This document shows, piece after piece, positions 1 through 64,000 of a stretch of 64,000 nt of DNA (its first letter is position 1; each line of letters opens with the position of its first letter). The notes below the pieces were generated by a model, which searched no databases, was not told where the DNA came from, and saw only the letters and a list, made by a program, of their open reading frames with translations. The stretch lies in the NCBI RefSeq assembly GCF_022347545.1, contig NZ_JAKREW010000002.1:186001-250000 (forward strand). The letters run 5' to 3'. The position numbers and the translations under genes are program-made. This DNA comes from Terribium retamae. GTDB lineage: Bacteria > Pseudomonadota > Alphaproteobacteria > Rhizobiales > Rhizobiaceae.

Positions 1-83
1 GACTTGCCTCAGCGTTTCCGTTTTCTCCGGAAGTGTCCCCCACTCTTTTTCAGGCAAATCCGGCGAAACGCGACAAGGGACTT

Positions 84-695
84 CTATTGCGCATGTCTCG
101 CGAGCTTCAGGGCATGATTTCGAATGTCGGCCGGCCAATCCGCCATCTTGCCGGTAAAACTGTCAGCATCGCCGGCAAACAGTGCCCTTGACGCCTCTTC
201 GAATCCGGGCAGATTTCCGGCCATGGCCGAAAGAAATCGGTAGGCCGCTTCGCGCCGCGCGCGCTGGACACTCTCATTGCCCTCGGTGCGGCGAGCAGAA
301 TCGACGAGTCGACGTAGCGCTTGCGAAGCACCGCCCGGCTGCGTCGCAAGCCACTCCCATTGCCGCGGCAATAACGTGACTTCGCGTGCCACCACGCCGA
401 GTTTGGGTCGTCCGCGGCCGCGGGCTCCAGCATCCGGCGCGTCCGCGTTGGACCGATCCTCGGCAAAGGATGTAGCGGGCTCCACCGGTCGAAACCGCTC
501 CGCCAGCCGTGCAACGATCTCGGCGTCTGAACCACGCAGATCGAGGTCGATGACGGCACCGGTTGCGTCATCAAAGACCAGTACATCTCCACCATGAAGC
601 GCATTAACGGCCAGCGCCACGTCGACAAGCGGTCCGCTGGCAACGAGGCGCCCGCCCTGAAACGCGGCACAGGCGGCAGTCAACGATAGAGGCAT
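84..695 (-). CDS. DUF2239 family protein
   Basis: Protein of 203 residues of a conserved family without assigned function. The recognisable block runs from about residue 93 (GRGRPKLG, an AT-hook-like basic stretch) through TLLPRQWEWLATQPGG near 107-122 to a helical C-terminus. The AT-hook-like run suggests contact with nucleic acid, but that is inference. I chose the ATG at 695 because AAAGGAGAG lies six bases upstream; two upstream in-frame starts have no comparable ribosome site. It diverges from a GIY-YIG gene, and the palindromic promoter core between them probably controls both. Family call is fairly sure, function unknown. Confidence 0.8.
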   Translation of the reverse strand: MPLSLTAACAAFQGGRLVASGPLVDVALAVNALHGGDVLVFDDATGAVIDLDLRGSDAEIVARLAERFRPVEPATSFAEDRSNADAPDAGARGRGRPKLGVVAREVTLLPRQWEWLATQPGGASQALRRLVDSARRTEGNESVQRARREAAYRFLSAMAGNLPGFEEASRALFAGDADSFTGKMADWPADIRNHALKLARHAQ

Positions 696-737
696 CGAAC
701 TCTCCTTTGCCTGTTTCATGCACCGTTTGCGCCACGC

Positions 738-766
738 TGTCAAATATTACCCGGGTATAATTGACA
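738..766. promoter_or_regulatory. Palindromic divergent promoter/operator core
   Basis: A 29-nt imperfect palindrome is centred on CCCGGG with TGTCAA at 738-743 and TTGACA at 761-766. Each arm, read outward, is a perfect TTGACA -35 hexamer, one pointing to the DUF2239 gene and one to the GIY-YIG gene. The distances to the two start codons are nearly equal (43 and 45 nt). A repressor bound at the centre could close both promoters. No regulator gene adjoins, so the binding protein is unknown. Confidence 0.55.
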
Positions 767-810
767 GGAGCGGGCCATACTCTTACATGCGGCTTCGAAA
801 GGTTTTGATC

Positions 811-1140
811 ATGGGCAACATCGACAAGAAAGCTGCCATCGCAGCCTACAAGAAACGAGAGGCACCGGCGGGCATCTACGCACTGACCTGTGCTGAAACA
901 GGGCAGCGCTGGATCGGCCATTCACCGGATCTCGAGGCGATGCCGAACCGACTGTGGTTTACGCTGCGGCTGGGTAGCCATCGTGCCGCCGAGCTGCAGG
1001 CCGTATATAATCGGTACGGTCAGGATGCCATTGACGTCACAGTGCTCGAACGTTTCGACGAGGATGCGCAACCTGAAGGCGCGGCGCTGAAAGAGCGCTT
1101 GGCCCTCTGGCGTGACAAGATGGACGCGTTCCCCGCCTGA
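811..1140 (+). CDS. GIY-YIG nuclease family protein
   Basis: Small single-domain protein of 109 residues. GIY lies at 21-23 and the second motif is degenerate (WIG at 34-36), followed by conserved basic residues near 47-58. GIY-YIG domains cut DNA; small free-standing members are mostly uncharacterised, so the substrate is unknown. The start at 811 follows AAAGG about ten bases upstream; an in-frame ATG at 786 has no ribosome site. It diverges from the DUF2239 gene and shares its promoter core. An intact catalytic centre is likely but not proven, because the tyrosine of the YIG motif is tryptophan. Confidence 0.8.
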   Translation: MGNIDKKAAIAAYKKREAPAGIYALTCAETGQRWIGHSPDLEAMPNRLWFTLRLGSHRAAELQAVYNRYGQDAIDVTVLERFDEDAQPEGAALKERLALWRDKMDAFPA

Positions 1141-1243
1141 GTTTGTCGCGGACTCACTTTCCAGCCTCCGCCGCGCTTGATTTTGAGCCTCCTTGTGCTA
1201 CGGCCCGGGCCATCTTCCTCAGCCCGCAGAAAGGCCGCCCGCC

Positions 1244-2860
1244 ATGGCCGTCGCCGCCAAGAACATTCCCGCACCGGATCTCGTTCCGGTTCGCCGCGCC
1301 CTGCTTTCCGTTTCCGACAAGACCGGTCTGGTCGACTTCGCAGCGGCGCTTGCAAAGGCCGGCGTCGACTTGATTTCGACGGGCGGCACGGCCAAGTCGA
1401 TTGCTGCTGCCGGCATCACGGTGCGTGACGTCTCCGAGCTCACCGGCTTTCCCGAAATCATGGACGGCCGCGTCAAGACATTGCACCCCTCGGTCCATGG
1501 TGCATTGCTCGGCGTACGCGACGATCCCGAACATGTCGCCGCCATGCGCGACCATGCCATCCAGCCGATCGATCTCGTCGTGGTCAATCTTTACCCCTTC
1601 GAACAGGTCCGCGCCTCCGGCGCCGCCTATGCCGCGATCGTGGAGAACATCGACATAGGCGGCCCGGCCATGGTGCGCGCCTCGGCCAAAAACCATGCCT
1701 ATGTCGCCATCGTCACCGAGCCGGAAGACTATGCCGCCGTATTGGAAACGCTCGCCGCCAACGGCGGTGCGCTGCCGCTGGATTTCCGCAAGAAGCTCGC
1801 AGCAAAAGCCTTCGCCCGGACAGCAGCCTACGACGCCGCCATTTCCGGCTGGTTCGCCGACGAATTGAAGATCGAGCAGCCGACCTGGCGCGCCTTCGGC
1901 GGACGTCTGGAAAGCGTCATGCGCTATGGCGAGAACCCGCATCAGTCAGCCGGATTCTATGTCAATGGCGACAGACGGCCGGGTGTTGCCACGGCACGCC
2001 AGCTCCAGGGCAAGCAGCTATCTTACAACAACATCAACGACACCGACGCAGCCTTCGAACTGACCGGCGAGTTCGATCCGGCTCGCACCGCGGCGGTTGC
2101 CATCATCAAGCACGCCAATCCGTGTGGCGTCGCCGAAGGTGCCTCCTTGAAGGAGGCCTATCTCAAGGCGCTGGCCTGCGATCCGGTCTCGGCCTTCGGC
2201 GGCATCGTCGCACTGAACCGCCTGCTCGACGCGGACGCTGCGGAGGAGATCGTCAAGACCTTCACCGAGGTAATCATCGCACCCGAAGCCTCCGAAGAGG
2301 CGGCCGCGATTGTCGCGGCAAAGAAGAACCTGCGCCTGCTGGTCACCGGCGGCCTACCGGATCCACGACAGGCCGGCACAATCGTGAAATCCGTGGCGGG
2401 CGGACTTCTCGTGCAGAACCGCGACAACGCCGTCATCGACGATCTCGACCTCAAGGTCGTCACCAAGCGTGCGCCGAGCGATGCCGAAATGGAAGACCTG
2501 AAATTCGCGTTCCGCATCGCCAAGCACGTCAAGTCCAACGCGATCGTCTACGCCAGGAACCGTGCCACCGTCGGCATCGGCGCTGGCCAGATGAGCCGTG
2601 TCGATTCTTCGCGCATTGCAGCACGCAAGGCGCTCGATGCTGCCGAGGCCGCTGGTCATGCCGAACCGCTGACCAAGGGCTCAGTCGTCGCCTCCGACGC
2701 ATTCTTCCCCTTTGCTGATGGCTTGCTTGCTGCTGTCGAGGCTGGCGCCACGGCAGTCATCCAGCCCGGCGGTTCGATGCGTGACGACGATGTCATCAAG
2801 GCTGCCGACGACCATGGCATTGCGATGGTCTTCACCGGGGTTCGGCATTTCAGGCACTGA
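1244..2860 (+). CDS. purH: Bifunctional AICAR formyltransferase / IMP cyclohydrolase
   Basis: Carries out the last two steps of de novo IMP synthesis in the cytoplasm: formylation of AICAR using 10-formyl-tetrahydrofolate, then ring closure. At 538 residues it has the usual family length. The N-terminal cyclohydrolase domain shows STGGT at 45-49 and GRVKTLHP at 75-82. The formyltransferase domain contains RYGENPHQ near 227-235 and the catalytic Lys-His pair in IKHANPCG near 288-295. I chose ATG 1244, preceded by AAAGG; a TTG 51 bases upstream would only add an unconserved leader. No purine-linked operator is visible in the 103-bp upstream gap. Confidence 0.97.
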
Positions 2861-2867
2861 CCCTCTT

Positions 2868-2894
2868 CCTTCTCTCCATGAGACTGGGAGAAGG
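2868..2894. terminator. Hairpin between convergent purH and MFS genes
   Basis: CCTTCTCTCC at 2868-2877 pairs with GGGAGAAGG at 2886-2894 around an 8-nt loop, with one bulged base. It lies between two convergent stop codons and could end transcription from both sides. Neither side has a strong T-run, so this is a weak call. Confidence 0.4.
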
Positions 2895-2896
2895 CG

Positions 2897-4300
2897 TCAC
2901 GAAGCGGCGGATGGAAGGCCGGTTCGCTGCTTTGTCTTGTCGGCCGGATAGGGCGTTCCGGCCAGGATCGCCATGCCGCCAAGCAGGAACAGGATGATCA
3001 CCGCCATGCCGAGACGGGGCGAAGCACTGAGCGCGGTCACCGTGGCGATGAGGAATGGTGCCAGGAAGCTGGTCGCACGACCGGCCAACGCGTAGATGCC
3101 GAAATAACGACCGGCTTCCTCTGCCGTCACGCTGCGCGCCATATAGGAGCGGGATGAAGCCTGCACCGGCCCGAACGCCAGACCGATCAGCAGACCGTAG
3201 AGGATGTAAGCCTTCTCGGCCGGCGTACCGAACAAGCCGCCCGTATCAACTCCCGGCATTTGCAGCCAGCCGAACAGCGTATACCCCGGTCCCGTCGAGA
3301 TGATGCCGACGGTGGCGATGAAAAGCAGCACCAGCGCGATCATCACGACCACCTTGGAGCCGAGCGCCGTGTCGAGCCGCGCGGCAACCAGGCAGCCAAG
3401 GATGGCGACGACATTGAGGATGATGCCAAACATGCCGATCTCGGTGATCGACCAGCCGAACATCGCCGCAGCGAAGGCGCCACCAAGAGAGAGCAGCGCG
3501 TTGACGCCATCCTGGTAGATCATGCGAGCCACCAGAAAGCGGAAAATGCCGACGCGCTTGCGCACTTCCGCCAGCGTCGACTTCAATTCGCTCAGGCCTT
3601 GCCGCACCGCCGGCCCGACCGGCATTCCTTTCACCGCATCCGGCGTGAAGAGGAACATCGGCAGGATGAAGACAAGATACCACAATGCCGACAGCGGCCC
3701 GGTGGCGCGCGCATCCTCACCGAGTTTGGGATCAAGACCGAACAGAGGATCAAGCCCGGCGATGGTCTTGCCCGTTTCCGGCGAGCCCGCCAGCATCGTC
3801 ACGACGAATACCAGCGCCACCATGCCGCCGAGATAACCGAGCCCCCAGGCGATGTTGGAGATCTTGCCGATCTCGGCCTTCGGCACCAAGCGCGGCATCA
3901 TCGAGTCGTTGAAGACGGTCGAAAATTCCGCTGCCACCGACGCCAGCGAGAAGAAGAGCACGACTAGGAACAGGTTCGAGCCCGGTGCCGCGAACCATAG
4001 CAGCGACAGGCTGACGATCTTGATTGTCGCGAAGAAGGCGATCCACGGCTTCCGTGGGCCCGTCTGGTCGGCGATCGAGCCGAGGATCGGCGAAAGCACC
4101 GCGATCACCAGGCCCGCCGCTGCCAGCCCATAGCCCCACACCGCCTGGCCCATGGCGGGATCCGCCGAAAGTCGCGAGACGAAATAGGGACCGAAGATGA
4201 AGGTCGTGACGACTGTAAAGAAAGGCTGTGCCGCCCAGTCGAAGAACATCCAGCCCCAGATGCCGCGCCCGGAAGCGCGCTGCATGGTCACGTCGCTCAT
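2897..4300 (-). CDS. MFS transporter, UMF1 (Atg22-like) family
   Basis: Integral inner-membrane carrier of 467 residues with about twelve hydrophobic segments. The N-terminal [14 protein letters not shown] block and the [18 protein letters not shown] loop between segments 2 and 3 are typical of the UMF1/YxiO branch of the major facilitator superfamily. The substrate is unknown; members are usually annotated only as MFS. The start at 4300 has a strong GGAGGACAG ribosome site directly upstream. It is convergent with purH and diverges from the transglutaminase-like gene over a 196-bp gap in which I found no clear operator. Confidence 0.85.
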
Positions 4301-4496
4301 CTGTCCTCCACCGCTTTCGTCCCGTTCGCGGTGGCCCATGTCTGCACGTTTTTAGAGGCACTGCAAAGACCCGATACCCGCTCAGCCTCATGACCTTGCA
4401 CGAGCGCGGCGGTGATGGATCTGCAAACACGATCAAGCGAAGCCGAAAATCCTGCGGCAGAACACTGGGGTAGTCACTCAACCCCAGGAGACGATC

Positions 4497-5429
4497 ATGA
4501 TCGCCGCTTTCATGGCCTCACGCTCGACCAATCCGACGTCCGAAGCCGTTCTCGACTATTATACCCGGCAATCCGCGTTCAGCTCACCTGGCCGCCATGC
4601 AGCCTTGTTCGATGCTTTGCCTTCCGATCCGGCAGGTATTGCCAGGGCGGTTCAGGGCCTGCTCATCTATGAACACGTTGCTGAACCCTTCTATGGCTGC
4701 CCGGTCGACGATGAACGTCGCACTGAAAGCCATATCCGTCCGGTCGAAAAAATCATCGACACCTTGCTGCAGCTCGACAACCGCCCGCTCTCGATCGCCC
4801 GATCGCCGGAACACCGCCTTGTCGGCATCTGCCGGCATTTCATGCTGCTCGCTGTCGCCATCTTCCGCCACCACGGCATTCCCGCGCGCGGCAGGGGCGG
4901 TTTCGGCGCCTATTTCAACCCTGGGAAGTATGAAGACCACTGGGTCTGCGAGTATTGGAAAGCGGGTGAAGGCCGCTGGGCCCTTCTCGACAGCCAGATT
5001 GATGCCGTCTTTGCGCGCAACCTGTCGATCCGCCTCGATCCTCTCGATGTGCCTCAAGATCAGTTCATCCCGTCCCCTGACGCTTGGCGCAAGTGCCGCG
5101 ACGGAGATCTGGATCCGCAACTTTTCGGCATCGAGTTCTCACAGATGCGCGGCTTGTGGTTTGTCGCCGGCAGTCTCGCCCGCGATCTCGCCACCCTGAA
5201 CGGGTGCGAAATCCTGCCCTGGGATGTATGGGGCGCCCAGCCGGCCGTCGATGCCGAGCTTTCAGCGGATGAAATTGCCCTCTTCGATACCATTGCGGTC
5301 CTGACAGCCGATCCGGATTCGAATTTTGATGCCATGCGCCGGCGTTTCGCCAATGATACCAAACTGACCCTGCCGCATTCGGTCTTCAACGCCTTGCGCC
5401 AGCGTCAGGAGGACGTCTTCCAGGCCTGA
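4497..5429 (+). CDS. Transglutaminase-like domain protein
   Basis: A 310-residue soluble protein with a papain-like transglutaminase core. Probable catalytic triad: Cys112 in LVGICRHFMLL, His148 in EDHWVCEYW and Asp165 in WALLDSQ. Such domains in bacteria act as proteases or peptide-modifying enzymes; the substrate here is unknown. No signal peptide is visible, so it is probably cytoplasmic. The ATG at 4497 follows CCAGGAG. Only 10 bp separate it from the AraC-type gene downstream, so the two are probably co-transcribed. Confidence 0.75.
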   Translation: MIAAFMASRSTNPTSEAVLDYYTRQSAFSSPGRHAALFDALPSDPAGIARAVQGLLIYEHVAEPFYGCPVDDERRTESHIRPVEKIIDTLLQLDNRPLSIARSPEHRLVGICRHFMLLAVAIFRHHGIPARGRGGFGAYFNPGKYEDHWVCEYWKAGEGRWALLDSQIDAVFARNLSIRLDPLDVPQDQFIPSPDAWRKCRDGDLDPQLFGIEFSQMRGLWFVAGSLARDLATLNGCEILPWDVWGAQPAVDAELSADEIALFDTIAVLTADPDSNFDAMRRRFANDTKLTLPHSVFNALRQRQEDVFQA

Positions 5430-5439
5430 AAGGCGGATC

Positions 5440-6276
5440 ATGCAGACACCGGTCGAAAAGGCCATCTGGTTCATCGAAAGCCACTTCGCCGGCAACATCA
5501 CGCTCGACGATGTCGCGAAAGTCTGCGACCTCTCACGGTTCCAGATGTCGCGGTTGTTTTCCTATGCCACCGGAAATTCCGTGACCGGCTATATGCGCGG
5601 GCGACGGCTGACCGAGGCCGCTCGCGCGCTGGCCGCGGGTTCTCCCGACATCCTCGCCGTCGCCATCGAGGCCGGCTACGGGTCCCATGAGGCGTTCTCG
5701 CGTGCCTTCCGCGACCAGTTTGGGCTCACACCGACTGAATTGCGCAGCCGCGGCAGTCTTGACGACATCGCGCTGGTCGAGCCGCTGCGCGAGGACCCGA
5801 AAGTCGATGTGCGACTGCCGCCCCCTCGCATCGAAACACCAGGGCCACTGCTGATCGCAGGCCTTGGCCGCCGTTTTTCCTGCGAGGATTTCGCCGGCAT
5901 TCCGGCTCTCTGGCAGCAATTCACGCCATATCTCGGTGCGATGCCTGGCCGGAAGAACTCCGCAGCCTACGGTCTCGTGACGGGAGTCGGCGCAGCCGAC
6001 ACCTATTTTTATCTCGCTGGCGTCGAGGTGCGGGACTTGACCGATCTGGATGGTGGCTTGACTGGCATCCGGCTGCCGGTCCAGCGCTGGGCCGCCTTCC
6101 GCCAGGACGATCACATCACCACCATTTCAGCCACCATCCACGCCATCTTCTCCCGCGCCTTGCCAGAAGCCGGACTGACACCGGGCGATATGCCCGATCT
6201 GATCGAGCGCTATAGCGAGGATTTCGATCCTGTGACGGGTGCGGGCGGCTTCGAGATCTGGGTGCCCGTCAAGTAG
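5440..6276 (+). CDS. AraC family regulator with GyrI-like effector domain
   Basis: A 278-residue transcription factor. The N-terminal 105 residues hold the two helix-turn-helix motifs of the AraC family ([20 protein letters not shown] and the [20 protein letters not shown] region with FGLTPTELR). Residues 120-278 form a GyrI-like small-molecule-binding domain, as in the Rob/BmrR architecture. Regulators of this type sense toxic or amphipathic compounds. It follows the transglutaminase-like gene by 10 bp and its last 8 bp overlap the stop of the convergent dehydrogenase gene. Confidence 0.88.
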
Positions 6277-7180
6277 CCCGCACCGCCGCGGTACGCTCCT
6301 CGATCGCGCGGATGACGGCAGCCATGTCGGATTGACCGAGCCCAAGCGCCTCGGTCTCGCCGTAGAGCGCATGACAGACGTCGAGCAGCGGCGACGCGAC
6401 CTGCGCTGCTCGCGCGGCCTCCGCGATAAGCCGGTTGTTCTTGAAGACATCGGTGATTGCGGCCTGGACGGAAAAATCACCGGCAACGAGTTTTGCCGCC
6501 TTGATGCGCGAGACATCGCTCGCCATCGGGCCTGCGTCCAGCACCGCCGTGAGCCGGGCAAGGTCCAGCCCATGCCGCTCCGCGAAATGGACGGACTCGG
6601 CCAGGCCCGTCACCATGGTGATCAGGAATATGTTGACCGCGAGTTTCATCAGAAGGGCGTTGGGCACCGCGCCGCACGCAACCGTATCGCGGCACATCGG
6701 CAGGAGCAGCGGCTGGACCACTTGCATGAGCTGTGCCTCCCCGGCCAGCATTGCCACCAATTGCCCCGCTTCCGCTGGCTTGCGGGAGCCGGAAACCGGT
6801 GCCTCGACATAATGGCCACCGGCGGCCCGGATATCCGCCTCCAGACCACGCGAATAATCTGCCGAAGTCGTGCCCATATGCACGATGATGTGGCCGGCCA
6901 CGTGATCGGCGAAATCCATTTTAGCGCGGGCAAGCACCGCATCGATCGCCTGCTCGGTGGCCAGCATCAGGATGACGATCGTTGTCTTGGCAAAGACCTC
7001 GCCGGGGCTTGTCGCCACGCTCGCGCCAACGGCGCGCAGAGGCTCACTTCGTTCAGCTGAGCGGTTCCACACCAGGAGCGGTGTTCCCGCTCGAGCCATG
7101 TTTAACGCCATCGGCTGCCCCATCACGCCGAGGCCGATAAAGCCGATTTCCCGGCTGCTCTGTTTGTTTGATGCCCGCAT
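6269..7180 (-). CDS. NAD(P)-dependent oxidoreductase, 3-hydroxyisobutyrate dehydrogenase family
   Basis: Cytoplasmic beta-hydroxyacid dehydrogenase of 303 residues. The Rossmann motif GLGVMG is at 16-21, the substrate-binding signature [17 protein letters not shown] at 125-141 and the catalytic lysine is Lys179 in LLMKLAVN. The exact substrate cannot be told from sequence; 3-hydroxyisobutyrate, tartronate semialdehyde and imine substrates are all found in this family. Its ATG shares one base with the stop of the LysE gene (TGATG), so translation is probably coupled. A link to an exported amino-acid-like compound is inferred from that coupling. Confidence 0.87.
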
Positions 7181-7776
7181 CACAACCACACCGGGAGGAT
7201 CGAGAGCGCGAGCAAAATGCCCAGTCCCATATTGACCCAGCGCCATTGTGCTTCGGTCCGTATCAGTCGCGCCATGAGCGTGCCGGCTGTGCACCAGATC
7301 GACACCGAGGCCGTCGCGGCAAAACCGAAGGCGAGCGCCAGCAAGATGCTGAGCCGCGCCGGGCCGCTGGCCAAGGTGGCGAAGGAGGCAGACGCTCCCA
7401 GCGTCATTGCCCAGGCTTTGGGATTGAGCCACAGCAGCCAGACTCCGGCTGTGAAACTGGTCGGCCGCACCAGATCGGCATCGAGACGGGGCTGTCCTGA
7501 ACGACCGACCTTCCAGGCAAGCCACAACAAATAGGCTGAGCCGACCGTTTTCAGGACAAGCTGCAGCGAAGGCATCGCTTCCAGCACTCCGGCCAATCCG
7601 GCTGCTGCGGCCGCGGCCATGCTGGCCAGCCCGGCGGCAATGCCGGCCATCAACGGAATCGAGCGACGAAAGCCGAAATGGGCACCCGAAGCCGTGGCCA
7701 TCGTGGTCGCTCCGCCGGGCGTGACGGACGAGGCCAGCGCAAAGACGACCAGCGGCAGGACGGTTTCGGGCGACAT
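7180..7776 (-). CDS. LysE/RhtB family exporter
   Basis: Inner-membrane protein of 198 residues with about six hydrophobic segments. The conserved start [20 protein letters not shown] and the central [12 protein letters not shown] block are LysE/RhtB hallmarks. Members export amino acids or related compounds by exchange with protons. It diverges from a LysR gene across a 106-bp region containing an inverted repeat and is coupled to the downstream dehydrogenase gene. An effector-induced exporter plus catabolic enzyme is the simplest reading. Confidence 0.85.
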
Positions 7777-7849
7777 GCGTTTCTTCTCCGGACGGAAGCG
7801 ATGGTCTCCTTACCTATCCGCTCTCCGGCCATTAGAGAAACGCATGTTG

Positions 7850-7876
7850 ATTATGAGCTGCATTAGTACTCATAAT
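7850..7876. promoter_or_regulatory. Putative LysR operator
   Basis: ATTATGAG at 7850-7857 and CTCATAAT at 7869-7876 form a perfect 8-bp inverted repeat with an 11-nt spacer, matching the T-N11-A geometry of LysR recognition sites. It sits just before the LysR start and about 75 bp upstream of the divergent LysE start, the usual place for autoregulation and target activation. Confidence 0.6.
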
Positions 7877-7882
7877 GCCAAC

Positions 7883-8752
7883 ATGGCCCGCAATCTCGAC
7901 CTCGCTTTGATCCGAACCTTTCTCGCTGTCGCCGAGCGCGGCAATATGACGGCTGCCGGCAATGCGCTGCACCTCACGCAAAGCGCCGTCAGCCAGCAGA
8001 TCGCACGCCTTGAACAGGCTTTCGGTCATGATCTCTTCTTGCGCGACCGACGAGGCCTCAAGCTCACGAGCGCTGGCGAGCGGCTGCAAGGGAAGGCGAG
8101 GCAACTGCTCGGCCTCAACGACGAGATCTGGGCTGACATGACCACACATCGTGTCGAAGGGCCCGTTCGGCTCGGTGTGCCCTTCGACCTTGCAGGTCCC
8201 CTCATCGCGCCGGTCCTGAAGGGCTTCGCGGACGCCTTTCCGCAGGTTGAGATTTCCCTGCTTTGTGCCGCCTCACCTGATCTCATGCATGCGCTGGCAA
8301 GAGGCGAGATCGATCTGGCTTTGGTCGAGACGCAGCTCGGCGCCTCCGAAGGTGAATGCCTCGCCGTCGACCGCCTTGTCTGGGTCGGCGCCAAGGGTGG
8401 TGTCGCACATCTGAAAACGCCTTTGCCGGTTTCGATGGTGGCCGAAACCTGTGCGTTCAGACCCGCTGTCCTCGCAGCCCTGAACGATCACGGCCGAGAA
8501 TGGCGCACCGTATTCGAGAGCGGTAGCATCGATGCCACGACAGCCACCGTAACGACGGATCTTGCCGTGACGGCCTGGCTTGCATTCACCGTGCCGCCAC
8601 ATCTCGACATTCTGCCCGCGGAAGCCGGCCTGCCGCCTTTGCCGTCCTTCGCGATCAACCTACACCTGCCGAAGCGCGATGCGGCGCCCGCGACCATCGA
8701 ACTGGCCCGCCACATCCGCGACGGGCTCTCGCGGACACGACTGGCAGCTTAG
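7883..8752 (+). CDS. LysR family transcriptional regulator
   Basis: A 289-residue regulator. Residues 3-62 are the winged helix-turn-helix (LALIRTFLAVAERGNMTAAG to LFLRDRRGLKLTSAGE); the rest is a periplasmic-binding-like effector domain. I chose ATG 7883 because the conserved family start (MARNLDLALIRTF) begins there. In-frame ATGs at 7844 and 7853 would place the operator inside the gene; no start has a clear ribosome site. Its likely target is the divergent exporter-dehydrogenase pair. Confidence 0.87.
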   Translation: MARNLDLALIRTFLAVAERGNMTAAGNALHLTQSAVSQQIARLEQAFGHDLFLRDRRGLKLTSAGERLQGKARQLLGLNDEIWADMTTHRVEGPVRLGVPFDLAGPLIAPVLKGFADAFPQVEISLLCAASPDLMHALARGEIDLALVETQLGASEGECLAVDRLVWVGAKGGVAHLKTPLPVSMVAETCAFRPAVLAALNDHGREWRTVFESGSIDATTATVTTDLAVTAWLAFTVPPHLDILPAEAGLPPLPSFAINLHLPKRDAAPATIELARHIRDGLSRTRLAA

Positions 8753-8753
8753 A

Positions 8754-8852
8754 GCAATTCCAGGAAAAGTGTGCTGCGGTTTTCCGCCCGGAATTACGTA
8801 AAGCAAGGAGATAGAGCGTTTCTCCAGTTTCCATGAAATGGAGAAACGCTCC
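8754..8852 (+). repeat. RIME-like intergenic palindromic element, copy 1
   Basis: Two modules. The first runs from GCAATTC (8754) to GGAATTAC and includes GGAAAAGTGTGCTGCGGTTT. The second is a hairpin with GAGCGTTTCTCC at 8814-8825 pairing with GGAGAAACGCTC at 8840-8851. The same two-part element, inverted, lies at 62385-62476 and a decayed copy at 30924-31020. It fills the space between two convergent genes, where its hairpin could also end transcription. Confidence 0.8.
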
Positions 8853-8872
8853 AGAGGAAAGGATCGGAGGCC

Positions 8873-11800
8873 TTATGCCCCGATCAGATCGCTCATCAGC
8901 CCCGATGCGACGGACAACCGCGACACGGTGATGTCGCCACCTTCCGTCAGGGCCTGCAGTCGTTCGCGCACACGGGCTATGCGTTCGCCGCCGGCCTCCA
9001 GCCAGGCCGCAACCGGATCGGCCGCCTTGCCGTGCTGCGTGAGTGCCGCAACCGCAATGCCGCGCCGCGCTGCGCCGATCGTGTCGGCGGCGCGGGACAG
9101 GGCCAACTGGTCATAATAGTCAGGCGGCGTCACCGACCGCGCGGCTTCTTCGATGCGTGGAATGCGGAAGGCCTCGCTCACCGCGAAGAAGGCTTTGGCC
9201 GCCACGACGATGTCCGCACCGGCAAGGCGGGATGCCAGCGCGATATCCGGGACCAGTTCCGCAACATCCGCCAGTGCCAGACGTTCCGCCAACTTTTCCG
9301 GCGTACCGTCCTTGAACAGGCTATGCCGCTTTTGCTCCAGCCGCTCGCGGGAGAAATCCGACAGCAGCGACACCAGTTTTGGCTCAAGGGCCTTACGGGC
9401 CTCCTGCAGGTCGGCAATACGCTGGCCGAGCGGCGCTGTGCCCGTATCGTTCTTCAGATACCAGCCCGCCGTCACGAATATAAGCCGGCTTACGATCTGG
9501 TAGAGGTCGATCTGCACCTGACCGTCGATCTTGTTATCCAGCGCGTTGATTTCCTTGTAAAGCGCCGGCAGGCCGAAACCGTCACGGATCACCGCAAAGG
9601 TACGCACCACGTCGGCGGCACTGCGACCGGTCGCTTCCATCAGCCGGTTGGTGAAGGAAGGTCCGCCCCGATTGACCATATCGTTGGCAACGACACGCGC
9701 GATGATCTCGCGCCGCAGCCGGTGACCGTGGATCTCCTCATTGAACTTCTTGACCATCCGTTCGGGGAAATAGCCGATCAGGTCGGTGTTGAAATGCGCG
9801 TCGTCAGGTACATCCGAAGCAACGATGTCGGAGAACAGCACGATCTTCGCATAAGCGAGCAGCACGCCGAGCTCCGCCCGGGTTAACGGCTCGCCGCGCG
9901 CCTCCCGGTCCGCCAGAGCCGCCGGAGAAGGCAGCGTCTCGACAGCGCGGTCGAGCAGGCCACGCGCTTCGAGCGCAGCCATGAAGCGGCCCTGATGCGC
10001 GATGTCGGCCAGCCCGCGTTTGCGGGCGAGCGACAGCGCCAGCGTCTGCTCGTAATTGTTGGAGAGCACGAGATTGCCGACCTCATCGGTCATCTCGGCC
10101 AACAGCTTGTTGCGTGCCGGCCGTGCCAGCGAGCCCTTCCGCATGGCCGATGCCAGCGCGATCTTGATGTTGACCTCGACGTCGGAGCAGTTGACGCCGC
10201 CGGAATTGTCGATGGCATCAGAATTGTTGCGCCCGCCGGCAAGGCCAAACTCGATGCGGCCGCGCTGGGTGACGCCGAGATTGGCGCCCTCGCCGATCAC
10301 CTTGGCGCGTACATCCATCGCGTTGACGCGGATCGGATCATTGGCACGGTCACCGACGTCCTGATTCGTCTCCGAGACCGCCTTCACATAGGTGCCGATG
10401 CCGCCGAACCACAGAAGATCGACCGGAGCCCTGAGGATGGCGGTCATGATCTCGGCCGGTGTCGCGGTCGTCTTTGCAAGACCGATCGCGGCCGCAGCTT
10501 CCACGGGCAAAGTGATCGACTTCTGGCTGCGCGAGACGATGACGCCACCTTTCGACAGCTTCGACTTGTCGTAGTCCTGCCAGCTCGAACGCGGCAGGTC
10601 GAACATGCGCTTGCGTTCGGCGAAGGAGGCCGCCACGTCCGGTTCGGGATCGATGAAGATGTCGCGATGGTCGAAGGCGGCGATCAGCTTCGTATGTTCC
10701 GACAACAGCATTCCGTTGCCGAACACGTCGCCCGACATGTCGCCGACACCGACTACGGTGAAGGATGAGGTCTGGATGTCGCGGTTCATTTCGCGGAAAT
10801 GCCGCTTCACCGCTTCCCAGGCACCCTTGGCGGTAATGCCCATCTTCTTGTGGTCGTAACCTGCCGAACCACCCGAGGCGAAGGCGTCGTCCAGCCAGAA
10901 GCCGTGTTTCTCCGAAATCGTATTGGCGGTGTCGGAAAAGGTCGCCGTGCCCTTGTCGGCCGCGACCACGAAATAAGGATCGTCGGCGTCATGGCGCACC
11001 ACACCGGCCGGCGGCACGACATGATCGATACCGATGTTGTCGGTGATCGACAGCAGGCTGGAAACGAAATTGATGTAGGCTTGGCGACCCGCCTCGAACC
11101 ACAGGTCGCGCTGATTAGCCGGCGGCAGCCGCTTCGGATAGAAACCGCCCTTGGCGCCCACCGGAACGATGACAGCGTTCTTCACCTGCTGCGCCTTCAC
11201 CAATCCCAGCACTTCGGTGCGGTAGTCCTGGGCACGATCCGACCAGCGCAGACCGCCGCGTGCGACCGCGCCGAAACGCAGGTGAACGCCCTCCACCTCT
11301 GAGCCATACACGAAGATCTCGCGCCATGGCCGCGGTTCCGGCAGCCCGTCGACGGCACGTGAATCGAGTTTGATCGCCAGCGACTGACCGCGCTCCTTCT
11401 TGCCATCGACGAAATGGTTGGTTCGAAGCGTCGCTTCGATCAGATTGAGATAACGGCGGATAATGGTGTCGTCGTCGATACTGGGGACGTCTTCCAGCGC
11501 ATCCTTGATCTTCGCCTTGAGATGCTTGGCGGTTGTCACACCTTCGCCTGCCGGATCCGGCCCATTCCGGGCAACGAAGAGCGCATAGAGGCCCCGCGCT
11601 ATATCGGGATAACGGTTCAGCGTCGCCGCTATGAAATCCTGGCTCTGCGGAATGCCGGCCTGCTGCAGGTAGCGGCCATAAGCGCGCAGCACCAGGATCT
11701 CGGTGGCGTTCAAGCCGGCGGTCTGGGCAAGGCTGTTATAGCCGTCATTGTCGACATCGCCACGCCACACCGCCAGGAACACCTCCTCGAACAGTGTACC

Positions 11801-13669
11801 CTCATCGGCGAGATCGATCGGCTGGCCGTAGGCATTCTCCAGCTCCATGTCATGGATGAAGACGCTGCTGCCATCGTCCTTGTCGATCTCGAAGGTGCGT
11901 TCGCTGATCACCCGGAACCCGGTGTTCTCCAAAAGCGGCACACGCCGCGACAATGCCACCGGGCTGCCGTGATGATAGATCTTCAACGAAGCCTGCTCCG
12001 GCGTCTGGCCGGCATCGCGATAGTAGTCGATATCGATCGGATTCTCCGCCGATAGCTTTGCGATACGCTCTGCATCGACCAGCGCGACCGCCGACGAGAA
12101 GGAGTCGCGATAGCTTTCGGGGAAACGCGCGGCAATCGCCTTCAGTGCCGGATCGTTGCCGCCGGCCTCGGCTGCCTCTGCTAGCGCATCTTCCCAGGTG
12201 CGCACGATATCGCGGATCGCGGCTTCGATCGTCTCCTGCTCGACCTTGGGCGTCTTGCCGCCGGACCGGCCAATGATGAAGTGTACGCGGGCCAGGCCGC
12301 CCTCGGGAAACGCCGGATAGTAAGCCGACAAACGACCGTCGAAAACAGTTTTCAGATAGATGCCCATCTTCTCGCGCACGACGCTGTCGTAACGATCGCG
12401 CGGCACGAAGACGAGGATCGAGACAAACCGGTCGAACTGGTCGGCGCGCACCAATGCACGCACACGCGGACGCTCGATCAGGCCTAGAATGGCCTCGGCA
12501 TGTTTGCGCAAGGTGGGTATCGGCACCTGGAAAAGCTCATCGCGCGGATAGCTTTCCAGCACGTTGATCAGCGCCTTGCCGGAATGGTCGTCCGGATTGA
12601 AGCCGGACTTGGCGATCACCGTTTCGGCCTTGGACCGCAGATAGGGGATCTTCATCACCGACCGCGTGTAGGCAGTCGAGGTGAACAGACCGACGATGCG
12701 CAGCTCGCCTGCCAGCTTGCCGTTCTTGTCGTAGGTCTTGACGCCGATATAGTCGAGATAGATGCGCCGGTGCACAACCGACTTGGCGTTGGCCTTGGTG
12801 ACGATCAACGGCTCCGGCCCATGCAGGAAAGCGCGAATCTCAGGCGTCGTCGTAACCGCTTCCGTGCCACGCCGAAGCACCAGCACATCCGGATCGGCAA
12901 GGATGCCAAGTCCCGGCTTGTCGGCACGCTCCAGGCTGCCGCTTTTCTCGCCGCCAGAATATTTGAACTCGCGCATGCCGAGGAAGGTAAAATTGTCGTC
13001 GCGCAACCACTCGAGGAAGGCGATGCCTTCCGCTACATGTTTCTTGTCCAATGGCACTGGCGCGTAGCGGAACTCTGAAATCGCCTGATCGAGCCGCGCC
13101 AGCATCGGCTTCCAGTCTGTGACGGCAGCGCGCACCTGCGTCAGCGTCTTGGTCAGCCGCGCAGTCAGCGTTGCTGCGGCCTCCTCCGAAAGCCGGCCGA
13201 TATGGACATGCACCACGCTGACCTTGTCGAGCCCGGCATCTTCCTTGACCAGGCCGCCATCGCCGACGATTTCGGCCACACCGGTCTTCGAATGCCTGAC
13301 GGCGATGACGGGGTGGGTTACCAGGCTCGGCTCTCCGGCCGCCTCCGTGATCTCGCCAAGGATCGAATCGAACAGGAAAGGCATGTTGTCGTTGACGACG
13401 GTGATTACCGTCACCGGCCGCCCTTGGCGCGACACGCCCGATGCCGTCTCTATGGAAACGATGCTTTCGCCTTTTTTGTGTCGGGTAACCGCATTCTCCG
13501 CCAGTTCGGCAGCGCGGGCGAGATCGGCCACGTCGTAGGCCGCAACATCTTCGGACGGAGCCCTTGCAAGCAGGTAATCCGCAAGCCGTGTGGGCTTTTG
13601 ACCTTCCTTTCCCCCGCCTCCCTTCACCATTGGTTTCTTTGGCTTGGTTGCGGACTTCAGGCTGGCCAT
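8873..13669 (-). CDS. NAD-specific glutamate dehydrogenase (large, 180-kDa class)
   Basis: Oxidatively deaminates glutamate to 2-oxoglutarate and ammonia with NAD, a catabolic route for amino acids. The 1598-residue length is typical of the L-180 class of Proteobacteria. The catalytic domain lies in the middle to C-terminal half; GAKGGFYPKRLPP carries the family's glycine-rich lysine motif and VIGEGANLGVTQRGRIEF follows. The N-terminal half holds ACT-like regulatory modules in this family. I chose ATG 13669, with GGAGGA about ten bases upstream; starts at 13690 and 13774 lack one. It stands alone with its own promoter region before 13810. Confidence 0.95.
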   Translation of the reverse strand: MASLKSATKPKKPMVKGGGGKEGQKPTRLADYLLARAPSEDVAAYDVADLARAAELAENAVTRHKKGESIVSIETASGVSRQGRPVTVITVVNDNMPFLFDSILGEITEAAGEPSLVTHPVIAVRHSKTGVAEIVGDGGLVKEDAGLDKVSVVHVHIGRLSEEAAATLTARLTKTLTQVRAAVTDWKPMLARLDQAISEFRYAPVPLDKKHVAEGIAFLEWLRDDNFTFLGMREFKYSGGEKSGSLERADKPGLGILADPDVLVLRRGTEAVTTTPEIRAFLHGPEPLIVTKANAKSVVHRRIYLDYIGVKTYDKNGKLAGELRIVGLFTSTAYTRSVMKIPYLRSKAETVIAKSGFNPDDHSGKALINVLESYPRDELFQVPIPTLRKHAEAILGLIERPRVRALVRADQFDRFVSILVFVPRDRYDSVVREKMGIYLKTVFDGRLSAYYPAFPEGGLARVHFIIGRSGGKTPKVEQETIEAAIRDIVRTWEDALAEAAEAGGNDPALKAIAARFPESYRDSFSSAVALVDAERIAKLSAENPIDIDYYRDAGQTPEQASLKIYHHGSPVALSRRVPLLENTGFRVISERTFEIDKDDGSSVFIHDMELENAYGQPIDLADEGTLFEEVFLAVWRGDVDNDGYNSLAQTAGLNATEILVLRAYGRYLQQAGIPQSQDFIAATLNRYPDIARGLYALFVARNGPDPAGEGVTTAKHLKAKIKDALEDVPSIDDDTIIRRYLNLIEATLRTNHFVDGKKERGQSLAIKLDSRAVDGLPEPRPWREIFVYGSEVEGVHLRFGAVARGGLRWSDRAQDYRTEVLGLVKAQQVKNAVIVPVGAKGGFYPKRLPPANQRDLWFEAGRQAYINFVSSLLSITDNIGIDHVVPPAGVVRHDADDPYFVVAADKGTATFSDTANTISEKHGFWLDDAFASGGSAGYDHKKMGITAKGAWEAVKRHFREMNRDIQTSSFTVVGVGDMSGDVFGNGMLLSEHTKLIAAFDHRDIFIDPEPDVAASFAERKRMFDLPRSSWQDYDKSKLSKGGVIVSRSQKSITLPVEAAAAIGLAKTTATPAEIMTAILRAPVDLLWFGGIGTYVKAVSETNQDVGDRANDPIRVNAMDVRAKVIGEGANLGVTQRGRIEFGLAGGRNNSDAIDNSGGVNCSDVEVNIKIALASAMRKGSLARPARNKLLAEMTDEVGNLVLSNNYEQTLALSLARKRGLADIAHQGRFMAALEARGLLDRAVETLPSPAALADREARGEPLTRAELGVLLAYAKIVLFSDIVASDVPDDAHFNTDLIGYFPERMVKKFNEEIHGHRLRREIIARVVANDMVNRGGPSFTNRLMEATGRSAADVVRTFAVIRDGFGLPALYKEINALDNKIDGQVQIDLYQIVSRLIFVTAGWYLKNDTGTAPLGQRIADLQEARKALEPKLVSLLSDFSRERLEQKRHSLFKDGTPEKLAERLALADVAELVPDIALASRLAGADIVVAAKAFFAVSEAFRIPRIEEAARSVTPPDYYDQLALSRAADTIGAARRGIAVAALTQHGKAADPVAAWLEAGGERIARVRERLQALTEGGDITVSRLSVASGLMSDLIGA

Positions 13670-13809
13670 GATGCGATTTTCCTCCGCCATAGGCTGTATT
13701 ACGACTATCGTAGCAGATGATCGCCTTTTGGCGACAAAGGTTTGACGGCTGCCTAAGAAAAATGCTGCCTGCATAAGAAATTTGCAGGCGCCGGCGAAAG
13801 GAGACCGCG

Positions 13810-14373
13810 ATGAGCGAGAAAATCACCGCACTGGACTTGCCCCAGGCGGAATTGAGCGACGCCACCAAGGTCTACTTCGCCAAATGCGAGGAGAAACTCG
13901 GCCTCGTGCCCAATGTGCTCCAGGCTTACGCTTTCGACGAGAAGAAGCTGCGTGCCTTCACCGACACGTATAACGACCTGATGCTGGGCGATTCCGGGCT
14001 TTCCAAGCTCGAACGCGAGATGATCGCCGTCGTCGTCTCCTCCATCAACCATTGTTATTACTGCCTGACCGCGCATGGCGCAGCGGTGCGCCAGCTTTCC
14101 GGCGATCCGGCATTCGGCGAGATGATGGTGATGAACTTCCGTGCCGCCGACCTTACGGAAAAGCAGCGCGCCATGCTGGAATTCGCGGTGAAGCTGACCG
14201 AGCAGCCCGCAAAGATGGTCGACGGCGATCGGGAGGCACTGCGCAAGGTTGGTTTCACCGATCGCGACATCTGGGATATCGCCTCGACCGCCGCTTTCTT
14301 CAACATGTCGAACCGCGTCGCCGCCGCCGTCGACATGCGGCCCAACGCCGAATACCACGCAATGGCAAGGTAG
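13810..14373 (+). CDS. Peroxidase-related protein, AhpD/carboxymuconolactone decarboxylase family
   Basis: A 187-residue all-helical protein. The motif NHCYYCLTAHG gives the redox pair Cys82/Cys85 and His89 of the AhpD-like branch, which acts as an alkylhydroperoxidase or thiol adaptor. Related paired-domain proteins are annotated as uncharacterised peroxidase-related enzymes, and the partner reductant is unknown. The ATG at 13810 follows AAAGGAG. It diverges from the glutamate dehydrogenase gene by 140 bp and is convergent with a LysE gene 26 bp away. Confidence 0.85.
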   Translation: MSEKITALDLPQAELSDATKVYFAKCEEKLGLVPNVLQAYAFDEKKLRAFTDTYNDLMLGDSGLSKLEREMIAVVVSSINHCYYCLTAHGAAVRQLSGDPAFGEMMVMNFRAADLTEKQRAMLEFAVKLTEQPAKMVDGDREALRKVGFTDRDIWDIASTAAFFNMSNRVAAAVDMRPNAEYHAMAR

Positions 14374-14399
14374 CGTGCCTCCTCCCCTCGAGCGGGAGC

Positions 14400-15014
14400 T
14401 CAGCTTCGCGTCGCAATCGCAGCAGCCGCACCCGCCATGGTACCGGCAGAGATGCGATTGGCGATACGCATGGCCCGCGGGCTTCTCAGAAGCTTGCGTG
14501 CCTGTGCAGCCGCCAGGATCCAGGCGAAGTCGATGGTGATCAGCACAATTGCCATTGTCGCCGTCAATTCCACCCAGCCAAGCACGGAGACCGAGGCGAG
14601 ATCGATGATGGTCGGCAGCAGCGCCAGATAGAACATCATGATCTTGGGGTTGCCGAGCGTCACCGCCATGCCGGCAAGGAAAAGCTTCACCGGCGAATCG
14701 TCTTTCGGCAGCGAGCCCTCGGCTGTCTCGACCGGCGCCGTCCACATCTTCCAGGCGAGGTAAGCGAGATAGGCAACGCCCAGCCATTTGATAACGACGA
14801 AGGCGAGATGGAAGGTCTGCGCCACCACCGCCAGTCCGAACACGGCAAAGGACAGCCAGATCGCTTCTCCAATCCACATGGCGAGCAGAAACGGCATCAC
14901 GTCGCGGAATCCCTTTGAAATCACTCGCGCCACCAGCGCTGCGATCGAAGGACCGGGGGAGCCGGCGGCAACGAACAGCGCACCGGCGAAAATGAGAAGA
15001 GACGTAAACGTCAT
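14400..15014 (-). CDS. LysE/RhtB family exporter (second)
   Basis: A 204-residue membrane protein with about six hydrophobic segments. The start TFTSLLIFAGALFVAAGSPG and the VTLGNPKIMMFYLALLPT block mark the LysE/RhtB family. It probably exports an amino acid or related metabolite; the substrate is not predictable. I chose ATG 15014, with GGAG six bases upstream, over an in-frame start at 15068. Unlike the exporter at 7180-7776 it has no LysR partner nearby. Confidence 0.85.
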   Translation of the reverse strand: MTFTSLLIFAGALFVAAGSPGPSIAALVARVISKGFRDVMPFLLAMWIGEAIWLSFAVFGLAVVAQTFHLAFVVIKWLGVAYLAYLAWKMWTAPVETAEGSLPKDDSPVKLFLAGMAVTLGNPKIMMFYLALLPTIIDLASVSVLGWVELTATMAIVLITIDFAWILAAAQARKLLRSPRAMRIANRISAGTMAGAAAAIATRS

Positions 15015-15486
15015 GGCGCACTCCATCGGGCAGACGTCGAAGCATAGGCCGAATGAGGTTCGATGCAATCATGAGCGTCAGATTCCATTGTTTCGCTTCG
15101 GCACGCCGGAAGGATTGGGAGGCACAGCTTGATCTCATCGATGCCGCTCGCTAGAACGCCACATCTTCATCAGCCCTAGGCTCCCGACTTTGCCATCGTA
15201 ACCGCCGGTCTCGTCAGCTCTCCCAGAACTCGCATGGCAGCGTGAAAGCGTTGCCGCTTTCTATAATTGCGTTCGTTCTTGTGGTGGTTCGAGACCGGTT
15301 TGGCCAGCGCCCTTGCGCCGGACTACGCCTTGATTTGGCGTATGATCTCCAAAAATCGGAACCGATTTCGGGTCATGCGCTGAGGCAGGTTGCCTGATCC
15401 CCACACGAACGCCATTCCGCGCCTCCATAAGAGGCACCTCGTTTATCGCCGCTTGACGGACTTCCCGACGGGAAGGACCAACCGGC
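15015..15486. other. 472-bp intergenic region
   Basis: No gene supported. It separates a leftward LysE gene from the rightward DUF1062 gene and so should hold two promoters. A 28-codon frame at 15071-15154 has no recognisable product. The only clear structure is the palindromic element at 15338-15380. No tRNA-like or riboswitch-like fold was recognised by eye. Confidence 0.5.
15338..15380. repeat. GATCATGC-type palindromic repeat, diverged copy
   Basis: The outer ends GCGTATGA and TCATGCGC are near-complementary, and the centre AAATCGG-AA-CCGATTT (15353-15368) is a perfect hairpin. It resembles the common rhizobial element that begins GCATGATCCCGAAAA; a truncated relative lies at 59371-59410. 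The family assignment is from memory. Confidence 0.5.
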
Positions 15487-16098
15487 ATGTCGTGCACGCT
15501 CAGCGTCCGATGGACTCTTACTGCAAATCGTTTTCCCCGCCCTTGGCGAACCTGTCCGCGCTGTGGGACGCAGCGCGCCTTCGAATGCAGCGACAAGTTT
15601 CGCCTCAACGCCAATGGCAGGCGGCTCGATGCCTGGCTCGTCTACAAGTGCACCACGTGCGACGACACCTGGAACCACACGCTGTTCGAGCGGCGTCATG
15701 GGCGCGATCTCGATCCGAACCTGTTATCGGCTCTCGAGGCCAATGATCCAGCGCTCGTCGGCCGCTTCGCATTCGATGTCGCAGCCTTGCGCCGAGCCGC
15801 ACATAGAGTCGAGGAGTTCGCCGGAAACGTTGCACACAAGGAAGCGCTTGCCGACAGGCCGGACGCCCCTGAACGGCTGGAAATCCTCATTGCCACGCCG
15901 GTTCCAATCGCGATCCGACTCGACCGCCTGCTCTCATCGGAACTAGGCCTGCCTCGCGCCCGGATCGGCGCGATGAGGGATGCAGGTCACATCGTCACGG
16001 CCGCCGCCCTCAATCGACCGGTCCGGGACGGTTGCCGGGTGGAATTCGACCTTGCCGTGGGCGAAGCAAACATGATCCTGCGCAACGCGTGCCGATAA
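15487..16098 (+). CDS. DUF1062 domain protein
   Basis: A 203-residue protein of unknown role. Two cysteine pairs, CPRC at 23-26 and CTTC at 55-58, form a probable zinc ribbon. The C-terminal half contains RLDRLLSSELGLPRARIGAM near 145-165, which looks like a small RNA-binding S4-like helix pair; that comparison is my inference. The ATG at 15487 follows AAGGA. It ends 49 bp before the convergent typA gene and shares a terminator with it. Confidence 0.75.
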   Translation: MSCTLSVRWTLTANRFPRPWRTCPRCGTQRAFECSDKFRLNANGRRLDAWLVYKCTTCDDTWNHTLFERRHGRDLDPNLLSALEANDPALVGRFAFDVAALRRAAHRVEEFAGNVAHKEALADRPDAPERLEILIATPVPIAIRLDRLLSSELGLPRARIGAMRDAGHIVTAAALNRPVRDGCRVEFDLAVGEANMILRNACR

Positions 16099-16112
16099 AG
16101 GGCCGATCAAGC

Positions 16113-16140
16113 AAAAAGGGCGGGAAATCCCGCCCTTTCA
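16113..16140. terminator. Bidirectional rho-independent terminator
   Basis: AAAGGGCGGGA at 16115-16125 pairs perfectly with TCCCGCCCTTT at 16128-16138, with A-runs to the left and T's to the right. It sits between the convergent DUF1062 and typA stops and can serve both. Confidence 0.85.
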
Positions 16141-16146
16141 AACAAA

Positions 16147-17970
16147 TCAGGCCGCGCTGACCTTCGCCTTTTCGAAGCGCTTGCGCTCGTTCGGATCGAG
16201 GTAGAGCTTGCGCAGGCGGATCGACTTCGGCGTCACTTCGACCAGTTCGTCGTCCTGGATCCAGGCCAGCGCGCGCTCCAGCGTCATGCGGATGGGCGGC
16301 GTGAGCTTGACCGCTTCGTCCTTGCCGGCAGCGCGGATGTTGGTGAGTTTCTTGCCCTTCAGCACGTTCACTTCGAGGTCGTTGTCCCTTGAGTGGATGC
16401 CGATGATCATGCCCTGATAGACCTTGACGCCGGCATCGATGACCATCGGGCCCCGGTCCTCGAGATTCCACAGCGCATAGGCGACCGCTTCGCCCTGCTC
16501 GTTGGAGATGAGCACGCCGTTGGTGCGGCCGGGCAGTTCGCCCTTGTAGGGCTGGTAGGAATGGAACAGCCGGTTCATCACCGCCGTACCGCGCGTATCG
16601 GTCAAAAGTTCGGACTGATAGCCGATCAGGCCGCGCGTCGGCGCATGGAACACCAGGCGCTGGCGGTTGCCGCCCGACGGCTTCAGTTCGACCATGTCGG
16701 CCTTGCGCTCGCTCATCTTCTGAACGACGACACCGGCATGCTCCTCGTCCACGTCGATGACGACTTCTTCGATCGGCTCGAGCAGCTGGCCGTTTTCGTC
16801 CTTCTGCATGACGACGCGCGGACGCGAAACGGCAAGCTCGAAGCCCTCGCGGCGCATCGTCTCGATGAGCACTGCGAGCTGCAATTCGCCACGGCCCGAC
16901 ACGAAGAACGAATCCTTGTCGGCCGATTCCTCGATTTTCAGCGCGACATTGCCCTCTGCTTCCTTCAGCAGGCGGTCGCGGATGACACGGCTGGTGACCT
17001 TGTCGCCCTCGGTGCCGGCGAGCGGCGAATCGTTGACGATGAAGGACATGGTGACGGTCGGCGGATCGATCGGCTGCGCCGCCATCGGCGCGCTGATCGA
17101 CGGGTCGCAGAACGTATCGGCGACGGTGCCTTTCGAAAGACCGGCAATGGCGACGATGTCGCCGGCATGAGCCTCTTCGATCGGCTGGCGCTCGATGCCA
17201 CGGAATGCCAGGATCTTGGTGACGCGGCCGTTTTCCAGCAGCGACCCGTCATGGTGCAGCACCTTGACCGCCTGGTTCGGCTTCAGCGAGCCGGCCTCGA
17301 TACGGCCGGTGATGATACGGCCGAGGAACGGGTTGGCTTCCAGGATCGTGCCGATCATCCGGAACGGACCCTCGGCAACCTTCGGCGCCTCGACATGCTT
17401 CAGGACGAGATCGAACAGCGGCGCCAGTTCCTGATCCTTCGGACCTTCCGGATTGGCCGCCATCCAGCCGTCGCGACCCGAGCCATAGAGGATCGGGAAA
17501 TCGAGCTGTTCGTCGGTGGCGTCGAGCGCCGCGAACAAGTCGAACACTTCGTTGATGACTTCCTGGTGGCGGGCATCGGGACGGTCGATCTTGTTGATCG
17601 CCACGATCGGCTTCAGGCCGACCTTCAGCGCTTTGCCGACCACGAACTTAGTCTGCGGCATCGGGCCCTCGGCGGCGTCGACCAGGACGATGGCGCCATC
17701 GACCATGTTGAGGATGCGCTCGACCTCGCCGCCGAAGTCGGCGTGGCCGGGCGTGTCGACGATGTTGATGCGCGTGCCCTTCCACTCCACCGAGGTGGCC
17801 TTGGCCAGGATGGTGATGCCGCGCTCTTTTTCGAGATCGTTGGAATCCATGACGCGTTCGGCGACGCGCTGGTTCTCGCGGACCGAGCCGGATTGTTTGA
17901 GGAGCGCGTCGACGAGCGTGGTCTTGCCATGGTCGACGTGCGCGATGATCGCGATATTGCGGATGTTCAT
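16147..17970 (-). CDS. typA: Translational GTPase BipA/TypA
   Basis: A ribosome-associated GTPase of the EF-G-like family that acts in stress adaptation and ribosome assembly. It has 607 residues, the normal length. G1 is AHVDHGKT at 10-17, G3 DTPGHADFGGEVER and G4 NKIDRPDARH; EF-G-like domains follow, then the BipA-specific C-terminal domain. ATG 17970 is chosen because the conserved start MNIRNIAIIAHVDHGK begins there; an upstream in-frame ATG at 18000 would add ten unconserved residues. Confidence 0.97.
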   Translation of the reverse strand: MNIRNIAIIAHVDHGKTTLVDALLKQSGSVRENQRVAERVMDSNDLEKERGITILAKATSVEWKGTRINIVDTPGHADFGGEVERILNMVDGAIVLVDAAEGPMPQTKFVVGKALKVGLKPIVAINKIDRPDARHQEVINEVFDLFAALDATDEQLDFPILYGSGRDGWMAANPEGPKDQELAPLFDLVLKHVEAPKVAEGPFRMIGTILEANPFLGRIITGRIEAGSLKPNQAVKVLHHDGSLLENGRVTKILAFRGIERQPIEEAHAGDIVAIAGLSKGTVADTFCDPSISAPMAAQPIDPPTVTMSFIVNDSPLAGTEGDKVTSRVIRDRLLKEAEGNVALKIEESADKDSFFVSGRGELQLAVLIETMRREGFELAVSRPRVVMQKDENGQLLEPIEEVVIDVDEEHAGVVVQKMSERKADMVELKPSGGNRQRLVFHAPTRGLIGYQSELLTDTRGTAVMNRLFHSYQPYKGELPGRTNGVLISNEQGEAVAYALWNLEDRGPMVIDAGVKVYQGMIIGIHSRDNDLEVNVLKGKKLTNIRAAGKDEAVKLTPPIRMTLERALAWIQDDELVEVTPKSIRLRKLYLDPNERKRFEKAKVSAA

Positions 17971-18182
17971 GCTGGGTCTCGGAGGTTGTTCGGGCAGCAC
18001 GCCCGGATAGTCAAATCGAGACGCCGCCTTTTTCAGTTGCGCGGCTCATACAGGGTTTTTCGCATTTGCGAAAGGGGGCGGCGTAGCGGCAGTTGGTTGG
18101 TCACCTTTTGTTAAGTGGCAGGAGCGTAGAATTTCATTAACCAAACGCGGAACCTTTTCCGCTGTGGAGCATTCGGGCGTCC

Positions 18183-18458
18183 ATGATGCGCAGTCTGAAC
18201 CGGTTCGTGATGATCTTGCTGTCGGCCACGCTCGCCGCCTTGCTTGCGCTGGGCGGCGCCTGGTCGGCCGCAACGCCTGCCGACCAGCCCATGGCCGTTG
18301 TAACGACGCAGGCGGAGAAGCTGTTTCCGGATGCTCCTGACGGCGTCGACCCGATCGTCACCGGCCCGGTAAGTGCCGCCTTCAAGCAGCGCCAGGCCGA
18401 TGTCGGTTGCGAGAAGGCAACCTGGCCGAACGTGCCCGCCGCCTGCTTCGAGCACTAA
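18183..18458 (+). CDS. Small secreted or membrane-anchored hypothetical protein
   Basis: A 91-residue protein that I do not recognise beyond similarity to short rhizobial hypotheticals. A hydrophobic signal (about residues 8-28, RFVMILLSATLAALLALGG) is followed by an A-x-A-like cleavage region. The mature part, about 60 residues, ends with two cysteines in GCEKATWPNVPAACFEH, possibly a disulfide. Two tandem ATG codons open the gene; the only purine-rich tract (GGAG) is about 15 bases upstream, a poor spacing. It is convergent with phoD, ten bases apart, with no terminator in between. Confidence 0.6.
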   Translation: MMRSLNRFVMILLSATLAALLALGGAWSAATPADQPMAVVTTQAEKLFPDAPDGVDPIVTGPVSAAFKQRQADVGCEKATWPNVPAACFEH

Positions 18459-18467
18459 CCTCCCCGG

Positions 18468-20045
18468 CTACGCCGCCCGCACCGGGTCGAGCGTCGTTTT
18501 GTAGAGTTCGTTGTCGTCACGGTCCATCAGCCTGACCGTCAGCTGCTCGGTATTGCCGTCGATGTCGACGAGACCGAAGAACTGGAAGCCTGCCGAAGGC
18601 GGCAGGTTCTGGCCCTGCTCGGCGCTTGGCGCCTTGATGTACCTCACTTCAGGTCCGAAGGTCATATCGAGGTCGTTGGGGCCGAAGGTACCGGAATGGA
18701 TCGGGCCGGAGACGAACTCCCAGAACGGCTCGAAATCCTGGAACCGGGCGCGATCCGGGCTGTAGTGGTGGGCGGCGGTGTAATGCACGTCCGCCGTCAG
18801 CCAGACCGTGTTGGTGATGCCGGCATTCTTGATGAAGTGTAGCAGGTCGGCGAACTCCAGTTCGCGCCCCTTGGCCGGGCCGTTGTCGCCATTGGCGACC
18901 GCTTCCGAACCCTTCTTGTTGGCGCCATCATCCCACACCACGAGCCCGATCGGCATATCGGCAGCGATCACCTTCCAGGTCGCCTTGGAGTTGGCGAGTT
19001 CGCGCTTGAGCCAGCGGGTCTGCTGTTCGCCCAGCATGCGCGAGTCTGTATTGAGCTCTGTCTGCAGGTTCGGACCGTTGGCGCCGCGATAGGAGCGCAT
19101 GTCGAGGAAGAAGACATCGACCAGCGGCCCGTAGGCGATCTTGCGGTAGACGCGGCCGGGTTCGGCCGGTGTGAAACGGATCGGCGTCATCTCGTGGAAG
19201 GCGCGACCAGCACGCGCCGCCAGCACGGCGATCGATTTTTCCTTGTAGCGGTCATCCGCGGTCAGATCCTTGGCGCTCGACCAGTTGTTGACCACCTCGT
19301 GGTCGTCCCACTGGAAGAAGGTGGGCAGTGCCGCGTTCATGGCGAGCAGGTTCTTGTCGAGCAGATTGTATTTCCACTGACCGCGATATTCGTCCAGCGT
19401 CTCGGCAACCTTGCGCTTCTCGTCGATGAGTACGACGTTTTTCCACTTCTTCCCGTCCTTGAGGTCGACCTCGTCCTTCATCGCGCCGTCGGCATAGATC
19501 GTATCGCCCGAATGCAGAAAGAAGTCGGGCGTGTGCTTGGCGATCGTCGCATAGGTCTTCATGCCGACCTCGTCGATGCCCCAGCCCTGGCCGGCGGTGT
19601 CGCCCGACCAGGCGAAGCGCACCGAGCGACGCGAGGTCGGCGCCGTGCGGAAGCGACCGACGATCGGCTCGGATACAGCGTTGACATCATTCAGGTCGGC
19701 GAGGGTCATGCGGTAAAAGATGTCCTGGTCGGAGGCCAGCTCGGTGAGCAGGCGCTTCACCGCATGGTCGCTGTCAGGCAGCGCATCAAGTGGTGCCAGG
19801 CGTTCGGCATTGGCGAAGCTTTCCGTGGTCGCCACCTCGAACTGCACGCGGGACGGCCTGTCGGCACGCGTCCAGATCATGCCGGAAACCGCGTCGATGT
19901 CGCCTGACTGGACACCATGCGTGAAAGCCGGACGCGTGTTCGCACGCGAATAAAAAGGCATGGCCAGACCGGACAAGCCGATCAGACTGGCCGCCCCTGT
20001 CGAGGCAAGAAAGACACGGCGGCTCATGCTGGACGGCTTGCTCAT
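18468..20045 (-). CDS. phoD: Alkaline phosphatase PhoD
   Basis: Periplasmic phosphodiesterase/phosphomonoesterase that releases phosphate from organic esters. It has 525 residues. The N-terminus carries a Tat signal (SRRVFLAS at 8-15 and a hydrophobic stretch), as expected for a metalloenzyme loaded in the cytoplasm. Metal and catalytic motifs are visible: WSGDTAGQG, HSGDTIYADG, WDDHEVVNNW and TADVHYTAAHHYSP. No clear Pho box was seen in the 160 bp upstream, so phosphate control is not supported here. Confidence 0.93.
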   Translation of the reverse strand: MSKPSSMSRRVFLASTGAASLIGLSGLAMPFYSRANTRPAFTHGVQSGDIDAVSGMIWTRADRPSRVQFEVATTESFANAERLAPLDALPDSDHAVKRLLTELASDQDIFYRMTLADLNDVNAVSEPIVGRFRTAPTSRRSVRFAWSGDTAGQGWGIDEVGMKTYATIAKHTPDFFLHSGDTIYADGAMKDEVDLKDGKKWKNVVLIDEKRKVAETLDEYRGQWKYNLLDKNLLAMNAALPTFFQWDDHEVVNNWSSAKDLTADDRYKEKSIAVLAARAGRAFHEMTPIRFTPAEPGRVYRKIAYGPLVDVFFLDMRSYRGANGPNLQTELNTDSRMLGEQQTRWLKRELANSKATWKVIAADMPIGLVVWDDGANKKGSEAVANGDNGPAKGRELEFADLLHFIKNAGITNTVWLTADVHYTAAHHYSPDRARFQDFEPFWEFVSGPIHSGTFGPNDLDMTFGPEVRYIKAPSAEQGQNLPPSAGFQFFGLVDIDGNTEQLTVRLMDRDDNELYKTTLDPVRAA

Positions 20046-20172
20046 GGCTGGCTCCTTGGCGGCGAATAGGAGCCGCTAGGATCTTTGGCCATTGTTTCAG
20101 CCACGTTTCGGAGACGTGAAACTTTCTTGACGGTCCACAGATCGCCGCCGGGGAGTAATTCCTAGAAAGATA

Positions 20173-20203
20173 GGGGCGTTTCCGTGAAAAACGGAAACGC
20201 TCT
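20173..20203. repeat. RIME-like hairpin module, solo copy
   Basis: GCGTTTCCGT at 20176-20185 and ACGGAAACGC at 20191-20200 form a perfect 10-bp stem with a GAAAA loop, followed by TCT. This is the hairpin half of the element at 8754-8852 without the GCAATTCC half. It lies directly after the stop of the MFS gene and may stabilise or end that transcript. Confidence 0.7.
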
Positions 20204-20207
20204 GGGA

Positions 20208-21491
20208 TCAGGCCGGCTGGCTCTTAGGCTCCAGCATCGGCCGGTTGGTGTTGATCAGCAGCGACAGGCAGGCGGCAATGATGCCGGTCATGCCCGCGAT
20301 GACAAAGGCGAGCTCATAGCTGCCCTGGAATTCGCGCATCGCCCCACCGAAGAAAGCAGCGGCAGCCGCACCGACCTGATGGCCGGCCACGATCCACCCA
20401 AACACCAGCGGCCCTTTGGCATCTCCAAAAGCCTCGTTGGACAGACGCAATGTCGGCGGCACGGTGGCAATCCAGTCCAGGCCGTAGAATATCGCGAAGA
20501 CGATCAATGCGGTCGCAGAGAAACCGGAATAAGGCAGGTAGATCAGCGACAGGCCACGAATGGCGTAGTAGACGCCGAGCAGCTTGCGCGGATCGAAGCG
20601 GTCGGTCAGCCAGCCCGACAGGGTCGTGCCGATGAGGTCGAAGATGCCCATCAGCGAAAGCAGGCCCGCTGCCTGGATCTCGTTGATTCCCATATCAGCG
20701 CAGAAGGCAATCAGATGCGTGCCGACCAGGCCGTTCGTCGTGAAGCCGCAGATGAAGAAGGTAGCGAAAAGGTACCAGAACACCCGCGTTTTGGCGGCAT
20801 CGCGCAGCGTGCTCAGCGTATGCGAGATGAAATTGCCGGCCGCGGCGGGCGGCGTCGGCGGCACATCCCCCGGTTCGGCACCGAAACGCACCTGACCGAT
20901 CGACGCTGGCCGCTCAGGCACCAGCAACCAGACCAGCGGTATCAACGCTGCCGTCGCGACGGCAATGATCAGCGCCACCGGCTTCCAGCCGCCCGACTGC
21001 GCCAGCCATGCCAGGAATGGCAGGAAGATCAGGAGACCGGTGGCACTCGACGCCGACATCAGGCCCATGATCAGACCGCGATTGGTCTTGAACCAGCGGT
21101 TGACAATCGTGGCGCCGAGCACAGTGGCCACAGCGCCCGAACCGACACCTGAAAACACGCCCCAGGTGGCGATGAGCTGCCAGGACTGCGTCATGAACAA
21201 AGACAGGCCGGTGGAAGCTGACATCACCACCAATGAGCCGATCACCGTCTTGCGCAGGCCGATCCGTTCCATGAGCGCGGCGGCGAACGGACCGGTCATG
21301 CCATAGAGGAAAATACCGATGGCAGCAGCCAGCGACACCACGTCGCGGCGCCAGCCGAAGTCATTTTCCAACGGCAGCATCATCACCGAAGGCGCGGAAC
21401 GCAGGCCTGCGGCGATGAGCAAGGAGAGGAAGATGACGGCAACGACGACAAAGGCGTAGCGCTGGCCAAAAGGACGGGACTGGACTATCAT
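20208..21491 (-). CDS. MFS transporter
   Basis: Twelve-segment inner-membrane carrier of 427 residues, with the MFS loop motif GLRKTVIG near segment 2-3 and WLTDRFDPRKLLG in the second half, and the conserved glycine-rich GVGSGAVATVLGATIVNRWF. The architecture resembles monocarboxylate/oxalate-formate-type MFS carriers, but the substrate is unknown. The start at 21491 lies inside one arm of a 58-bp operator region shared with the divergent TetR gene, so repression by that TetR is very likely. Confidence 0.87.
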   Translation of the reverse strand: MIVQSRPFGQRYAFVVVAVIFLSLLIAAGLRSAPSVMMLPLENDFGWRRDVVSLAAAIGIFLYGMTGPFAAALMERIGLRKTVIGSLVVMSASTGLSLFMTQSWQLIATWGVFSGVGSGAVATVLGATIVNRWFKTNRGLIMGLMSASSATGLLIFLPFLAWLAQSGGWKPVALIIAVATAALIPLVWLLVPERPASIGQVRFGAEPGDVPPTPPAAAGNFISHTLSTLRDAAKTRVFWYLFATFFICGFTTNGLVGTHLIAFCADMGINEIQAAGLLSLMGIFDLIGTTLSGWLTDRFDPRKLLGVYYAIRGLSLIYLPYSGFSATALIVFAIFYGLDWIATVPPTLRLSNEAFGDAKGPLVFGWIVAGHQVGAAAAAFFGGAMREFQGSYELAFVIAGMTGIIAACLSLLINTNRPMLEPKSQPA

Positions 21492-21546
21492 GTTACTGAC
21501 CGGTACGTTGCAGCTGCCGAATGTGTACGTACCGGTTAGTAACATG
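21489..21546. promoter_or_regulatory. Double TetR operator between MFS and TetR genes
   Basis: The 20 bp at 21489-21508 and the 20 bp at 21527-21546 are inverted copies of each other with one mismatch. Both contain the core TTACTRACCGGTACGT. The left copy overlaps the MFS start codon; the right copy lies 17 bp before the TetR start. Two TetR dimers could bind here. Confidence 0.8.
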
Positions 21547-21562
21547 TCAATTGGAACACCTC

Positions 21563-22174
21563 ATGCCTGCTGACAAAAATATTGAACCCAGCGTTTCGCG
21601 AGACACGGCTCTGCCTCCTGCTGCCGAGAAGATCCTTGGCGTCGCACATGAGCTTTTCTACCGCGAAGGCATCCGGGCGATCGGCGTCGACGAGATCGTG
21701 AAGAAGGCTGGCGTTACCAAGCCGAGCCTCTACCGCTCCTTCTCGTCAAAGGACGAACTGGCCGCTTCCTACCTGCGCAAATACGATATCGACTTCTGGG
21801 CGCGTTTCGACGAAGCGGTCGCGACGCATCCTGGCGATGCGCGCGCGCAGATCATTGCTTTCCTGACCCGCGTCGGCAAGCGCTCGCAAAAGCCGGGCTA
21901 CCGTGGCTGCGGCATGACCAACGCAGCGGTCGAATATCCCGAGCCCGGCCATCCCGCACGCGCGGTGAGCGAGGAAAACAAACGCGAGCTGCGCCGCCGC
22001 CTGCGCGCCATGGCCAAGGCGATGGGCGCGGCCGACCCCAGCACGCTGGGCGACGGCCTGCTGCTTCTTATCGAAGGCGCCTATATCTCGAGCCAGATCT
22101 TCGGCCCGGGCGGCCCGTCGCAGTCGGTTGCCAAACAAGCCGATCTGTTGATCGGCGCAAGTCTGAAAAGTTAG
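21563..22174 (+). CDS. TetR/AcrR family repressor
   Basis: A 203-residue regulator. The N-terminal helix-turn-helix runs through FYREGIRAIGVDEIVKKAGV and TKPSLYRSFSSKDELAASYL (about 30-75). The ligand-binding domain contains GYRGCGMTNAAVEYPEPGHP, typical of a TetR branch that controls transporters and redox enzymes. I chose ATG 21563; the earlier in-frame start at 21521 would put the operator inside the gene. It almost certainly represses itself and the divergent MFS gene. Confidence 0.88.
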   Translation: MPADKNIEPSVSRDTALPPAAEKILGVAHELFYREGIRAIGVDEIVKKAGVTKPSLYRSFSSKDELAASYLRKYDIDFWARFDEAVATHPGDARAQIIAFLTRVGKRSQKPGYRGCGMTNAAVEYPEPGHPARAVSEENKRELRRRLRAMAKAMGAADPSTLGDGLLLLIEGAYISSQIFGPGGPSQSVAKQADLLIGASLKS

Positions 22175-22182
22175 CGGTTTGT

Positions 22183-22201
22183 CCTCTCGCCGGCGGAGAG
22201 G
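22183..22201. terminator. Hairpin between convergent TetR and oligopeptidase genes
   Basis: CCTCTC at 22183-22188 pairs with GAGAGG at 22196-22201, with GC pairs extending inward. No T-run follows on either side, so it is a weak terminator candidate in the 39-bp gap. Confidence 0.35.
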
Positions 22202-22213
22202 ATAAGACCAGGC

Positions 22214-24259
22214 TTAAACCAGCCCGCGCTTCACCATCATGGCGTCCGCCGTCGGCATCTTGCCGCGGAAAGCCGTATAGAGCTCTTCCGGATCCTTCGA
22301 GCCGCCGGCGGCATAGATGTTCTCACGCAGCTTTTTTGCCAGCGCCGGATTGAACGGATCGCCGGTTTCCTCGAAAGCCGAGAAGGCATCGGCGTCTAGC
22401 ACCTCCGACCACATGTAGGAATAATAGCCGGCCGAATAGCCATCGCCTGCGAAGACGTGGCTGAAATGTGGGGTGCGATGGCGCATGGCGATCGTGTCCG
22501 GCATCGAAAGCTTCTCGAGTGTCTCCGCCTCGAAGGTCAGTGGCTCCGCAGGCGCGTCCGGACGCGCGTGATAAGCCATGTCGACCAGTGCCGAGGCGGT
22601 GAATTCGACGGTCGCGAAGCCGGCGCCGAAGGTGCGCGCCGCCAGCATCTTGTCGAGCAGCTCTTTCGGCATCGGCTTGCCGGTCTTCACATGCAGCGCA
22701 TGCTTCTCCAGCACGGCCGGCACCGTCAGCCAATGCTCGTAAAGCTGGGAGGGCAGCTCGACGAAGTCGCGGCTGACCGAGGTGCCCGACACCGACGGCC
22801 ATGTGACATCGGTCAGCATGCCGTGCAACGCGTGACCGAATTCGTGGAACAGCGTCTTGGCCTCGTCCACCGACAGCAAGGCTGCTTCGCCGGCCGGCGG
22901 CTTGGCGAAATTCATGATGTTGTAGATGATCGGCTTCGCGCCCTTGCCCAGCTTATAGCCGGATTGCAGCGCGCTCATCCAGGCGCCGGAACGCTTCGAC
23001 GACCTCGCGAAATAGTCGGCCAGGAACAGGGCACGCTCCGACCCGTCGGCATTCTTCACCAGGAAAACGCGTGCATCCGGGTGCCAGCCAGCGATGCCCT
23101 TCTTTTCTTCGAAGGTGAGGCCGAACAGCTTCGTCGCCACGTCGAAACAGGCCGCAATGACGTGGTCGAGCTGCAGATAGGGTTTCAGCTCCGCCTCATC
23201 GAAGGCGAACTTCTCGGCGCGCAGCTTCTCCTGGTAGAAGCGCCAGTCCCAGGCGGCGAATTTTTCGTTGCTGCCGGCTGCAGTCGCCAGCCGCTCGAGC
23301 TCCTTCTGGTCGCTTGCTGCCTTCTCCAGCGCCTTTTCCCACACCGGATCGAGCAGATCGTGCACGGCCTTCGGCGTCTTGGCCATGGTGTCGTCGAGCT
23401 TCAGCGCGGCAAACGAGTCATAGCCCAGGAGCTTTGCCTTCTCGGCGCGCAGCTGGAGCATGTCGCGCACCACGGCAGTGTTGTCACTCGCTCCGCCGTT
23501 CTGGCCGCGCTGGGTGAAGGCGCGCCATGCGGCTTCGCGCAGGTCGCGTCGCTCGGAGAAGGTGGTGAAGGGCTCGTAGATTGAGCGCGACAGCGTCACA
23601 GCGTAACGGCCTTTCTGGCCGCGCGCCTCGGCGGCTTCCGCCATCGCGCTTTTCAGGAAATCGGGAAGGCCGGCGAGGTCGCCCTCGTCGAGAAACAACG
23701 CCCATTCGCGCTCATCGGCCAGGACGTTCTGGCCGAAGCTGGTGCCGAGCGAGGACAATTGTTCGTTGATCGCGGCAAGCCGCTTCTTGCCGTCGGCGTC
23801 TAGCTTGGCACCGGACCGGACAAAACCTTTCCAGGTCCGCTCCAGCACGCGCAACGTCTCGGCATCGAGCTTCAGGCTATCGCGCCGCCGGTAGAGATCG
23901 TCGATGCGGGCGAAGAGCTTCTCGTTCATCGAGATCGCGGAGAAATGCCGCGACATCTTCGGCGCGACTTCGCGTTCCATGGCCTGGATCGTGTCATTGG
24001 TATGCGCACCCGCCCGGCACCAGAAAATCGACGAGACGCGGTCCAGCGCTTCCCCGGCAAGCTCCAACGCCTGCAGGGTGTTTTCGACGGTGGCCTGTTC
24101 CGCGTTCGCCGTAATGACCTCGATCTCCGCTTCATGCGCCTTCAGCGCCGCGTCGAACACCGGCCCGAAGTCGCCGTCTCCGATCTTGGTGAAATCGGGG
24201 AGACCGAGCGGCCCCTGCCAGTCGGTCAAGGGATGGGTGGCGAGATCGGATACGGACAT
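22214..24259 (-). CDS. M3 family oligopeptidase (Dcp/PrlC-like)
   Basis: Cytoplasmic zinc metallopeptidase of 681 residues that degrades short peptides. The zinc site HEFGH lies at 472-476 within KTLFHEFGHALHGML, and the substrate loop follows in SRDFVELPSQLYEHWL. Length and motif fit the Dcp/oligopeptidase A group. ATG 24259 is chosen because conserved homology starts there; the frame stays open upstream to 24583 but the extra sequence is arginine-rich and unconserved. No strong ribosome site is seen. Confidence 0.93.
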   Translation of the reverse strand: MSVSDLATHPLTDWQGPLGLPDFTKIGDGDFGPVFDAALKAHEAEIEVITANAEQATVENTLQALELAGEALDRVSSIFWCRAGAHTNDTIQAMEREVAPKMSRHFSAISMNEKLFARIDDLYRRRDSLKLDAETLRVLERTWKGFVRSGAKLDADGKKRLAAINEQLSSLGTSFGQNVLADEREWALFLDEGDLAGLPDFLKSAMAEAAEARGQKGRYAVTLSRSIYEPFTTFSERRDLREAAWRAFTQRGQNGGASDNTAVVRDMLQLRAEKAKLLGYDSFAALKLDDTMAKTPKAVHDLLDPVWEKALEKAASDQKELERLATAAGSNEKFAAWDWRFYQEKLRAEKFAFDEAELKPYLQLDHVIAACFDVATKLFGLTFEEKKGIAGWHPDARVFLVKNADGSERALFLADYFARSSKRSGAWMSALQSGYKLGKGAKPIIYNIMNFAKPPAGEAALLSVDEAKTLFHEFGHALHGMLTDVTWPSVSGTSVSRDFVELPSQLYEHWLTVPAVLEKHALHVKTGKPMPKELLDKMLAARTFGAGFATVEFTASALVDMAYHARPDAPAEPLTFEAETLEKLSMPDTIAMRHRTPHFSHVFAGDGYSAGYYSYMWSEVLDADAFSAFEETGDPFNPALAKKLRENIYAAGGSKDPEELYTAFRGKMPTADAMMVKRGLV

Positions 24260-24390
24260 GGCGGGACTTTCAGTGAGGAAGGCAGAACGGCAATATCTTC
24301 CCGATGTATGCCGACGGGACCGTCGGTGCAACGATAAGTCCTGCCGACCGGCACTGGATAGCCAGCGATGAAGAGCCCTGCGCAGATTTG

Positions 24391-24807
24391 CTAGAAGCCG
24401 TCGCAATTTTCCGCGATGGTCGCTTGCGAGGATGCAGTGATGCGTTCGTCGGTCAGTGCGAAAACCTCTCTTGTCATAAGATCGTTGCCGGGAAAGTCGT
24501 AACAGACCACCACGGTGACTAGGCCATTGTCGGCACTCTCGATGCGATGCCGGATGTTGGCGCCAGCCACCGCGCCCTTCCATTCGTCCATCGAAGCAAG
24601 GAACTGCTGCTTGTTCTGTTCGGTATCGACATCCTGCAGCCGGATGCGGGCATCATCGGCCAGCATGTCGGAAAGACTGCCGCGGTCAGCCACCAGCAGT
24701 GCGGAATACCAGCGACCAATGACAGCATGGTCCTCAGCCCGCGCAGAATCCAGCGTCAGGGCGAAAATGATCACCGCATAGAGTTTCGACGAGCCGACAA
24801 CAGGCAC
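24391..24807 (-). CDS. NTF2-like (SnoaL-like) secreted protein
   Basis: A 138-residue protein with a GTG start at 24807 preceded by GGGGGAGG, nine bases away. Residues 7-24 (SKLYAVIIFALTLDSARA) form a likely signal peptide. The rest, VIGRWYSALLVADRGSLSDMLADDA onward, has the helix-plus-sheet pattern of the NTF2-like fold used by SnoaL and ketosteroid-isomerase-type domains. No catalytic residue is assignable, so only the fold class is proposed. It lies 61 bp downstream of the carbonic anhydrase gene on the same strand and may be co-transcribed. Confidence 0.65.
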   Translation of the reverse strand: MPVVGSSKLYAVIIFALTLDSARAEDHAVIGRWYSALLVADRGSLSDMLADDARIRLQDVDTEQNKQQFLASMDEWKGAVAGANIRHRIESADNGLVTVVVCYDFPGNDLMTREVFALTDERITASSQATIAENCDGF

Positions 24808-24868
24808 AACGCGATACCTCCCCCATACAACCTAAGCCTGTATGGAGAAGAAGTGAAGGTTGTTATCT

Positions 24869-25513
24869 TCAGCTGACGTCCGGCCGCTCGAAGTCGCCGG
24901 TTTCGTTGTTCATCGCCCACAATTCACCGGTGGAGATGTCGAACCAGGCGCCGTGCAAGGTGAGCTTTCCCTTCCCCTCGAGAATCTTGACGCAGGGGAA
25001 AGTGCGCAGATTGGCAATGGAGTACCGGATGGAGATGCGCTCCAGCGCCGTCTGCCGTTCGCCAGTCGTCATCATGGTCGAAGCCGAGACCGCTTCGGCA
25101 GCGGGCGCGATCAGGCTCATCCACTTGCCGATGAAATCGCCCGGAGAAAGCGGAGCCGAGTTTGTGTCGAGCGCGGCGCGAATGCCGCCGCAGCGCCCAT
25201 GGCCCATGACGACGATATTCTTGACCTTCAGGCTCTGCACCGCGAATTCGAGAGCTGCCGAGGTCGAATGATACTCGCCATCCGGGGCGTAGGGCGGTAC
25301 CAGATTGGCGACGTTGCGCAGCACGAACAGTTCGCCGGGGCCGGCATTGAAGATCACTTCGGGCGCCGCTCTCGAATCGCAACAGGCTACGATCATCGTC
25401 TCCGGAGCCTGGCCCTCTCGCGCCAGTGACCTATAGTGGTCAGCCTCGGCCACATAGCGGCCGGTGATGAAGTTGCGATAGCCGGTGAGGAGATGTTCTG
25501 GGAGATGCGGCAT
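24869..25513 (-). CDS. Beta-class carbonic anhydrase
   Basis: Interconverts CO2 and bicarbonate in the cytoplasm, supplying bicarbonate to carboxylases. It has 214 residues. The zinc ligands are Cys45 (in ACCDSR), His105 and Cys108 (in GHGRCGG), with the Asp46/Arg48 dyad beside them. I chose ATG 25513 (MPHLPEHLL), which matches the usual rhizobial start; a GTG at 25555 would add 14 unconserved residues. Confidence 0.94.
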   Translation of the reverse strand: MPHLPEHLLTGYRNFITGRYVAEADHYRSLAREGQAPETMIVACCDSRAAPEVIFNAGPGELFVLRNVANLVPPYAPDGEYHSTSAALEFAVQSLKVKNIVVMGHGRCGGIRAALDTNSAPLSPGDFIGKWMSLIAPAAEAVSASTMMTTGERQTALERISIRYSIANLRTFPCVKILEGKGKLTLHGAWFDISTGELWAMNNETGDFERPDVS

Positions 25514-25646
25514 CTGGCGGCAGTGACCTTTCCAGGCTGGACGGCAGCGGCTCACTTGAGCCGCGCATGCACTAACGGCAAAACCGGGCTGCGATCAATT
25601 GGAAATCGTCATGGCCGGATGGCACAAGCTATCCGTCGATCCCCGC

Positions 25647-26408
25647 TCAAAGGGATTGCAGCGACTCTTCCCTGTAGCGTGCCACCCAATCACCGCTTGT
25701 CCCGTCGGCCAGTTTTGCCGTCCTGATCGTGGTGGCATTGGCGATCTGCGGGTCTCTGCCAAGCGCTGACAAAACATTCGCCAGGTCAAGCCGAGGGTTG
25801 GCAGACATTGTCTCATAGGTAAGGCGCAGCGGCTCGATGGCGCGTGATTGGAAGAAGTCAGTCCAAGAAGCGTCGTCTTCTTCCAACTCCTTCAAGACCT
25901 GCCGGATACGATCGGCATCATAGGCGATCGGCTGCAGGACTTCGCCACCTTCGAGAACCGAGCCATCGCTGCCCATGTGCCAGAGGCCACTTTGCTGGGC
26001 ACGGATCAACGAAACGGCCTGGGCAACCTTATCGACGCGAGAGAGATAGATGTAGAGTGTCTTTCCGAAGGTCTCTTCCAGTCTTGCGGCGACATCTGCC
26101 TTGCCGCCGGCAATGTTATCCAGTCGCCGCGAAGCTTCAGAAACGCTGACCCACATAAGGCGAAGGCCGAAGATGCCGGTCTCATTCGCACCGGCTCGCC
26201 GCATCGCGGCGACATAAGCCCTGTCGAATTGCACATCATCGGAAGCTTGTTGCGGTGCCACACCCCAATCCTGTGCCCACTCCGCGATATCTTGCTGCCG
26301 GAAATAGGAATGGGGGCAGCCGGCCACGCCCGTCTCGGTCAGCATGCTGCACAAAAGCGTGCTGCCGGAGCGGGGTGTTGCGCAAATTATGTAGGAGGAA
26401 TACGACAT
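25647..26408 (-). CDS. Stf0 family sulfotransferase
   Basis: Transfers a sulfuryl group from PAPS to an acceptor, probably a sugar or glycolipid. It has 253 residues. The 5'-phosphosulfate-binding loop is TPRSGSTLL (11-19); YIYLSRVDKVAQAVSLIRAQ carries the 3'-phosphate region and WTDFFQSRAIEPLRLTYE is typical of the trehalose sulfotransferase Stf0 group. The acceptor here is unknown; a surface polysaccharide or lipid is plausible in a rhizobial relative. ATG 26408 is preferred to a GTG three codons upstream. It stands alone, with no PAPS-synthesis gene nearby. Confidence 0.83.
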   Translation of the reverse strand: MSYSSYIICATPRSGSTLLCSMLTETGVAGCPHSYFRQQDIAEWAQDWGVAPQQASDDVQFDRAYVAAMRRAGANETGIFGLRLMWVSVSEASRRLDNIAGGKADVAARLEETFGKTLYIYLSRVDKVAQAVSLIRAQQSGLWHMGSDGSVLEGGEVLQPIAYDADRIRQVLKELEEDDASWTDFFQSRAIEPLRLTYETMSANPRLDLANVLSALGRDPQIANATTIRTAKLADGTSGDWVARYREESLQSL

Positions 26409-26550
26409 TGCAGACACCTGTCCTCGGAAACACCGCGACGCTCAAGCATGAAGGGAACCAGCTTCTTCGCATGGTCTGCGATAAAGGTCCCGATGATCGC
26501 TCTGCAATGGTTTGAACCGCCGCTTGCCATCACCTTCCGATCGCACCGGA

Positions 26551-27330
26551 TCAAACGTGGATCGCAACCGGAATGCCCAGTCCATCGATCAGCGGCGGAT
26601 TTGGATAAGGAACCGCTTCGCCCCGCGCGATCCGGCCGGCGATGAGGAGCATGGCGGCTGCATCGAGGAAATCATCCGCAGCCGCACCCTTCGACGGCGT
26701 CTGGTCGAGAAAGGCGCGTTCGTAACCCTGGCGCGCGAGCAGAGCACGCCGCTCTTCCATGCCGGCCGGGTTGACCACACCCTTGATCTTCTTTGGGAAG
26801 GTCATCGCATGGCCGCCGTTGAGGCGCCAGAATGCCACTTCCGGATGCGATTCGAAGATGCGGTCGCGCAGATCCGGCCGTGCGGTCAGCAATTCATCGA
26901 TCTCGCGGATCTTGGCAAAGATGCCGAAGGCCTGGATGGAAACGCCACGCGGCGGGTTGGATGTGGTTGCAGCGACGGCGCTCGCATGCCGATGCGCTTC
27001 ATACCAGGCCTCCACGGTGCTGAACGCCGCCGTGTCGGCATAGACAGCCGCGCGGGACGGGATCGCGAAAACACTGGATTGTCGCTCTCCAAGCAGCGGG
27101 CGCACCAAGGCCTCGGGTCCGCGCCCGCCTCTGGCCGAAACCGCCGGCAGGCCGATCGGCATGTCGACCGCCACGATGGCATCCGATGGCAAGGCCGCGA
27201 CGATATCCTGGAAAGCGGCGTAAACAGCGACGCTCGGATATCCGCCTGGGTCCTGCCGCACCGCGATCCAGCCAGCCTTGCAGCCATCGACCCCAGCCAG
27301 GGTAACGCTGGCTGCGTTGTTGCCCGTCAC
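26551..27330 (-). CDS. DUF429 domain protein
   Basis: A 259-residue protein with an RNase H-like fold in the family's predicted structure. The conserved start LAGVDGCKAGWIAV, the VAVDMPIGLP block and the C-terminal DDFLDAAAMLLIAGR acidic motif are all present; the acidic residues would sit where RNase H-fold nucleases bind metal. Activity and substrate are unknown. Its ATG overlaps the pdxY stop by four bases (ATGA), so it is translated from the pdxY message. Confidence 0.82.
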   Translation of the reverse strand: MTGNNAASVTLAGVDGCKAGWIAVRQDPGGYPSVAVYAAFQDIVAALPSDAIVAVDMPIGLPAVSARGGRGPEALVRPLLGERQSSVFAIPSRAAVYADTAAFSTVEAWYEAHRHASAVAATTSNPPRGVSIQAFGIFAKIREIDELLTARPDLRDRIFESHPEVAFWRLNGGHAMTFPKKIKGVVNPAGMEERRALLARQGYERAFLDQTPSKGAAADDFLDAAAMLLIAGRIARGEAVPYPNPPLIDGLGIPVAIHV

Positions 27331-28211
27331 GCCGTGCGACCTCGGCTTGGATGGGTGAGATGGCGCATCTGCACCATGGCCATCGGCTGCGACAGGCTTT
27401 GCGCGTCGGTTTCAAGCTGCAGCTCGTCACCACCGCGTTTTGCCGTGCGGGCAAGGATTTCATAGACTGCCGCCGTGGTCGACTGCAGCGCCTTGGCCGG
27501 TGGCTGGCCGGAAAGCGTGCGCGCCAGGAAGACCGCCCCGGTGAGGTCGCCGAGACCATTGGGCGGCCTATCGATCAGGCGGTGTTCAGCCAGCAGCACC
27601 TGGCTGGAATCGAGCAGGAGATTGCCGGTGCTGCCTGACATCATCGCAGGCGCGGACGTCACAAGCATGGTTGCCGGACCGGCGTCCAGCGCGGCCGCGG
27701 TGGTCGATTTCAAATCCGGCAGGTCGGCGCCTGCCATCCAGGCGAGTTCATAGCGGTTCGGCGTTGCGATGTCGGCCAAGGGCATCAGCCGGTCGCGTAA
27801 AGCCTTGGCGGTCGCCTCCGGCACATAGAGCCCGCCGGAATCGCCCATCACCGGATCGCAAACATAGAGCGCACCGGGATTCCTGGCTTTCACCGCGCCA
27901 ACCAGGTCGGCAATCGCATCCGCCTGGCTCGCCTCTCCGAGATATCCGGAAAGGACAGCACCGACCTCGCCGAGCCAGGGCGCGCGTGCCAGATCGGCCA
28001 TCAGCGCCGCAAACTGTTCCGCAGGCGGAACGATCCTTGTCGCGCGGCCGTGCCCGGGATGCCAGGGCAGGATCACGGTCGGCACCGCCCAGACCGGGAA
28101 GCCGAGCGTTTCCAAGGCGAAAACGGCCGCGCGGTTGCCCACCGAACCGCGGGCGACATGGCTGGACACGACGATGACGGCGCGCGGCGCCTCGGACTGG
28201 CTGGTGCTCAT
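27327..28211 (-). CDS. pdxY: Pyridoxal kinase
   Basis: Phosphorylates pyridoxal (vitamin B6 salvage) to pyridoxal 5'-phosphate. It has 294 residues of the ribokinase-like fold. Visible features: VVSSHVARGSVGNRAA at the N-terminus, VCDPVMGDSGGLYVPE in the centre and the anion-hole motif NGLGDLTGAVFLA near 217-229, where the usual GTGD is GLGD, as in PdxY/PdxK. It is followed with a 4-nt overlap by DUF429 and preceded by a small membrane-protein gene seven bases upstream. Confidence 0.93.
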   Translation of the reverse strand: MSTSQSEAPRAVIVVSSHVARGSVGNRAAVFALETLGFPVWAVPTVILPWHPGHGRATRIVPPAEQFAALMADLARAPWLGEVGAVLSGYLGEASQADAIADLVGAVKARNPGALYVCDPVMGDSGGLYVPEATAKALRDRLMPLADIATPNRYELAWMAGADLPDLKSTTAAALDAGPATMLVTSAPAMMSGSTGNLLLDSSQVLLAEHRLIDRPPNGLGDLTGAVFLARTLSGQPPAKALQSTTAAVYEILARTAKRGGDELQLETDAQSLSQPMAMVQMRHLTHPSRGRTA

Positions 28212-28218
28212 GATGGTC

Positions 28219-28446
28219 CTATAGATGGCGGGCGATGTAATAACCGACGGCGATCATCATCGCGATCGCCAGGACGAGGCCGAGCACGCGGCCGATGCGC
28301 GTACCCCAATATTCAATCGGATCGAAGTCACCCTGGTCATCCCCGTGCCGATCGGACGGCAAGCCACCGGGCTCGGTCTCGCGCGCGATCCGGTCTAGGA
28401 TGCGGCGCGATTCGTGCTCGCTGTCCCTGTCGGCATGGCCTGCCAT
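28219..28446 (-). CDS. Small single-pass membrane protein
   Basis: A 75-residue protein. Residues 1-48 are polar and acidic (RDSEHESRR, RHGDDQGDFDPIEYWG), then one hydrophobic segment at about 52-72 (VLGLVLAIAMMIAVGYYI) ends in ARHL. GAGGAAG lies before the ATG, supporting expression. It sits seven bases upstream of pdxY and is likely the first gene of that operon. Family and function are unknown. Confidence 0.7.
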   Translation of the reverse strand: MAGHADRDSEHESRRILDRIARETEPGGLPSDRHGDDQGDFDPIEYWGTRIGRVLGLVLAIAMMIAVGYYIARHL

Positions 28447-28614
28447 GAATTCTTCCTCTTTTCGCCGATCCTAAACTGATCCTCATTGCGGTTACAGGGC
28501 CTCGTTGATGACGAAGCTGCACCACGCCGCCCTTCGGCGAGGGTTCGCGCAAAGGCGTTTTCTCCAGCGATCTTTATGGTATTGCTTCGCTATCGAGCAA
28601 ACGAGGGACCGCTC

Positions 28615-29262
28615 ATGTACGCCCAGCGCCTGTCTTCGCTTCCCCGCAACCTGCCAGCTTTCCTTGTGATGGCACTTCTGCTGCCGCTGTTGTCTGCTTG
28701 CGGCTACAACACCATTCCGACGGCGGAAGAAAACGCCAAGGCAGCCTGGAGTGAGGTGCTGAACCAATATCAGCGTCGCGCGGATCTCATTCCGAACCTC
28801 GTCGAGACGGTGAAGGGTTACGCCGCTCATGAGAAGGACACGCTGGATGCCGTGGTCGAAGCGCGTGCTAAGGCCACACAGGTGACGGTAACGCCCGAGA
28901 CGCTCCAGGACCCGGAAGCATTCAAGAAGTTCCAGGACAGCCAATCAGGCCTGACCAGCGCATTGTCACGGCTTCTTGCCATCACCGAAAACTATCCCGA
29001 CCTCAAGGCCAATCAGAACTTCATCGCCTTGCAGGCTCAACTCGAAGGTACCGAAAACCGTATTGCCGTGGCGCGCCGTGACTACATCCAGGCGGTCAAG
29101 GACTACAATCTGACCCTCAGGACCTTCCCATCAGTGCTTTGGGCGACCTTCTGGTTCCGTTCCAACGAGCCGTTCCAGAACTTCACCATCGCCGAGGACA
29201 AGATGCAAACGCCGAAGGTCGATTTCGGCACCAACAAGACCACCACGGGACAGGGTGGCTAA
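28615..29262 (+). CDS. LemA family lipoprotein
   Basis: A 215-residue envelope protein. The signal ends in a lipobox-like LSACG near 28-32, predicting lipidation of the cysteine. The LemA core follows: AAWSEVLNQYQRRADLIPNLVETVKGYAAHEKDTL, then long helices and IAVARRDYIQAVKDYNLTLRTFPS. LemA proteins are mostly helical and their role is unclear; pairing with TPM-domain proteins is common. GAGGGA lies before ATG 28615. It leads an operon with the two TPM genes downstream. Confidence 0.88.
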   Translation: MYAQRLSSLPRNLPAFLVMALLLPLLSACGYNTIPTAEENAKAAWSEVLNQYQRRADLIPNLVETVKGYAAHEKDTLDAVVEARAKATQVTVTPETLQDPEAFKKFQDSQSGLTSALSRLLAITENYPDLKANQNFIALQAQLEGTENRIAVARRDYIQAVKDYNLTLRTFPSVLWATFWFRSNEPFQNFTIAEDKMQTPKVDFGTNKTTTGQGG

Positions 29263-29295
29263 GCGCCACCCTTCCTGAGCTGGACGGGCCGAACC

Positions 29296-30186
29296 TTGCG
29301 TCTTCTCCCGCTATCTCGCCGTTTGCCCGCGCTTGATATCCAGGCTGCGCCGTGGGTTGTTGCGGCAAAGTCGCTGCTGGCCGCCCTCTTCGCCGTGCTG
29401 CTTGCCGGCATGGCATTGGCCCAAGACCTGCCGGCCTTGACCGGTCGCGTCGTCGACAATGCCGGCATGATCGACCCGGCAACGAAGGCGGCTCTCGAGC
29501 AGAAACTCGCCGATTTCGAGAAGAAGGGATCGGACCAGATCGTCGTTGCGACCATCGACAGTCTTGGCGGCGAGGAGATCGAACCCTATGCCAACCGGCT
29601 TTTCCGGGCCTGGAGGCTTGGCCAGGCCAGCGACAACAACGGCGTGCTGCTGCTCGTCGCCAAGAACGACCGCAAGATGCGCATCGAGGTCGGCTACGGG
29701 CTCGAGGGCACGCTGACCGATCTGCACACCAAGCTGATCATTGAGAACGACATGGTGCCGGCCTTTCGCGGCGGCGACTTCGCCGGTGGCATCACCAAGG
29801 CTGTCGATGACATGATCATGGTGCTGGAAGGCAATCCGGAAGAACTTGAAGCGCGCGGCAAGCGCCACCAGCAGAACAGTTTCAGCGAATACGACGCCGA
29901 ACAGCTGATGTTCGCGCTGTTCATCACCATCTGGGCAGTCCTGTTCTTCGGCGGCTTTGCCATGGCGATCCTGCCGCCGATCTTCGGCACCAAGATCGGC
30001 CCGGGCCGCTACCGCTGGCTGGGCATGACCTTCGACACCAACAGGCGCTCATCCGGCGACGGCGGCGGATGGTCGTCAGGCGGCGGGGGCTGGTCCGGCG
30101 GTGGGGGCGGATGGTCGTCGGGCGGTGGCGGTTTTTCAGGTGGCGGCGGTTCGTCAGGCGGCGGCGGTTCCTCGGGGAGTTGGTGA
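29296..30186 (+). CDS. TPM domain protein with Gly-rich tail (YgcG-like)
   Basis: A 296-residue protein with an N-terminal signal (hydrophobic about 24-42, ending ALAQ), a TPM domain at about 48-170 (VVDNAGMIDPATKAALEQKL and MRIEVGYGLEGTLTD) and one membrane segment near 208-235. The tail after residue 255 is built from repeated GGGGW/GGGGS units. TPM domains have acidic-phosphatase-like activity in plants and link to membrane-complex repair; the bacterial role is unsettled. The start is TTG 29296 because no ATG precedes the signal. It lies 33 bp after lemA. Confidence 0.8.
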   Translation: MRLLPLSRRLPALDIQAAPWVVAAKSLLAALFAVLLAGMALAQDLPALTGRVVDNAGMIDPATKAALEQKLADFEKKGSDQIVVATIDSLGGEEIEPYANRLFRAWRLGQASDNNGVLLLVAKNDRKMRIEVGYGLEGTLTDLHTKLIIENDMVPAFRGGDFAGGITKAVDDMIMVLEGNPEELEARGKRHQQNSFSEYDAEQLMFALFITIWAVLFFGGFAMAILPPIFGTKIGPGRYRWLGMTFDTNRRSSGDGGGWSSGGGGWSGGGGGWSSGGGGFSGGGGSSGGGGSSGSW

Positions 30187-30188
30187 CG

Positions 30189-30827
30189 ATGACGACACGC
30201 ACGCTCACCCAGGCCGACCATGAGCGCGTTACGGAGGCGATCCGCGACGCGGAACAAAGCACCGGCGGCGAGATCTACTGCGTGGTGGCACGCTCGAGCG
30301 ACGGCTACTTCTTCCAGGCCGCCTTTACGGCAACGCTTGCCTCTTTGGCCGTCAGCATCGCCTTCGCCTATGTGCTGGAGGCACTGTGGCTGACCGTGCG
30401 CCTGCCGCATTTCCTCATCGTACAGGCAGTGGCTGCGATCAGCCTGTTCATCCTTTTGTGGCTGGCGCCGCGGCTGCGCATCCATTTCGTGCCACGCCGC
30501 CAGCGCTACAAGGCCGCGCACGCCAATGCGATGAAGCAATTCCTTGCCCGTAACGTGCATCGCACCGCTGCGCGGACCGGCGTGCTGATCTTCGTCTCGA
30601 TCGCCGAACGTTATGCCGAGGTGGTTGCCGACAGCGGTATCGATGCCAAGGTTGGCCAGCATGTCTGGGACGGCGTGGTACGCGACCTTACCCGTCATGC
30701 CGGCGACGATCGCCTGGCCGACGGTTTCGTCAATGCCATCGGCACCGTCGGTGCTGTGCTGGCAGAACATTTCCCGGTCGAGGAAAGCGATGTCAACGAA
30801 CTAGACGACCATCTCGTCGAGATCTGA
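30189..30827 (+). CDS. TPM domain membrane protein
   Basis: A 212-residue protein, third gene of the lemA operon, starting 2 bp after the previous stop with GGGGAG as ribosome site. Residues 1-40 (LTQADHERVTEAIRDAEQST then GGEIYCVVARSSDGY) begin a TPM domain that is split by two hydrophobic segments at about 48-70 and 75-97. The second TPM part contains VLIFVSIAERYAEVVADSGI. Its topology suggests an inner-membrane partner of LemA and the YgcG-like protein. Confidence 0.82.
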   Translation: MTTRTLTQADHERVTEAIRDAEQSTGGEIYCVVARSSDGYFFQAAFTATLASLAVSIAFAYVLEALWLTVRLPHFLIVQAVAAISLFILLWLAPRLRIHFVPRRQRYKAAHANAMKQFLARNVHRTAARTGVLIFVSIAERYAEVVADSGIDAKVGQHVWDGVVRDLTRHAGDDRLADGFVNAIGTVGAVLAEHFPVEESDVNELDDHLVEI

Positions 30828-30923
30828 CATGTCGTGCTGCGCAACGGTTTTTGTGTGACGACCGGCGCAAAATCAAAACCTGGTGCGGAGCGCACCGAAG
30901 CTGAAAACCCGCAATGCCCATTC

Positions 30924-31020
30924 GAACATTTCTGTTTTCCACGGAAACGCGGAAACGCTCTAACCCTTTGTGATGACACAAATCCGGGCGGAAGCCGCTA
31001 CGCATCCACTGGATCTGCTC
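30924..31020 (-). repeat. RIME-like element, decayed copy
   Basis: GGAAACGCTCT followed about 35 nt later by CGGGCGGAAGCCGCTACGCA aligns with the inverted element at 62385-62476. The left hairpin arm is degraded (GAACATTTC) and the terminal GAATTGC reads GGATCTGC. It occupies much of the 295-bp gap between the lemA operon and the GNAT gene, where I see no gene. Confidence 0.6.
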
Positions 31021-31122
31021 TGGGTCGTTCTCGCCCTTTGCCATGGCTCGGCATTTTTCGCTTGTGCGAAATCGAGTCAGACTCTTTGCAAGCCCTGCAA
31101 CCGGGTCTATGGTTAACAAACC

Positions 31123-31629
31123 ATGAACACGTTGACCATCGACATCCGAGGGGCAGAGCCGCGCGACGGGGCTGCGATTGCTGATGTCCATCTCGAGGCC
31201 TGGCGCGGCGCCTATAGCGGCATCATCCCGCACAAAACGTTGACCGCGATGATCAACCGTCGCGGTTCCGACTGGTGGGCCAATGCCATTCGCCGCTCGG
31301 CCACGGTGCTGGTGGTGGAGATCGGCGGGACAATCGCGGGCTACGCGACGGTCGGCCGCAACCGGGCCCGCGAGTTGCGCCAGCAGGGCGAAATCTACGA
31401 GCTTTACCTGCGTCCCGAATACCAGGGCATCGGCCTCGGCCGCAGGCTGTTTTCGGCCGCACGCCGCAAACTCGCCGACCATGGCCTCAGCGGGCTCGTG
31501 GTATGGGCATTGGAAGAGAACCAGAACGCACTCGCATTCTATGCTGGCGAGGGCGGCCGGGATGTCGCCGAAGGTGTCGAGATCTTCGAGCAGAAAGCGC
31601 TGAAGAAAGTCGCTTTCGTCTGGGATTGA
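31123..31629 (+). CDS. GNAT family N-acetyltransferase
   Basis: A 168-residue acyl-CoA-dependent acetyltransferase. The acetyl-CoA-binding loop is in LYLRPEYQGIGLGRRLFSAA (around 90-110; Q-G-I-G-L-G), preceded by the beta-strand IAGYATVG and followed by VWALEENQNALAFY. The acceptor (antibiotic, peptide or metabolite) cannot be inferred. It stands alone after the repeat-filled gap; no strong ribosome site precedes the ATG. Confidence 0.87.
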   Translation: MNTLTIDIRGAEPRDGAAIADVHLEAWRGAYSGIIPHKTLTAMINRRGSDWWANAIRRSATVLVVEIGGTIAGYATVGRNRARELRQQGEIYELYLRPEYQGIGLGRRLFSAARRKLADHGLSGLVVWALEENQNALAFYAGEGGRDVAEGVEIFEQKALKKVAFVWD

Positions 31630-31823
31630 TCCTGTCGGCACAGCCTTCGGTCGTCCCCCTAGGCACGCATTGCCGCATTGCACAAAGCCGTTTCGCCGGT
31701 TATTCGGGGCGCGATTGAAGAAACCATGCGCCCGAAACGCGTGTGGTTTTCGGCAAGCCAGTCCATCCAGCGTGTCTTGACGATAAATACCTGCTCAGGA
31801 CAGCGCCAAAGAGAGGGTAATCC

Positions 31824-32360
31824 ATGCGTATCGAGGCGATATCCATCGGCAAGAATCCGCCGGAAGACGTCAACGTCATCATCGAAGTCGCCGTCGGCGG
31901 CGAGCCGATCAAATACGAGATGGATAAGGAAGCCGGCACGCTGTTCGTCGACCGCTTCCTCTACACGCCGATGCGCTATCCCGGCAATTACGGCTTCGTG
32001 CCGCACACGCTTTCGGGCGACGGCGACCCGATCGACGTGCTGGTTTGCAACACGCGCGAACTGGTGCCGGGCTGCGTCATCAATGTGCGCCCGATCGGCG
32101 TTCTGATCATGGAAGACAATGCCGGACAGGACGAAAAAGTGATCGCGGTGCCGTCGTCGCACATCACCAAGCGCTACGAGAAGGTGTTCGACTACACAGA
32201 CATGCCGGAGATCACCCTCAAGCAGATCGAACATTTCTTCGAGCACTACAAGGATCTCGAACCCGGCAAATGGGTGAAGATCGGCGGCTGGCACGATGCC
32301 GCCTATGCCAAGAAGATGATCGTCGAAGCGATCGAACGCGCCAAGGCAGCCAAGAAGTAA
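31824..32360 (+). CDS. ppa: Inorganic pyrophosphatase (family I)
   Basis: Hydrolyses pyrophosphate in the cytoplasm and pulls biosynthetic reactions forward. The 178-residue length is standard. The metal-binding signature [11 protein letters not shown] contains Asp66, Asp68 and Asp71, with Asp98 and Asp103 in [15 protein letters not shown] precedes the ATG. A CTTGAC hexamer about 45 bp upstream may be its -35 element. A GC-rich hairpin follows the stop. Confidence 0.97.
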
Positions 32361-32380
32361 GCAGCGCTTTTGAGTTTGAG

Positions 32381-32409
32381 GTGCCGGCGGCCAGCGGGCC
32401 AGCCGGCAC
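32381..32409. terminator. GC-rich hairpin after ppa
   Basis: GTGCCGGC at 32381-32388 and GCCGGCAC at 32402-32409 form a perfect 8-bp stem, with further GGCC pairing in the loop, followed by TTTC. It separates ppa from the convergent secreted-protein gene and could act in both directions. Confidence 0.65.
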
Positions 32410-32411
32410 TT

Positions 32412-32999
32412 TCAATTGTCGACTCGGCCAAAGGCCGGGACGTCTCCGACAGTGATGCGCTTGTCCTTGCCGCAGGTGAAGGCGCGCACTTTTTCATCGG
32501 CTATCTTGCGGGCTTCCTCATTGGCGTTGGGACTGCCGGCGGCCACGAGGGCTACCGTACAACCTTGGCGGCCCTCCATCTGGGCGACCTTCGCCACCAC
32601 CAGCACATCGGTCTTTTTCGTGCCGTCGTCGCCGCTGCTGACGGAGCGCCGATGGATGGCTGCAAACGGAACCGAGACATCCCCGCTTGTCTCCACCCGC
32701 CATTCCACCTTCGGCCCGGCGCTGTTGAAGCCGACGAAGCTCTCCCAGCTGGTCGTCATGTCTACAGGCGGAAAACCATAGAATACCGACTCGCGCGCGT
32801 CGTCATAGGTCAGCAGTACCGGATAACCGCGATAGCCCGAGCAGGAGAGGTCGGCCCAGTCTCCATCGTTTTCACCGGCCTTCGCATAGGTCAGGCAATC
32901 CTTGTCTGTGACGAGGTCGGTGTAAGCGCTGGAGATTTCGCCTGCCGATGCATCGCCGCAGAAAGAGGCGAGAAGAAGGGGTATGAGAATGCTGCGCAT
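32412..32999 (-). CDS. Secreted hypothetical protein
   Basis: A 195-residue protein with a signal peptide at 1-19 (MRSILIPLLLASFCGDASA). The mature region contains four cysteines in SSAYTDLVTDKDCLTYA, LSCSGYRGYP, GCTVALV and AFTCGKDK that could form two disulfides in the periplasm. I do not recognise the family with certainty; it resembles short rhizobial envelope proteins. GGAGG before ATG 32999 supports the start. It is followed at its 3' end by the shared ppa hairpin. Confidence 0.65.
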   Translation of the reverse strand: MRSILIPLLLASFCGDASAGEISSAYTDLVTDKDCLTYAKAGENDGDWADLSCSGYRGYPVLLTYDDARESVFYGFPPVDMTTSWESFVGFNSAGPKVEWRVETSGDVSVPFAAIHRRSVSSGDDGTKKTDVLVVAKVAQMEGRQGCTVALVAAGSPNANEEARKIADEKVRAFTCGKDKRITVGDVPAFGRVDN

Positions 33000-33051
33000 G
33001 ACGACCTCCGGCTGACGGATGCCGCACCTTATCGTCAAACACCGGCAGCGC

Positions 33052-33363
33052 CTATGCCGCCAAGCTCGACGCCTTCTGCGCAAGCTCGGCCGGATCGCCG
33101 GTCACACGCAACGTCTTCAGCCGGGCCGTGCCGCCGGTCACGACCGCCACGGATGAGGCCGGCACGGCGAGCGCCTTGCCAACAAGCTTTTCCAGGGCAG
33201 CGTTGGCAGCGCCCTTTTCCGGAACGGCACGGACACGGGCTTTGAGATAACAACGGCCGTCGGCAGCCGTCTCGACACCATACAGCGCATCCGACGCCGC
33301 TTTCGGCGTCAATCGTACGAAAAGATCGATGCCGCCCGGGCGCAGGCGAAAGATTGCGCCCAT
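33052..33363 (-). CDS. DUF167 (YggU) family protein
   Basis: A small 103-residue protein. VRLTPKAASDALYGV, YLKARVRAVPEKGAANAALEKL and VAVVTGGTARLKTLRV form the conserved YggU core. The function is unknown, but gene pairing with YggT is widespread and occurs here: this gene starts 8 bp after the YggT stop. No clear ribosome site, consistent with translational coupling to YggT. Confidence 0.88.
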   Translation of the reverse strand: MGAIFRLRPGGIDLFVRLTPKAASDALYGVETAADGRCYLKARVRAVPEKGAANAALEKLVGKALAVPASSVAVVTGGTARLKTLRVTGDPAELAQKASSLAA

Positions 33364-33371
33364 GGCTGCAC

Positions 33372-33662
33372 TCACACGAGTGCTGGAGCAACGGTCGTGA
33401 GGATGAACTGGCGCAGGAAGAACAGGATCAGCAAAAGGATGATCGGCGAGATGTCGATACCGCCGAGGTCTGGCAGGATACGACGAATGGGCCGGAGTGC
33501 CGGTTCGGTCAGCCGGAAGAGCGCATTGCCGATCGTGCCAACGACCTGATTGCGTGGGTTGACGACATTGAAGGCGTAGAGCCAGGAAAAGACGGCCGAT
33601 GCGATGATGATCCACCAATAGAGGTCAAGCGCCAGAACGACGGTTTGAATGAGGGCGATCAT
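33372..33662 (-). CDS. YggT family membrane protein
   Basis: A 96-residue inner-membrane protein with two hydrophobic segments (about 2-26 and 75-92) and the central motif [25 protein letters not shown] characteristic of YggT. Members have been linked to osmotic tolerance and septum placement in other bacteria; the role here is unknown. GGAG lies six bases before ATG 33662. It leads a two-gene unit with DUF167. Confidence 0.9.
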
Positions 33663-33905
33663 GCAGGTCTCCAAGTGTTGCCGACATTTAGCCATTGCGC
33701 ATTGATGCGGCAAGAGCCGGGCGAGCTTATGGCCGATTTCCGGAATTTCCAGCTCCGGCTCACGTCTCGAAAACCTTATCTAGCCAAACCTTGGCAACGG
33801 CTTCGAAGATCGAGGGCCATATCGCCGCGGCAACGGCGGGTTAGCGCCCCAAAACCTCGCTTGACAGTGCAGCGCCTCGCCCCATAAATGCCCCATCCGC
33901 TGGAC

Positions 33906-33981
<76 letters not shown>

Positions 33982-33993
33982 ACGGAATTCCGA

Positions 33994-36063
33994 TTACCCT
34001 TCCGAAGCCTTTGCCTTCAGCCATTCCGACGGGTGGAACACGTCTTTGCCGGTCTTCTGGTGCCAGTATGCCAGACGCTCGACGATCGTCGCGAGCCCTT
34101 TCTGACGCGCCCAGAACATCGGCCCGCCTTTGCCAATCGGGAAACCATAGCCATTGACCCAGACAAGATCGACGTCGGATTCGCGCGCGGCAATGCCTTC
34201 TTCAAGGATGCGCGATCCTTCGTTGATCAATGGGTAGAGCGTGCGATCGATGATCTCTTCGGCTGAAATCGCACGCGGCGCAATGCCCAGTCGCTTCGCT
34301 TCATCGGCAATATGGCTGGCCAGCTCCGGATCAGACTGCGCCGTTCGTCCATCGGCATAGAGGTAGAAACCACGGCCGGTCTTCTGGCCGAAGCGCCCCT
34401 GCTCGCACAGCCAGTCGGCGATAAGCGCGGTCTTGCCCAGCGCCTTGCGGTTGCGCCAGCTGATGTCCAGCCCGGCGAGGTCCCACATCTGGAAAGGACC
34501 CATCGGCCAGCCGAAATCGGTGAATGCCTTGTCGACATCCGCAGGGCTGGCGCCCTCCAGGAGCAGGGCTTCGACATCGGCACCACGCGCCGTCAGCATG
34601 CGGTTGCCGACGAAGCCATGGCAGACGCCGACCACCACCGGCACTTTGCCGACGGTGCGGGCGAGGGACAGCAGCGTCACCAGCACATCCGGCGCCGTTT
34701 CCCTGCCGCGCACGATCTCCAGCAGCTTCATGATATTGGCCGGCGAAAAGAAATGCATGCCGGCGAAATCCTGCGGCCGGCTGACCGAGGCAGCCAGCGC
34801 ATTGACATCGAGGTAGGACGTGTTGGTGGCGATGATCGCGCCCGGCTTCGCCACCTTGTCGATGGCTGCTAGCACCCCTTTCTTGACCACCATGTCCTCG
34901 AACACCGCTTCGATGATGAGGTCACATTCTGCCAGCGACGCGTAGTCGGTGGTGCCGGAGAGGCGCGCCATGCGCTCTGCCTTGGCAGCCTCGCTCAGCG
35001 AGCCGCGTGAAACCGAGATTGCATAGTTCTTCTCGATGCGCTCAAGCCCGCGCTGCAACGCATCTTCTGCCGCCTCGACCAGTGTGACTGGAATGCCGCC
35101 ATTGGCGAAGGCCATGGCGATGCCGCCGCCCATGGTGCCGGCACCGATGATGCCGACCCGGTGGATCGGCCGCGGCTTCACCGACTTGTCGACGCCTTCC
35201 ACCTTGGCGGCTTCGCGTTCGGCAAAGAACAGGTGCCGCTGCGCCTTCGATTGATCCGAGGCGACCAGCTCGACGAACAGCGTGCGTTCCGCAGCCAGGG
35301 CTTCATCGAACGGCAGCAGCACTGCGTTGCGTACCGCTTCCGTGCAGGCGACGGGCGCCCGCAAACCTTTGGCTTTGCCGACGATAGCCTTTATCCTTGC
35401 CTCCAGCTGTTCGCCATCGACAGCTTCAATCTTGTCACGCCGGAGACGCACGGAGCTGAACGGTCCGCCTTCCGCGGCTTTGACCGCAGCGAAAGCCGCA
35501 GCATCGGCAACCAGGCCATCGGTAGCGAGCGCATCGACGAGGCCTGCTTCCAGTGCCTCGGAGGCCGCAATCGGCGTGCCGGATGAGATCATATCCAAGG
35601 CCATCAGCGGGCCGATTAAAGCCGGCAGACGCACTGTGCCACCGGCGCCGGGCAGCAGGCCGAGCTTCACTTCAGGCAAGCCGAGCTTTGCCGCCTTGTC
35701 GGCGACCCGGAAATGACATCCGAGCGCCAGCTCCAGTCCGCCGCCCAAAGCCGTGCCGTGAATTGCAGCGACCGTTGGCTTTTCGATCGTCTCCAAAAGC
35801 GCGATCAAGGCGCGCAGATCCGGATCCTGCATCGGCTTGCCGAATTCGGTGATGTCAGCGCCGGCGATGAAGGTGCGGCCGGCGCAGGTGACAACGATGG
35901 CAGCCGTTGCTGCGTCGTCGCGCAGGCGGACAAGCGCGTCATGCAGCGGCTTTCGCACTGAGAACGACAGGGCGTTCACCGGCGGGTTGTCGATCGCGAC
36001 GATCGCGACGCCGCCGCGATGTTCAACACTCACCTTGTTCTCGGATGACGCTGCTTCAGCCAT
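33994..36063 (-). CDS. Fused enoyl-CoA hydratase / 3-hydroxyacyl-CoA dehydrogenase
   Basis: Multifunctional fatty-acid beta-oxidation enzyme of 689 residues: hydration of trans-2-enoyl-CoA, then NAD-dependent oxidation of the 3-hydroxyacyl-CoA. The crotonase domain covers about 1-190 ([38 protein letters not shown]). The dehydrogenase Rossmann motif [16 protein letters not shown] starts near 303 and ends in two C-terminal helical domains. The shorter length and order resemble peroxisomal-type or FadJ-like enzymes rather than FadB. It diverges from a TetR gene with a palindromic operator between them. GAGGTG precedes ATG 36063. Confidence 0.92.
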
Positions 36064-36111
36064 GATCGCACCTCTTCCCAATTGCGCAGGCGGTACAGTT
36101 GATATTTACAA

Positions 36112-36125
36112 ACCGGCTGGCCGGT
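36112..36125. promoter_or_regulatory. Putative TetR operator between fatty-acid enzyme and regulator
   Basis: ACCGGC-TG-GCCGGT is a perfect 14-nt palindrome, embedded in a weaker symmetric context (TTTAC to the left and TAATAAA to the right). It is 49 bp from one divergent start and 16 bp from the other, so the TetR protein could silence both. Confidence 0.6.
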
Positions 36126-36140
36126 AATAAAACTTGGGCC

Positions 36141-36779
36141 ATGCCTCGTCAACGGTCCGATCAGGTCAAGACAGCGAAAGCTCCGGTCGGTCGCCCGCCG
36201 AGGATGCCGGCGCCGCGTGCAACCATCCTGGATGCTGCGGCAAAGCTGTTTGCCGCGCACGGTTTCGAAGGCGCCTCGCTGAACGATGTCGCGCAGGCCG
36301 TGGGTGTCACGAAAGCGGCGGTCTATCACTACTTCCCAACGAAGAAGGACATCTTCGACGAGATGATGGTGGACCTTCTGGAACGACAATATGTCGCTGT
36401 CGGTACGGAGGTAAATCTGGCGGAGAGCCCGCCGGAAAAGCTGAAGGCATTCATGCGGGCTCAGGCCGAATTCCTGGAAGCCAATCACGCCGCTTTCGTC
36501 GTCATGCTGCACGGCTTCGGCGGCATCGAAAAGAACCACTGGACGGAACAGCAGCTGGCGCTGCGCGATCGCTACGAGCAGCTGCTGCGCACACTGCTTG
36601 CCGACGGCAAGGCCAGCGGTGCCTTTGCCGTGGACGATGTCGCAACCGCTGCCCGCGCAGTGCTTTCATTGATGAACTGGATGGTGCGCTGGTTCCGGCC
36701 GGATGGCAAAACCCGTGCGGCCGACTTCGCCCTGCAATATTACAAGCTGATCGTTTCGGGCCTGAGGCCGAGAAGCTAG
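36141..36779 (+). CDS. TetR family regulator
   Basis: A 212-residue repressor. The basic N-terminal tail APVGRPPRMPAPRATILDAA leads into the helix-turn-helix GFEGASLNDVAQAVGVTKAA and VYHYFPTKKDIFDEM (about 40-75). The C-terminal ligand domain is typical of acyl-CoA-sensing TetR proteins such as PsrA/FadR-like regulators, though the ligand is inferred from its neighbour. ATG 36141 is chosen over an upstream TTG that would overlap the operator. Confidence 0.85.
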   Translation: MPRQRSDQVKTAKAPVGRPPRMPAPRATILDAAAKLFAAHGFEGASLNDVAQAVGVTKAAVYHYFPTKKDIFDEMMVDLLERQYVAVGTEVNLAESPPEKLKAFMRAQAEFLEANHAAFVVMLHGFGGIEKNHWTEQQLALRDRYEQLLRTLLADGKASGAFAVDDVATAARAVLSLMNWMVRWFRPDGKTRAADFALQYYKLIVSGLRPRS

Positions 36780-36973
36780 CTCGATAACATATGGTCGGGC
36801 TCGGTTGGCGTCTCGCTGGCGCTGAGCGGTTACGGAAGGCTCATCGCTGCAGGATGCGTCGCGAAATTTATGCGCGCGCAGGGCGGCAAATTGGGCTATA
36901 GCTCGCCCACCGGAACAGCGCCCATGGTGGAAGAGCCCCGCCGGCCTGTATCAATCGCCAAGGGCTGAATTCC

Positions 36974-38215
36974 ATGTCCACCGAATCTCGACCGTCTCCG
37001 GATCAGCGTTATGCTGCCTTCCGCCATGCGGCCTTCCGTAACTATTGGGCCGCACGTTTCCTCATGACCTTCGCCACGCAGGTTGTTTCCGTGGCGGTCG
37101 GCTGGCAGATCTACGACCTCACCCGCGACCCATTCGACCTTGGCCTGGTCGGTATCGTGCAGTTCCTGCCCTCGCTGCTCTTGGTCCTGGTCACCGGCGT
37201 CGTCGCCGACCGCTTTGGTCGCCGCAGGATCATGGCACTGGCAACGCTGATGGAAGCTATTTGCGCAGTGGTTCTGCTGCTTTTGACCTGGCACGGGCTT
37301 TATTCGCCGCTGCCGGTCTTTGCCGTGCTTGTTCTGTTCGGCATTGCTCGCGCCTTCTTCGGTCCTGCTTCGGCCTCTTTGGTTGCCAACCTCGTGCCGC
37401 AGCAGGATTTCGCCAACGCCATCGCCTGGAACTCGTCGGCCTGGCAGACTGCCACCATCGTCGGTCCGGTGGCTGGTGGCCTGCTCTACGGCCTTTCGTC
37501 CGAAGCTGCCTATGGCACAGCTGGTCTGTTGATGCTCTTCGCACTTCTGCTGATTCTCGGCATTCCGAAACCCGCCCAGCGCAGCGAGACCGACAAACCC
37601 AGCCTGGAAAGCCTGTTCGCTGGCTTCCACTATATCTGGCGGGAGAAAGTCGTGCTGGGGGCGATTTCGCTCGATCTGGTTGCGGTGCTGCTTTCCGGCG
37701 CGACGGCACTGCTGCCCGTCTACGCGCGCGACATCCTCGACCTCGGCCCATGGGGGCTCGGACTGCTGCGTTCGGCGCCGGGCATCGGTGCACTTTGCGT
37801 GGCGGTCTGGCTGGCCGGCCATCCACTCCGTGACCATGCCGGTGCCGTAATGCTTTTCTTCGTTGCGGCGTTCGGGGCTTCGACGATCCTGTTCGGCGCA
37901 TCCACCATCACCTGGCTTTCCATTCTCGCGCTTGCGCTGCTCGGCGCAACCGACATGGTTAGCGTCTACATTCGCGAGACGCTGATCCAGCTGTGGACGC
38001 CGGATGAGGTTCGCGGTCGCGTCAACGCCGTCAACCAGGTTTTCGTCGGGGCGTCGAACGAAGTCGGTGAATTCCGCGCCGGCACGATGGCGGCATTGAT
38101 CGGCACGGTGCCGGCGGTGGTTATCGGTGGCGTGGGTGCGATTTTGGTCGCAGGCATCTGGGCTGGGCTTTTCCCGGATCTGCGCAAGGTGCGGCGCCTC
38201 GACAAGCGCGAATAG
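36974..38215 (+). CDS. MFS exporter, DHA3/EntS-like
   Basis: A 413-residue twelve-segment carrier. LTRDPFDLGLVGIVQFLPSL, the ADRFGRRRIMALATL loop, ALNRL-like ending regions and STITWLSILALALLGATDMVSVYIRETLIQLWTPD are typical of the MFS_3 group, which includes the enterobactin exporter EntS. The substrate is unknown and no siderophore genes adjoin. AAGGG precedes the ATG. It is convergent with the glutamine amidotransferase gene, 12 bp apart. The 194-bp gap before it holds no recognisable gene. Confidence 0.85.
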   Translation: MSTESRPSPDQRYAAFRHAAFRNYWAARFLMTFATQVVSVAVGWQIYDLTRDPFDLGLVGIVQFLPSLLLVLVTGVVADRFGRRRIMALATLMEAICAVVLLLLTWHGLYSPLPVFAVLVLFGIARAFFGPASASLVANLVPQQDFANAIAWNSSAWQTATIVGPVAGGLLYGLSSEAAYGTAGLLMLFALLLILGIPKPAQRSETDKPSLESLFAGFHYIWREKVVLGAISLDLVAVLLSGATALLPVYARDILDLGPWGLGLLRSAPGIGALCVAVWLAGHPLRDHAGAVMLFFVAAFGASTILFGASTITWLSILALALLGATDMVSVYIRETLIQLWTPDEVRGRVNAVNQVFVGASNEVGEFRAGTMAALIGTVPAVVIGGVGAILVAGIWAGLFPDLRKVRRLDKRE

Positions 38216-38227
38216 TCTGTGCGGTAC

Positions 38228-38941
38228 TTACCGGACGATGGGACGGCCGAAGATCGTCTCTAGGAACTCGCCAAGCCAACGCTTGAGATGCATGTCCCAG
38301 ATCAGCCGGCCGCCAAGATGATCGCGGCCGGGTTGGGCACCGGGCAGTTCGAAGCGGTGCGCGCCATGCACCACCCAGCGATGCATCATCATGCGGGTGA
38401 GTTCGCCGTGGAACTGGATGCCCCAAGCCTTGTCGCCATAGCGAAAGGCCTGGTTGGGATAAGTGTCGGAGGTCGCAAGCAGCGTTGCGTCCCTCGGCAG
38501 TGAAAAACCCTCGCGGTGGAAATGATAGACCATCTCCGGCCAGTGCATCAGCTTCTTGCCTTCCTCAGTGGCGTGCAGCGGATACCAGCCGATTTCAACC
38601 AGCCCTTCATGATGCCCATTGACCTTGCCGCCGAGATGATTGACCAGCATCTGCGCACCCAGACAGATGCCCAGCAGCGGCTTGTCCTCCTTGAGCGGCA
38701 CCGCCAGCCAATCCGTTTCGCGTCGGATGAATTCCTCGTGATGATCGTTGGCGCTCATCGGACCGCCGAAGACGACGGCACCCGCATGATTGCTGAGCGT
38801 TTGTGGAAGCGGATCGCCAAGTGGTGGCCGGCGTACATCCAGATCGTAGCCTGCCTCGATCAGCATATGACCGACACGGCCAGGGCTGGAGTTCTCCTGA
38901 TGCAGGACGATCAGGATTTGGGGCCGCTTACCTGATATCAC
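38228..38941 (-). CDS. Class I glutamine amidotransferase-like protein
   Basis: A 237-residue single-domain amidotransferase. The nucleophile is Cys93 in LLGICLGAQML, and the dyad His178/Glu180 lies in WGIQFHGELT, so the triad is complete. Free-standing members hydrolyse gamma-glutamyl amides or transfer ammonia to an unknown partner. The GTG start at 38941 is chosen because upstream in-frame codons lie inside the terB gene; a first ATG much further in would remove the conserved N-terminal strand. It follows terB by 16 bp and closes the leftward hem run. Confidence 0.83.
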   Translation of the reverse strand: MISGKRPQILIVLHQENSSPGRVGHMLIEAGYDLDVRRPPLGDPLPQTLSNHAGAVVFGGPMSANDHHEEFIRRETDWLAVPLKEDKPLLGICLGAQMLVNHLGGKVNGHHEGLVEIGWYPLHATEEGKKLMHWPEMVYHFHREGFSLPRDATLLATSDTYPNQAFRYGDKAWGIQFHGELTRMMMHRWVVHGAHRFELPGAQPGRDHLGGRLIWDMHLKRWLGEFLETIFGRPIVR

Positions 38942-38957
38942 GACAATGCGGCCCTGC

Positions 38958-39440
38958 TCATTCGTCGTTCGCGCGGCCTTTGGCTTCCGGAACCTCGGCC
39001 GCGGCCTTACGCCGAGCAGAGACCCGGTCGACACGTTCGACATCGAGCAGTTCCGCCACGCGCCAGACGGTATTGTCTTCGAGTTCGTGCAGTTCGCCGT
39101 CTGCGTAGACGATTTCCCACATCAGCCCGATAAAGGCTTTGCGCGCATCGGAATCGAGATGCCGCTTGAGAACGCTTGTGAAGGCATAGAGGTCGATGGC
39201 TTCACCATCGGCCTTTTCGCCGGCTTCCGCGAGCGCTTCCAGTTCCTGGCCTTCGACGGAGTAGGTCTCGGCCAGGATCACCTTGAAGCGCTCCCACTCG
39301 ACATCCTGACGCACGCCGTCGGCACTCATGACGTGATAGAGCAAAGCTGCTGCCGCGACGCGCGGATCATCCGCCCTTGCATGGGGACGCGCGCCGGCAG
39401 TGGGCAATTCTTTCAGAAAAGACAGAACACGTTCGAACAT
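38958..39440 (-). CDS. TerB-like (DjlA N-terminal type) protein
   Basis: A 160-residue all-helical protein. DDPRVAAAALLYHVMSADGVRQDVEWERFKVIL and EIVYADGELHELEDNTVWRVAELL form the two repeated acidic helices of the TerB domain, which probably binds metal ions. TerB belongs to tellurite-resistance and membrane-surveillance systems elsewhere, but no other ter gene is present. It is the fifth gene of the hemC run; a role in haem metabolism is inferred only from position. Confidence 0.82.
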   Translation of the reverse strand: MFERVLSFLKELPTAGARPHARADDPRVAAAALLYHVMSADGVRQDVEWERFKVILAETYSVEGQELEALAEAGEKADGEAIDLYAFTSVLKRHLDSDARKAFIGLMWEIVYADGELHELEDNTVWRVAELLDVERVDRVSARRKAAAEVPEAKGRANDE

Positions 39441-39485
39441 AAGGATAATCTGGTCCTTTCCGGATCGCGATCAAGTCACAGCTTT

Positions 39486-41030
39486 TCAAAACAAACGGAA
39501 ACGGCGCGGCTTCTCGGCCTCGTCCTCGGGCGTCACCCCGGGATCGTCAGGCTGATGCGGCACTGGCTCGTCGGCCACCGCAGTATTGGTTGCAATGGAT
39601 CGATCTGGCGCGGCGGCGGTCTCCGCGCCATTGGAAGGAACCGTTTCGGCATCCAACACGACGACATCATCGTCACGTGCGGGTCCCTCCAACGAGGGCG
39701 GCACAACCTCCGGTACCGGCCTATTCGATTCGATGAGCTTGCCCGCGCGCTCCACCGGTCCACGCCACTCGAAGGCGTCGATTCGCCCGCTCACCGGTGA
39801 GATCGGCGCCCAGCGCTCGACAGTGATCCCATCGGCCGTCCAGGCGGCATCATGCGGCGCGCGCACCGCCTGCGAAAGCAGCTGGCGCACCTTGCCCAGG
39901 TTGCCGCCATCAGCCTCCTCGATATCGGCCAGAAGAAGATAGGCGCCTTCGCTGGGCTGCATGCGGATAGCCGCTTCGGCCTCCTGGCGGGCGAGCGCGA
40001 AATCCTGAGCGTCGAGTGCCGCACGCGCCACGGCAAGCGAGGATTCGGCGTGGTTCTTTTTCATCTCCTGCAGCTTGCGGGCGCGACCAAGCCGGTCGAG
40101 CACGGCATCCGCCGGCCTGGCATGGACGTAGAGATCGGCAAGGTCTGGATGCGGCTCTGCGCGCCATGCCGTTTCGAGGACCTTCGAGCCCTTGCGCAGG
40201 TCGTTCTGCTTGAACAACACCTTGGCCGCAACGATCGCCGTCGGCGCGAATTCCGGCAACAGCTTGTTCGCCTCCAACGCGGCCGCCTTGGCGGCGGCCT
40301 GGTCGTTGTCCATCAGCGCCTCTGCCTTGGCGGTCAAAAGCACGGCACGCCGCCGGTTGGCCGCATCACGCTCGGTTTGGCTCGATTTCTGCGCATCGGC
40401 CAGCCTGAGCGCACCGTCCCAATCGCCTCGCGCGGCCAGTTCCTCCATTGTCGCTTCGGCGGCCCATGCCAGCTGTGGCGCAACCGAAGCGGCACGCCCG
40501 GCGTAATGGCGGGCGGCGTTGCGGTCGCCCAGGCGCTCGGCTTCGAGATAGAGCCCACGCAAGCCGAGCAGCCGCATTTCGGGATCATCGAGCATGGCCT
40601 CGAACTTTTGGCGAGCGCCGTCGTGATCGCCTTCCAGCAACGACGCCTGCGCATCGAGAAGATTGATCAGCGGCTCCTGATCGGAGCGGATCAGCTTGAT
40701 TGCTTCCTTGGTCTTGCGGCGCGCCAACACGCCGTCGCCGGCACCAGCCGCAATCATCCCGGTCGACAGCGCTTGATAGCCGCGGTCGCGACGGCGCACA
40801 CGGAAGTGCCGGGCGATCGCATAGGGGCTGTTCCAGACCGACTTGAGCAGCCACCAGGTGATCATCACGGCAGCAACGACAGCGACGACTGCAACCGCCG
40901 CCACCATCAAGCTGACCTGGTACTGGTACCCGCCGAAGGTAACGACCATTTCGCCAGGCCGGTCGGCCAGCCAGGCGAAACCCAAACCGAGTGCAAAGAT
41001 AATGGCGAGATAGAAGAGGATGCGGATCAT
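39486..41030 (-). CDS. HemY-domain TPR membrane protein
   Basis: A 514-residue inner-membrane protein. Two hydrophobic segments (about 1-20 and 40-64) form the HemY_N domain, followed by TPR-like helical repeats (GLRGLYLEAERLGDRNAARH, ALDAQDFALARQEAEAAIRM) and an acidic, disordered tail that ends RRFRLF. This HemY is the porphyrin-linked proteobacterial protein, not the Bacillus coproporphyrinogen oxidase. Its function is unproven. Its ribosome site lies in the last codons of the mitofilin gene, four bases upstream, so the two are co-translated. Confidence 0.88.
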   Translation of the reverse strand: MIRILFYLAIIFALGLGFAWLADRPGEMVVTFGGYQYQVSLMVAAVAVVAVVAAVMITWWLLKSVWNSPYAIARHFRVRRRDRGYQALSTGMIAAGAGDGVLARRKTKEAIKLIRSDQEPLINLLDAQASLLEGDHDGARQKFEAMLDDPEMRLLGLRGLYLEAERLGDRNAARHYAGRAASVAPQLAWAAEATMEELAARGDWDGALRLADAQKSSQTERDAANRRRAVLLTAKAEALMDNDQAAAKAAALEANKLLPEFAPTAIVAAKVLFKQNDLRKGSKVLETAWRAEPHPDLADLYVHARPADAVLDRLGRARKLQEMKKNHAESSLAVARAALDAQDFALARQEAEAAIRMQPSEGAYLLLADIEEADGGNLGKVRQLLSQAVRAPHDAAWTADGITVERWAPISPVSGRIDAFEWRGPVERAGKLIESNRPVPEVVPPSLEGPARDDDVVVLDAETVPSNGAETAAAPDRSIATNTAVADEPVPHQPDDPGVTPEDEAEKPRRFRLF

Positions 41031-41034
41031 CTCA

Positions 41035-42423
41035 TCATCCCTTCATGGCGCCGGACACCAGCTCATTCACCGCCGCTTCCGCCTCTTGCCGAGCCCTGAG
41101 CTTAGCTGCGAAATCGGCACCGGCGGTTTTTGCGGTTTCCGGCAGCGTATCGAATTCGGAAAGCGCCCTGGCGTAGTCTCCCTGCTTCACCGCTACTTCC
41201 ATACGCGCCACGGTTTCAGGCGCACCTTTTCCTTCGACGGCACCGATAGGACGTACCTTTACAAGCGATTCGGCGCTGGTCAGCAGCCGCTGCAATATGC
41301 CTTGGTCAGGATCGACCGGCGTTGCTGCCGAGACCATCGCGTTGGCGGCATCGTCGACACCGGTTGTGATGTCGACGCGGGTCGGAATGCCTTTTTCGGC
41401 AAAGGGCCGCAAGATCGCTATCTGCGGTGCATCGGGCCGCACGGCTGCGAACGTATCCAGTTCCGCGGTAAAGGGCGCGCCGCGATCCAGCGCAGCCTTT
41501 AGAGCGGAAGCAGCTATGGCCAGCGCGATCTTGGGTTGCGAAGCCTGGGCATCGACTTTGCCGGCAAGCTGCGAGGCTTGTTGCTCGACGGTGCTGAGAC
41601 GACCTTCCAGTGCGGCCGTGCCTTGTTGTGCAGATTGCATCTGCGTATCCAGGGCGGTGAGCTTGCTGTTCAGCGGTCCGAGATCTACGGCCGCCGTGCC
41701 GCTTTCGTTACGCAAGGCAGCGAGTGCCGTTTCGAGCTCGGCAATCTTGTCCGAAAGCGCCTTCACCTGCCCTTCGCCAGGGCCGGCAGTCACCGGTGCT
41801 GCCTTCAGCGCGGCGACATCGGCCTTCACCTGGTCGAGGGTTGCGGCAAGCTGCGTCGAAACGTCCGAAACGGGGCTCGACTTGAGCGCAGCCACCTCGC
41901 TTTTGAGCGCCGCAATTTCCCCGTTCGAAGCTGTATCGGAAGAACCGACCAGCCCGGCCGCCTGCAGAATGCCAGCTGCGGCGAGCGCCACGACGCCGCC
42001 GATCACGCCGGCGGCAAGCGTGCCGATCCCGCCACGTTTCGGTTCGGCAGGCTGACCGTTCATGAAGCCCCCGCTCGTCTCGCTCTCGCCGGTCTTTGCT
42101 GCTTCCGGAGCGGTTTTCGGCCCTATCGCCTCAGCTCGAGGTTGGTCATGGCTTTCGCCGAAATCATAATCGAAACCGTGGGATTGAGGAGCTTTCTCAT
42201 CGGCGGTCGCGGGCTGAGGGGCGGATTCGGAAGCTTCTGTCGGCGCTTCCTTCGGCGAATCCGATCGCGCCACTGCCGCCTGCGTGCCCACAACCTCTTC
42301 CGGTTGCCCCCCATTGTCCGGACGATCTCTTCCCTCCACCCGCGAAACATCGGTGGGATCGAGATCGATCGTCATCGGTTCGCGACGGCTCCTGGAATGG
42401 CGCGTCTTGGGCGTCTTGACCAT
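41035..42423 (-). CDS. Mitofilin/Mic60-like membrane protein
   Basis: A 462-residue protein, the alphaproteobacterial relative of mitochondrial Mic60. An unstructured acidic/proline-rich N-terminus (1-130) with a basic start is followed by one transmembrane segment (about 131-158, GTLAAGVIGGVVALAAAGIL). A coiled-coil runs from about 165 to 310 and a C-terminal mitofilin-like domain ends at 462. Bacterial Mic60 shapes inner-membrane invaginations in related species. GGGAG precedes ATG 42423. It overlaps functionally with hemY (4-bp gap) and follows hemD by 97 bp. Confidence 0.85.
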   Translation of the reverse strand: MVKTPKTRHSRSRREPMTIDLDPTDVSRVEGRDRPDNGGQPEEVVGTQAAVARSDSPKEAPTEASESAPQPATADEKAPQSHGFDYDFGESHDQPRAEAIGPKTAPEAAKTGESETSGGFMNGQPAEPKRGGIGTLAAGVIGGVVALAAAGILQAAGLVGSSDTASNGEIAALKSEVAALKSSPVSDVSTQLAATLDQVKADVAALKAAPVTAGPGEGQVKALSDKIAELETALAALRNESGTAAVDLGPLNSKLTALDTQMQSAQQGTAALEGRLSTVEQQASQLAGKVDAQASQPKIALAIAASALKAALDRGAPFTAELDTFAAVRPDAPQIAILRPFAEKGIPTRVDITTGVDDAANAMVSAATPVDPDQGILQRLLTSAESLVKVRPIGAVEGKGAPETVARMEVAVKQGDYARALSEFDTLPETAKTAGADFAAKLRARQEAEAAVNELVSGAMKG

Positions 42424-42520
42424 GCTTCGGCTCCCAAAATGGTTCGGACCGTCAGGCGGCAGGCTAAAACGGTCTACCACACCTCCAAGCTGTGAAAAGG
42501 GGCGGTATGATGAAGCAGCC

Positions 42521-43237
42521 TCAATCCGGCGCGCCGAGCAACGTCAATAATGCATCTTCGTCCGGCCGCCCGGCGATCGCGATTCGGCTCGGAAAACCGG
42601 CGTTCAGAGCCTGCGCAACACGTGCCGAGAGCGACAGCACACGCGTTTCCTCAAAATAACGCGCCAATTCGGGCCGCTGCACCAGTGCCGAATAGGCCTG
42701 CGCCGCCTTGGCGGAATAGAGCAACGCCGCAGCCACCGGCTGGCCTGCAAGATGTGTCGCCGCCACTTTGCCAGGATAGTCGATCGGCACGGTGTCGTAG
42801 GTCTCGATTGCCAGCACTTTGACGCCCTGTTCGGCCAGAAATGCCTCGAAATCAGCAGAGCGGACACGACCACACAGATAACCCGCGGTTCTGCCGAAGA
42901 GCGAGGGCGCGATCCGTTCAGCCAGTTGCCTGGCATCGCCCGATCCTGTTTCGGCGACATAAAGCCCGGCAGAGCGCGCGGCATCCGCCGTCTTGGGCCC
43001 GACGACGTGGCAAGGCAGGTCCGCGAGTTGCTGCAGCACATTCGACGGAGTGTGGCGAACGGCATTGGCGCTCGTCACCAGGAGGGCAGCCATCGCATTG
43101 GGCGACGTTTCCAGGGTGACTGGCAGTGTGCGTGTTTCGGAAAGCGGCAGGACCACCGGTTCGAAGCCGAGTTCGCGCAGCCGCGCAGCCGTTCGGCTGG
43201 CGCCGGGCTCCGGACGGGTTACCAGCACGCGTTTCAT
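42521..43237 (-). CDS. hemD: Uroporphyrinogen-III synthase
   Basis: Closes and inverts ring D of hydroxymethylbilane to give uroporphyrinogen III. It has 238 residues, the usual length, with the low sequence conservation typical of HemD: VLVTRPEPGASRTAARLRE at the start, VTSANAVR in the first domain and ALLYSAKAAQAYSAL in the second. The assignment is firm because it follows hemC by 26 bp. Confidence 0.92.
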   Translation of the reverse strand: MKRVLVTRPEPGASRTAARLRELGFEPVVLPLSETRTLPVTLETSPNAMAALLVTSANAVRHTPSNVLQQLADLPCHVVGPKTADAARSAGLYVAETGSGDARQLAERIAPSLFGRTAGYLCGRVRSADFEAFLAEQGVKVLAIETYDTVPIDYPGKVAATHLAGQPVAAALLYSAKAAQAYSALVQRPELARYFEETRVLSLSARVAQALNAGFPSRIAIAGRPDEDALLTLLGAPD

Positions 43238-43263
43238 TCAGCGCCGTTTCGACTGGACGATCA

Positions 43264-44190
43264 TCAATTCCAGCCGTCGAAGAAATGTGCGCCGGCCCGT
43301 GCCCGTACGTCCGCGCCGGCTTCGGTGCCGATGGCAGCCGCGTCCTTGCCGAGCCCGCTTCGCGCCACTTCGCGGACATCGCTGCCGTCGGGCGTCAGGA
43401 TCATGCCCGAGAAAGCCAGCTTGTCGCCTGTGACCGTCGCGTAGCCGGCGATCGGCGTGCGACATGAACCGTCAAGCGCCGCGAGGAAGGCACGTTCGCA
43501 GGCCAGCGCTTGCCCAGTCGGGATATCATGGATCGCAGTCAGCAGGACGCCGGTCTCCGCATCGCCGATACGGCTTTCAATGCAGATCGCACCTTGTCCC
43601 GGAGCCGGCGGGAACGACTCCAGCGACATCACGTCGGCAGCGACATGCTCCAGATCAAGCCGTTTAAGCCCTGCCAGAGCCAGGATGGTGCCGTCGGCGA
43701 CACCCTCATCCAGCTTGCGTAGCCTCGTCTGCACATTGCCTCGGAACAGCACGACATCGAGGTCCGGCCGCATGCGCCGAATCAGAGCTTGGCGCCTGAG
43801 TGACGAGGAACCGACCTTGGCTCCTGCCGGCAGGTCGACGATGCGGCCTGCCTTGCGGCTGATGAACGCTTCGCGCGCGTCTTCGCGCGGCAGGAAAGCG
43901 GATAGCTCCAACCCTTCCGGCAGCATCGTCGGCATGTCCTTGGATGAGTGCACGGCGATGTCGATGCGCTTGTCGAGCAGCGCTTCTTCGATCTCTTTGG
44001 TGAAAAGTCCCTTGCCACCAGCTTCCGACAGCGGGCGATCCTGGATGCGGTCGCCACTGGTCGAAATGACGACCACTTCGAACGCCTCTTCCGGCAAGCC
44101 ATGCGCCGCCATCAGCCTGTCGCGCGTTTCATGCGCTTGCGCCAGCGCCAACAGGCTGCCTCGGGTTCCGATCTTCAAGGTTGTTTGCAT
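43264..44190 (-). CDS. hemC: Hydroxymethylbilane synthase (porphobilinogen deaminase)
   Basis: Joins four porphobilinogen units into hydroxymethylbilane, using a covalent dipyrromethane cofactor. It has 308 residues. The cofactor cysteine is Cys243 in [28 protein letters not shown] begins the protein and [20 protein letters not shown] binds substrate. ATG 44190 is preferred over a TTG one codon earlier. It is the first gene of a leftward run hemC-hemD-mic60-hemY-terB-amidotransferase and diverges from tsaD by 105 bp. Confidence 0.97.
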
Positions 44191-44295
44191 CAAGCGCGGT
44201 CCGTGATAACCCCGGCTCGGAGCCTGAGCTCCGGATATCCAGCCCTCTCCTAACGGGGAAGTGGCGCATGGGCAATCATCGAGGTTTGCGGCGAA

Positions 44296-45399
44296 TTGAT
44301 CCGCGTTCTGGGTATAGAGACGAGCTGTGACGAAACAGCGGCCAGCGTCGTGGCGCTGGAGGGCACTTCCGCGCCGGAAATCTTGTCCCCGAAAATCCTC
44401 TCAAACGTCGTGCTCAGCCAGATCGCCGAACATGCGGCATTTGGCGGCGTCGTGCCCGAGATCGCCGCGCGCGCCCATGTCGAGGCTTTGGACGGCATCA
44501 TCGAAGCCGCGCTTGCCGACTCCAACACCAGCCTCGACGAGATCGATGCCATTGCCGCGACCGCCGGTCCCGGCCTTGTCGGAGGCCTGATCGTCGGTCT
44601 GATGACGGCGAAGGCCATTGCAGGTGCCGCCGGCAAGCCGTTGCTTGCCATCAACCATCTCGAAGGCCACGCGCTGACCGCCCGACTGACCGATGGTCTT
44701 TCCTTCCCCTACTTGCTGCTTCTGGTCTCGGGCGGCCACACCCAGATCGTGCGCGTCGCCGGCGTCGGCGACTACCAGCGCTGGGCCACCACCATCGATG
44801 ACGCGCTGGGCGAAGCGTTCGACAAGACCGCAAAGATGCTCGGCCTGCCTTATCCGGGCGGCCCCAATGTCGAGAAAGCTGCCGCGAAGGGGGATCCGGC
44901 CCGCTTTGCCTTCCCGCGACCAATGAAAGGCTCCGCTCAGCCTGATTTCTCCTTTTCCGGTTTGAAGACTGCCGTACGCCAGGCCGCCCAGGCGATCGCG
45001 CCGCTGACCGAACAGGATGTCGCCGACATCTGCGCCTCGTTCCAGGCTGCCGTAGCCGATGCACTTGCAGACCGCGTTTCGCGCGCTCTGATGCGCTTCA
45101 AGGTGGAATTCCCGCAGGAAGAACAGCCCGCTCTCGTCGTTGCGGGCGGTGTTGCGGCCAATCGGATGATCAAGACGACACTGGAAGAACTCTGCGACGA
45201 GACAGGTTTCCGCTTCGTCGCGCCGCCACTCAAATTGTGCACCGACAATGCGGCAATGATCGCCTGGGCGGGCATTGAACGCCTGAATGCCGGTTTCGAG
45301 GAAGAGAACGCCTTCGATTTCGTGCCGCGCTCGCGCTGGCCGCTCGATGTGGTTTCGGCGCCGGTGATTGGGTCAGGCAGGCGAGGAGCCAAGGCATGA
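44296..45399 (+). CDS. tsaD: tRNA N6-adenosine threonylcarbamoyltransferase
   Basis: Catalytic subunit that installs the t6A37 modification in ANN-decoding tRNAs. It has 367 residues. The metal pair His121/His125 lies in INHLEGH, and [19 protein letters not shown] begins the ASKHA ATPase fold. The start is a TTG at 44296; upstream ATG 44268 is out of frame. GAGG is about eleven bases upstream. It overlaps gpsA by four bases (ATGA). Confidence 0.97.
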
Positions 45400-46394
45400 G
45401 CGAACCGCAGGCCGTTGGCCGCCATATGGCCGTCCTGGGCGGGGGAGCATGGGGTACCGCGCTGGCCCAGGCCATGCTTCGTGCGGGCCACAGAGTGTCA
45501 TTGTGGGCTCGCGATGCCGAAATAGCTGCGGCGATCCGCCAAGGCGAGAACCCGCGCTATCTGCCCGGCATCGCCATCGACCAGGGGATCGAGGCAACCA
45601 CATCCCTTGCCGAGGCGCTTGAAGGAGCCGATTGCATTCTGGCCGTCACGCCCGCGCAGTCGTTGCGCCAGGTGCTCAACGAGGCTCGGCAGCACATCGC
45701 GCCGGTCATACCGATCGTGCTATGCGCGAAAGGCATAGAACGCGACAGCGGCGCACTGCTTTCGACCATCGCCAGCGAAATCCTGCCCGGCAATCCGATC
45801 GCTGCCTTGTCCGGGCCGAGTTTTGCCACCGACGTTGCCAAGGACCTGCCGACTGCTGTTGTTGTCGCTTCCCGCGATGAAGCGCTGGCGGCCGAGCTTG
45901 CCGCGCTGTTTTCCGCGCGCAATCTGCGCTGCTATTCCAGCGACGATCTTGTCGGCGTGGAAATCGGCGGCGCGTTGAAGAATGTTTTCGCTCTCGCCGC
46001 AGGCGCTGTAGCGGGCGCGGGCCTCGGCGCCAGCGCGCAGGCTGCCATGGTGACGCGCGGCTTTGTCGAATTGCGCCGCATTGGTGCGGCCTTTGGTGCC
46101 AAGCCGGAGACGCTGATGGGCCTTTCCGGCCTGGGCGATCTGATGCTGACCTGTTCCTCGGTGCAATCGCGTAATTTCGCTTACGGATTGGCGATGGGGC
46201 AAGGCGAGTCGCTTGCCGACCGCCCCTTGGCCGAAGGGGTGCCGACGGCGGCGATTGCCGCTCGCCTTGCCGCCGAACAGGGCATCGATGCGCCGATCAT
46301 CTCGGCCGTCGCCGCCATACTGGAAGGCGCCATCACCATCGGGGAAGCCGTCTCCATGCTGATGACACGGCCCCTGAGGACGGAAACCGACTAA
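45396..46394 (+). CDS. gpsA: Glycerol-3-phosphate dehydrogenase [NAD(P)+]
   Basis: Reduces dihydroxyacetone phosphate to sn-glycerol 3-phosphate for phospholipid synthesis. It has 332 residues. GGGAWGTA at 15-22 is the dinucleotide motif, [19 protein letters not shown] the conserved central block, and Lys in [14 protein letters not shown] the catalytic residue. It is translationally coupled to tsaD and heads a run of small downstream genes. Confidence 0.96.
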
Positions 46395-46418
46395 ACCGAA
46401 ACTGACCGAGGAGCCACG

Positions 46419-46715
46419 ATGCTGTTTGCACTGATCTGCAAGGATAAACCCGGCCACCTCCAGGTGCGTCTCGACACGCGCCCAGATCACGTCAACTTCC
46501 TCAACGGGTTGAATGCCGACAAGAAGCTGGCCTTCGGCGGCCCCTTCCTCGACGCCGACGGCAAGCCGAACGGTAGTCTTGTCGTCATCGAAGCTGCAGA
46601 TCTTGCCGCCGCGGAAGCGGTCGCTGCGGCCGATCCCTATGCCAAGGCGGGTCTGTTCGAAAGCGTTGACATCAAGCCCTGGAACTGGGTGTTCAACAAA
46701 CCGGCCGAAGCCTGA
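46419..46715 (+). CDS. YciI family protein (first of two)
   Basis: A 98-residue protein with the dimeric ferredoxin-like fold of YciI: LFALICKDKPGHLQVRLDTR, then HVNFLNGL and a FGGPFLDADGKPNGSLVVIEA stretch with the family's conserved GP-hydrophobic pattern. Some YciI proteins are dehalogenase- or hydrolase-like; most are uncharacterised. It lies 24 bp after gpsA and 37 bp before the EVE gene, in the same direction. Gene-neighbour conservation with gpsA is common in rhizobia, from memory. Confidence 0.85.
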   Translation: MLFALICKDKPGHLQVRLDTRPDHVNFLNGLNADKKLAFGGPFLDADGKPNGSLVVIEAADLAAAEAVAAADPYAKAGLFESVDIKPWNWVFNKPAEA

Positions 46716-46752
46716 GACGGCAAAAGATACATCCGGCAGCAGAGGGACCACG

Positions 46753-47178
46753 ATGAACTATTGGCTCTTCAAATCCGAACCGTTCAAATTCTCCTTCGAC
46801 ATGCTGAAGGAAAAGGGCAAGGCCGGCACGCAGTGGGATGGCGTGCGCAACTATGCGGCGCGCAACAATATGAAAGCGATGCAGATCGGCGATCTCGGCT
46901 TCTTCTACCATTCCAACGAAGGGCTCAACATCGTCGGCATCGCCGAAGTTTGTGCGCTTGCGCATCATGACACCACGACCGACGACCCGCGCTGGGAGTG
47001 CGTCGACATCCGCGCGGTGCGCGATGTGCCGACCCCGCCGACACTGGCCGATATCAAAAACAACCCGAAACTGTCGGAAATGGCCCTGGTAAGGCTCGGC
47101 CGGCTGTCGGTTCAACCGGTGACGCCCGAGGAATGGAAGGAAGTTTGTCGCATGGGCGGTCTCAATCCCGCACCGTGA
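46753..47178 (+). CDS. EVE domain protein
   Basis: A 141-residue protein that is essentially one EVE domain (MNYWLFKSEPFKFSFDMLKE, then TQWDGVRNYAARNNM and GDLGFFYHS). EVE domains share the PUA-like fold and read modified bases in DNA or RNA; an aromatic cage is expected but not mapped here. AGAGGG precedes the ATG. It overlaps the methyltransferase gene downstream by four bases (GTGA). Confidence 0.9.
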   Translation: MNYWLFKSEPFKFSFDMLKEKGKAGTQWDGVRNYAARNNMKAMQIGDLGFFYHSNEGLNIVGIAEVCALAHHDTTTDDPRWECVDIRAVRDVPTPPTLADIKNNPKLSEMALVRLGRLSVQPVTPEEWKEVCRMGGLNPAP

Positions 47179-47834
47179 CGCTGACACCGCAGACCGCCGA
47201 GCGCTTCATTCTCGACAACACGGCGCTAATGGCCCCGCCGCATGTGCCCGAAATCGTGCTGCGCCTCGCCGACGAGGCGCATGATTTGTGGCGGCGCACC
47301 GAAGAAGAATTGGCCGAAATCGGGCTGCCTCCGCCCTTCTGGGCCTTTGCCTGGGCCGGCGGCCAGGGATTGGCGCGCTATGTCCTCGACCATCCAGACG
47401 TCATCCGCGGCCGCCGCGTGCTGGACTTCGCCTCAGGCTCCGGCCTGGTCGCCATCGCGGCGATGAAAGCCGGCGCGGTCTCAGCCCAGGCCGCCGATAT
47501 CGATCCGTTCTGCGAAACCGCGATCCGCCTCAATGCCATGGCCAATGGCGTGACGGTTGGCTTCGACAATCAGGACCAGATCGGCATCGACAGCGGATGG
47601 GACGTGGTGCTCGCCGGCGACGTCTTTTATGAAAAACCTTTCGCCGACCGTCTCCTGCCGTGGTTCTCCGTACTGAAGGCTCGCGGGGCCGACATCCTGG
47701 TCGGCGATCCCGGCCGCGCCTACCTGCCTAAGACGGGCTTCGAGCGGCTGGCGACCTATGAAGTGCCGGTAACGCGGGCGCTGGAGGATTCCGAGGTCAA
47801 GCGTACGACTGTCTGGCGTTTCGCTGAAGCCTAA
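47175..47834 (+). CDS. Class I SAM methyltransferase, ETF-beta lysine methyltransferase-like
   Basis: A 219-residue methyltransferase starting with GTG 47175, which overlaps the EVE stop. PPFWAFAWAGGQGLARYVLD and the SAM motif VLDFASGSGLVAIAAM (motif I) and DVVLAGDVFYEKP (motif IV) match the METTL20/ETFB lysine-methyltransferase group. Homologues in Agrobacterium are reported to methylate electron transfer flavoprotein beta and ribosomal L7/L12. The substrate here is inferred from family only. Confidence 0.85.
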   Translation: MTLTPQTAERFILDNTALMAPPHVPEIVLRLADEAHDLWRRTEEELAEIGLPPPFWAFAWAGGQGLARYVLDHPDVIRGRRVLDFASGSGLVAIAAMKAGAVSAQAADIDPFCETAIRLNAMANGVTVGFDNQDQIGIDSGWDVVLAGDVFYEKPFADRLLPWFSVLKARGADILVGDPGRAYLPKTGFERLATYEVPVTRALEDSEVKRTTVWRFAEA

Positions 47835-47843
47835 GTCGCTCGG

Positions 47844-48794
47844 CTAGAATTCGTCCCAAGGTCGCGGTGCAGCATCGGCCAACGGCGTATGCGCTTCGGC
47901 CAGGATCCAATCCTTGAAGGCGACAATACGCGCATCCTGCGCCGAAGCTTCCGGATACACCAGGAAATAAGCGAATTCCGGCGGCACCTTGATGCCGAGT
48001 TCAAAGGGCCGCACCAGCCGGCCTTCCGACAAATCGTTGGCGACCATGGCAAAATCGGCCAACGCCACGACATTGCCGCCTGCGGCGGCCGCGATCGCGT
48101 CGGTGGACGTCGTCATCACCACGGTGCGGCTGTCGTCGAAATCCTCCACGCCGGCCGCCGCCATCCACATGCGCCAGTTCGGCCAGACGATGCCCTGGCG
48201 AACCCATTCGATGTGAACCAGCGTGTGCTTGAGCAGATCGCGCGGTTCGTTGAGCGGCGGACCTTGCCGCAACAGCTCAGGACTGCAAACCGGAATGATG
48301 ACGTTTTCGAACAGCCGGGCGGAGCAGAGCCCCGGATATTTCCCCGTGCCGAAGCGGATACCGATATCGACGTCGTCCCGATCGAAATCGCGCACGTCAT
48401 AGGTGATGTCGAAACGCAGATCGATGTCAGGATGAAGCTTGCGGAAACCATCGACACGCCGTAACAGCCAGCGTGTGGCGAATTCCGCGCTGGCGGTCAC
48501 CTTCAGCTGCTCCGTTCCACGGGACAGTTTTTTTGCCTTGGCGACCGCCCGGTTGAGCGTTTCCAGCGCGTCCGTCGTGGCATCCACGAGCGCCAATCCG
48601 GCCTCCGTCAGCCGGATCGTTCGACTGGTGCGGGTGAAGAGGACCAGGCCGAGTTGATCCTCGATCTCCTTGATCTGATAGCTGACGGCGGCAGGCGTCA
48701 GCCCGAGTTCATCGGCCGCGCGGGTGAAATTGAGATGGCGTCCTGCCGCTTCCAGCGTCCGCAAGGCACGGGTTCCAGGCAGCAGGCGGGACAT
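47844..48794 (-). CDS. LysR family regulator (GcvA/VtlR-like)
   Basis: A 316-residue regulator. The winged helix (MSRLLPGTRALRTLEAAGRH to LFTRTSRTIRLTEAG) is at 1-62, followed by the effector domain with VDIGIRFGTGKYPGL, WPNWRMWMAAAGV and VYPEASAQDARIVAFKDWI. These blocks resemble the GcvA branch and, from memory, VtlR/LsrB of Brucella and Sinorhizobium. It diverges from a DUF1127 gene, which is notable because VtlR activates small DUF1127 genes in Brucella. The start at 48794 is preferred to 48857 because conserved sequence begins there. Confidence 0.87.
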   Translation of the reverse strand: MSRLLPGTRALRTLEAAGRHLNFTRAADELGLTPAAVSYQIKEIEDQLGLVLFTRTSRTIRLTEAGLALVDATTDALETLNRAVAKAKKLSRGTEQLKVTASAEFATRWLLRRVDGFRKLHPDIDLRFDITYDVRDFDRDDVDIGIRFGTGKYPGLCSARLFENVIIPVCSPELLRQGPPLNEPRDLLKHTLVHIEWVRQGIVWPNWRMWMAAAGVEDFDDSRTVVMTTSTDAIAAAAGGNVVALADFAMVANDLSEGRLVRPFELGIKVPPEFAYFLVYPEASAQDARIVAFKDWILAEAHTPLADAAPRPWDEF

Positions 48795-48834
48795 GGCTAT
48801 CTTCAAGCGCCCCTTGATGATCCAGCAAGAACTA

Positions 48835-48861
48835 CTCGTTTCCCTCTTTGATTTCAACGAG
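48835..48861. promoter_or_regulatory. Inverted repeat in the LysR-DUF1127 gap
   Basis: CTCGTT at 48835-48840 and AACGAG at 48856-48861 form a perfect 6-bp inverted repeat with a 15-nt spacer. It is 68 bp upstream of the DUF1127 start, the right region for LysR binding. The T-N11-A geometry is not exact, so this is only a candidate. Confidence 0.4.
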
Positions 48862-48928
48862 AGATACTGGGATCAGTCAAAAATTGCCAAGCGAGACTTA
48901 AGGTTTCGCTCTTTGAAAGAACACCGTC

Positions 48929-49177
48929 ATGTCCGTGATTGTCCTGAAATCCCAGCCGCTGCGGCCGAGCCGCATTCAGCCCGTGTTGGACTGGCTGCGC
49001 CAGGCGCGCGTCGCAGCATCGCTCCCCTTGCAAAATGCCGAAGCTCTCTCCGATTCCTACCTGCGAGACATCGGTCTGCGTCGCGAAGACGTTGCCCGCC
49101 CAGTTGCGGAGGAACCACAGCGCCTTGGTCTGCTCGATCTGGGCTGGCAAGCACCCCAGCGGCCGAAGCGCCGCTGA
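48929..49177 (+). CDS. DUF1127 small protein
   Basis: An 82-residue, arginine-rich protein. The DUF1127/YjiS signature is NAEALSDSYLRDIGLRREDV (about 38-57), preceded by VLDWLRQARVAASLPL, which may be amphipathic. Such proteins in alphaproteobacteria affect phosphate and carbon use, fucose transport and sRNA turnover, and some bind RNA. It diverges from a LysR gene that probably controls it. The C-terminal QRPKRR is basic. Confidence 0.85.
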   Translation: MSVIVLKSQPLRPSRIQPVLDWLRQARVAASLPLQNAEALSDSYLRDIGLRREDVARPVAEEPQRLGLLDLGWQAPQRPKRR

Positions 49178-49192
49178 GGTTTTGCCTACCCT

Positions 49193-49777
49193 TCAGCGCA
49201 CAACCTTCATCACCGTGCGGTTCGACAGCAGCGGCAGCAGCCGTGCCATGGTCTGAGCGGTCACCGCCACGCAACCCTGCGTCGGCGTAAAGCCCGGCCG
49301 CGACAGATGAAAAAAGATCGCGCTGCCGCGCCCGCGGCGGCGCGGCGCGATATTCCAGTCGAGCACAAGGCAGGCATCGTAAAGCCGGTCGTCCCGCTTC
49401 ATTCGCTCATGGCTGGCGCCATAAGGTATCCTGACCGGCCTATTGTAGTTGCGATCGTCCGGCACCTCACACCAGCCAAGGTCCGGACCGATGGGCATCA
49501 TCACAAGTCGTGTACGCCGCGCACCGGCGAACTGGTCGTTGCGGAAATAGCCGGACAGAATGCGCATTGCCGCCAGTGGCGTCGCACCGTCGCCTTCACG
49601 CTTGTTTGAAGAGATGCCTCCCCTGCCCAACGCGCATGGAAAAACCAGGTTTCCGGCCTGCAGCAGCCCCTTGGTGCCATCTCCAGGACGAGCCCGCACC
49701 ACCAGTGTTCGAAGACCTGTGCGCAAAGAACGGCCCGCCCCATTGCGTGCACGGTTTTTCGGATATGATGCAGTCAT
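49193..49777 (-). CDS. L,D-transpeptidase (YkuD) family protein
   Basis: A 194-residue protein. The catalytic motif FHLSRPGFTPTQGCVAVT places His157 and Cys169, and the upstream GDGATPLAAMRILSGYFRND is typical of the YkuD-type fold with unknown-length leader. L,D-transpeptidases make 3-3 peptidoglycan crosslinks, important in polar-growing rhizobia. No convincing signal peptide follows ATG 49777, so an upstream start or a cytoplasmic/other role is possible. It diverges from a response regulator by 107 bp. Confidence 0.8.
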   Translation of the reverse strand: MTASYPKNRARNGAGRSLRTGLRTLVVRARPGDGTKGLLQAGNLVFPCALGRGGISSNKREGDGATPLAAMRILSGYFRNDQFAGARRTRLVMMPIGPDLGWCEVPDDRNYNRPVRIPYGASHERMKRDDRLYDACLVLDWNIAPRRRGRGSAIFFHLSRPGFTPTQGCVAVTAQTMARLLPLLSNRTVMKVVR

Positions 49778-49854
49778 GGAACAAATTACCGTGATCGGCT
49801 GTTTAAGGCGACAACATCCGCATACACGGATGCCGGTCGACGACACAGCTATCA

Positions 49855-49870
49855 TTTTGTAATTTTGAAA
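49855..49870 (+). promoter_or_regulatory. Tandem TTTTGnAA repeat before response regulator
   Basis: TTTTGTAA at 49855-49862 and TTTTGAAA at 49863-49870 are adjacent 8-bp direct repeats, 15 bp before the response-regulator start. OmpR-type regulators bind direct repeats, so autoregulation is possible. A spacing of 8 rather than 10-11 bp makes this weak. Confidence 0.3.
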
Positions 49871-49884
49871 CAACGGATTGATCC

Positions 49885-50568
49885 ATGACTTCACGCACCA
49901 TTCTGGTTGTCGACGACGACGAAGACCTCCGCACCACACTGGCAGAGCAATTGTCGCTCTATGAGGAATTCGACGTCCTGCAGGAGACAAGTGCGGCAAA
50001 AGGCGTCGCGACGGCACGCAGCGGCATGATCGACCTTTTGATCATGGATGTCGGCCTGCCGGACATGGATGGGCGCGAAGCGGTGAAGATCCTGCGAAAA
50101 GGCGGCTACAAAGCACCGATCATCATGCTGACCGGTCACGATACCGATTCCGATACGATCCTGGGGTTGGAAGCCGGGGCCAACGACTACGTCACCAAGC
50201 CGTTCCGCTTCGCCGTGCTGCTTGCCCGCATCCGCGCGCAGCTGCGCCAGCATGAGCAAAGCGAGGACGCCACCTTCACGGTGGGACCCTATACCTTCAA
50301 GCCAAGCCAGAAACTTCTGATCGATCAGCGCGGCGGCAAGGTCAGGCTGACCGAAAAGGAAGCCTCCATCATCAAATACCTCTATCGTGCCGAACAGAAA
50401 GTGGTGACCCGCGACGTGCTCCTGGAGGAAGTCTGGGGCTACAACTCCGGCGTCACCACCCACACACTGGAAACGCACGTCTATCGCCTGCGCCAGAAGA
50501 TCGAAAACGATCCTTCGAACGCGGCGATCCTGGTCACCGAAAGCGGCGGCTACAAACTGGTTCCCTGA
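49885..50568 (+). CDS. OmpR/PhoB-type response regulator (CenR/OtpR-like)
   Basis: A 227-residue DNA-binding response regulator. The receiver holds Asp10-12 (VVDDDED), phosphoacceptor Asp55 (LLIMDVGLPDMDG) and Lys105 (YVTKPF); the winged helix is at about 130-227 with VRLTEKEASIIKYLYRA and GYNSGVTTHTLETHVYRLRQKIE. The overall sequence resembles CenR of Caulobacter and OtpR of Brucella, which control envelope integrity. No histidine kinase gene is adjacent. A strong hairpin terminator follows. Confidence 0.9.
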   Translation: MTSRTILVVDDDEDLRTTLAEQLSLYEEFDVLQETSAAKGVATARSGMIDLLIMDVGLPDMDGREAVKILRKGGYKAPIIMLTGHDTDSDTILGLEAGANDYVTKPFRFAVLLARIRAQLRQHEQSEDATFTVGPYTFKPSQKLLIDQRGGKVRLTEKEASIIKYLYRAEQKVVTRDVLLEEVWGYNSGVTTHTLETHVYRLRQKIENDPSNAAILVTESGGYKLVP

Positions 50569-50594
50569 CGCGGTGCAACGCGCCCATGTCTCGT

Positions 50595-50620
50595 AAACGG
50601 CCGGGATTTCCCGGCCGTTT
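50595..50620 (+). terminator. Rho-independent terminator after response regulator
   Basis: AAACGGCCGGG at 50595-50605 and CCCGGCCGTTT at 50610-50620 form a perfect 11-bp stem with a 4-nt loop, ending in T's. It isolates the response regulator from the cNMP-binding protein gene. Confidence 0.8.
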
Positions 50621-50706
50621 CGTTATCGGCAGGGCAGCCGGCAAAAGCCGCTTTTCTCGCGCCGCTCCCCTGTCCGAACAGATTCTGTTAAAGGCTCTAT
50701 ATTATT

Positions 50707-50728
50707 GGTCAATTAAGTGTAGTTGACC
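50707..50728. promoter_or_regulatory. Inverted repeat upstream of cNMP-binding gene
   Basis: GGTCAA at 50707-50712 and TTGACC at 50723-50728 form a perfect 6-bp inverted repeat with a 10-nt spacer, inside an AT-rich stretch. It lies 65 bp upstream of the start and could be an operator or include a -35 element (TTGACC). Confidence 0.35.
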
Positions 50729-50792
50729 GGATGGCGATTTGGGTGGGGTCGCGCAACGGAGGGAATGACCTGTCGGTCCGGGGACATAACTG

Positions 50793-51248
50793 ATGGCGCT
50801 GGATGACGACATCCGCATCCTGTCCGCCGTGGGGCTCTTCGAAGGCTTCACGTCGGAACAGCTGCGCCTGCTTGCCTTCGGCGCCGAAACCACTTCGCTG
50901 CCGGCGGACAGGAAACTCTATCGCGAAGACGACGAGGCGGATTCGGCCTATGTCGTGATCAGTGGCCGCATCGCCCTTTATCGCGAAGACGACAGCAACC
51001 ATGTCGTCATCGGCACTGCCGGACCCGGCGCGATCCTCGGCGAGCTGGCATTGATCGCCGATACAAAACGCCTGACCAGCGCGTCTGCAGCCATCGATTC
51101 TCAGGTTCTGCGCCTGAACCGCAAGATGTTCCGGCGCATTCTCGAGGAATACCCCGATCTTGCCGTACAATTGCACCAGCGCATCGTCAAAGAATTGCAG
51201 GCGCTGATCGAGCGCATCGAGGGCCTGGCGCCGCGCTTCGGTGGGTAG
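50793..51248 (+). CDS. Stand-alone cyclic-nucleotide-binding domain protein
   Basis: A 151-residue protein made of one Crp-like cNMP-binding domain with no helix-turn-helix. The phosphate-binding cassette is visible in GPGAILGELALIADTKRLTSASAA, followed by a C-terminal helix. It could bind cAMP or cGMP and act as a regulatory subunit for an unknown partner. In Brucella the OtpR gene is reported to adjoin a similar protein, and the response regulator upstream here fits that neighbourhood. Confidence 0.83.
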   Translation: MALDDDIRILSAVGLFEGFTSEQLRLLAFGAETTSLPADRKLYREDDEADSAYVVISGRIALYREDDSNHVVIGTAGPGAILGELALIADTKRLTSASAAIDSQVLRLNRKMFRRILEEYPDLAVQLHQRIVKELQALIERIEGLAPRFGG

Positions 51249-51253
51249 GCCCA

Positions 51254-51761
51254 ATGGAAACACCTATGAGCGCGACTTTTCATCTCGTTCGCGGCGGCGC
51301 TGACGATCTGCCATTCATCATGGCCACCGAACGGCTGGATGGATACGACCGGCTTGTCGGGCGCTGGGAGGAGCAGCGGCACCGCGATGCCCTCGTCGAC
51401 GGCAGCCACGCCTATTTCCTCGGATATGACGGTCCGAAACCGATCGGTTTCGCCATGCTGCGTTTCTGGAACGCGGCCGAGCGTACGACGCTTGTGCGCC
51501 GCGTTGCCGTCGTCAATCCGGGCCAGGGGTCAGGGACGACGCCTGCTCGCCGCCGTCGTTTCCCATGCCTTCGAGGTGACTAATGTCCATCGCCTGGTCA
51601 TCGGCCTGTTTCCGGACAATCTGCGCGCCCGTCGCATGTATGAGGCAATCGGCTTCCAGGCTGAGGGCATATCGCGCGGCAGCGCCTATTTCGGCGGCGA
51701 ACATCGCGATGAGTTGGTGATGTCGCTTCTGCGCCCCGAATGGCAAGCGGCGAACGCCTAG
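51254..51761 (+). pseudogene. GNAT acetyltransferase with frameshift
   Basis: The reading frame from 51254 (or ATG 51266) encodes a GNAT start (FHLVRGGADDLPFIMATERL and a beta-strand block to RRVAVVNPGQG) and then shifts near 51533. The rest (GRRLLAAVVSHAFEVTNVHR through MSLLRPEWQAANA) is in another frame and ends at 51761. Removing one base at GGGGTCAGGG would restore a continuous PGQGQGRRLL acetyl-CoA-binding loop. It is a real or sequencing-caused 1-nt insertion. Function is probably lost if it is real. Confidence 0.75.
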
Positions 51762-51768
51762 ACGCCTC

Positions 51769-52572
51769 TTACAGATCGAAGCGCGCAATCACCGGTACAT
51801 GATCGGATGGGCGTTCCCAACCGCGTGCATCGCGCAGGATCTCATATCCCGTGAAGGCTGGCACGAGGTTGTTCGAGGACCAGATGTGGTCGAGGCGGCG
51901 GCCGCGATTCGAGGCCTGCCAATCGGCGGCTCGATAGCTCCACCAAGTATAGATCTTCTGCTCTGCGGGCACATTCAAACGCATCAGATCGGCCCAGGCA
52001 CCCTGCTTGCGCATCGCCTCGAAACTCTCTGTCTCGACCGGCGTGTGGCTGACGACGTTGAGCAACTGCTTGTGTGACCAGACGTCGTGTTCGAGCGGAG
52101 CGATGTTGAGATCTCCCACCAGGATCGAGCCCGCGCCGTCGTTTTCGTCGGCGCGGACGGCATTCATCTCCTGAACGAAATCGAGTTTGTGCCGGAACTT
52201 CGGGTTGATTTGGGGATTGGGTTCGTCGCCCCCGGCCGGCACGTAGAAATTGTGGAGCAAGATCTTCCTGCCGCCGGCTTCGAAACGCACAGAGATATGC
52301 CGGCTGTCCTCGATCTCGCAGAAACGACGCTTTTCCACGATCTCGATCGGCCGCCGGGCGACCGTGGCGACCCCATGGTAGCCCTTCTGCCCATGGATGG
52401 CGATGTGCTCGTAACCCAGTTTGCGGAAAGCGGCCGCCGGAAACAGGTCGTCCGGACATTTGGTTTCCTGAAGGCAGATGATGTCGGGATTGCGCTCTGC
52501 AATCAGCTGCTCGACCAATGGCATGCGGAGCCTGACCGAATTGATGTTCCAGGTCGCCAAAGTAAAGGCCAT
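51769..52572 (-). CDS. xth: Exodeoxyribonuclease III / AP endonuclease
   Basis: Base-excision-repair enzyme of 267 residues that cuts 5' to abasic sites. The EEP fold is shown by LATWNINSVRLR, LQETKCPDD (catalytic Glu), VGDLNIAPLEHDV and the terminal RPSDHVPVIARFDL (Asp-His). The start at 52572 is preferred to 52611, where the extra 13 residues are unconserved. It is the last gene of a leftward run with lolA and ftsK but is 188 bp from lolA. Confidence 0.95.
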   Translation of the reverse strand: MAFTLATWNINSVRLRMPLVEQLIAERNPDIICLQETKCPDDLFPAAAFRKLGYEHIAIHGQKGYHGVATVARRPIEIVEKRRFCEIEDSRHISVRFEAGGRKILLHNFYVPAGGDEPNPQINPKFRHKLDFVQEMNAVRADENDGAGSILVGDLNIAPLEHDVWSHKQLLNVVSHTPVETESFEAMRKQGAWADLMRLNVPAEQKIYTWWSYRAADWQASNRGRRLDHIWSSNNLVPAFTGYEILRDARGWERPSDHVPVIARFDL

Positions 52573-52760
52573 GCGCGTTCCGAACCCGTGCCCGTCAAGC
52601 CGGGGGCTCAAGCGAAGGCATCAACTGAGACTAAGAGTGCGCGGAACCTGCCAGTCGGCGCCGCCAAAGACAAGCCGGCACGCCGCATGCGATGACGACG
52701 CGCGGAATTTCCACAGGGGATCCGGGGAATCGGCAACCGGAAGCGACTGCCGGATATGGT

Positions 52761-53450
52761 TTAGCGCATGCCCTTCTTCGCGTTGAGCTCACGATTGGCG
52801 GTATAGTCGATCTTGAAGGTGTCGGGTGCGAACGAGACGCCTTCCTTGGTGTTGAAGATCATCACCGTGGTGTCCTTGCCCTGCGCATCGGTGATCGTCC
52901 ACTGACGCAGCTCATAGGTCTTGGGATCGAACATCATGGTGATGGTCGCGTTGCCAAAGACCTGCCTGTCCGACAGCTTGATGGTGGTGAGGTCTTCTTC
53001 TTCCTTCACGCTTTTCACACGGTCGCCGGACAGGTCGATCCTGTCCTCGAGGAGAAGCTTCAGCGGCGTCTTCGACAGCGGGTAGAGATCGGACGTCTGC
53101 AGCTTCTTGTTGAGCAGAACGACCGATTCGCCATCCGAGATCACTTTGAAATTGTTGGCGCCGTCATAGTTGAATCTGATCTTGCCAGGGCGTTCCATGA
53201 AGAACTTTCCGCCCGTCTGTTCGCCTTTCGGACCGAATTGCACGAACTCGCCCGTCATCGACTTCACCGCCGAAAAATGATCGGCGATCTTCTGGGCGGC
53301 AGGCGGGACGCCCGCCTGGGCCGCCGCCATGGGCATGAAGGCCGGCACGGCATTGGCGGCGGCGGCACCCGCCACCATCAAACCAAACCCGAGCAACCGC
53401 CGCCGCGTCATGGCGAGGCTGGCTGCAGTTGCAAAAAGGTCGTCTTTCAT
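52761..53450 (-). CDS. LolA family outer-membrane lipoprotein carrier
   Basis: A 229-residue periplasmic chaperone that ferries lipoproteins to the outer membrane. The mature core PPAAQKIADHFSAVKSMTGEFVQFGPKGEQTGGKFF to VGGLNSpart ending TANRELNAKKGMR is recognisable as LolA. The N-terminus MTRRRLLGFGLMVAG looks Tat-like (RRRLL) rather than a classical Sec signal, which is unusual for LolA. It follows ftsK by 65 bp on the same strand. No local LolB gene is seen. Confidence 0.85.
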   Translation of the reverse strand: MKDDLFATAASLAMTRRRLLGFGLMVAGAAAANAVPAFMPMAAAQAGVPPAAQKIADHFSAVKSMTGEFVQFGPKGEQTGGKFFMERPGKIRFNYDGANNFKVISDGESVVLLNKKLQTSDLYPLSKTPLKLLLEDRIDLSGDRVKSVKEEEDLTTIKLSDRQVFGNATITMMFDPKTYELRQWTITDAQGKDTTVMIFNTKEGVSFAPDTFKIDYTANRELNAKKGMR

Positions 53451-53515
53451 GCCACTTTCTCTCGTCTGTTGTTCCGTAAGGGTGAACCCTCAGTTGGGCT
53501 TTAGTTTGACCGCCC

Positions 53516-56230
53516 TCAGAACTTGTCTTCTTCCGTTGGCACCAAGATCTCGCGTTTGCCGGCATGGTTGGCCGGACCGACGATGCCTTCCTGCTCCATC
53601 CGCTCGATGATCGAGGCGGCACGGTTGTAACCAATGCCGAGCCGACGCTGGATGTAGCTGGTCGATGCCTTGCCGTCGCGCAGCACCACGGCGACTGCCT
53701 GATCGTACGGATCGTCGGACTCGTCGAAATTGCCACCGCCGCCACCACCACCGGAACCGCCGCGACCCGACGGTTCGTCGTCGCCTTCGTCGTCGTCCTC
53801 GGTGATGGCATCGAGATATTCAGGCACGCCCTGAAGCTTCAGGTGCTGCACGACCTTCTCGACTTCGTCGTCGGCGACAAATGGACCGTGCACACGCTGG
53901 ATGCGGCCGCCGCCAGCCATATAAAGCATGTCACCCATGCCGAGCAGCTGTTCCGCACCCTGTTCGCCCAGGATGGTGCGGGAGTCGATTTTCGACGTCA
54001 CCTGGAACGAGATGCGGGTCGGGAAATTGGCCTTGATCGTGCCGGTGATGACGTCGACTGACGGACGCTGCGTTGCCATGATCACGTGGATGCCGGCAGC
54101 ACGCGCCATCTGCGCGAGGCGCTGCACGGCGCCTTCGATGTCCTTGCCGGCGACCATCATCAGGTCGGCCATCTCGTCGATGATGACGACGATATAGGGC
54201 ATCGGCTCGAGATCGAGATCCTCGGTCTCGTAGATCGCTTCGCCGGTCTGACGGTCGAAGCCGGTCTGCACGGTCCGCGAGATTTTTTCACCCTTCTTGT
54301 CGGCTTGCGCGACGCGCTGGTTGAAGCCGTCGATGTTGCGCACACCGACCTTGGACATCTTGCGGTAGCGATCCTCCATCTCGCGCACGGTCCATTTCAG
54401 CGCGACCACGGCCTTTTTCGGATCGGTGACGACGGGGGTGAGCAGGTGCGGAATGCCGTCATAGACGGAGAGCTCCAGCATCTTCGGATCGATCATGATG
54501 AGGCGGCATTCTTCCGGCTTCAGCCGGTAGAGCAGCGACAGGATCATGGTGTTGATGGCCACCGACTTGCCGGAACCGGTGGTACCTGCCACCAGCACGT
54601 GCGGCATCTTGGCGATGTCGACGATGACCGGCTCGCCATTGATGGTCTTGCCCAGCGCAAGGGCCAGCTTTGCCTTGCTATCTTCGAAATCGCGGCTGGC
54701 CAGGATCTCGCGCAGATAGACCATTTCGCGCTTGGCGTTTGGCAGCTCGATACCGATGGCGTTGCGGCCAGGCACCACCGCGACGCGGGCGGCGATTGCA
54801 CTCATCGAGCGAGCGATGTCGTCGGCCAGGCCGATGACACGGCTCGACTTGATGCCGGGGGCCGGCTCGAGCTCGTAGAGGGTGACAACCGGACCCGGCC
54901 GGACATGGATGATCTCGCCCTTGACGCCGAAATCCTCCAGCACGCCTTCCAGCAGCCGCGCATTCTGTTCGAGCGCATCCTTGGAGAGACTTGGATCGCG
55001 GGCCACACTCTTCGGCTCCGACAAGAAATGCAGCGACGGCATCTCGAAACTGCTCGACGCAATCAGCGAGGTCTGTGCCTCACGCTGCACGCGGGCACCC
55101 TGCTGAGGCCGGGGCGCCGGTGCTTCGACACGGGTCGCGGCATCGGAGCGGAAATTGCGCACCTGTGTGGTCGGGGCAGCGCGCGCAGCAGGCGGCGCGT
55201 CCATATAGGCGTCATCAGCCTCGAAGTCGGCTGTGTCGAAATCGCCATTGTCGAAATCGTCCCTTCCGAAGGGAGCCGCTGCGGGATCAACCGATGGATG
55301 ACGATCGTTGACCATGGCAGCAAAGAACTCCGGTTCGACCCGGGCGCGCCCTGTGGAGCTCATACGGGCTTCGGCAAGCTCCGCCGATTCGACCCGGTCG
55401 GCTGCCCGACGCCAGGCGCTCCCTTGCGTCGGCATCTCGGCAAAATCGAATTCGCCTTCTTCTTCCCGCCGACGCGCGGCGGCCCGGCGATGCAACCAGG
55501 CTCGGAACGACAACCACCAATGGGTGACGGCGCCCAGTGCCAGCAACCCACCATTGCCGTCATCGTCTTCCTCGTTCTCGAACAGGATCGCGTCGCGATC
55601 CTCTTCCTTCTCGCGACGCTTCGGCTCCGGCTCTTCCATCACGGCAAAGCCATTCGTGCGGGAAATCAGAGCCGAGCCATAGGCAAACAGCCACAGCGCC
55701 GGCGCCACCAGGAGCACTGCAATAACGGTCGCAGCAACGCCCGTTGGATAACCGCCAAGGAAAATGCCGGGTATTTTCAGCACCATGTCGCCGAACACGC
55801 CACCAAGACCGCTGGGTAGGGGCCAGGTCTTGGGCGGCACGACACAGCCGGCCATGCCTGCGACAAGCAGGGAGAAACCGAACCACGAAATGCCGCGCCG
55901 CGGCATCTTGTCGACACCGCGCGCGGAGAAAAGCAGGAATCCCCAGATCACCGCAGGGACCAGTCCCGCGACTGCCGAGAGACCGAAGAACTGCGTGGCA
56001 AGATCGGAGAACACCGCGCCTGGATAACCCATGGCGTTGGTGACGGCATTGTCGGTGGCATGCGAGAAGGACGGGTCGGCGACATTCCACGTCGCCAGCG
56101 CGGCCACGCCGAAGACGACGAAAATGAACAGCGCGCCGCCAATGAGCCTGCCGGCCTGCCGTCGCAGGAACGCCTGGAACCCGTGCCCGGTGCCAGTCAG
56201 CGCGAGCGGTGCGGATGCCCCTGAACGCAT
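53516..56230 (-). CDS. ftsK: DNA translocase FtsK
   Basis: Septum-located DNA pump that moves and unlinks the chromosome at division. It has 904 residues: four N-terminal transmembrane segments, a long acidic linker (about 200-430), the RecA-like motor with Walker A GTTGSGKS at 549-556 and a C-terminal gamma winged helix ([20 protein letters not shown]). GGGGA precedes ATG 56230. A perfect TTAA-N7-TTAA box lies 82 bp upstream. Confidence 0.96.
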
Positions 56231-56311
56231 GCATTTCCCCGTCTGTCGTTGCCTGAGCCGGATGCAGGACGCATTCCGGCAGATTCGGGGCCCAGACTAT
56301 CGGGGGGAAGG

Positions 56312-56326
56312 TTAAGGCAGCATTAA
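56312..56326. promoter_or_regulatory. CtrA-type binding site upstream of ftsK
   Basis: TTAA-GGCAGCA-TTAA matches the full CtrA consensus (TTAA-N7-TTAA) and the palindromic extension GGTTAA...TTAACC adds two bases per arm. A GANTC site (GATTC at 56282-56286) lies 26 bp away, the target of CcrM methylation. Both are typical of cell-cycle promoters in this class. The box is 82 bp upstream of the ftsK start. Confidence 0.7.
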
Positions 56327-56401
56327 CCATGGCGATTTTGAACGCCCTGGCAGATGTGATCTCCGGGTCGGTGCAATGACGATCAATGCCGGCCAATCAT
56401 G

Positions 56402-56429
56402 AAAAAAGGGCCCGGATTGCTCCGGGCCC
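56402..56429 (-). terminator. Rho-independent terminator of glnK-amtB
   Basis: Read on the minus strand, GGGCCCGG and its complement form a perfect 8-bp stem around a 6-nt loop, followed by TTTTTT (56402-56407). It lies 77 bp after the amtB stop and is the best-formed terminator of the window. Confidence 0.9.
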
Positions 56430-56506
56430 AGGTGGCGCGAGCGCGTTCGCAGCGACTCACGACGGGATCATCTTCTTGGACGGACAAGCCCCGTTCGATG
56501 CGAGGT

Positions 56507-57829
56507 TTACTGCACCACCTCGCCATGGAGGGTGACGTCCAGTCCTTCGATCTCTTCCTGCTTGCTTGGCCTCAAGCCAACCAGCGCCTTGACCACGTAA
56601 AGGATCACGAAGCTGGCGACGGCGGTCCAGATGATGGTGAAGACGATGCCGTAGAGTTGCTTGAGCACAGTGGCGTCCTTGCCGAGCGCATTGATGGCGG
56701 GATCGGCGAAGACACCGGTGAGGATCGCGCCGACGATACCACCGACGCCATGCACGCCGAAGGCATCGAGCGAATCGTCATACCCCAGGGCATGCTTCAG
56801 CTTCACGGCCGCGAAGTAGCAGATGATGCCCGAGGCGATGCCGATGACGAAGGCGCCTGTCGGGTTGACGAAACCGGATGCTGGCGTCACCGCGACAAGG
56901 CCGGCAACGGCGCCCGAGATGATGCCGAGCACCGACGGCTTCTTGGCGATCAGCCATTCGGTGAACATCCAGGCAAGACCGGCGGCGGCTGCAGCGACCT
57001 GCGTGTTGAGCATAGCTGCGGCGGCAAGGCCGTCGGCAGCGAGTTCGGAGCCCGCATTGAAACCGAACCAGCCCACCCACAGCAGGGAAGCGCCGATCAC
57101 CGCGTAGACGAGGTTATAGGGCGCCATGTTGACGGAGCCGTAGCCTTCGCGCTTGCCCAGCACCACCGCGCAGACGAGACCCGCAACGCCGGCATTGATG
57201 TGCACCACGGTGCCGCCTGCGAAATCGAGCACGCCTGCCGAAGCAAGGAAGCCGCCGCCCCAGACCCAATGCGCGACCGGCGCGTAGACGATCAACAGCC
57301 AAAGGCCACTGAACAGGAGAAGCGCCGAGAATTTCATACGCTCGGCGAAGGCGCCGGCAATCAGTGCCGGCGTGATGATGGCAAAGGTCATCTGGAACAT
57401 CGAGAAGACGAATTCCGGAATGTTCGCCACGCCCGGCGCCCACAGTGACGAAACGGTAATGCCCTGATGCAGCAGCTTGGAGAAACCGCCGACATAGGCA
57501 TTCAGCGAGCCGCCATCAGAGAATGCCAGCGAATAGCCGACCACGAACCACAGCACGGTAACCAGACAGCAGACGGCAAAGCTCTGCATGACGGTGGCGA
57601 GCAGGTTCTTCTTGCGCACCATGCCGGCGTAGAACAGGGCGAGCCCCGGAATGGTCATCATCAGCACCAACGCGGTCGACGTCAGCATCCAGGCGGTGTT
57701 GCCGGTATCGAGTGTGGGAGCGGGAGCAGCCGGTGCCGCTTCTTGCGCATAGGCTGCGGTTGCTGCGAGCAGGCCGATCAAGGCGGCCAGCGGCGTTGCC
57801 GCCTTCTTCAAGCCAGGAAGATAATTCAT
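56507..57829 (-). CDS. amtB: Ammonium transporter AmtB
   Basis: A trimeric inner-membrane ammonium channel of 440 residues with an N-terminal signal (about 9-28, cut before EAAPAAP) and eleven transmembrane helices. The pore histidines are His210 (in GGTVVHINAG) and His360 (in FGVHGVGG), 150 residues apart as in E. coli. The GlnK-binding region is present. ATG 57829 has GGAGAG about six bases upstream; an ATG at 57841 contains that same ribosome site. It lies 29 bp after glnK. Confidence 0.95.
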   Translation of the reverse strand: MNYLPGLKKAATPLAALIGLLAATAAYAQEAAPAAPAPTLDTGNTAWMLTSTALVLMMTIPGLALFYAGMVRKKNLLATVMQSFAVCCLVTVLWFVVGYSLAFSDGGSLNAYVGGFSKLLHQGITVSSLWAPGVANIPEFVFSMFQMTFAIITPALIAGAFAERMKFSALLLFSGLWLLIVYAPVAHWVWGGGFLASAGVLDFAGGTVVHINAGVAGLVCAVVLGKREGYGSVNMAPYNLVYAVIGASLLWVGWFGFNAGSELAADGLAAAAMLNTQVAAAAAGLAWMFTEWLIAKKPSVLGIISGAVAGLVAVTPASGFVNPTGAFVIGIASGIICYFAAVKLKHALGYDDSLDAFGVHGVGGIVGAILTGVFADPAINALGKDATVLKQLYGIVFTIIWTAVASFVILYVVKALVGLRPSKQEEIEGLDVTLHGEVVQ

Positions 57830-57858
57830 CGATCTCTCCATAACGATGCGTGACCCGC

Positions 57859-58197
57859 TCACAGCGCGTCGGTGTCTGTTTCGCCGGTGCGGATGCGCAC
57901 GGCCTGGTCGATGCCGAAGACGAAGACCTTGCCGTCGCCGATCTGGCCGGTCTTGGCGGCATTCGTGATCGCCTCGACGGCCCTGTCGACGAGGTCGGTC
58001 GAAACAGCCACTTCGATCTTGATCTTGGGAAGGAAGGAGACGGCATACTCCGCCCCACGATAGATTTCGGTATGCCCCTTCTGACGCCCGTAGCCTTTGA
58101 CTTCGGTGACGGTCAGACCCTGGATGCCGACGGCGGTGAGCGCTTCGCGCACCTCGTCGAGCTTGAACGGCTTGATGATGGCCATCACGATTTTCAT
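57859..58197 (-). CDS. glnK: Nitrogen regulatory protein PII (GlnK)
   Basis: A 112-residue trimeric signal protein that binds 2-oxoglutarate and ATP and blocks AmtB when nitrogen is ample. The uridylylation site Tyr51 is in EIYRGAEYAVSF, and MKIVMAIIKPFKLDEVREAL and GDGKVFVFGIDQAVRIRTGE are the family signatures. A sigma-54-like promoter precedes it. The pair with amtB and the preceding tesB on the same strand echoes the E. coli glnK-amtB-tesB neighbourhood. Confidence 0.96.
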   Translation of the reverse strand: MKIVMAIIKPFKLDEVREALTAVGIQGLTVTEVKGYGRQKGHTEIYRGAEYAVSFLPKIKIEVAVSTDLVDRAVEAITNAAKTGQIGDGKVFVFGIDQAVRIRTGETDTDAL

Positions 58198-58282
58198 CAG
58201 GATTCGCCCTTTTTTCGTTGCGGTCCCCGCGTTCCACGCGACATCTCCGGCCTCGACATGGGCCGGCGAATGCCCGTCGCAA

Positions 58283-58298
58283 TTCAAGCTCCGTGCCA
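58283..58298 (-). promoter_or_regulatory. Sigma-54-type promoter of glnK-amtB
   Basis: On the minus strand, TGGCACGGAGCTTGAA matches the -24/-12 consensus TGGCACG-N4-TTGCA with one mismatch in the -12 element, and the spacing is right. It lies 86 bp before the glnK start. RpoN/NtrC control of glnK-amtB is established in rhizobia. No convincing NtrC site was found upstream. Confidence 0.65.
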
Positions 58299-58417
58299 AA
58301 TGACGAAACGAAGATCTAAGTCTTTGATTAAACAGCAGGAATGTGCGCGCTGGTCGAGCCAGGCGCAACAAGCATGCCTATCAACTGCCTACTAAATAGG
58401 CAAAAATGAAAGATTGC

Positions 58418-59293
58418 CTATTCTGCAGGCGACCGTTTCAGACGGATCAGGCCTTCTTGTGCGACAGACGCGATCAAGGTTCCGTCGCGGGCAAACAGCG
58501 AACCGCGTGTGAAGCCTCGGGCGCCCTGCGTCGAGGGGCTGTCCTGTGTGTAAAGAATCCAGTCGTCTATCGGGTGGCTGCGATGGAACCACATCGAGTG
58601 ATCCAGGCTGGCCGCCTGGATGTCGCGATCAAAGATCGCCCGGCCATGCGCGAAGGTCGACGTGTCCAGCAACGTCATGTCCGACAGATAGGCCAGGACG
58701 GCTGCCTGCAGCGCGCGATCGTTTGGTACCGGACCCGTCGTTCGGATCCAGATGTTCTGCTCCGGCTCCAGCCGCTCGCGGCTGGTGTAGTGCTTGAGCA
58801 TGATAGGCCGCATCTCGATCGGACGTTCGCGCTGCCAGTAGCGCTTGATGCCTTCCGGTACGGCCTCGCCGAATTTTTCCAGCAGATCACGCTGCGTCAT
58901 CAGCGTATCAGGTTCCGGAACATCGCGAGGCATGGGGATCTGATGCTCGAGTCCGCCTTCTTCGATGTGGAAAGAGGCTTCCAGCGAAAAGATAGCCTGG
59001 CCATGCTGCACCGCCATCACACGCCGCGTGGTGAAGGACGAGCCGTCACGGATACGGTCGACTTCGTAGATGATCGGCAGCTTGGTGTCACCTGGACGCA
59101 TGAAATAGCCATGCAGCGAATGCACATGCCGGTCCGGCTCAACCGTACGCTGGGCGGCCACCAGCGCCTGCGCGATCGTCTGGCCGCCGAAAACACGCTG
59201 CCAGTCGGTCTGGGGGCTGCGACCTCGGAACAGGTTGTCTTCCAGCTTCTCCAGGTCGAGAATGCCAAGAAGTTCGTTCATGGCTTGCGTCAT
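58418..59293 (-). CDS. tesB: Acyl-CoA thioesterase II
   Basis: Hydrolyses acyl-CoA to fatty acid and CoA in the cytoplasm. It has 291 residues as two hot-dog halves. FRGRSPQTDWQRVFGGQ begins the first half, VHSLHGYFMRPGD follows, and LDHSMWFHRSHPIDDW and RGFTRGSLFARDGTLIASVAQEGL end the second, near the Asp-Thr-Gln catalytic network. AGGAA precedes ATG 59293. It lies 220 bp upstream of glnK on the same strand and has its own 3' region. Confidence 0.94.
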   Translation of the reverse strand: MTQAMNELLGILDLEKLEDNLFRGRSPQTDWQRVFGGQTIAQALVAAQRTVEPDRHVHSLHGYFMRPGDTKLPIIYEVDRIRDGSSFTTRRVMAVQHGQAIFSLEASFHIEEGGLEHQIPMPRDVPEPDTLMTQRDLLEKFGEAVPEGIKRYWQRERPIEMRPIMLKHYTSRERLEPEQNIWIRTTGPVPNDRALQAAVLAYLSDMTLLDTSTFAHGRAIFDRDIQAASLDHSMWFHRSHPIDDWILYTQDSPSTQGARGFTRGSLFARDGTLIASVAQEGLIRLKRSPAE

Positions 59294-59370
59294 GCGTCCG
59301 TTCCTCGCAATTGTCGGCGCGGTTTCGGACAGCGGAGACGGGCAGTCAAGGCATAATGCGGTCATGACCT

Positions 59371-59410
59371 GGAGCATGATCCCGAGAATTGTACGGGAAA
59401 GGTTGCCGAA
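59371..59410 (+). repeat. GATCATGC-type repeat, truncated copy
   Basis: GGAGCATGATCCCGAGAATT and the following GTACGGGAAAGGTTGCCGAA align with the rhizobial GCATGATCCCGAAAA element, with decay in the middle. It is directly fused to the start of the UbiH-like gene: its GGGAAAGG supplies the ribosome site. Confidence 0.5.
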
Positions 59411-60676
59411 ATGGCGATAAAACAAGGACAAGAAGCGCTTGAGCAGAGCCGGCTCGACGTGTTGGTCGCCGGCGCTGGCTATGTCGGCCTGGCAGCTGCT
59501 GTCTCGCTGAAACAGGCCCGCCCCAGCCTGCGTATCGCCGTGGTCGATGCGGCCCCGCCCGGGGTGTGGCAGAAGGATGGCCGCGCCTCGGCGATTGCAG
59601 CCGCCGCCTGCCGCATGCTCGACCAGCTCGGTGTCTGGGCGGAGATCGCCCCGCAGGCGCAGGCCATCACCGAAATGATCATCACCGATTCGCGCACCTC
59701 GGATCCGGTACGCCCCGTCTTCCTGACCTTCGATGGTGAAGTCGCGCCCGGCGAACCCTTCGCGCATATGGTCGCCAACCGCGACCTCAATGGCGCATTG
59801 CGCCGGCAGGCCGAGCAATTGGGCATCGATCTGATCGAAGGCGTGGCCGTCCAGTCTTTCGACACCAGCACCGCTGGCCTGACCGTTCATCTTGCCGACG
59901 GCGCCACTTTGCTTGCCCGCCTGCTGGTCGCCGCCGACGGCGTCAATTCCAGATTGCGCGACATGGCCGGCATCAAGACCGTGCGATGGGAGTATGGCCA
60001 GTCCGGCATCGTTTGTACCGTGGCCCATGAGAGGCCGCATAACGGCCGCGCTGAAGAACATTTCCTACCGGCAGGCCCCTTCGCGACCTTGCCGCTGAAA
60101 CCGGACAAGGATGGCACCAACCGCTCGTCGATCGTCTGGGTGGAACGCACCGAAGACGCCAACAAGCTCGTCCATGGCGACGACCTTGTGTTCGAAATGG
60201 AACTGGAGCAGCGTTTCGGGCTGAAACTGGGCGAAATCCGCACGATGGACAAGCCGCGCGCCTGGCCGCTGGGGCTTACGCTCGCGCGCGCCTTCGTGGC
60301 GCCGCGTATCGCGCTGGCGGGCGACGCTGCCCATGGCATCCATCCGATAGCCGGGCAGGGCCTCAATCTCGGCTTCAAGGACGTTGCCGCCCTCGCCGAA
60401 GTCATCGTTGAAGCGGACCGGCTCGGCCAGGATATCGGTGCGCTCGACGTGCTCGAGCGCTACCAGCAATGGCGTCGTTTCGACACGATGCAGATGGGCG
60501 TCACCACCGATGTGTTGAACCGGCTGTTTTCCAACGACATCGCGCCATTGCGCGCTGTCCGTGACATCGGCCTTGGCCTGGTCGAACGCATGCCGGCTCT
60601 GAAAGGCTTCTTCATCCGCCAGGCGTCGGGGCTGGCAAGCGACACGCCAAGACTGCTCAGGGGTGAGGCGATCTAG
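59411..60676 (+). CDS. UbiH/Coq6-family FAD hydroxylase
   Basis: A 421-residue aromatic-ring monooxygenase of ubiquinone synthesis. The FAD motif is LVAGAGYVGLAAAVSLKQ (about 18-36), and GDAAHGIHPIAGQGLNLGFKD near 304 is the hallmark of the UbiH/UbiF/VisC/COQ6 group. Which ring position it hydroxylates cannot be assigned. The start at 59411 lies within the edge of a repeat element; AAAGG there serves as ribosome site. Confidence 0.9.
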   Translation: MAIKQGQEALEQSRLDVLVAGAGYVGLAAAVSLKQARPSLRIAVVDAAPPGVWQKDGRASAIAAAACRMLDQLGVWAEIAPQAQAITEMIITDSRTSDPVRPVFLTFDGEVAPGEPFAHMVANRDLNGALRRQAEQLGIDLIEGVAVQSFDTSTAGLTVHLADGATLLARLLVAADGVNSRLRDMAGIKTVRWEYGQSGIVCTVAHERPHNGRAEEHFLPAGPFATLPLKPDKDGTNRSSIVWVERTEDANKLVHGDDLVFEMELEQRFGLKLGEIRTMDKPRAWPLGLTLARAFVAPRIALAGDAAHGIHPIAGQGLNLGFKDVAALAEVIVEADRLGQDIGALDVLERYQQWRRFDTMQMGVTTDVLNRLFSNDIAPLRAVRDIGLGLVERMPALKGFFIRQASGLASDTPRLLRGEAI

Positions 60677-60788
60677 GCCAGGGAACGAAGCGTTCAGCCA
60701 TTCAGGACCAACTGATATTCCTGCTGGCCAAACTGAGTGACGGCCAGGGTTGGTTGCCTGACCGGCTGGCCAACCCTATGCTTTGGAT

Positions 60789-61271
60789 ATGAGCCTAGAA
60801 TCCGTACGCGCCTTCTTTGCAGCCAAAGCCCCAGACATCGAAGTCATAGTCACCGAAGCAAGCTCTGCAACCGTGGCGCTTGCCGCCGAAGCTCATGGCG
60901 TGGCACCCGACCAGATCGCCAAGACGATCTGCCTGAGGGTCGGCGATACCGCGATGCTGGTGGTCGCAGCCGGCACGGCCCGGCTGGACAACCGCAAGTT
61001 CAAGGACCGTTTCGGCGGCAAGGCGCGTATGCTGGAGGCTGAGGAGGTCGTTACCCTGACCAGCCACCCGATTGGCGGCGTCTGCCCCTTTGGCCTTCCC
61101 GCACCATTGCCGGTCTATTGCGATGTTTCGCTGAAAGCCTTCGATGAAGTGGTGCCCGCGGCCGGCGCCACCAATGCCGCCGTGCGACTTCAGCCTGCAC
61201 GCATGGCAGCGCTTGTCGGCGCCGAATGGGTCGATGTCTGCCAGGCTCCGGCACGCGCGATTCAGGACTAA
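60789..61271 (+). CDS. YbaK/EbsC family aminoacyl-tRNA deacylase
   Basis: A 160-residue single-domain trans-editing protein. The YbaK core ICLRVGDTAMLVVAAGTARLD, KFKDRFGGKARMLEAEEVV and HPIGGVCPFGLPAPLPVYCD is intact; the ProX/YbaK group clears mischarged Cys- or Ala-tRNAPro and related species. The ATG at 60789 is chosen over a TTG two codons earlier; no ribosome site is evident. Free-standing, 113 bp after the UbiH-like gene. Confidence 0.88.
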   Translation: MSLESVRAFFAAKAPDIEVIVTEASSATVALAAEAHGVAPDQIAKTICLRVGDTAMLVVAAGTARLDNRKFKDRFGGKARMLEAEEVVTLTSHPIGGVCPFGLPAPLPVYCDVSLKAFDEVVPAAGATNAAVRLQPARMAALVGAEWVDVCQAPARAIQD

Positions 61272-61335
61272 CTGCTTGGCTTCGCGCCGGCGGACGCTGC
61301 GCGCAGTCGCGTGCCGGCGGTCATGACCATTGGTG

Positions 61336-61692
61336 TTACGGTTGCGGAATGTCGTAGATCGCCCGCACCTCGATCATGCCCATCTCCGCCAGCGGAATCT
61401 CAGCGGCGAGAGCCAGCGCCTCTTCAAGACTCTCCGCCTCGATGAGCACGAAGCCGAGCAGTTGCTCCTTGGTTTCGGCGAACGGACCGTCGGTGACGAG
61501 CATCCTGCCCTTGCGCTTGCGCACCACTTTGGCGGTATTGACCGGCTGCAGTGCCTCGGCGGCGATCAGATGGCCGCTGTTTTCCAGCACTCTGTCATAG
61601 GCAAGCGAGTCGGCGTTGAGTTTCCTCGAATCTTCGGCGGACAAGGCCCGCAATGCCGATTCCTCATGGTAGACAAGGCAGAGATATTTCAT
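61336..61692 (-). CDS. YciI-related DGPF-domain protein (second)
   Basis: A 118-residue protein of the DGPF/YCII group: MKYLCLVYHEESALRALSAE, then RKGRMLVTDGPFAETKEQLLGF, the family's hallmark. Such proteins are often found with ECF sigma factors, but none is nearby. Function is unknown. GGGGAG lies before the ATG. It diverges from the OsmC gene by 178 bp. Confidence 0.88.
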   Translation of the reverse strand: MKYLCLVYHEESALRALSAEDSRKLNADSLAYDRVLENSGHLIAAEALQPVNTAKVVRKRKGRMLVTDGPFAETKEQLLGFVLIEAESLEEALALAAEIPLAEMGMIEVRAIYDIPQP

Positions 61693-61870
61693 CGTTCACT
61701 CCCCATTTGTGGCGCGCCGCGATGTGGCGCTGCCCACAGGACGAGTCGCACCGCACGAAACCGACATTTCTGCGCGCTGATTTCTGGGCGAGATCACAAT
61801 CAATGATGTTGTGGTCTTGTCAGCTTGCAGCGCTATAGTCGTTCCTCTCAATCCAAGTAGGAGAAAGACC

Positions 61871-62296
61871 ATGGATCGCACCGCAACAGCCGTCTGGAAA
61901 GGTAACCTCAAGGAAGGTGGCGGCACGATCGACACCCAAAGTGGCGCGCTCAAAGGCACGCCCTATTCGTTCAAGATGCGCTTCGAAGACGAAAGCGGCA
62001 AATCCGGTACCAACCCCGAAGAACTGATCGCGGCCGCGCATGCCGGCTGCTACGCCATGCAGCTTTCGCACTTCCTGGCCGAGAACGGCACGCCCGCCGC
62101 AAAGCTTGAGGCCACCGCGGCGGTGAAGCTCATTCCTGGCACCGGCATCACCGAGAGCAACATCACGCTGATTGGCGATGTGCCAGGGATCGATGACGCC
62201 AAATTCCAGGAACTTGCCGCAAAGGCCAAGGCTGAGTGCCCGGTTTCGCGAGCCCTGGGCGCCATCAAGATTGCCCTGGACGCAAAGCTCGCCTGA
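61871..62296 (+). CDS. osmC: OsmC family peroxiredoxin
   Basis: A 141-residue thiol peroxidase active on organic hydroperoxides. The peroxidatic Cys60 is in AAAHAGCYAMQLS and the resolving Cys123 in KAECPVSRALG, as in E. coli OsmC. AGGAGAAAG precedes the ATG. The stop overlaps a small hairpin (62296-62312) that may end transcription. Confidence 0.93.
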   Translation: MDRTATAVWKGNLKEGGGTIDTQSGALKGTPYSFKMRFEDESGKSGTNPEELIAAAHAGCYAMQLSHFLAENGTPAAKLEATAAVKLIPGTGITESNITLIGDVPGIDDAKFQELAAKAKAECPVSRALGAIKIALDAKLA

Positions 62297-62384
62297 CACG
62301 ACGGGGTCGTGTTGCCGCTTAGGAGCATTTTGTAGCCAAGTGGAATCACTTGGCGTTATAAAAATGTGGCGCGAACAAAGGCTT

Positions 62385-62476
62385 AGAGCGTTTCAGTGAG
62401 AAACGGAAACGCTCTACTTACTCTGTTTTTACGCAATTCGGGACGGAAAACCGCTACGCACTTTTCCCGGAATTGC
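62385..62476 (-). repeat. RIME-like intergenic palindromic element, inverted copy
   Basis: AGAGCGTTTC at 62385-62394 pairs with GAAACGCTCT at 62406-62415; the second module, from GCAATTC (62433) to GAATTGC (62476), contains the same GGAAAA-CCGC core as copy 1. Its reverse complement aligns nearly end to end with 8754-8852. It lies between convergent genes. Confidence 0.85.
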
Positions 62477-62482
62477 TCGAGG

Positions 62483-64000
62483 CTACGCGGCCTTTTGCAA
62501 GGCGGCCGATTGCGGCTCGTCCGAGGGGTTGGTCGGTCCGCCCTTGCGGAACACCAGCAACATCACGACAGCGGCGACTAGGGTCAGCACGGTCGAGATC
62601 GTCGCAATCAATTCGAAGCCGTTCGTGAAGGCATCGCGCGCCACGACCAGCATCGCATCGGCAAGCCCGTTGGGCAGTTGCGGCGCAACGGCGACAGCGC
62701 CGCCCAGCGTATCGCGCGCCGTGTGCGCGGCTTCCTCCGGCACGCCTGCAGGCACTCCGCTCGCCATGGCGCCCCGATAGATCGCCATGCCGATGCTGCC
62801 GAGAACGGCAATGCCCAGCACGCCGCCGAATTCCGCACCGGTTTCCGAAAGTGCGCCGGCAGCACCGGCGCGCTCCGGCGGCGCGGCACCGACGATCAGA
62901 TCAGTGGTCAGTGTGAAGACGAGGCCGAGGCCCAACGACATCACGATCGTCGCCGTCACGATCATCGCCAGAGGGTGTCCGTTGCCGACCTGAGTGAGCA
63001 ACAAGAAGGCAAGCGCGGCCAGTGCCAACCCTGCGGCGATGACCCGCGGCGCTGGAACGCGCGCGACGATCCAGGACGTCATCATCGAAGAAATCACGAA
63101 ACCGACCGAAGAGGGCAGAGTCCAGAGGCCGGCCTTCAGGGGCGTCAGGCGGATGACCAGTTGCAGATACTGCGCGATGAAGACGAAAGGTCCGAAGGCT
63201 ACGAAGCAGGCTATGACGTTGACGATCAGCGCCGCGCTGAAGGGGCGCGAGCGGAACAGGCCCAAATCGAGCAGGGGATCGGCCAACCGGCGCTGTCGCA
63301 CGACAAAAGCCGCACCGACGGCGAGACCCGCAAGGATCGCCGCGATTGGGAGCCAGGCAGCGCCGTCCGACGCGATCTGCTTGAGGCCGTAGACCATGGC
63401 CAGAACTGCCACCAGCGAAAGGGCCGCGCTTGTGACGTCGAGCCGCCCGGCGTTGGGGTCTCGATATTCGGGCAGCAGGATCGGCCCGACGATCAGCAGC
63501 AGCACCATGACCGGAACAGCCAGGAGGAACACCGAACCCCACCAGAAATACTCAAGCAACACGCCGCCGAGCAGGGGGCCGATCGCGGCGCCTACCGAAT
63601 AGCTGGTCGCCCAGATCGAGATGGCGAAGGTGCGCTCGCCGGCGTCGTGGAACATGTTGCGGATCAGCGAAAGTGTCGACGGGGCCAGCGTGGCACCGGC
63701 AATGCCGAGAAGCGCTCGCGCCGCGATCAGCATTTCTGCCGAAGTCGAGAATGCGGCAATCACCGAAGCGATGCCGAAGAGGACGGCGCCGGCGAGCAGC
63801 ACCTTGCGGCGACCGATACGGTCGCCCAGAGTGCCCATGGTGATCAACGAACCGGCAATCAGGAAGCCATAAATGTCGACGATCCAGAGCAGTTGCACCG
63901 CGCTGGGCTTCAGATCGGCGACCAGATGCGGCACCGCCAGATTGAGCACGGTGAGGTCCATCGTATAGAGCAGGCAAGGCAACGCGAGTGCCACCAGCCC
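62483..64000 (-). CDS. MFS transporter, DHA2 (EmrB/SmvA-like), N-terminus cut
   Basis: A 505-residue part of a fourteen-segment drug-efflux carrier; the first few residues lie beyond the window edge. LPCLLYTMDLTVLNLAVPHL is the conserved start of the family, the TLGDRIGRRKVLLAGAVLFG loop the MFS motif, and ALLGIAGATLAPSTLSLIRNMF motif C of drug-proton antiporters. It is the SmvA/QacA-like group that exports cationic biocides; the true substrate is unknown. A GTG near the edge is an unlikely true start. Confidence 0.85.
   Translation of the reverse strand, partial: GLVALALPCLLYTMDLTVLNLAVPHLVADLKPSAVQLLWIVDIYGFLIAGSLITMGTLGDRIGRRKVLLAGAVLFGIASVIAAFSTSAEMLIAARALLGIAGATLAPSTLSLIRNMFHDAGERTFAISIWATSYSVGAAIGPLLGGVLLEYFWWGSVFLLAVPVMVLLLIVGPILLPEYRDPNAGRLDVTSAALSLVAVLAMVYGLKQIASDGAAWLPIAAILAGLAVGAAFVVRQRRLADPLLDLGLFRSRPFSAALIVNVIACFVAFGPFVFIAQYLQLVIRLTPLKAGLWTLPSSVGFVISSMMTSWIVARVPAPRVIAAGLALAALAFLLLTQVGNGHPLAMIVTATIVMSLGLGLVFTLTTDLIVGAAPPERAGAAGALSETGAEFGGVLGIAVLGSIGMAIYRGAMASGVPAGVPEEAAHTARDTLGGAVAVAPQLPNGLADAMLVVARDAFTNGFELIATISTVLTLVAAVVMLLVFRKGGPTNPSDEPQSAALQKAA

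Follow-up and report, generated by a model that had tools for sequence, protein, structure and literature searches.

A predicted full CtrA box upstream of ftsK and its conservation in Rhizobiaceae and neighbouring families

In Caulobacter, a CtrA motif lies in the ftsK promoter, and ChIP shows enrichment of CtrA there (PMC4287350). ftsK also appears in a list of CtrA motif-bearing genes in S. meliloti (PMC3616915). From the Caulobacter report and the S. meliloti listing, the kind of control considered here is already known. The locus described below resembles both. CtrA is proposed to bind upstream of ftsK, as it does in Caulobacter, where the relevant portion of the report does not state whether the box is full or half. 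In S. meliloti a CtrA motif is likewise predicted upstream of ftsK. Full-site promoters of Caulobacter crescentus share the TTAA-N7-TTAA pattern found here, with the 5' base at -39 in ctrA P2 (PMC4287350); at ftsK this position is predicted.

Other reports bear on the same question. The main texts of a later S. meliloti ChIP study (PMC4433202) and of Brilli et al. 2010 (PMC2877005) do not name ftsK. S. meliloti ftsK2 has been called an indirect CtrA target in one account (PMC11500502). Bacteroids of M. huakuii showed reduced expression of two genes named ftsK1, with ctrA unchanged (PMC3973600). For division genes, part of one S. meliloti paper (PMC4433202) and one Agrobacterium paper point the other way. 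What appears to be new, judging from promoter sequences, is the order-wide conservation of the ftsK box with a fixed geometry. No earlier report of it was found in the literature searched, the coverage of which was partial.

The ftsK promoter region

The window is a stretch of 64,000 nucleotides (64 kb) containing ftsK. The features of the locus are as follows.

53516 to 56230, minus strand: ftsK (904 aa), an open reading frame with its ATG at 56230, comprising an N-terminal membrane part and the FtsK motor; the gene predicted to be controlled
56282 to 56286: GANTC (CcrM) site, GATTC on the plus strand, at predicted +2 to +6
56287, minus strand: predicted ftsK transcription start, placed from the -10 position and the -39 spacing of Caulobacter CtrA-activated promoters
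56294 to 56299, minus strand: -10-like hexamer TAGTCT, separated from the second TTAA by 12 nt
56310 to 56328, minus strand: predicted CtrA box, extended palindrome GGTTAA-N7-TTAACC, which reads GGTTAATGCTGCCTTAACC on the ftsK strand
56408 to 56429, minus strand: intrinsic terminator with a 9-pair stem and a T tail (RNA fold z -3.2), ending the upstream amtB unit
56507 to 57700, minus strand: ammonium transporter gene amtB (part; TIGR00836 above cut-off), upstream of ftsK on the same strand

The ftsK product aligned with the FtsK model NF007615 over residues 386-899 and scored 606.8 bits, which is below the curated cut-off of 1566. The top full-length named matches were two Mesorhizobium loci with 82% protein identity, and the genome groups with Mesorhizobium. 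A PII-type gene at about 57862-58281, matched by PII models below their cut-offs, precedes amtB. The terminator closes the amtB unit and ftsK therefore needs its own promoter. The palindrome, TAGTCT and GATTC all lie in the 276-bp gap upstream of ftsK.

The core of the box, TTAA-N7-TTAA, occupies 56312-56326 (TTAAGGCAGCATTAA). GG at 56310-56311 and CC at 56327-56328 make the extension symmetric, and the edge of the box is 82 bp from the ftsK ATG. The initial annotation had described a full symmetric box at this distance, with a GANTC site 26 bp from it and a perfect match that is uncommon by chance. Coordinates and pattern scan agree with the box, GATTC is found at 56282-56286, 26 bp from it, and the core was seen once in the window, its sole occurrence, vs 0.02 expected per shuffled window. 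The comparative support given below is stronger than this count. The shuffle understates the true box density, judged from the 24 exact boxes in the whole genome (6,315,429 bases), which correspond to ~0.24 per 64 kb. Genome-wide over-representation of TTAA-N7-TTAA was not found (24 vs 40 for the reversed control pattern). The genome-wide count was consequently rejected as evidence of enrichment, the control pattern being commoner. Only 2 places in the genome carry the complete 12-base palindrome. From this genome by itself the box would thus be only moderately beyond chance, and the comparative evidence is decisive.

The remainder of the promoter was read from the box. The section on CtrA promoters in the Caulobacter report (PMC4287350) links full boxes near -35 to activation in predivisional cells and puts the 5' base of the ctrA P2 box at -39. 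When the 5' base of the ftsK box is set at -39, TAGTCT falls exactly at -12 to -7. All 24 aligned genus loci share the columns TA.TCT, and box positions around +26 to +32 are rich in T and A at 52 sites outside the genus. A sigma-70 consensus scan of 56200-56550 found 0 sites, with neither a -35 hexamer nor any other promoter-like site. A classical sigma-70 promoter before ftsK was rejected on this result, and the blank scan is in keeping with a promoter that lacks a good -35. The arrangement is that of a putative activator-dependent promoter with a predicted start.

We consider it likely that the box serves CtrA as a functional site of high affinity at the ftsK promoter and that CtrA~P activates ftsK before division. 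A phosphorylated CtrA dimer would bind the two TTAA half-sites over about -39 to -25, replacing the -35 element. Bound CtrA~P would then recruit RNA polymerase to the -10 element TAGTCT, and ftsK would be transcribed while CtrA~P is high, before division. That CtrA binds, that it activates and does not repress, and where and when transcription starts are all predictions. On the same sequence evidence, it is very probable that the cell cycle turns ftsK on and off.

CtrA could instead bind and repress ftsK by occluding RNA polymerase, with another promoter driving the gene. CtrA represses minCD in S. meliloti according to the section on these genes (PMC4433202), Caulobacter CtrA sites over the -10 are described as repressing (PMC4287350, in part), and a classical -35 was not found before ftsK. 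Against this, a fixed 12 nt separate the box from the conserved TAGTCT, a spacing that fits the activating -39 position, and 56200-56550 has no alternative promoter-like site. Activation of ftsK is predicted from this geometry, unlike the repression of S. meliloti minCD, and we felt that repression was unlikely here. The geometry is shared by few boxes. Among 15 gene-preceding boxes in this genome, TAnnnT at +27 was found only for ftsK and a tadE-like gene, and at +26 or +29 for two more. The ftsK geometry is therefore not common to all boxes of the genome.

Conservation of the box and the ftsK2 paralogue

Within the genus, the box precedes ftsK in 25/25 genomes, with its first base 93-97 bp upstream of the start. 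In one of these (G019) the ftsK N-terminus was on a separate contig and was checked separately. In 24 aligned genus loci, 8/8 box bases are invariant, vs 2/7 in the spacer and only 1/57 columns from -60 to -4.

The order sample comprised 120 genomes, of which two were dropped, G068 with no match and G117 with a weak match only. The remaining 118 ftsK promoters were scanned over 250 bp upstream and 300 bp downstream of the reading-frame opening. The N7 box was found in 27 and spacers N8 and N10 in 3 each, while none of the 118 had any of the remaining spacers between 3 and 12. Some reading frames are long (e.g. families f42, f18 and f11) and their true start may lie further in; when the scan of the sample was repeated up to the protein match for N-terminal anchors, these families still gave no box. 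By palindrome score, at least 11/12 positions matched in 32 of the 118 genomes and at least 10/12 in 40, with 0.0 and 0.7 expected from shuffles. These scores undercount slightly, G050 and G140 being exact in the spacer scan and low after a window shift. The own family is represented by five genomes in this sample, each with the box, and many other families have none.

A second set combined the genus with named loci. Here 81/110 loci had an N-terminal match, and 25 of the remaining 29 were scanned apart. N7 was found in 54/81, while all nine other spacers together gave 1 match. The same palindrome is present in the Sinorhizobium/Ensifer loci L046, L048 and L060. No box was found in the named Rhodobacteraceae and Bradyrhizobium ftsK loci that were scanned.

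For the class, 67 genomes were searched, 65 of them outside the order, and 40/65 were scanned, selected for a listed N-terminal match. The exact box was present in 0/40 of these ftsK promoters from other alphaproteobacterial orders; a single promoter, L311, came close with 11/12 positions. Given 0/40 outside the order, an origin of the full box at the level of the class was dropped as unsupported. The full box before ftsK is, as far as the promoter sequences indicate, a feature of part of the order. Conservation of the box, the lack of which the initial annotation had named as a refutation, holds in Rhizobiaceae and several other order families, and the box is missing from many order families and from the other sampled orders. 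Its absence from most families in the order sample (27/118 exact) and from all 40 promoters outside the order counts against a functional CtrA site that activates ftsK, as do the lack of a genome-wide excess and a TAnnnT geometry that is not general.

Most genus members have a second ftsK, the motor of which is about 70-73% identical. In the upstream stretches of ftsK2 from 15 genomes, including the own genome, the exact box was found in 0/15. The box separates the two ftsK paralogues by their predicted control. A half-site, TTAACC, recurs upstream of ftsK2 in the genus (L318-L331 and L265) and may be a CtrA half box.

These comparisons also bear on whether the ftsK box is due to chance, or to unconstrained likeness among close relatives. 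In favour of such an origin, a single box in 64 kb is no more than about fourfold the genome-wide density. The spacing is nevertheless fixed across families with diverged flanks, and the paralogue has zero boxes. Chance was rejected by the spacing control and the ftsK2 control, short of a biased sample, and we regard it as extremely improbable. A spacing-exact box across Rhizobiaceae and several neighbouring families argues for direct control of one late division gene by CtrA.

CtrA, other boxes and the GANTC site

CtrA is encoded at L274:945-1637, with 423.1 bits for NF045991 (cut-off 350), and is 86% identical to a Caulobacter CtrA query. The frame that adjoins ctrA is presumably chpT-like.

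Exact boxes also precede minC (TIGR01222 above cut-off), ftsE (TIGR02673 above cut-off), and genes for an RpoD-like sigma factor, flagellin, a PdhS-like kinase (362.7 bits, cut-off 2000), an L,D-transpeptidase-like protein and a PBP1A-like protein. Two full boxes lie upstream of rcdA (NF051867 above cut-off). Proteins flanking the own-genome boxes were scanned in Pfam (20 proteins, several without a family), and the genes beside L143, L266, L272 and L273 are unannotated. In S. meliloti or Brucella, minC, rcdA, rpoD, ftsE and flagellin genes are given as CtrA targets or as motif-bearing in the relevant portion of one report (PMC3616915). The minC and rcdA sites correspond to CtrA sites described in Rhizobiales in parts of three papers (PMC3616915, PMC4433202, PMC5900048), the same motif standing before both genes here.

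A different regulator might own the palindrome, either another response regulator of the OmpR type or a MucR-type silencer that acts at the same promoters as CtrA. The genome gave 43 response-regulator matches to the CtrA query, and MucR is reported at CtrA promoters in a passage of PMC4287350. TTAA halves with N7 are, on the other hand, the CtrA signature, and the same motif precedes known CtrA targets in this genome. A regulator other than CtrA seems to us very unlikely. CenR was rejected as the binder; it is unlikely because its published motif in R. sphaeroides, TGA-N8-TGA as given in the portion on this motif (PMC9275681), differs.

The initial annotation had further suggested that CtrA and DNA methylation state together time chromosome segregation. 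GcrA is encoded (PF07750 above cut-off), as is CcrM (RAMA domain PF18755 above cut-off; CcrM model NF050803 642.7 bits, below the cut-off of 830). The locus is thus like known GcrA/CcrM promoters in having a GANTC by a putative cell-cycle promoter and in the presence of GcrA and a RAMA-type CcrM. It differs in that GANTC lies between -35 and -10 in those promoters vs predicted +2 to +6 here, and in that the extended consensus does not match here. In Caulobacter, a GANTC in the -35/-10 interval goes with activation at 40-60 minutes, according to the part of the report concerned (PMC4287350). No GANTC was found between -35 and -10 of ftsK, counted from the predicted start. The extended GcrA-type consensus is given as YGAKTCK in the pertinent section of PMC7987155, and by eye neither strand of the ftsK site matches it, the gene strand reading CGAATCT and the opposite one AGATTCG.

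Over the whole window GANTC is strongly depleted, with 93 seen vs 322 expected from shuffles. The ftsK site is kept in 25/25 genus genomes, at +40 from the box start in 24/25 and at +41 in one, even in diverged members with altered flanks or an altered central base. Judging from this conservation, selection in the genus probably maintains the GANTC at the predicted start. Among 52 boxes outside the genus, GANTC occurs at +20 to +39 in 11, at +40 to +59 in 4 and at +60 to +79 in 7, and upstream of the same boxes there are 0-2 per 20-bp bin. These sites are partly interrelated, and the enrichment is a tendency and not a test.

If methylation state were the main timer of ftsK, with the CtrA box secondary, the fixed GANTC position in 25/25 genus genomes and the 11/52 sites outside the genus (vs 0-2 per upstream bin) would be accounted for. 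A site at predicted +2 to +6, outside the -35/-10 interval and away from the extended GcrA consensus, does not fit this, nor do the about 31/52 non-genus boxes without GANTC at +20 to +79. We think it quite unlikely. What stands of the earlier suggestion is a predicted CtrA site controlling ftsK, to which conservation, geometry, the company of other boxes and the presence of CtrA all point. The position at +2 to +6 and the departure from the consensus leave methylation timing of ftsK as a hypothesis that the evidence supports only weakly.

A wider scheme is possible, though doubtful. In Rhizobiaceae, CtrA might act directly on FtsK, and by motif on FtsE and MinC, and not on FtsZ/Q/A. The Mesorhizobium CcrM site at the ftsK transcript start might add a replication-state gate, and ftsK2 would not be switched in this way.

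Some boxes were also observed in their own right. The two in the rcdA promoter are at L269:1471-1485 and 1646-1660, 175 bp apart. A full box at L137:1501-1515 lies between GGDEF (diguanylate cyclase) and methyltransferase-like genes, both of which point away from it. The second GGTTAA-N7-TTAACC of the genome (L144:1499-1517) precedes a gene for an outer-membrane beta-barrel protein.
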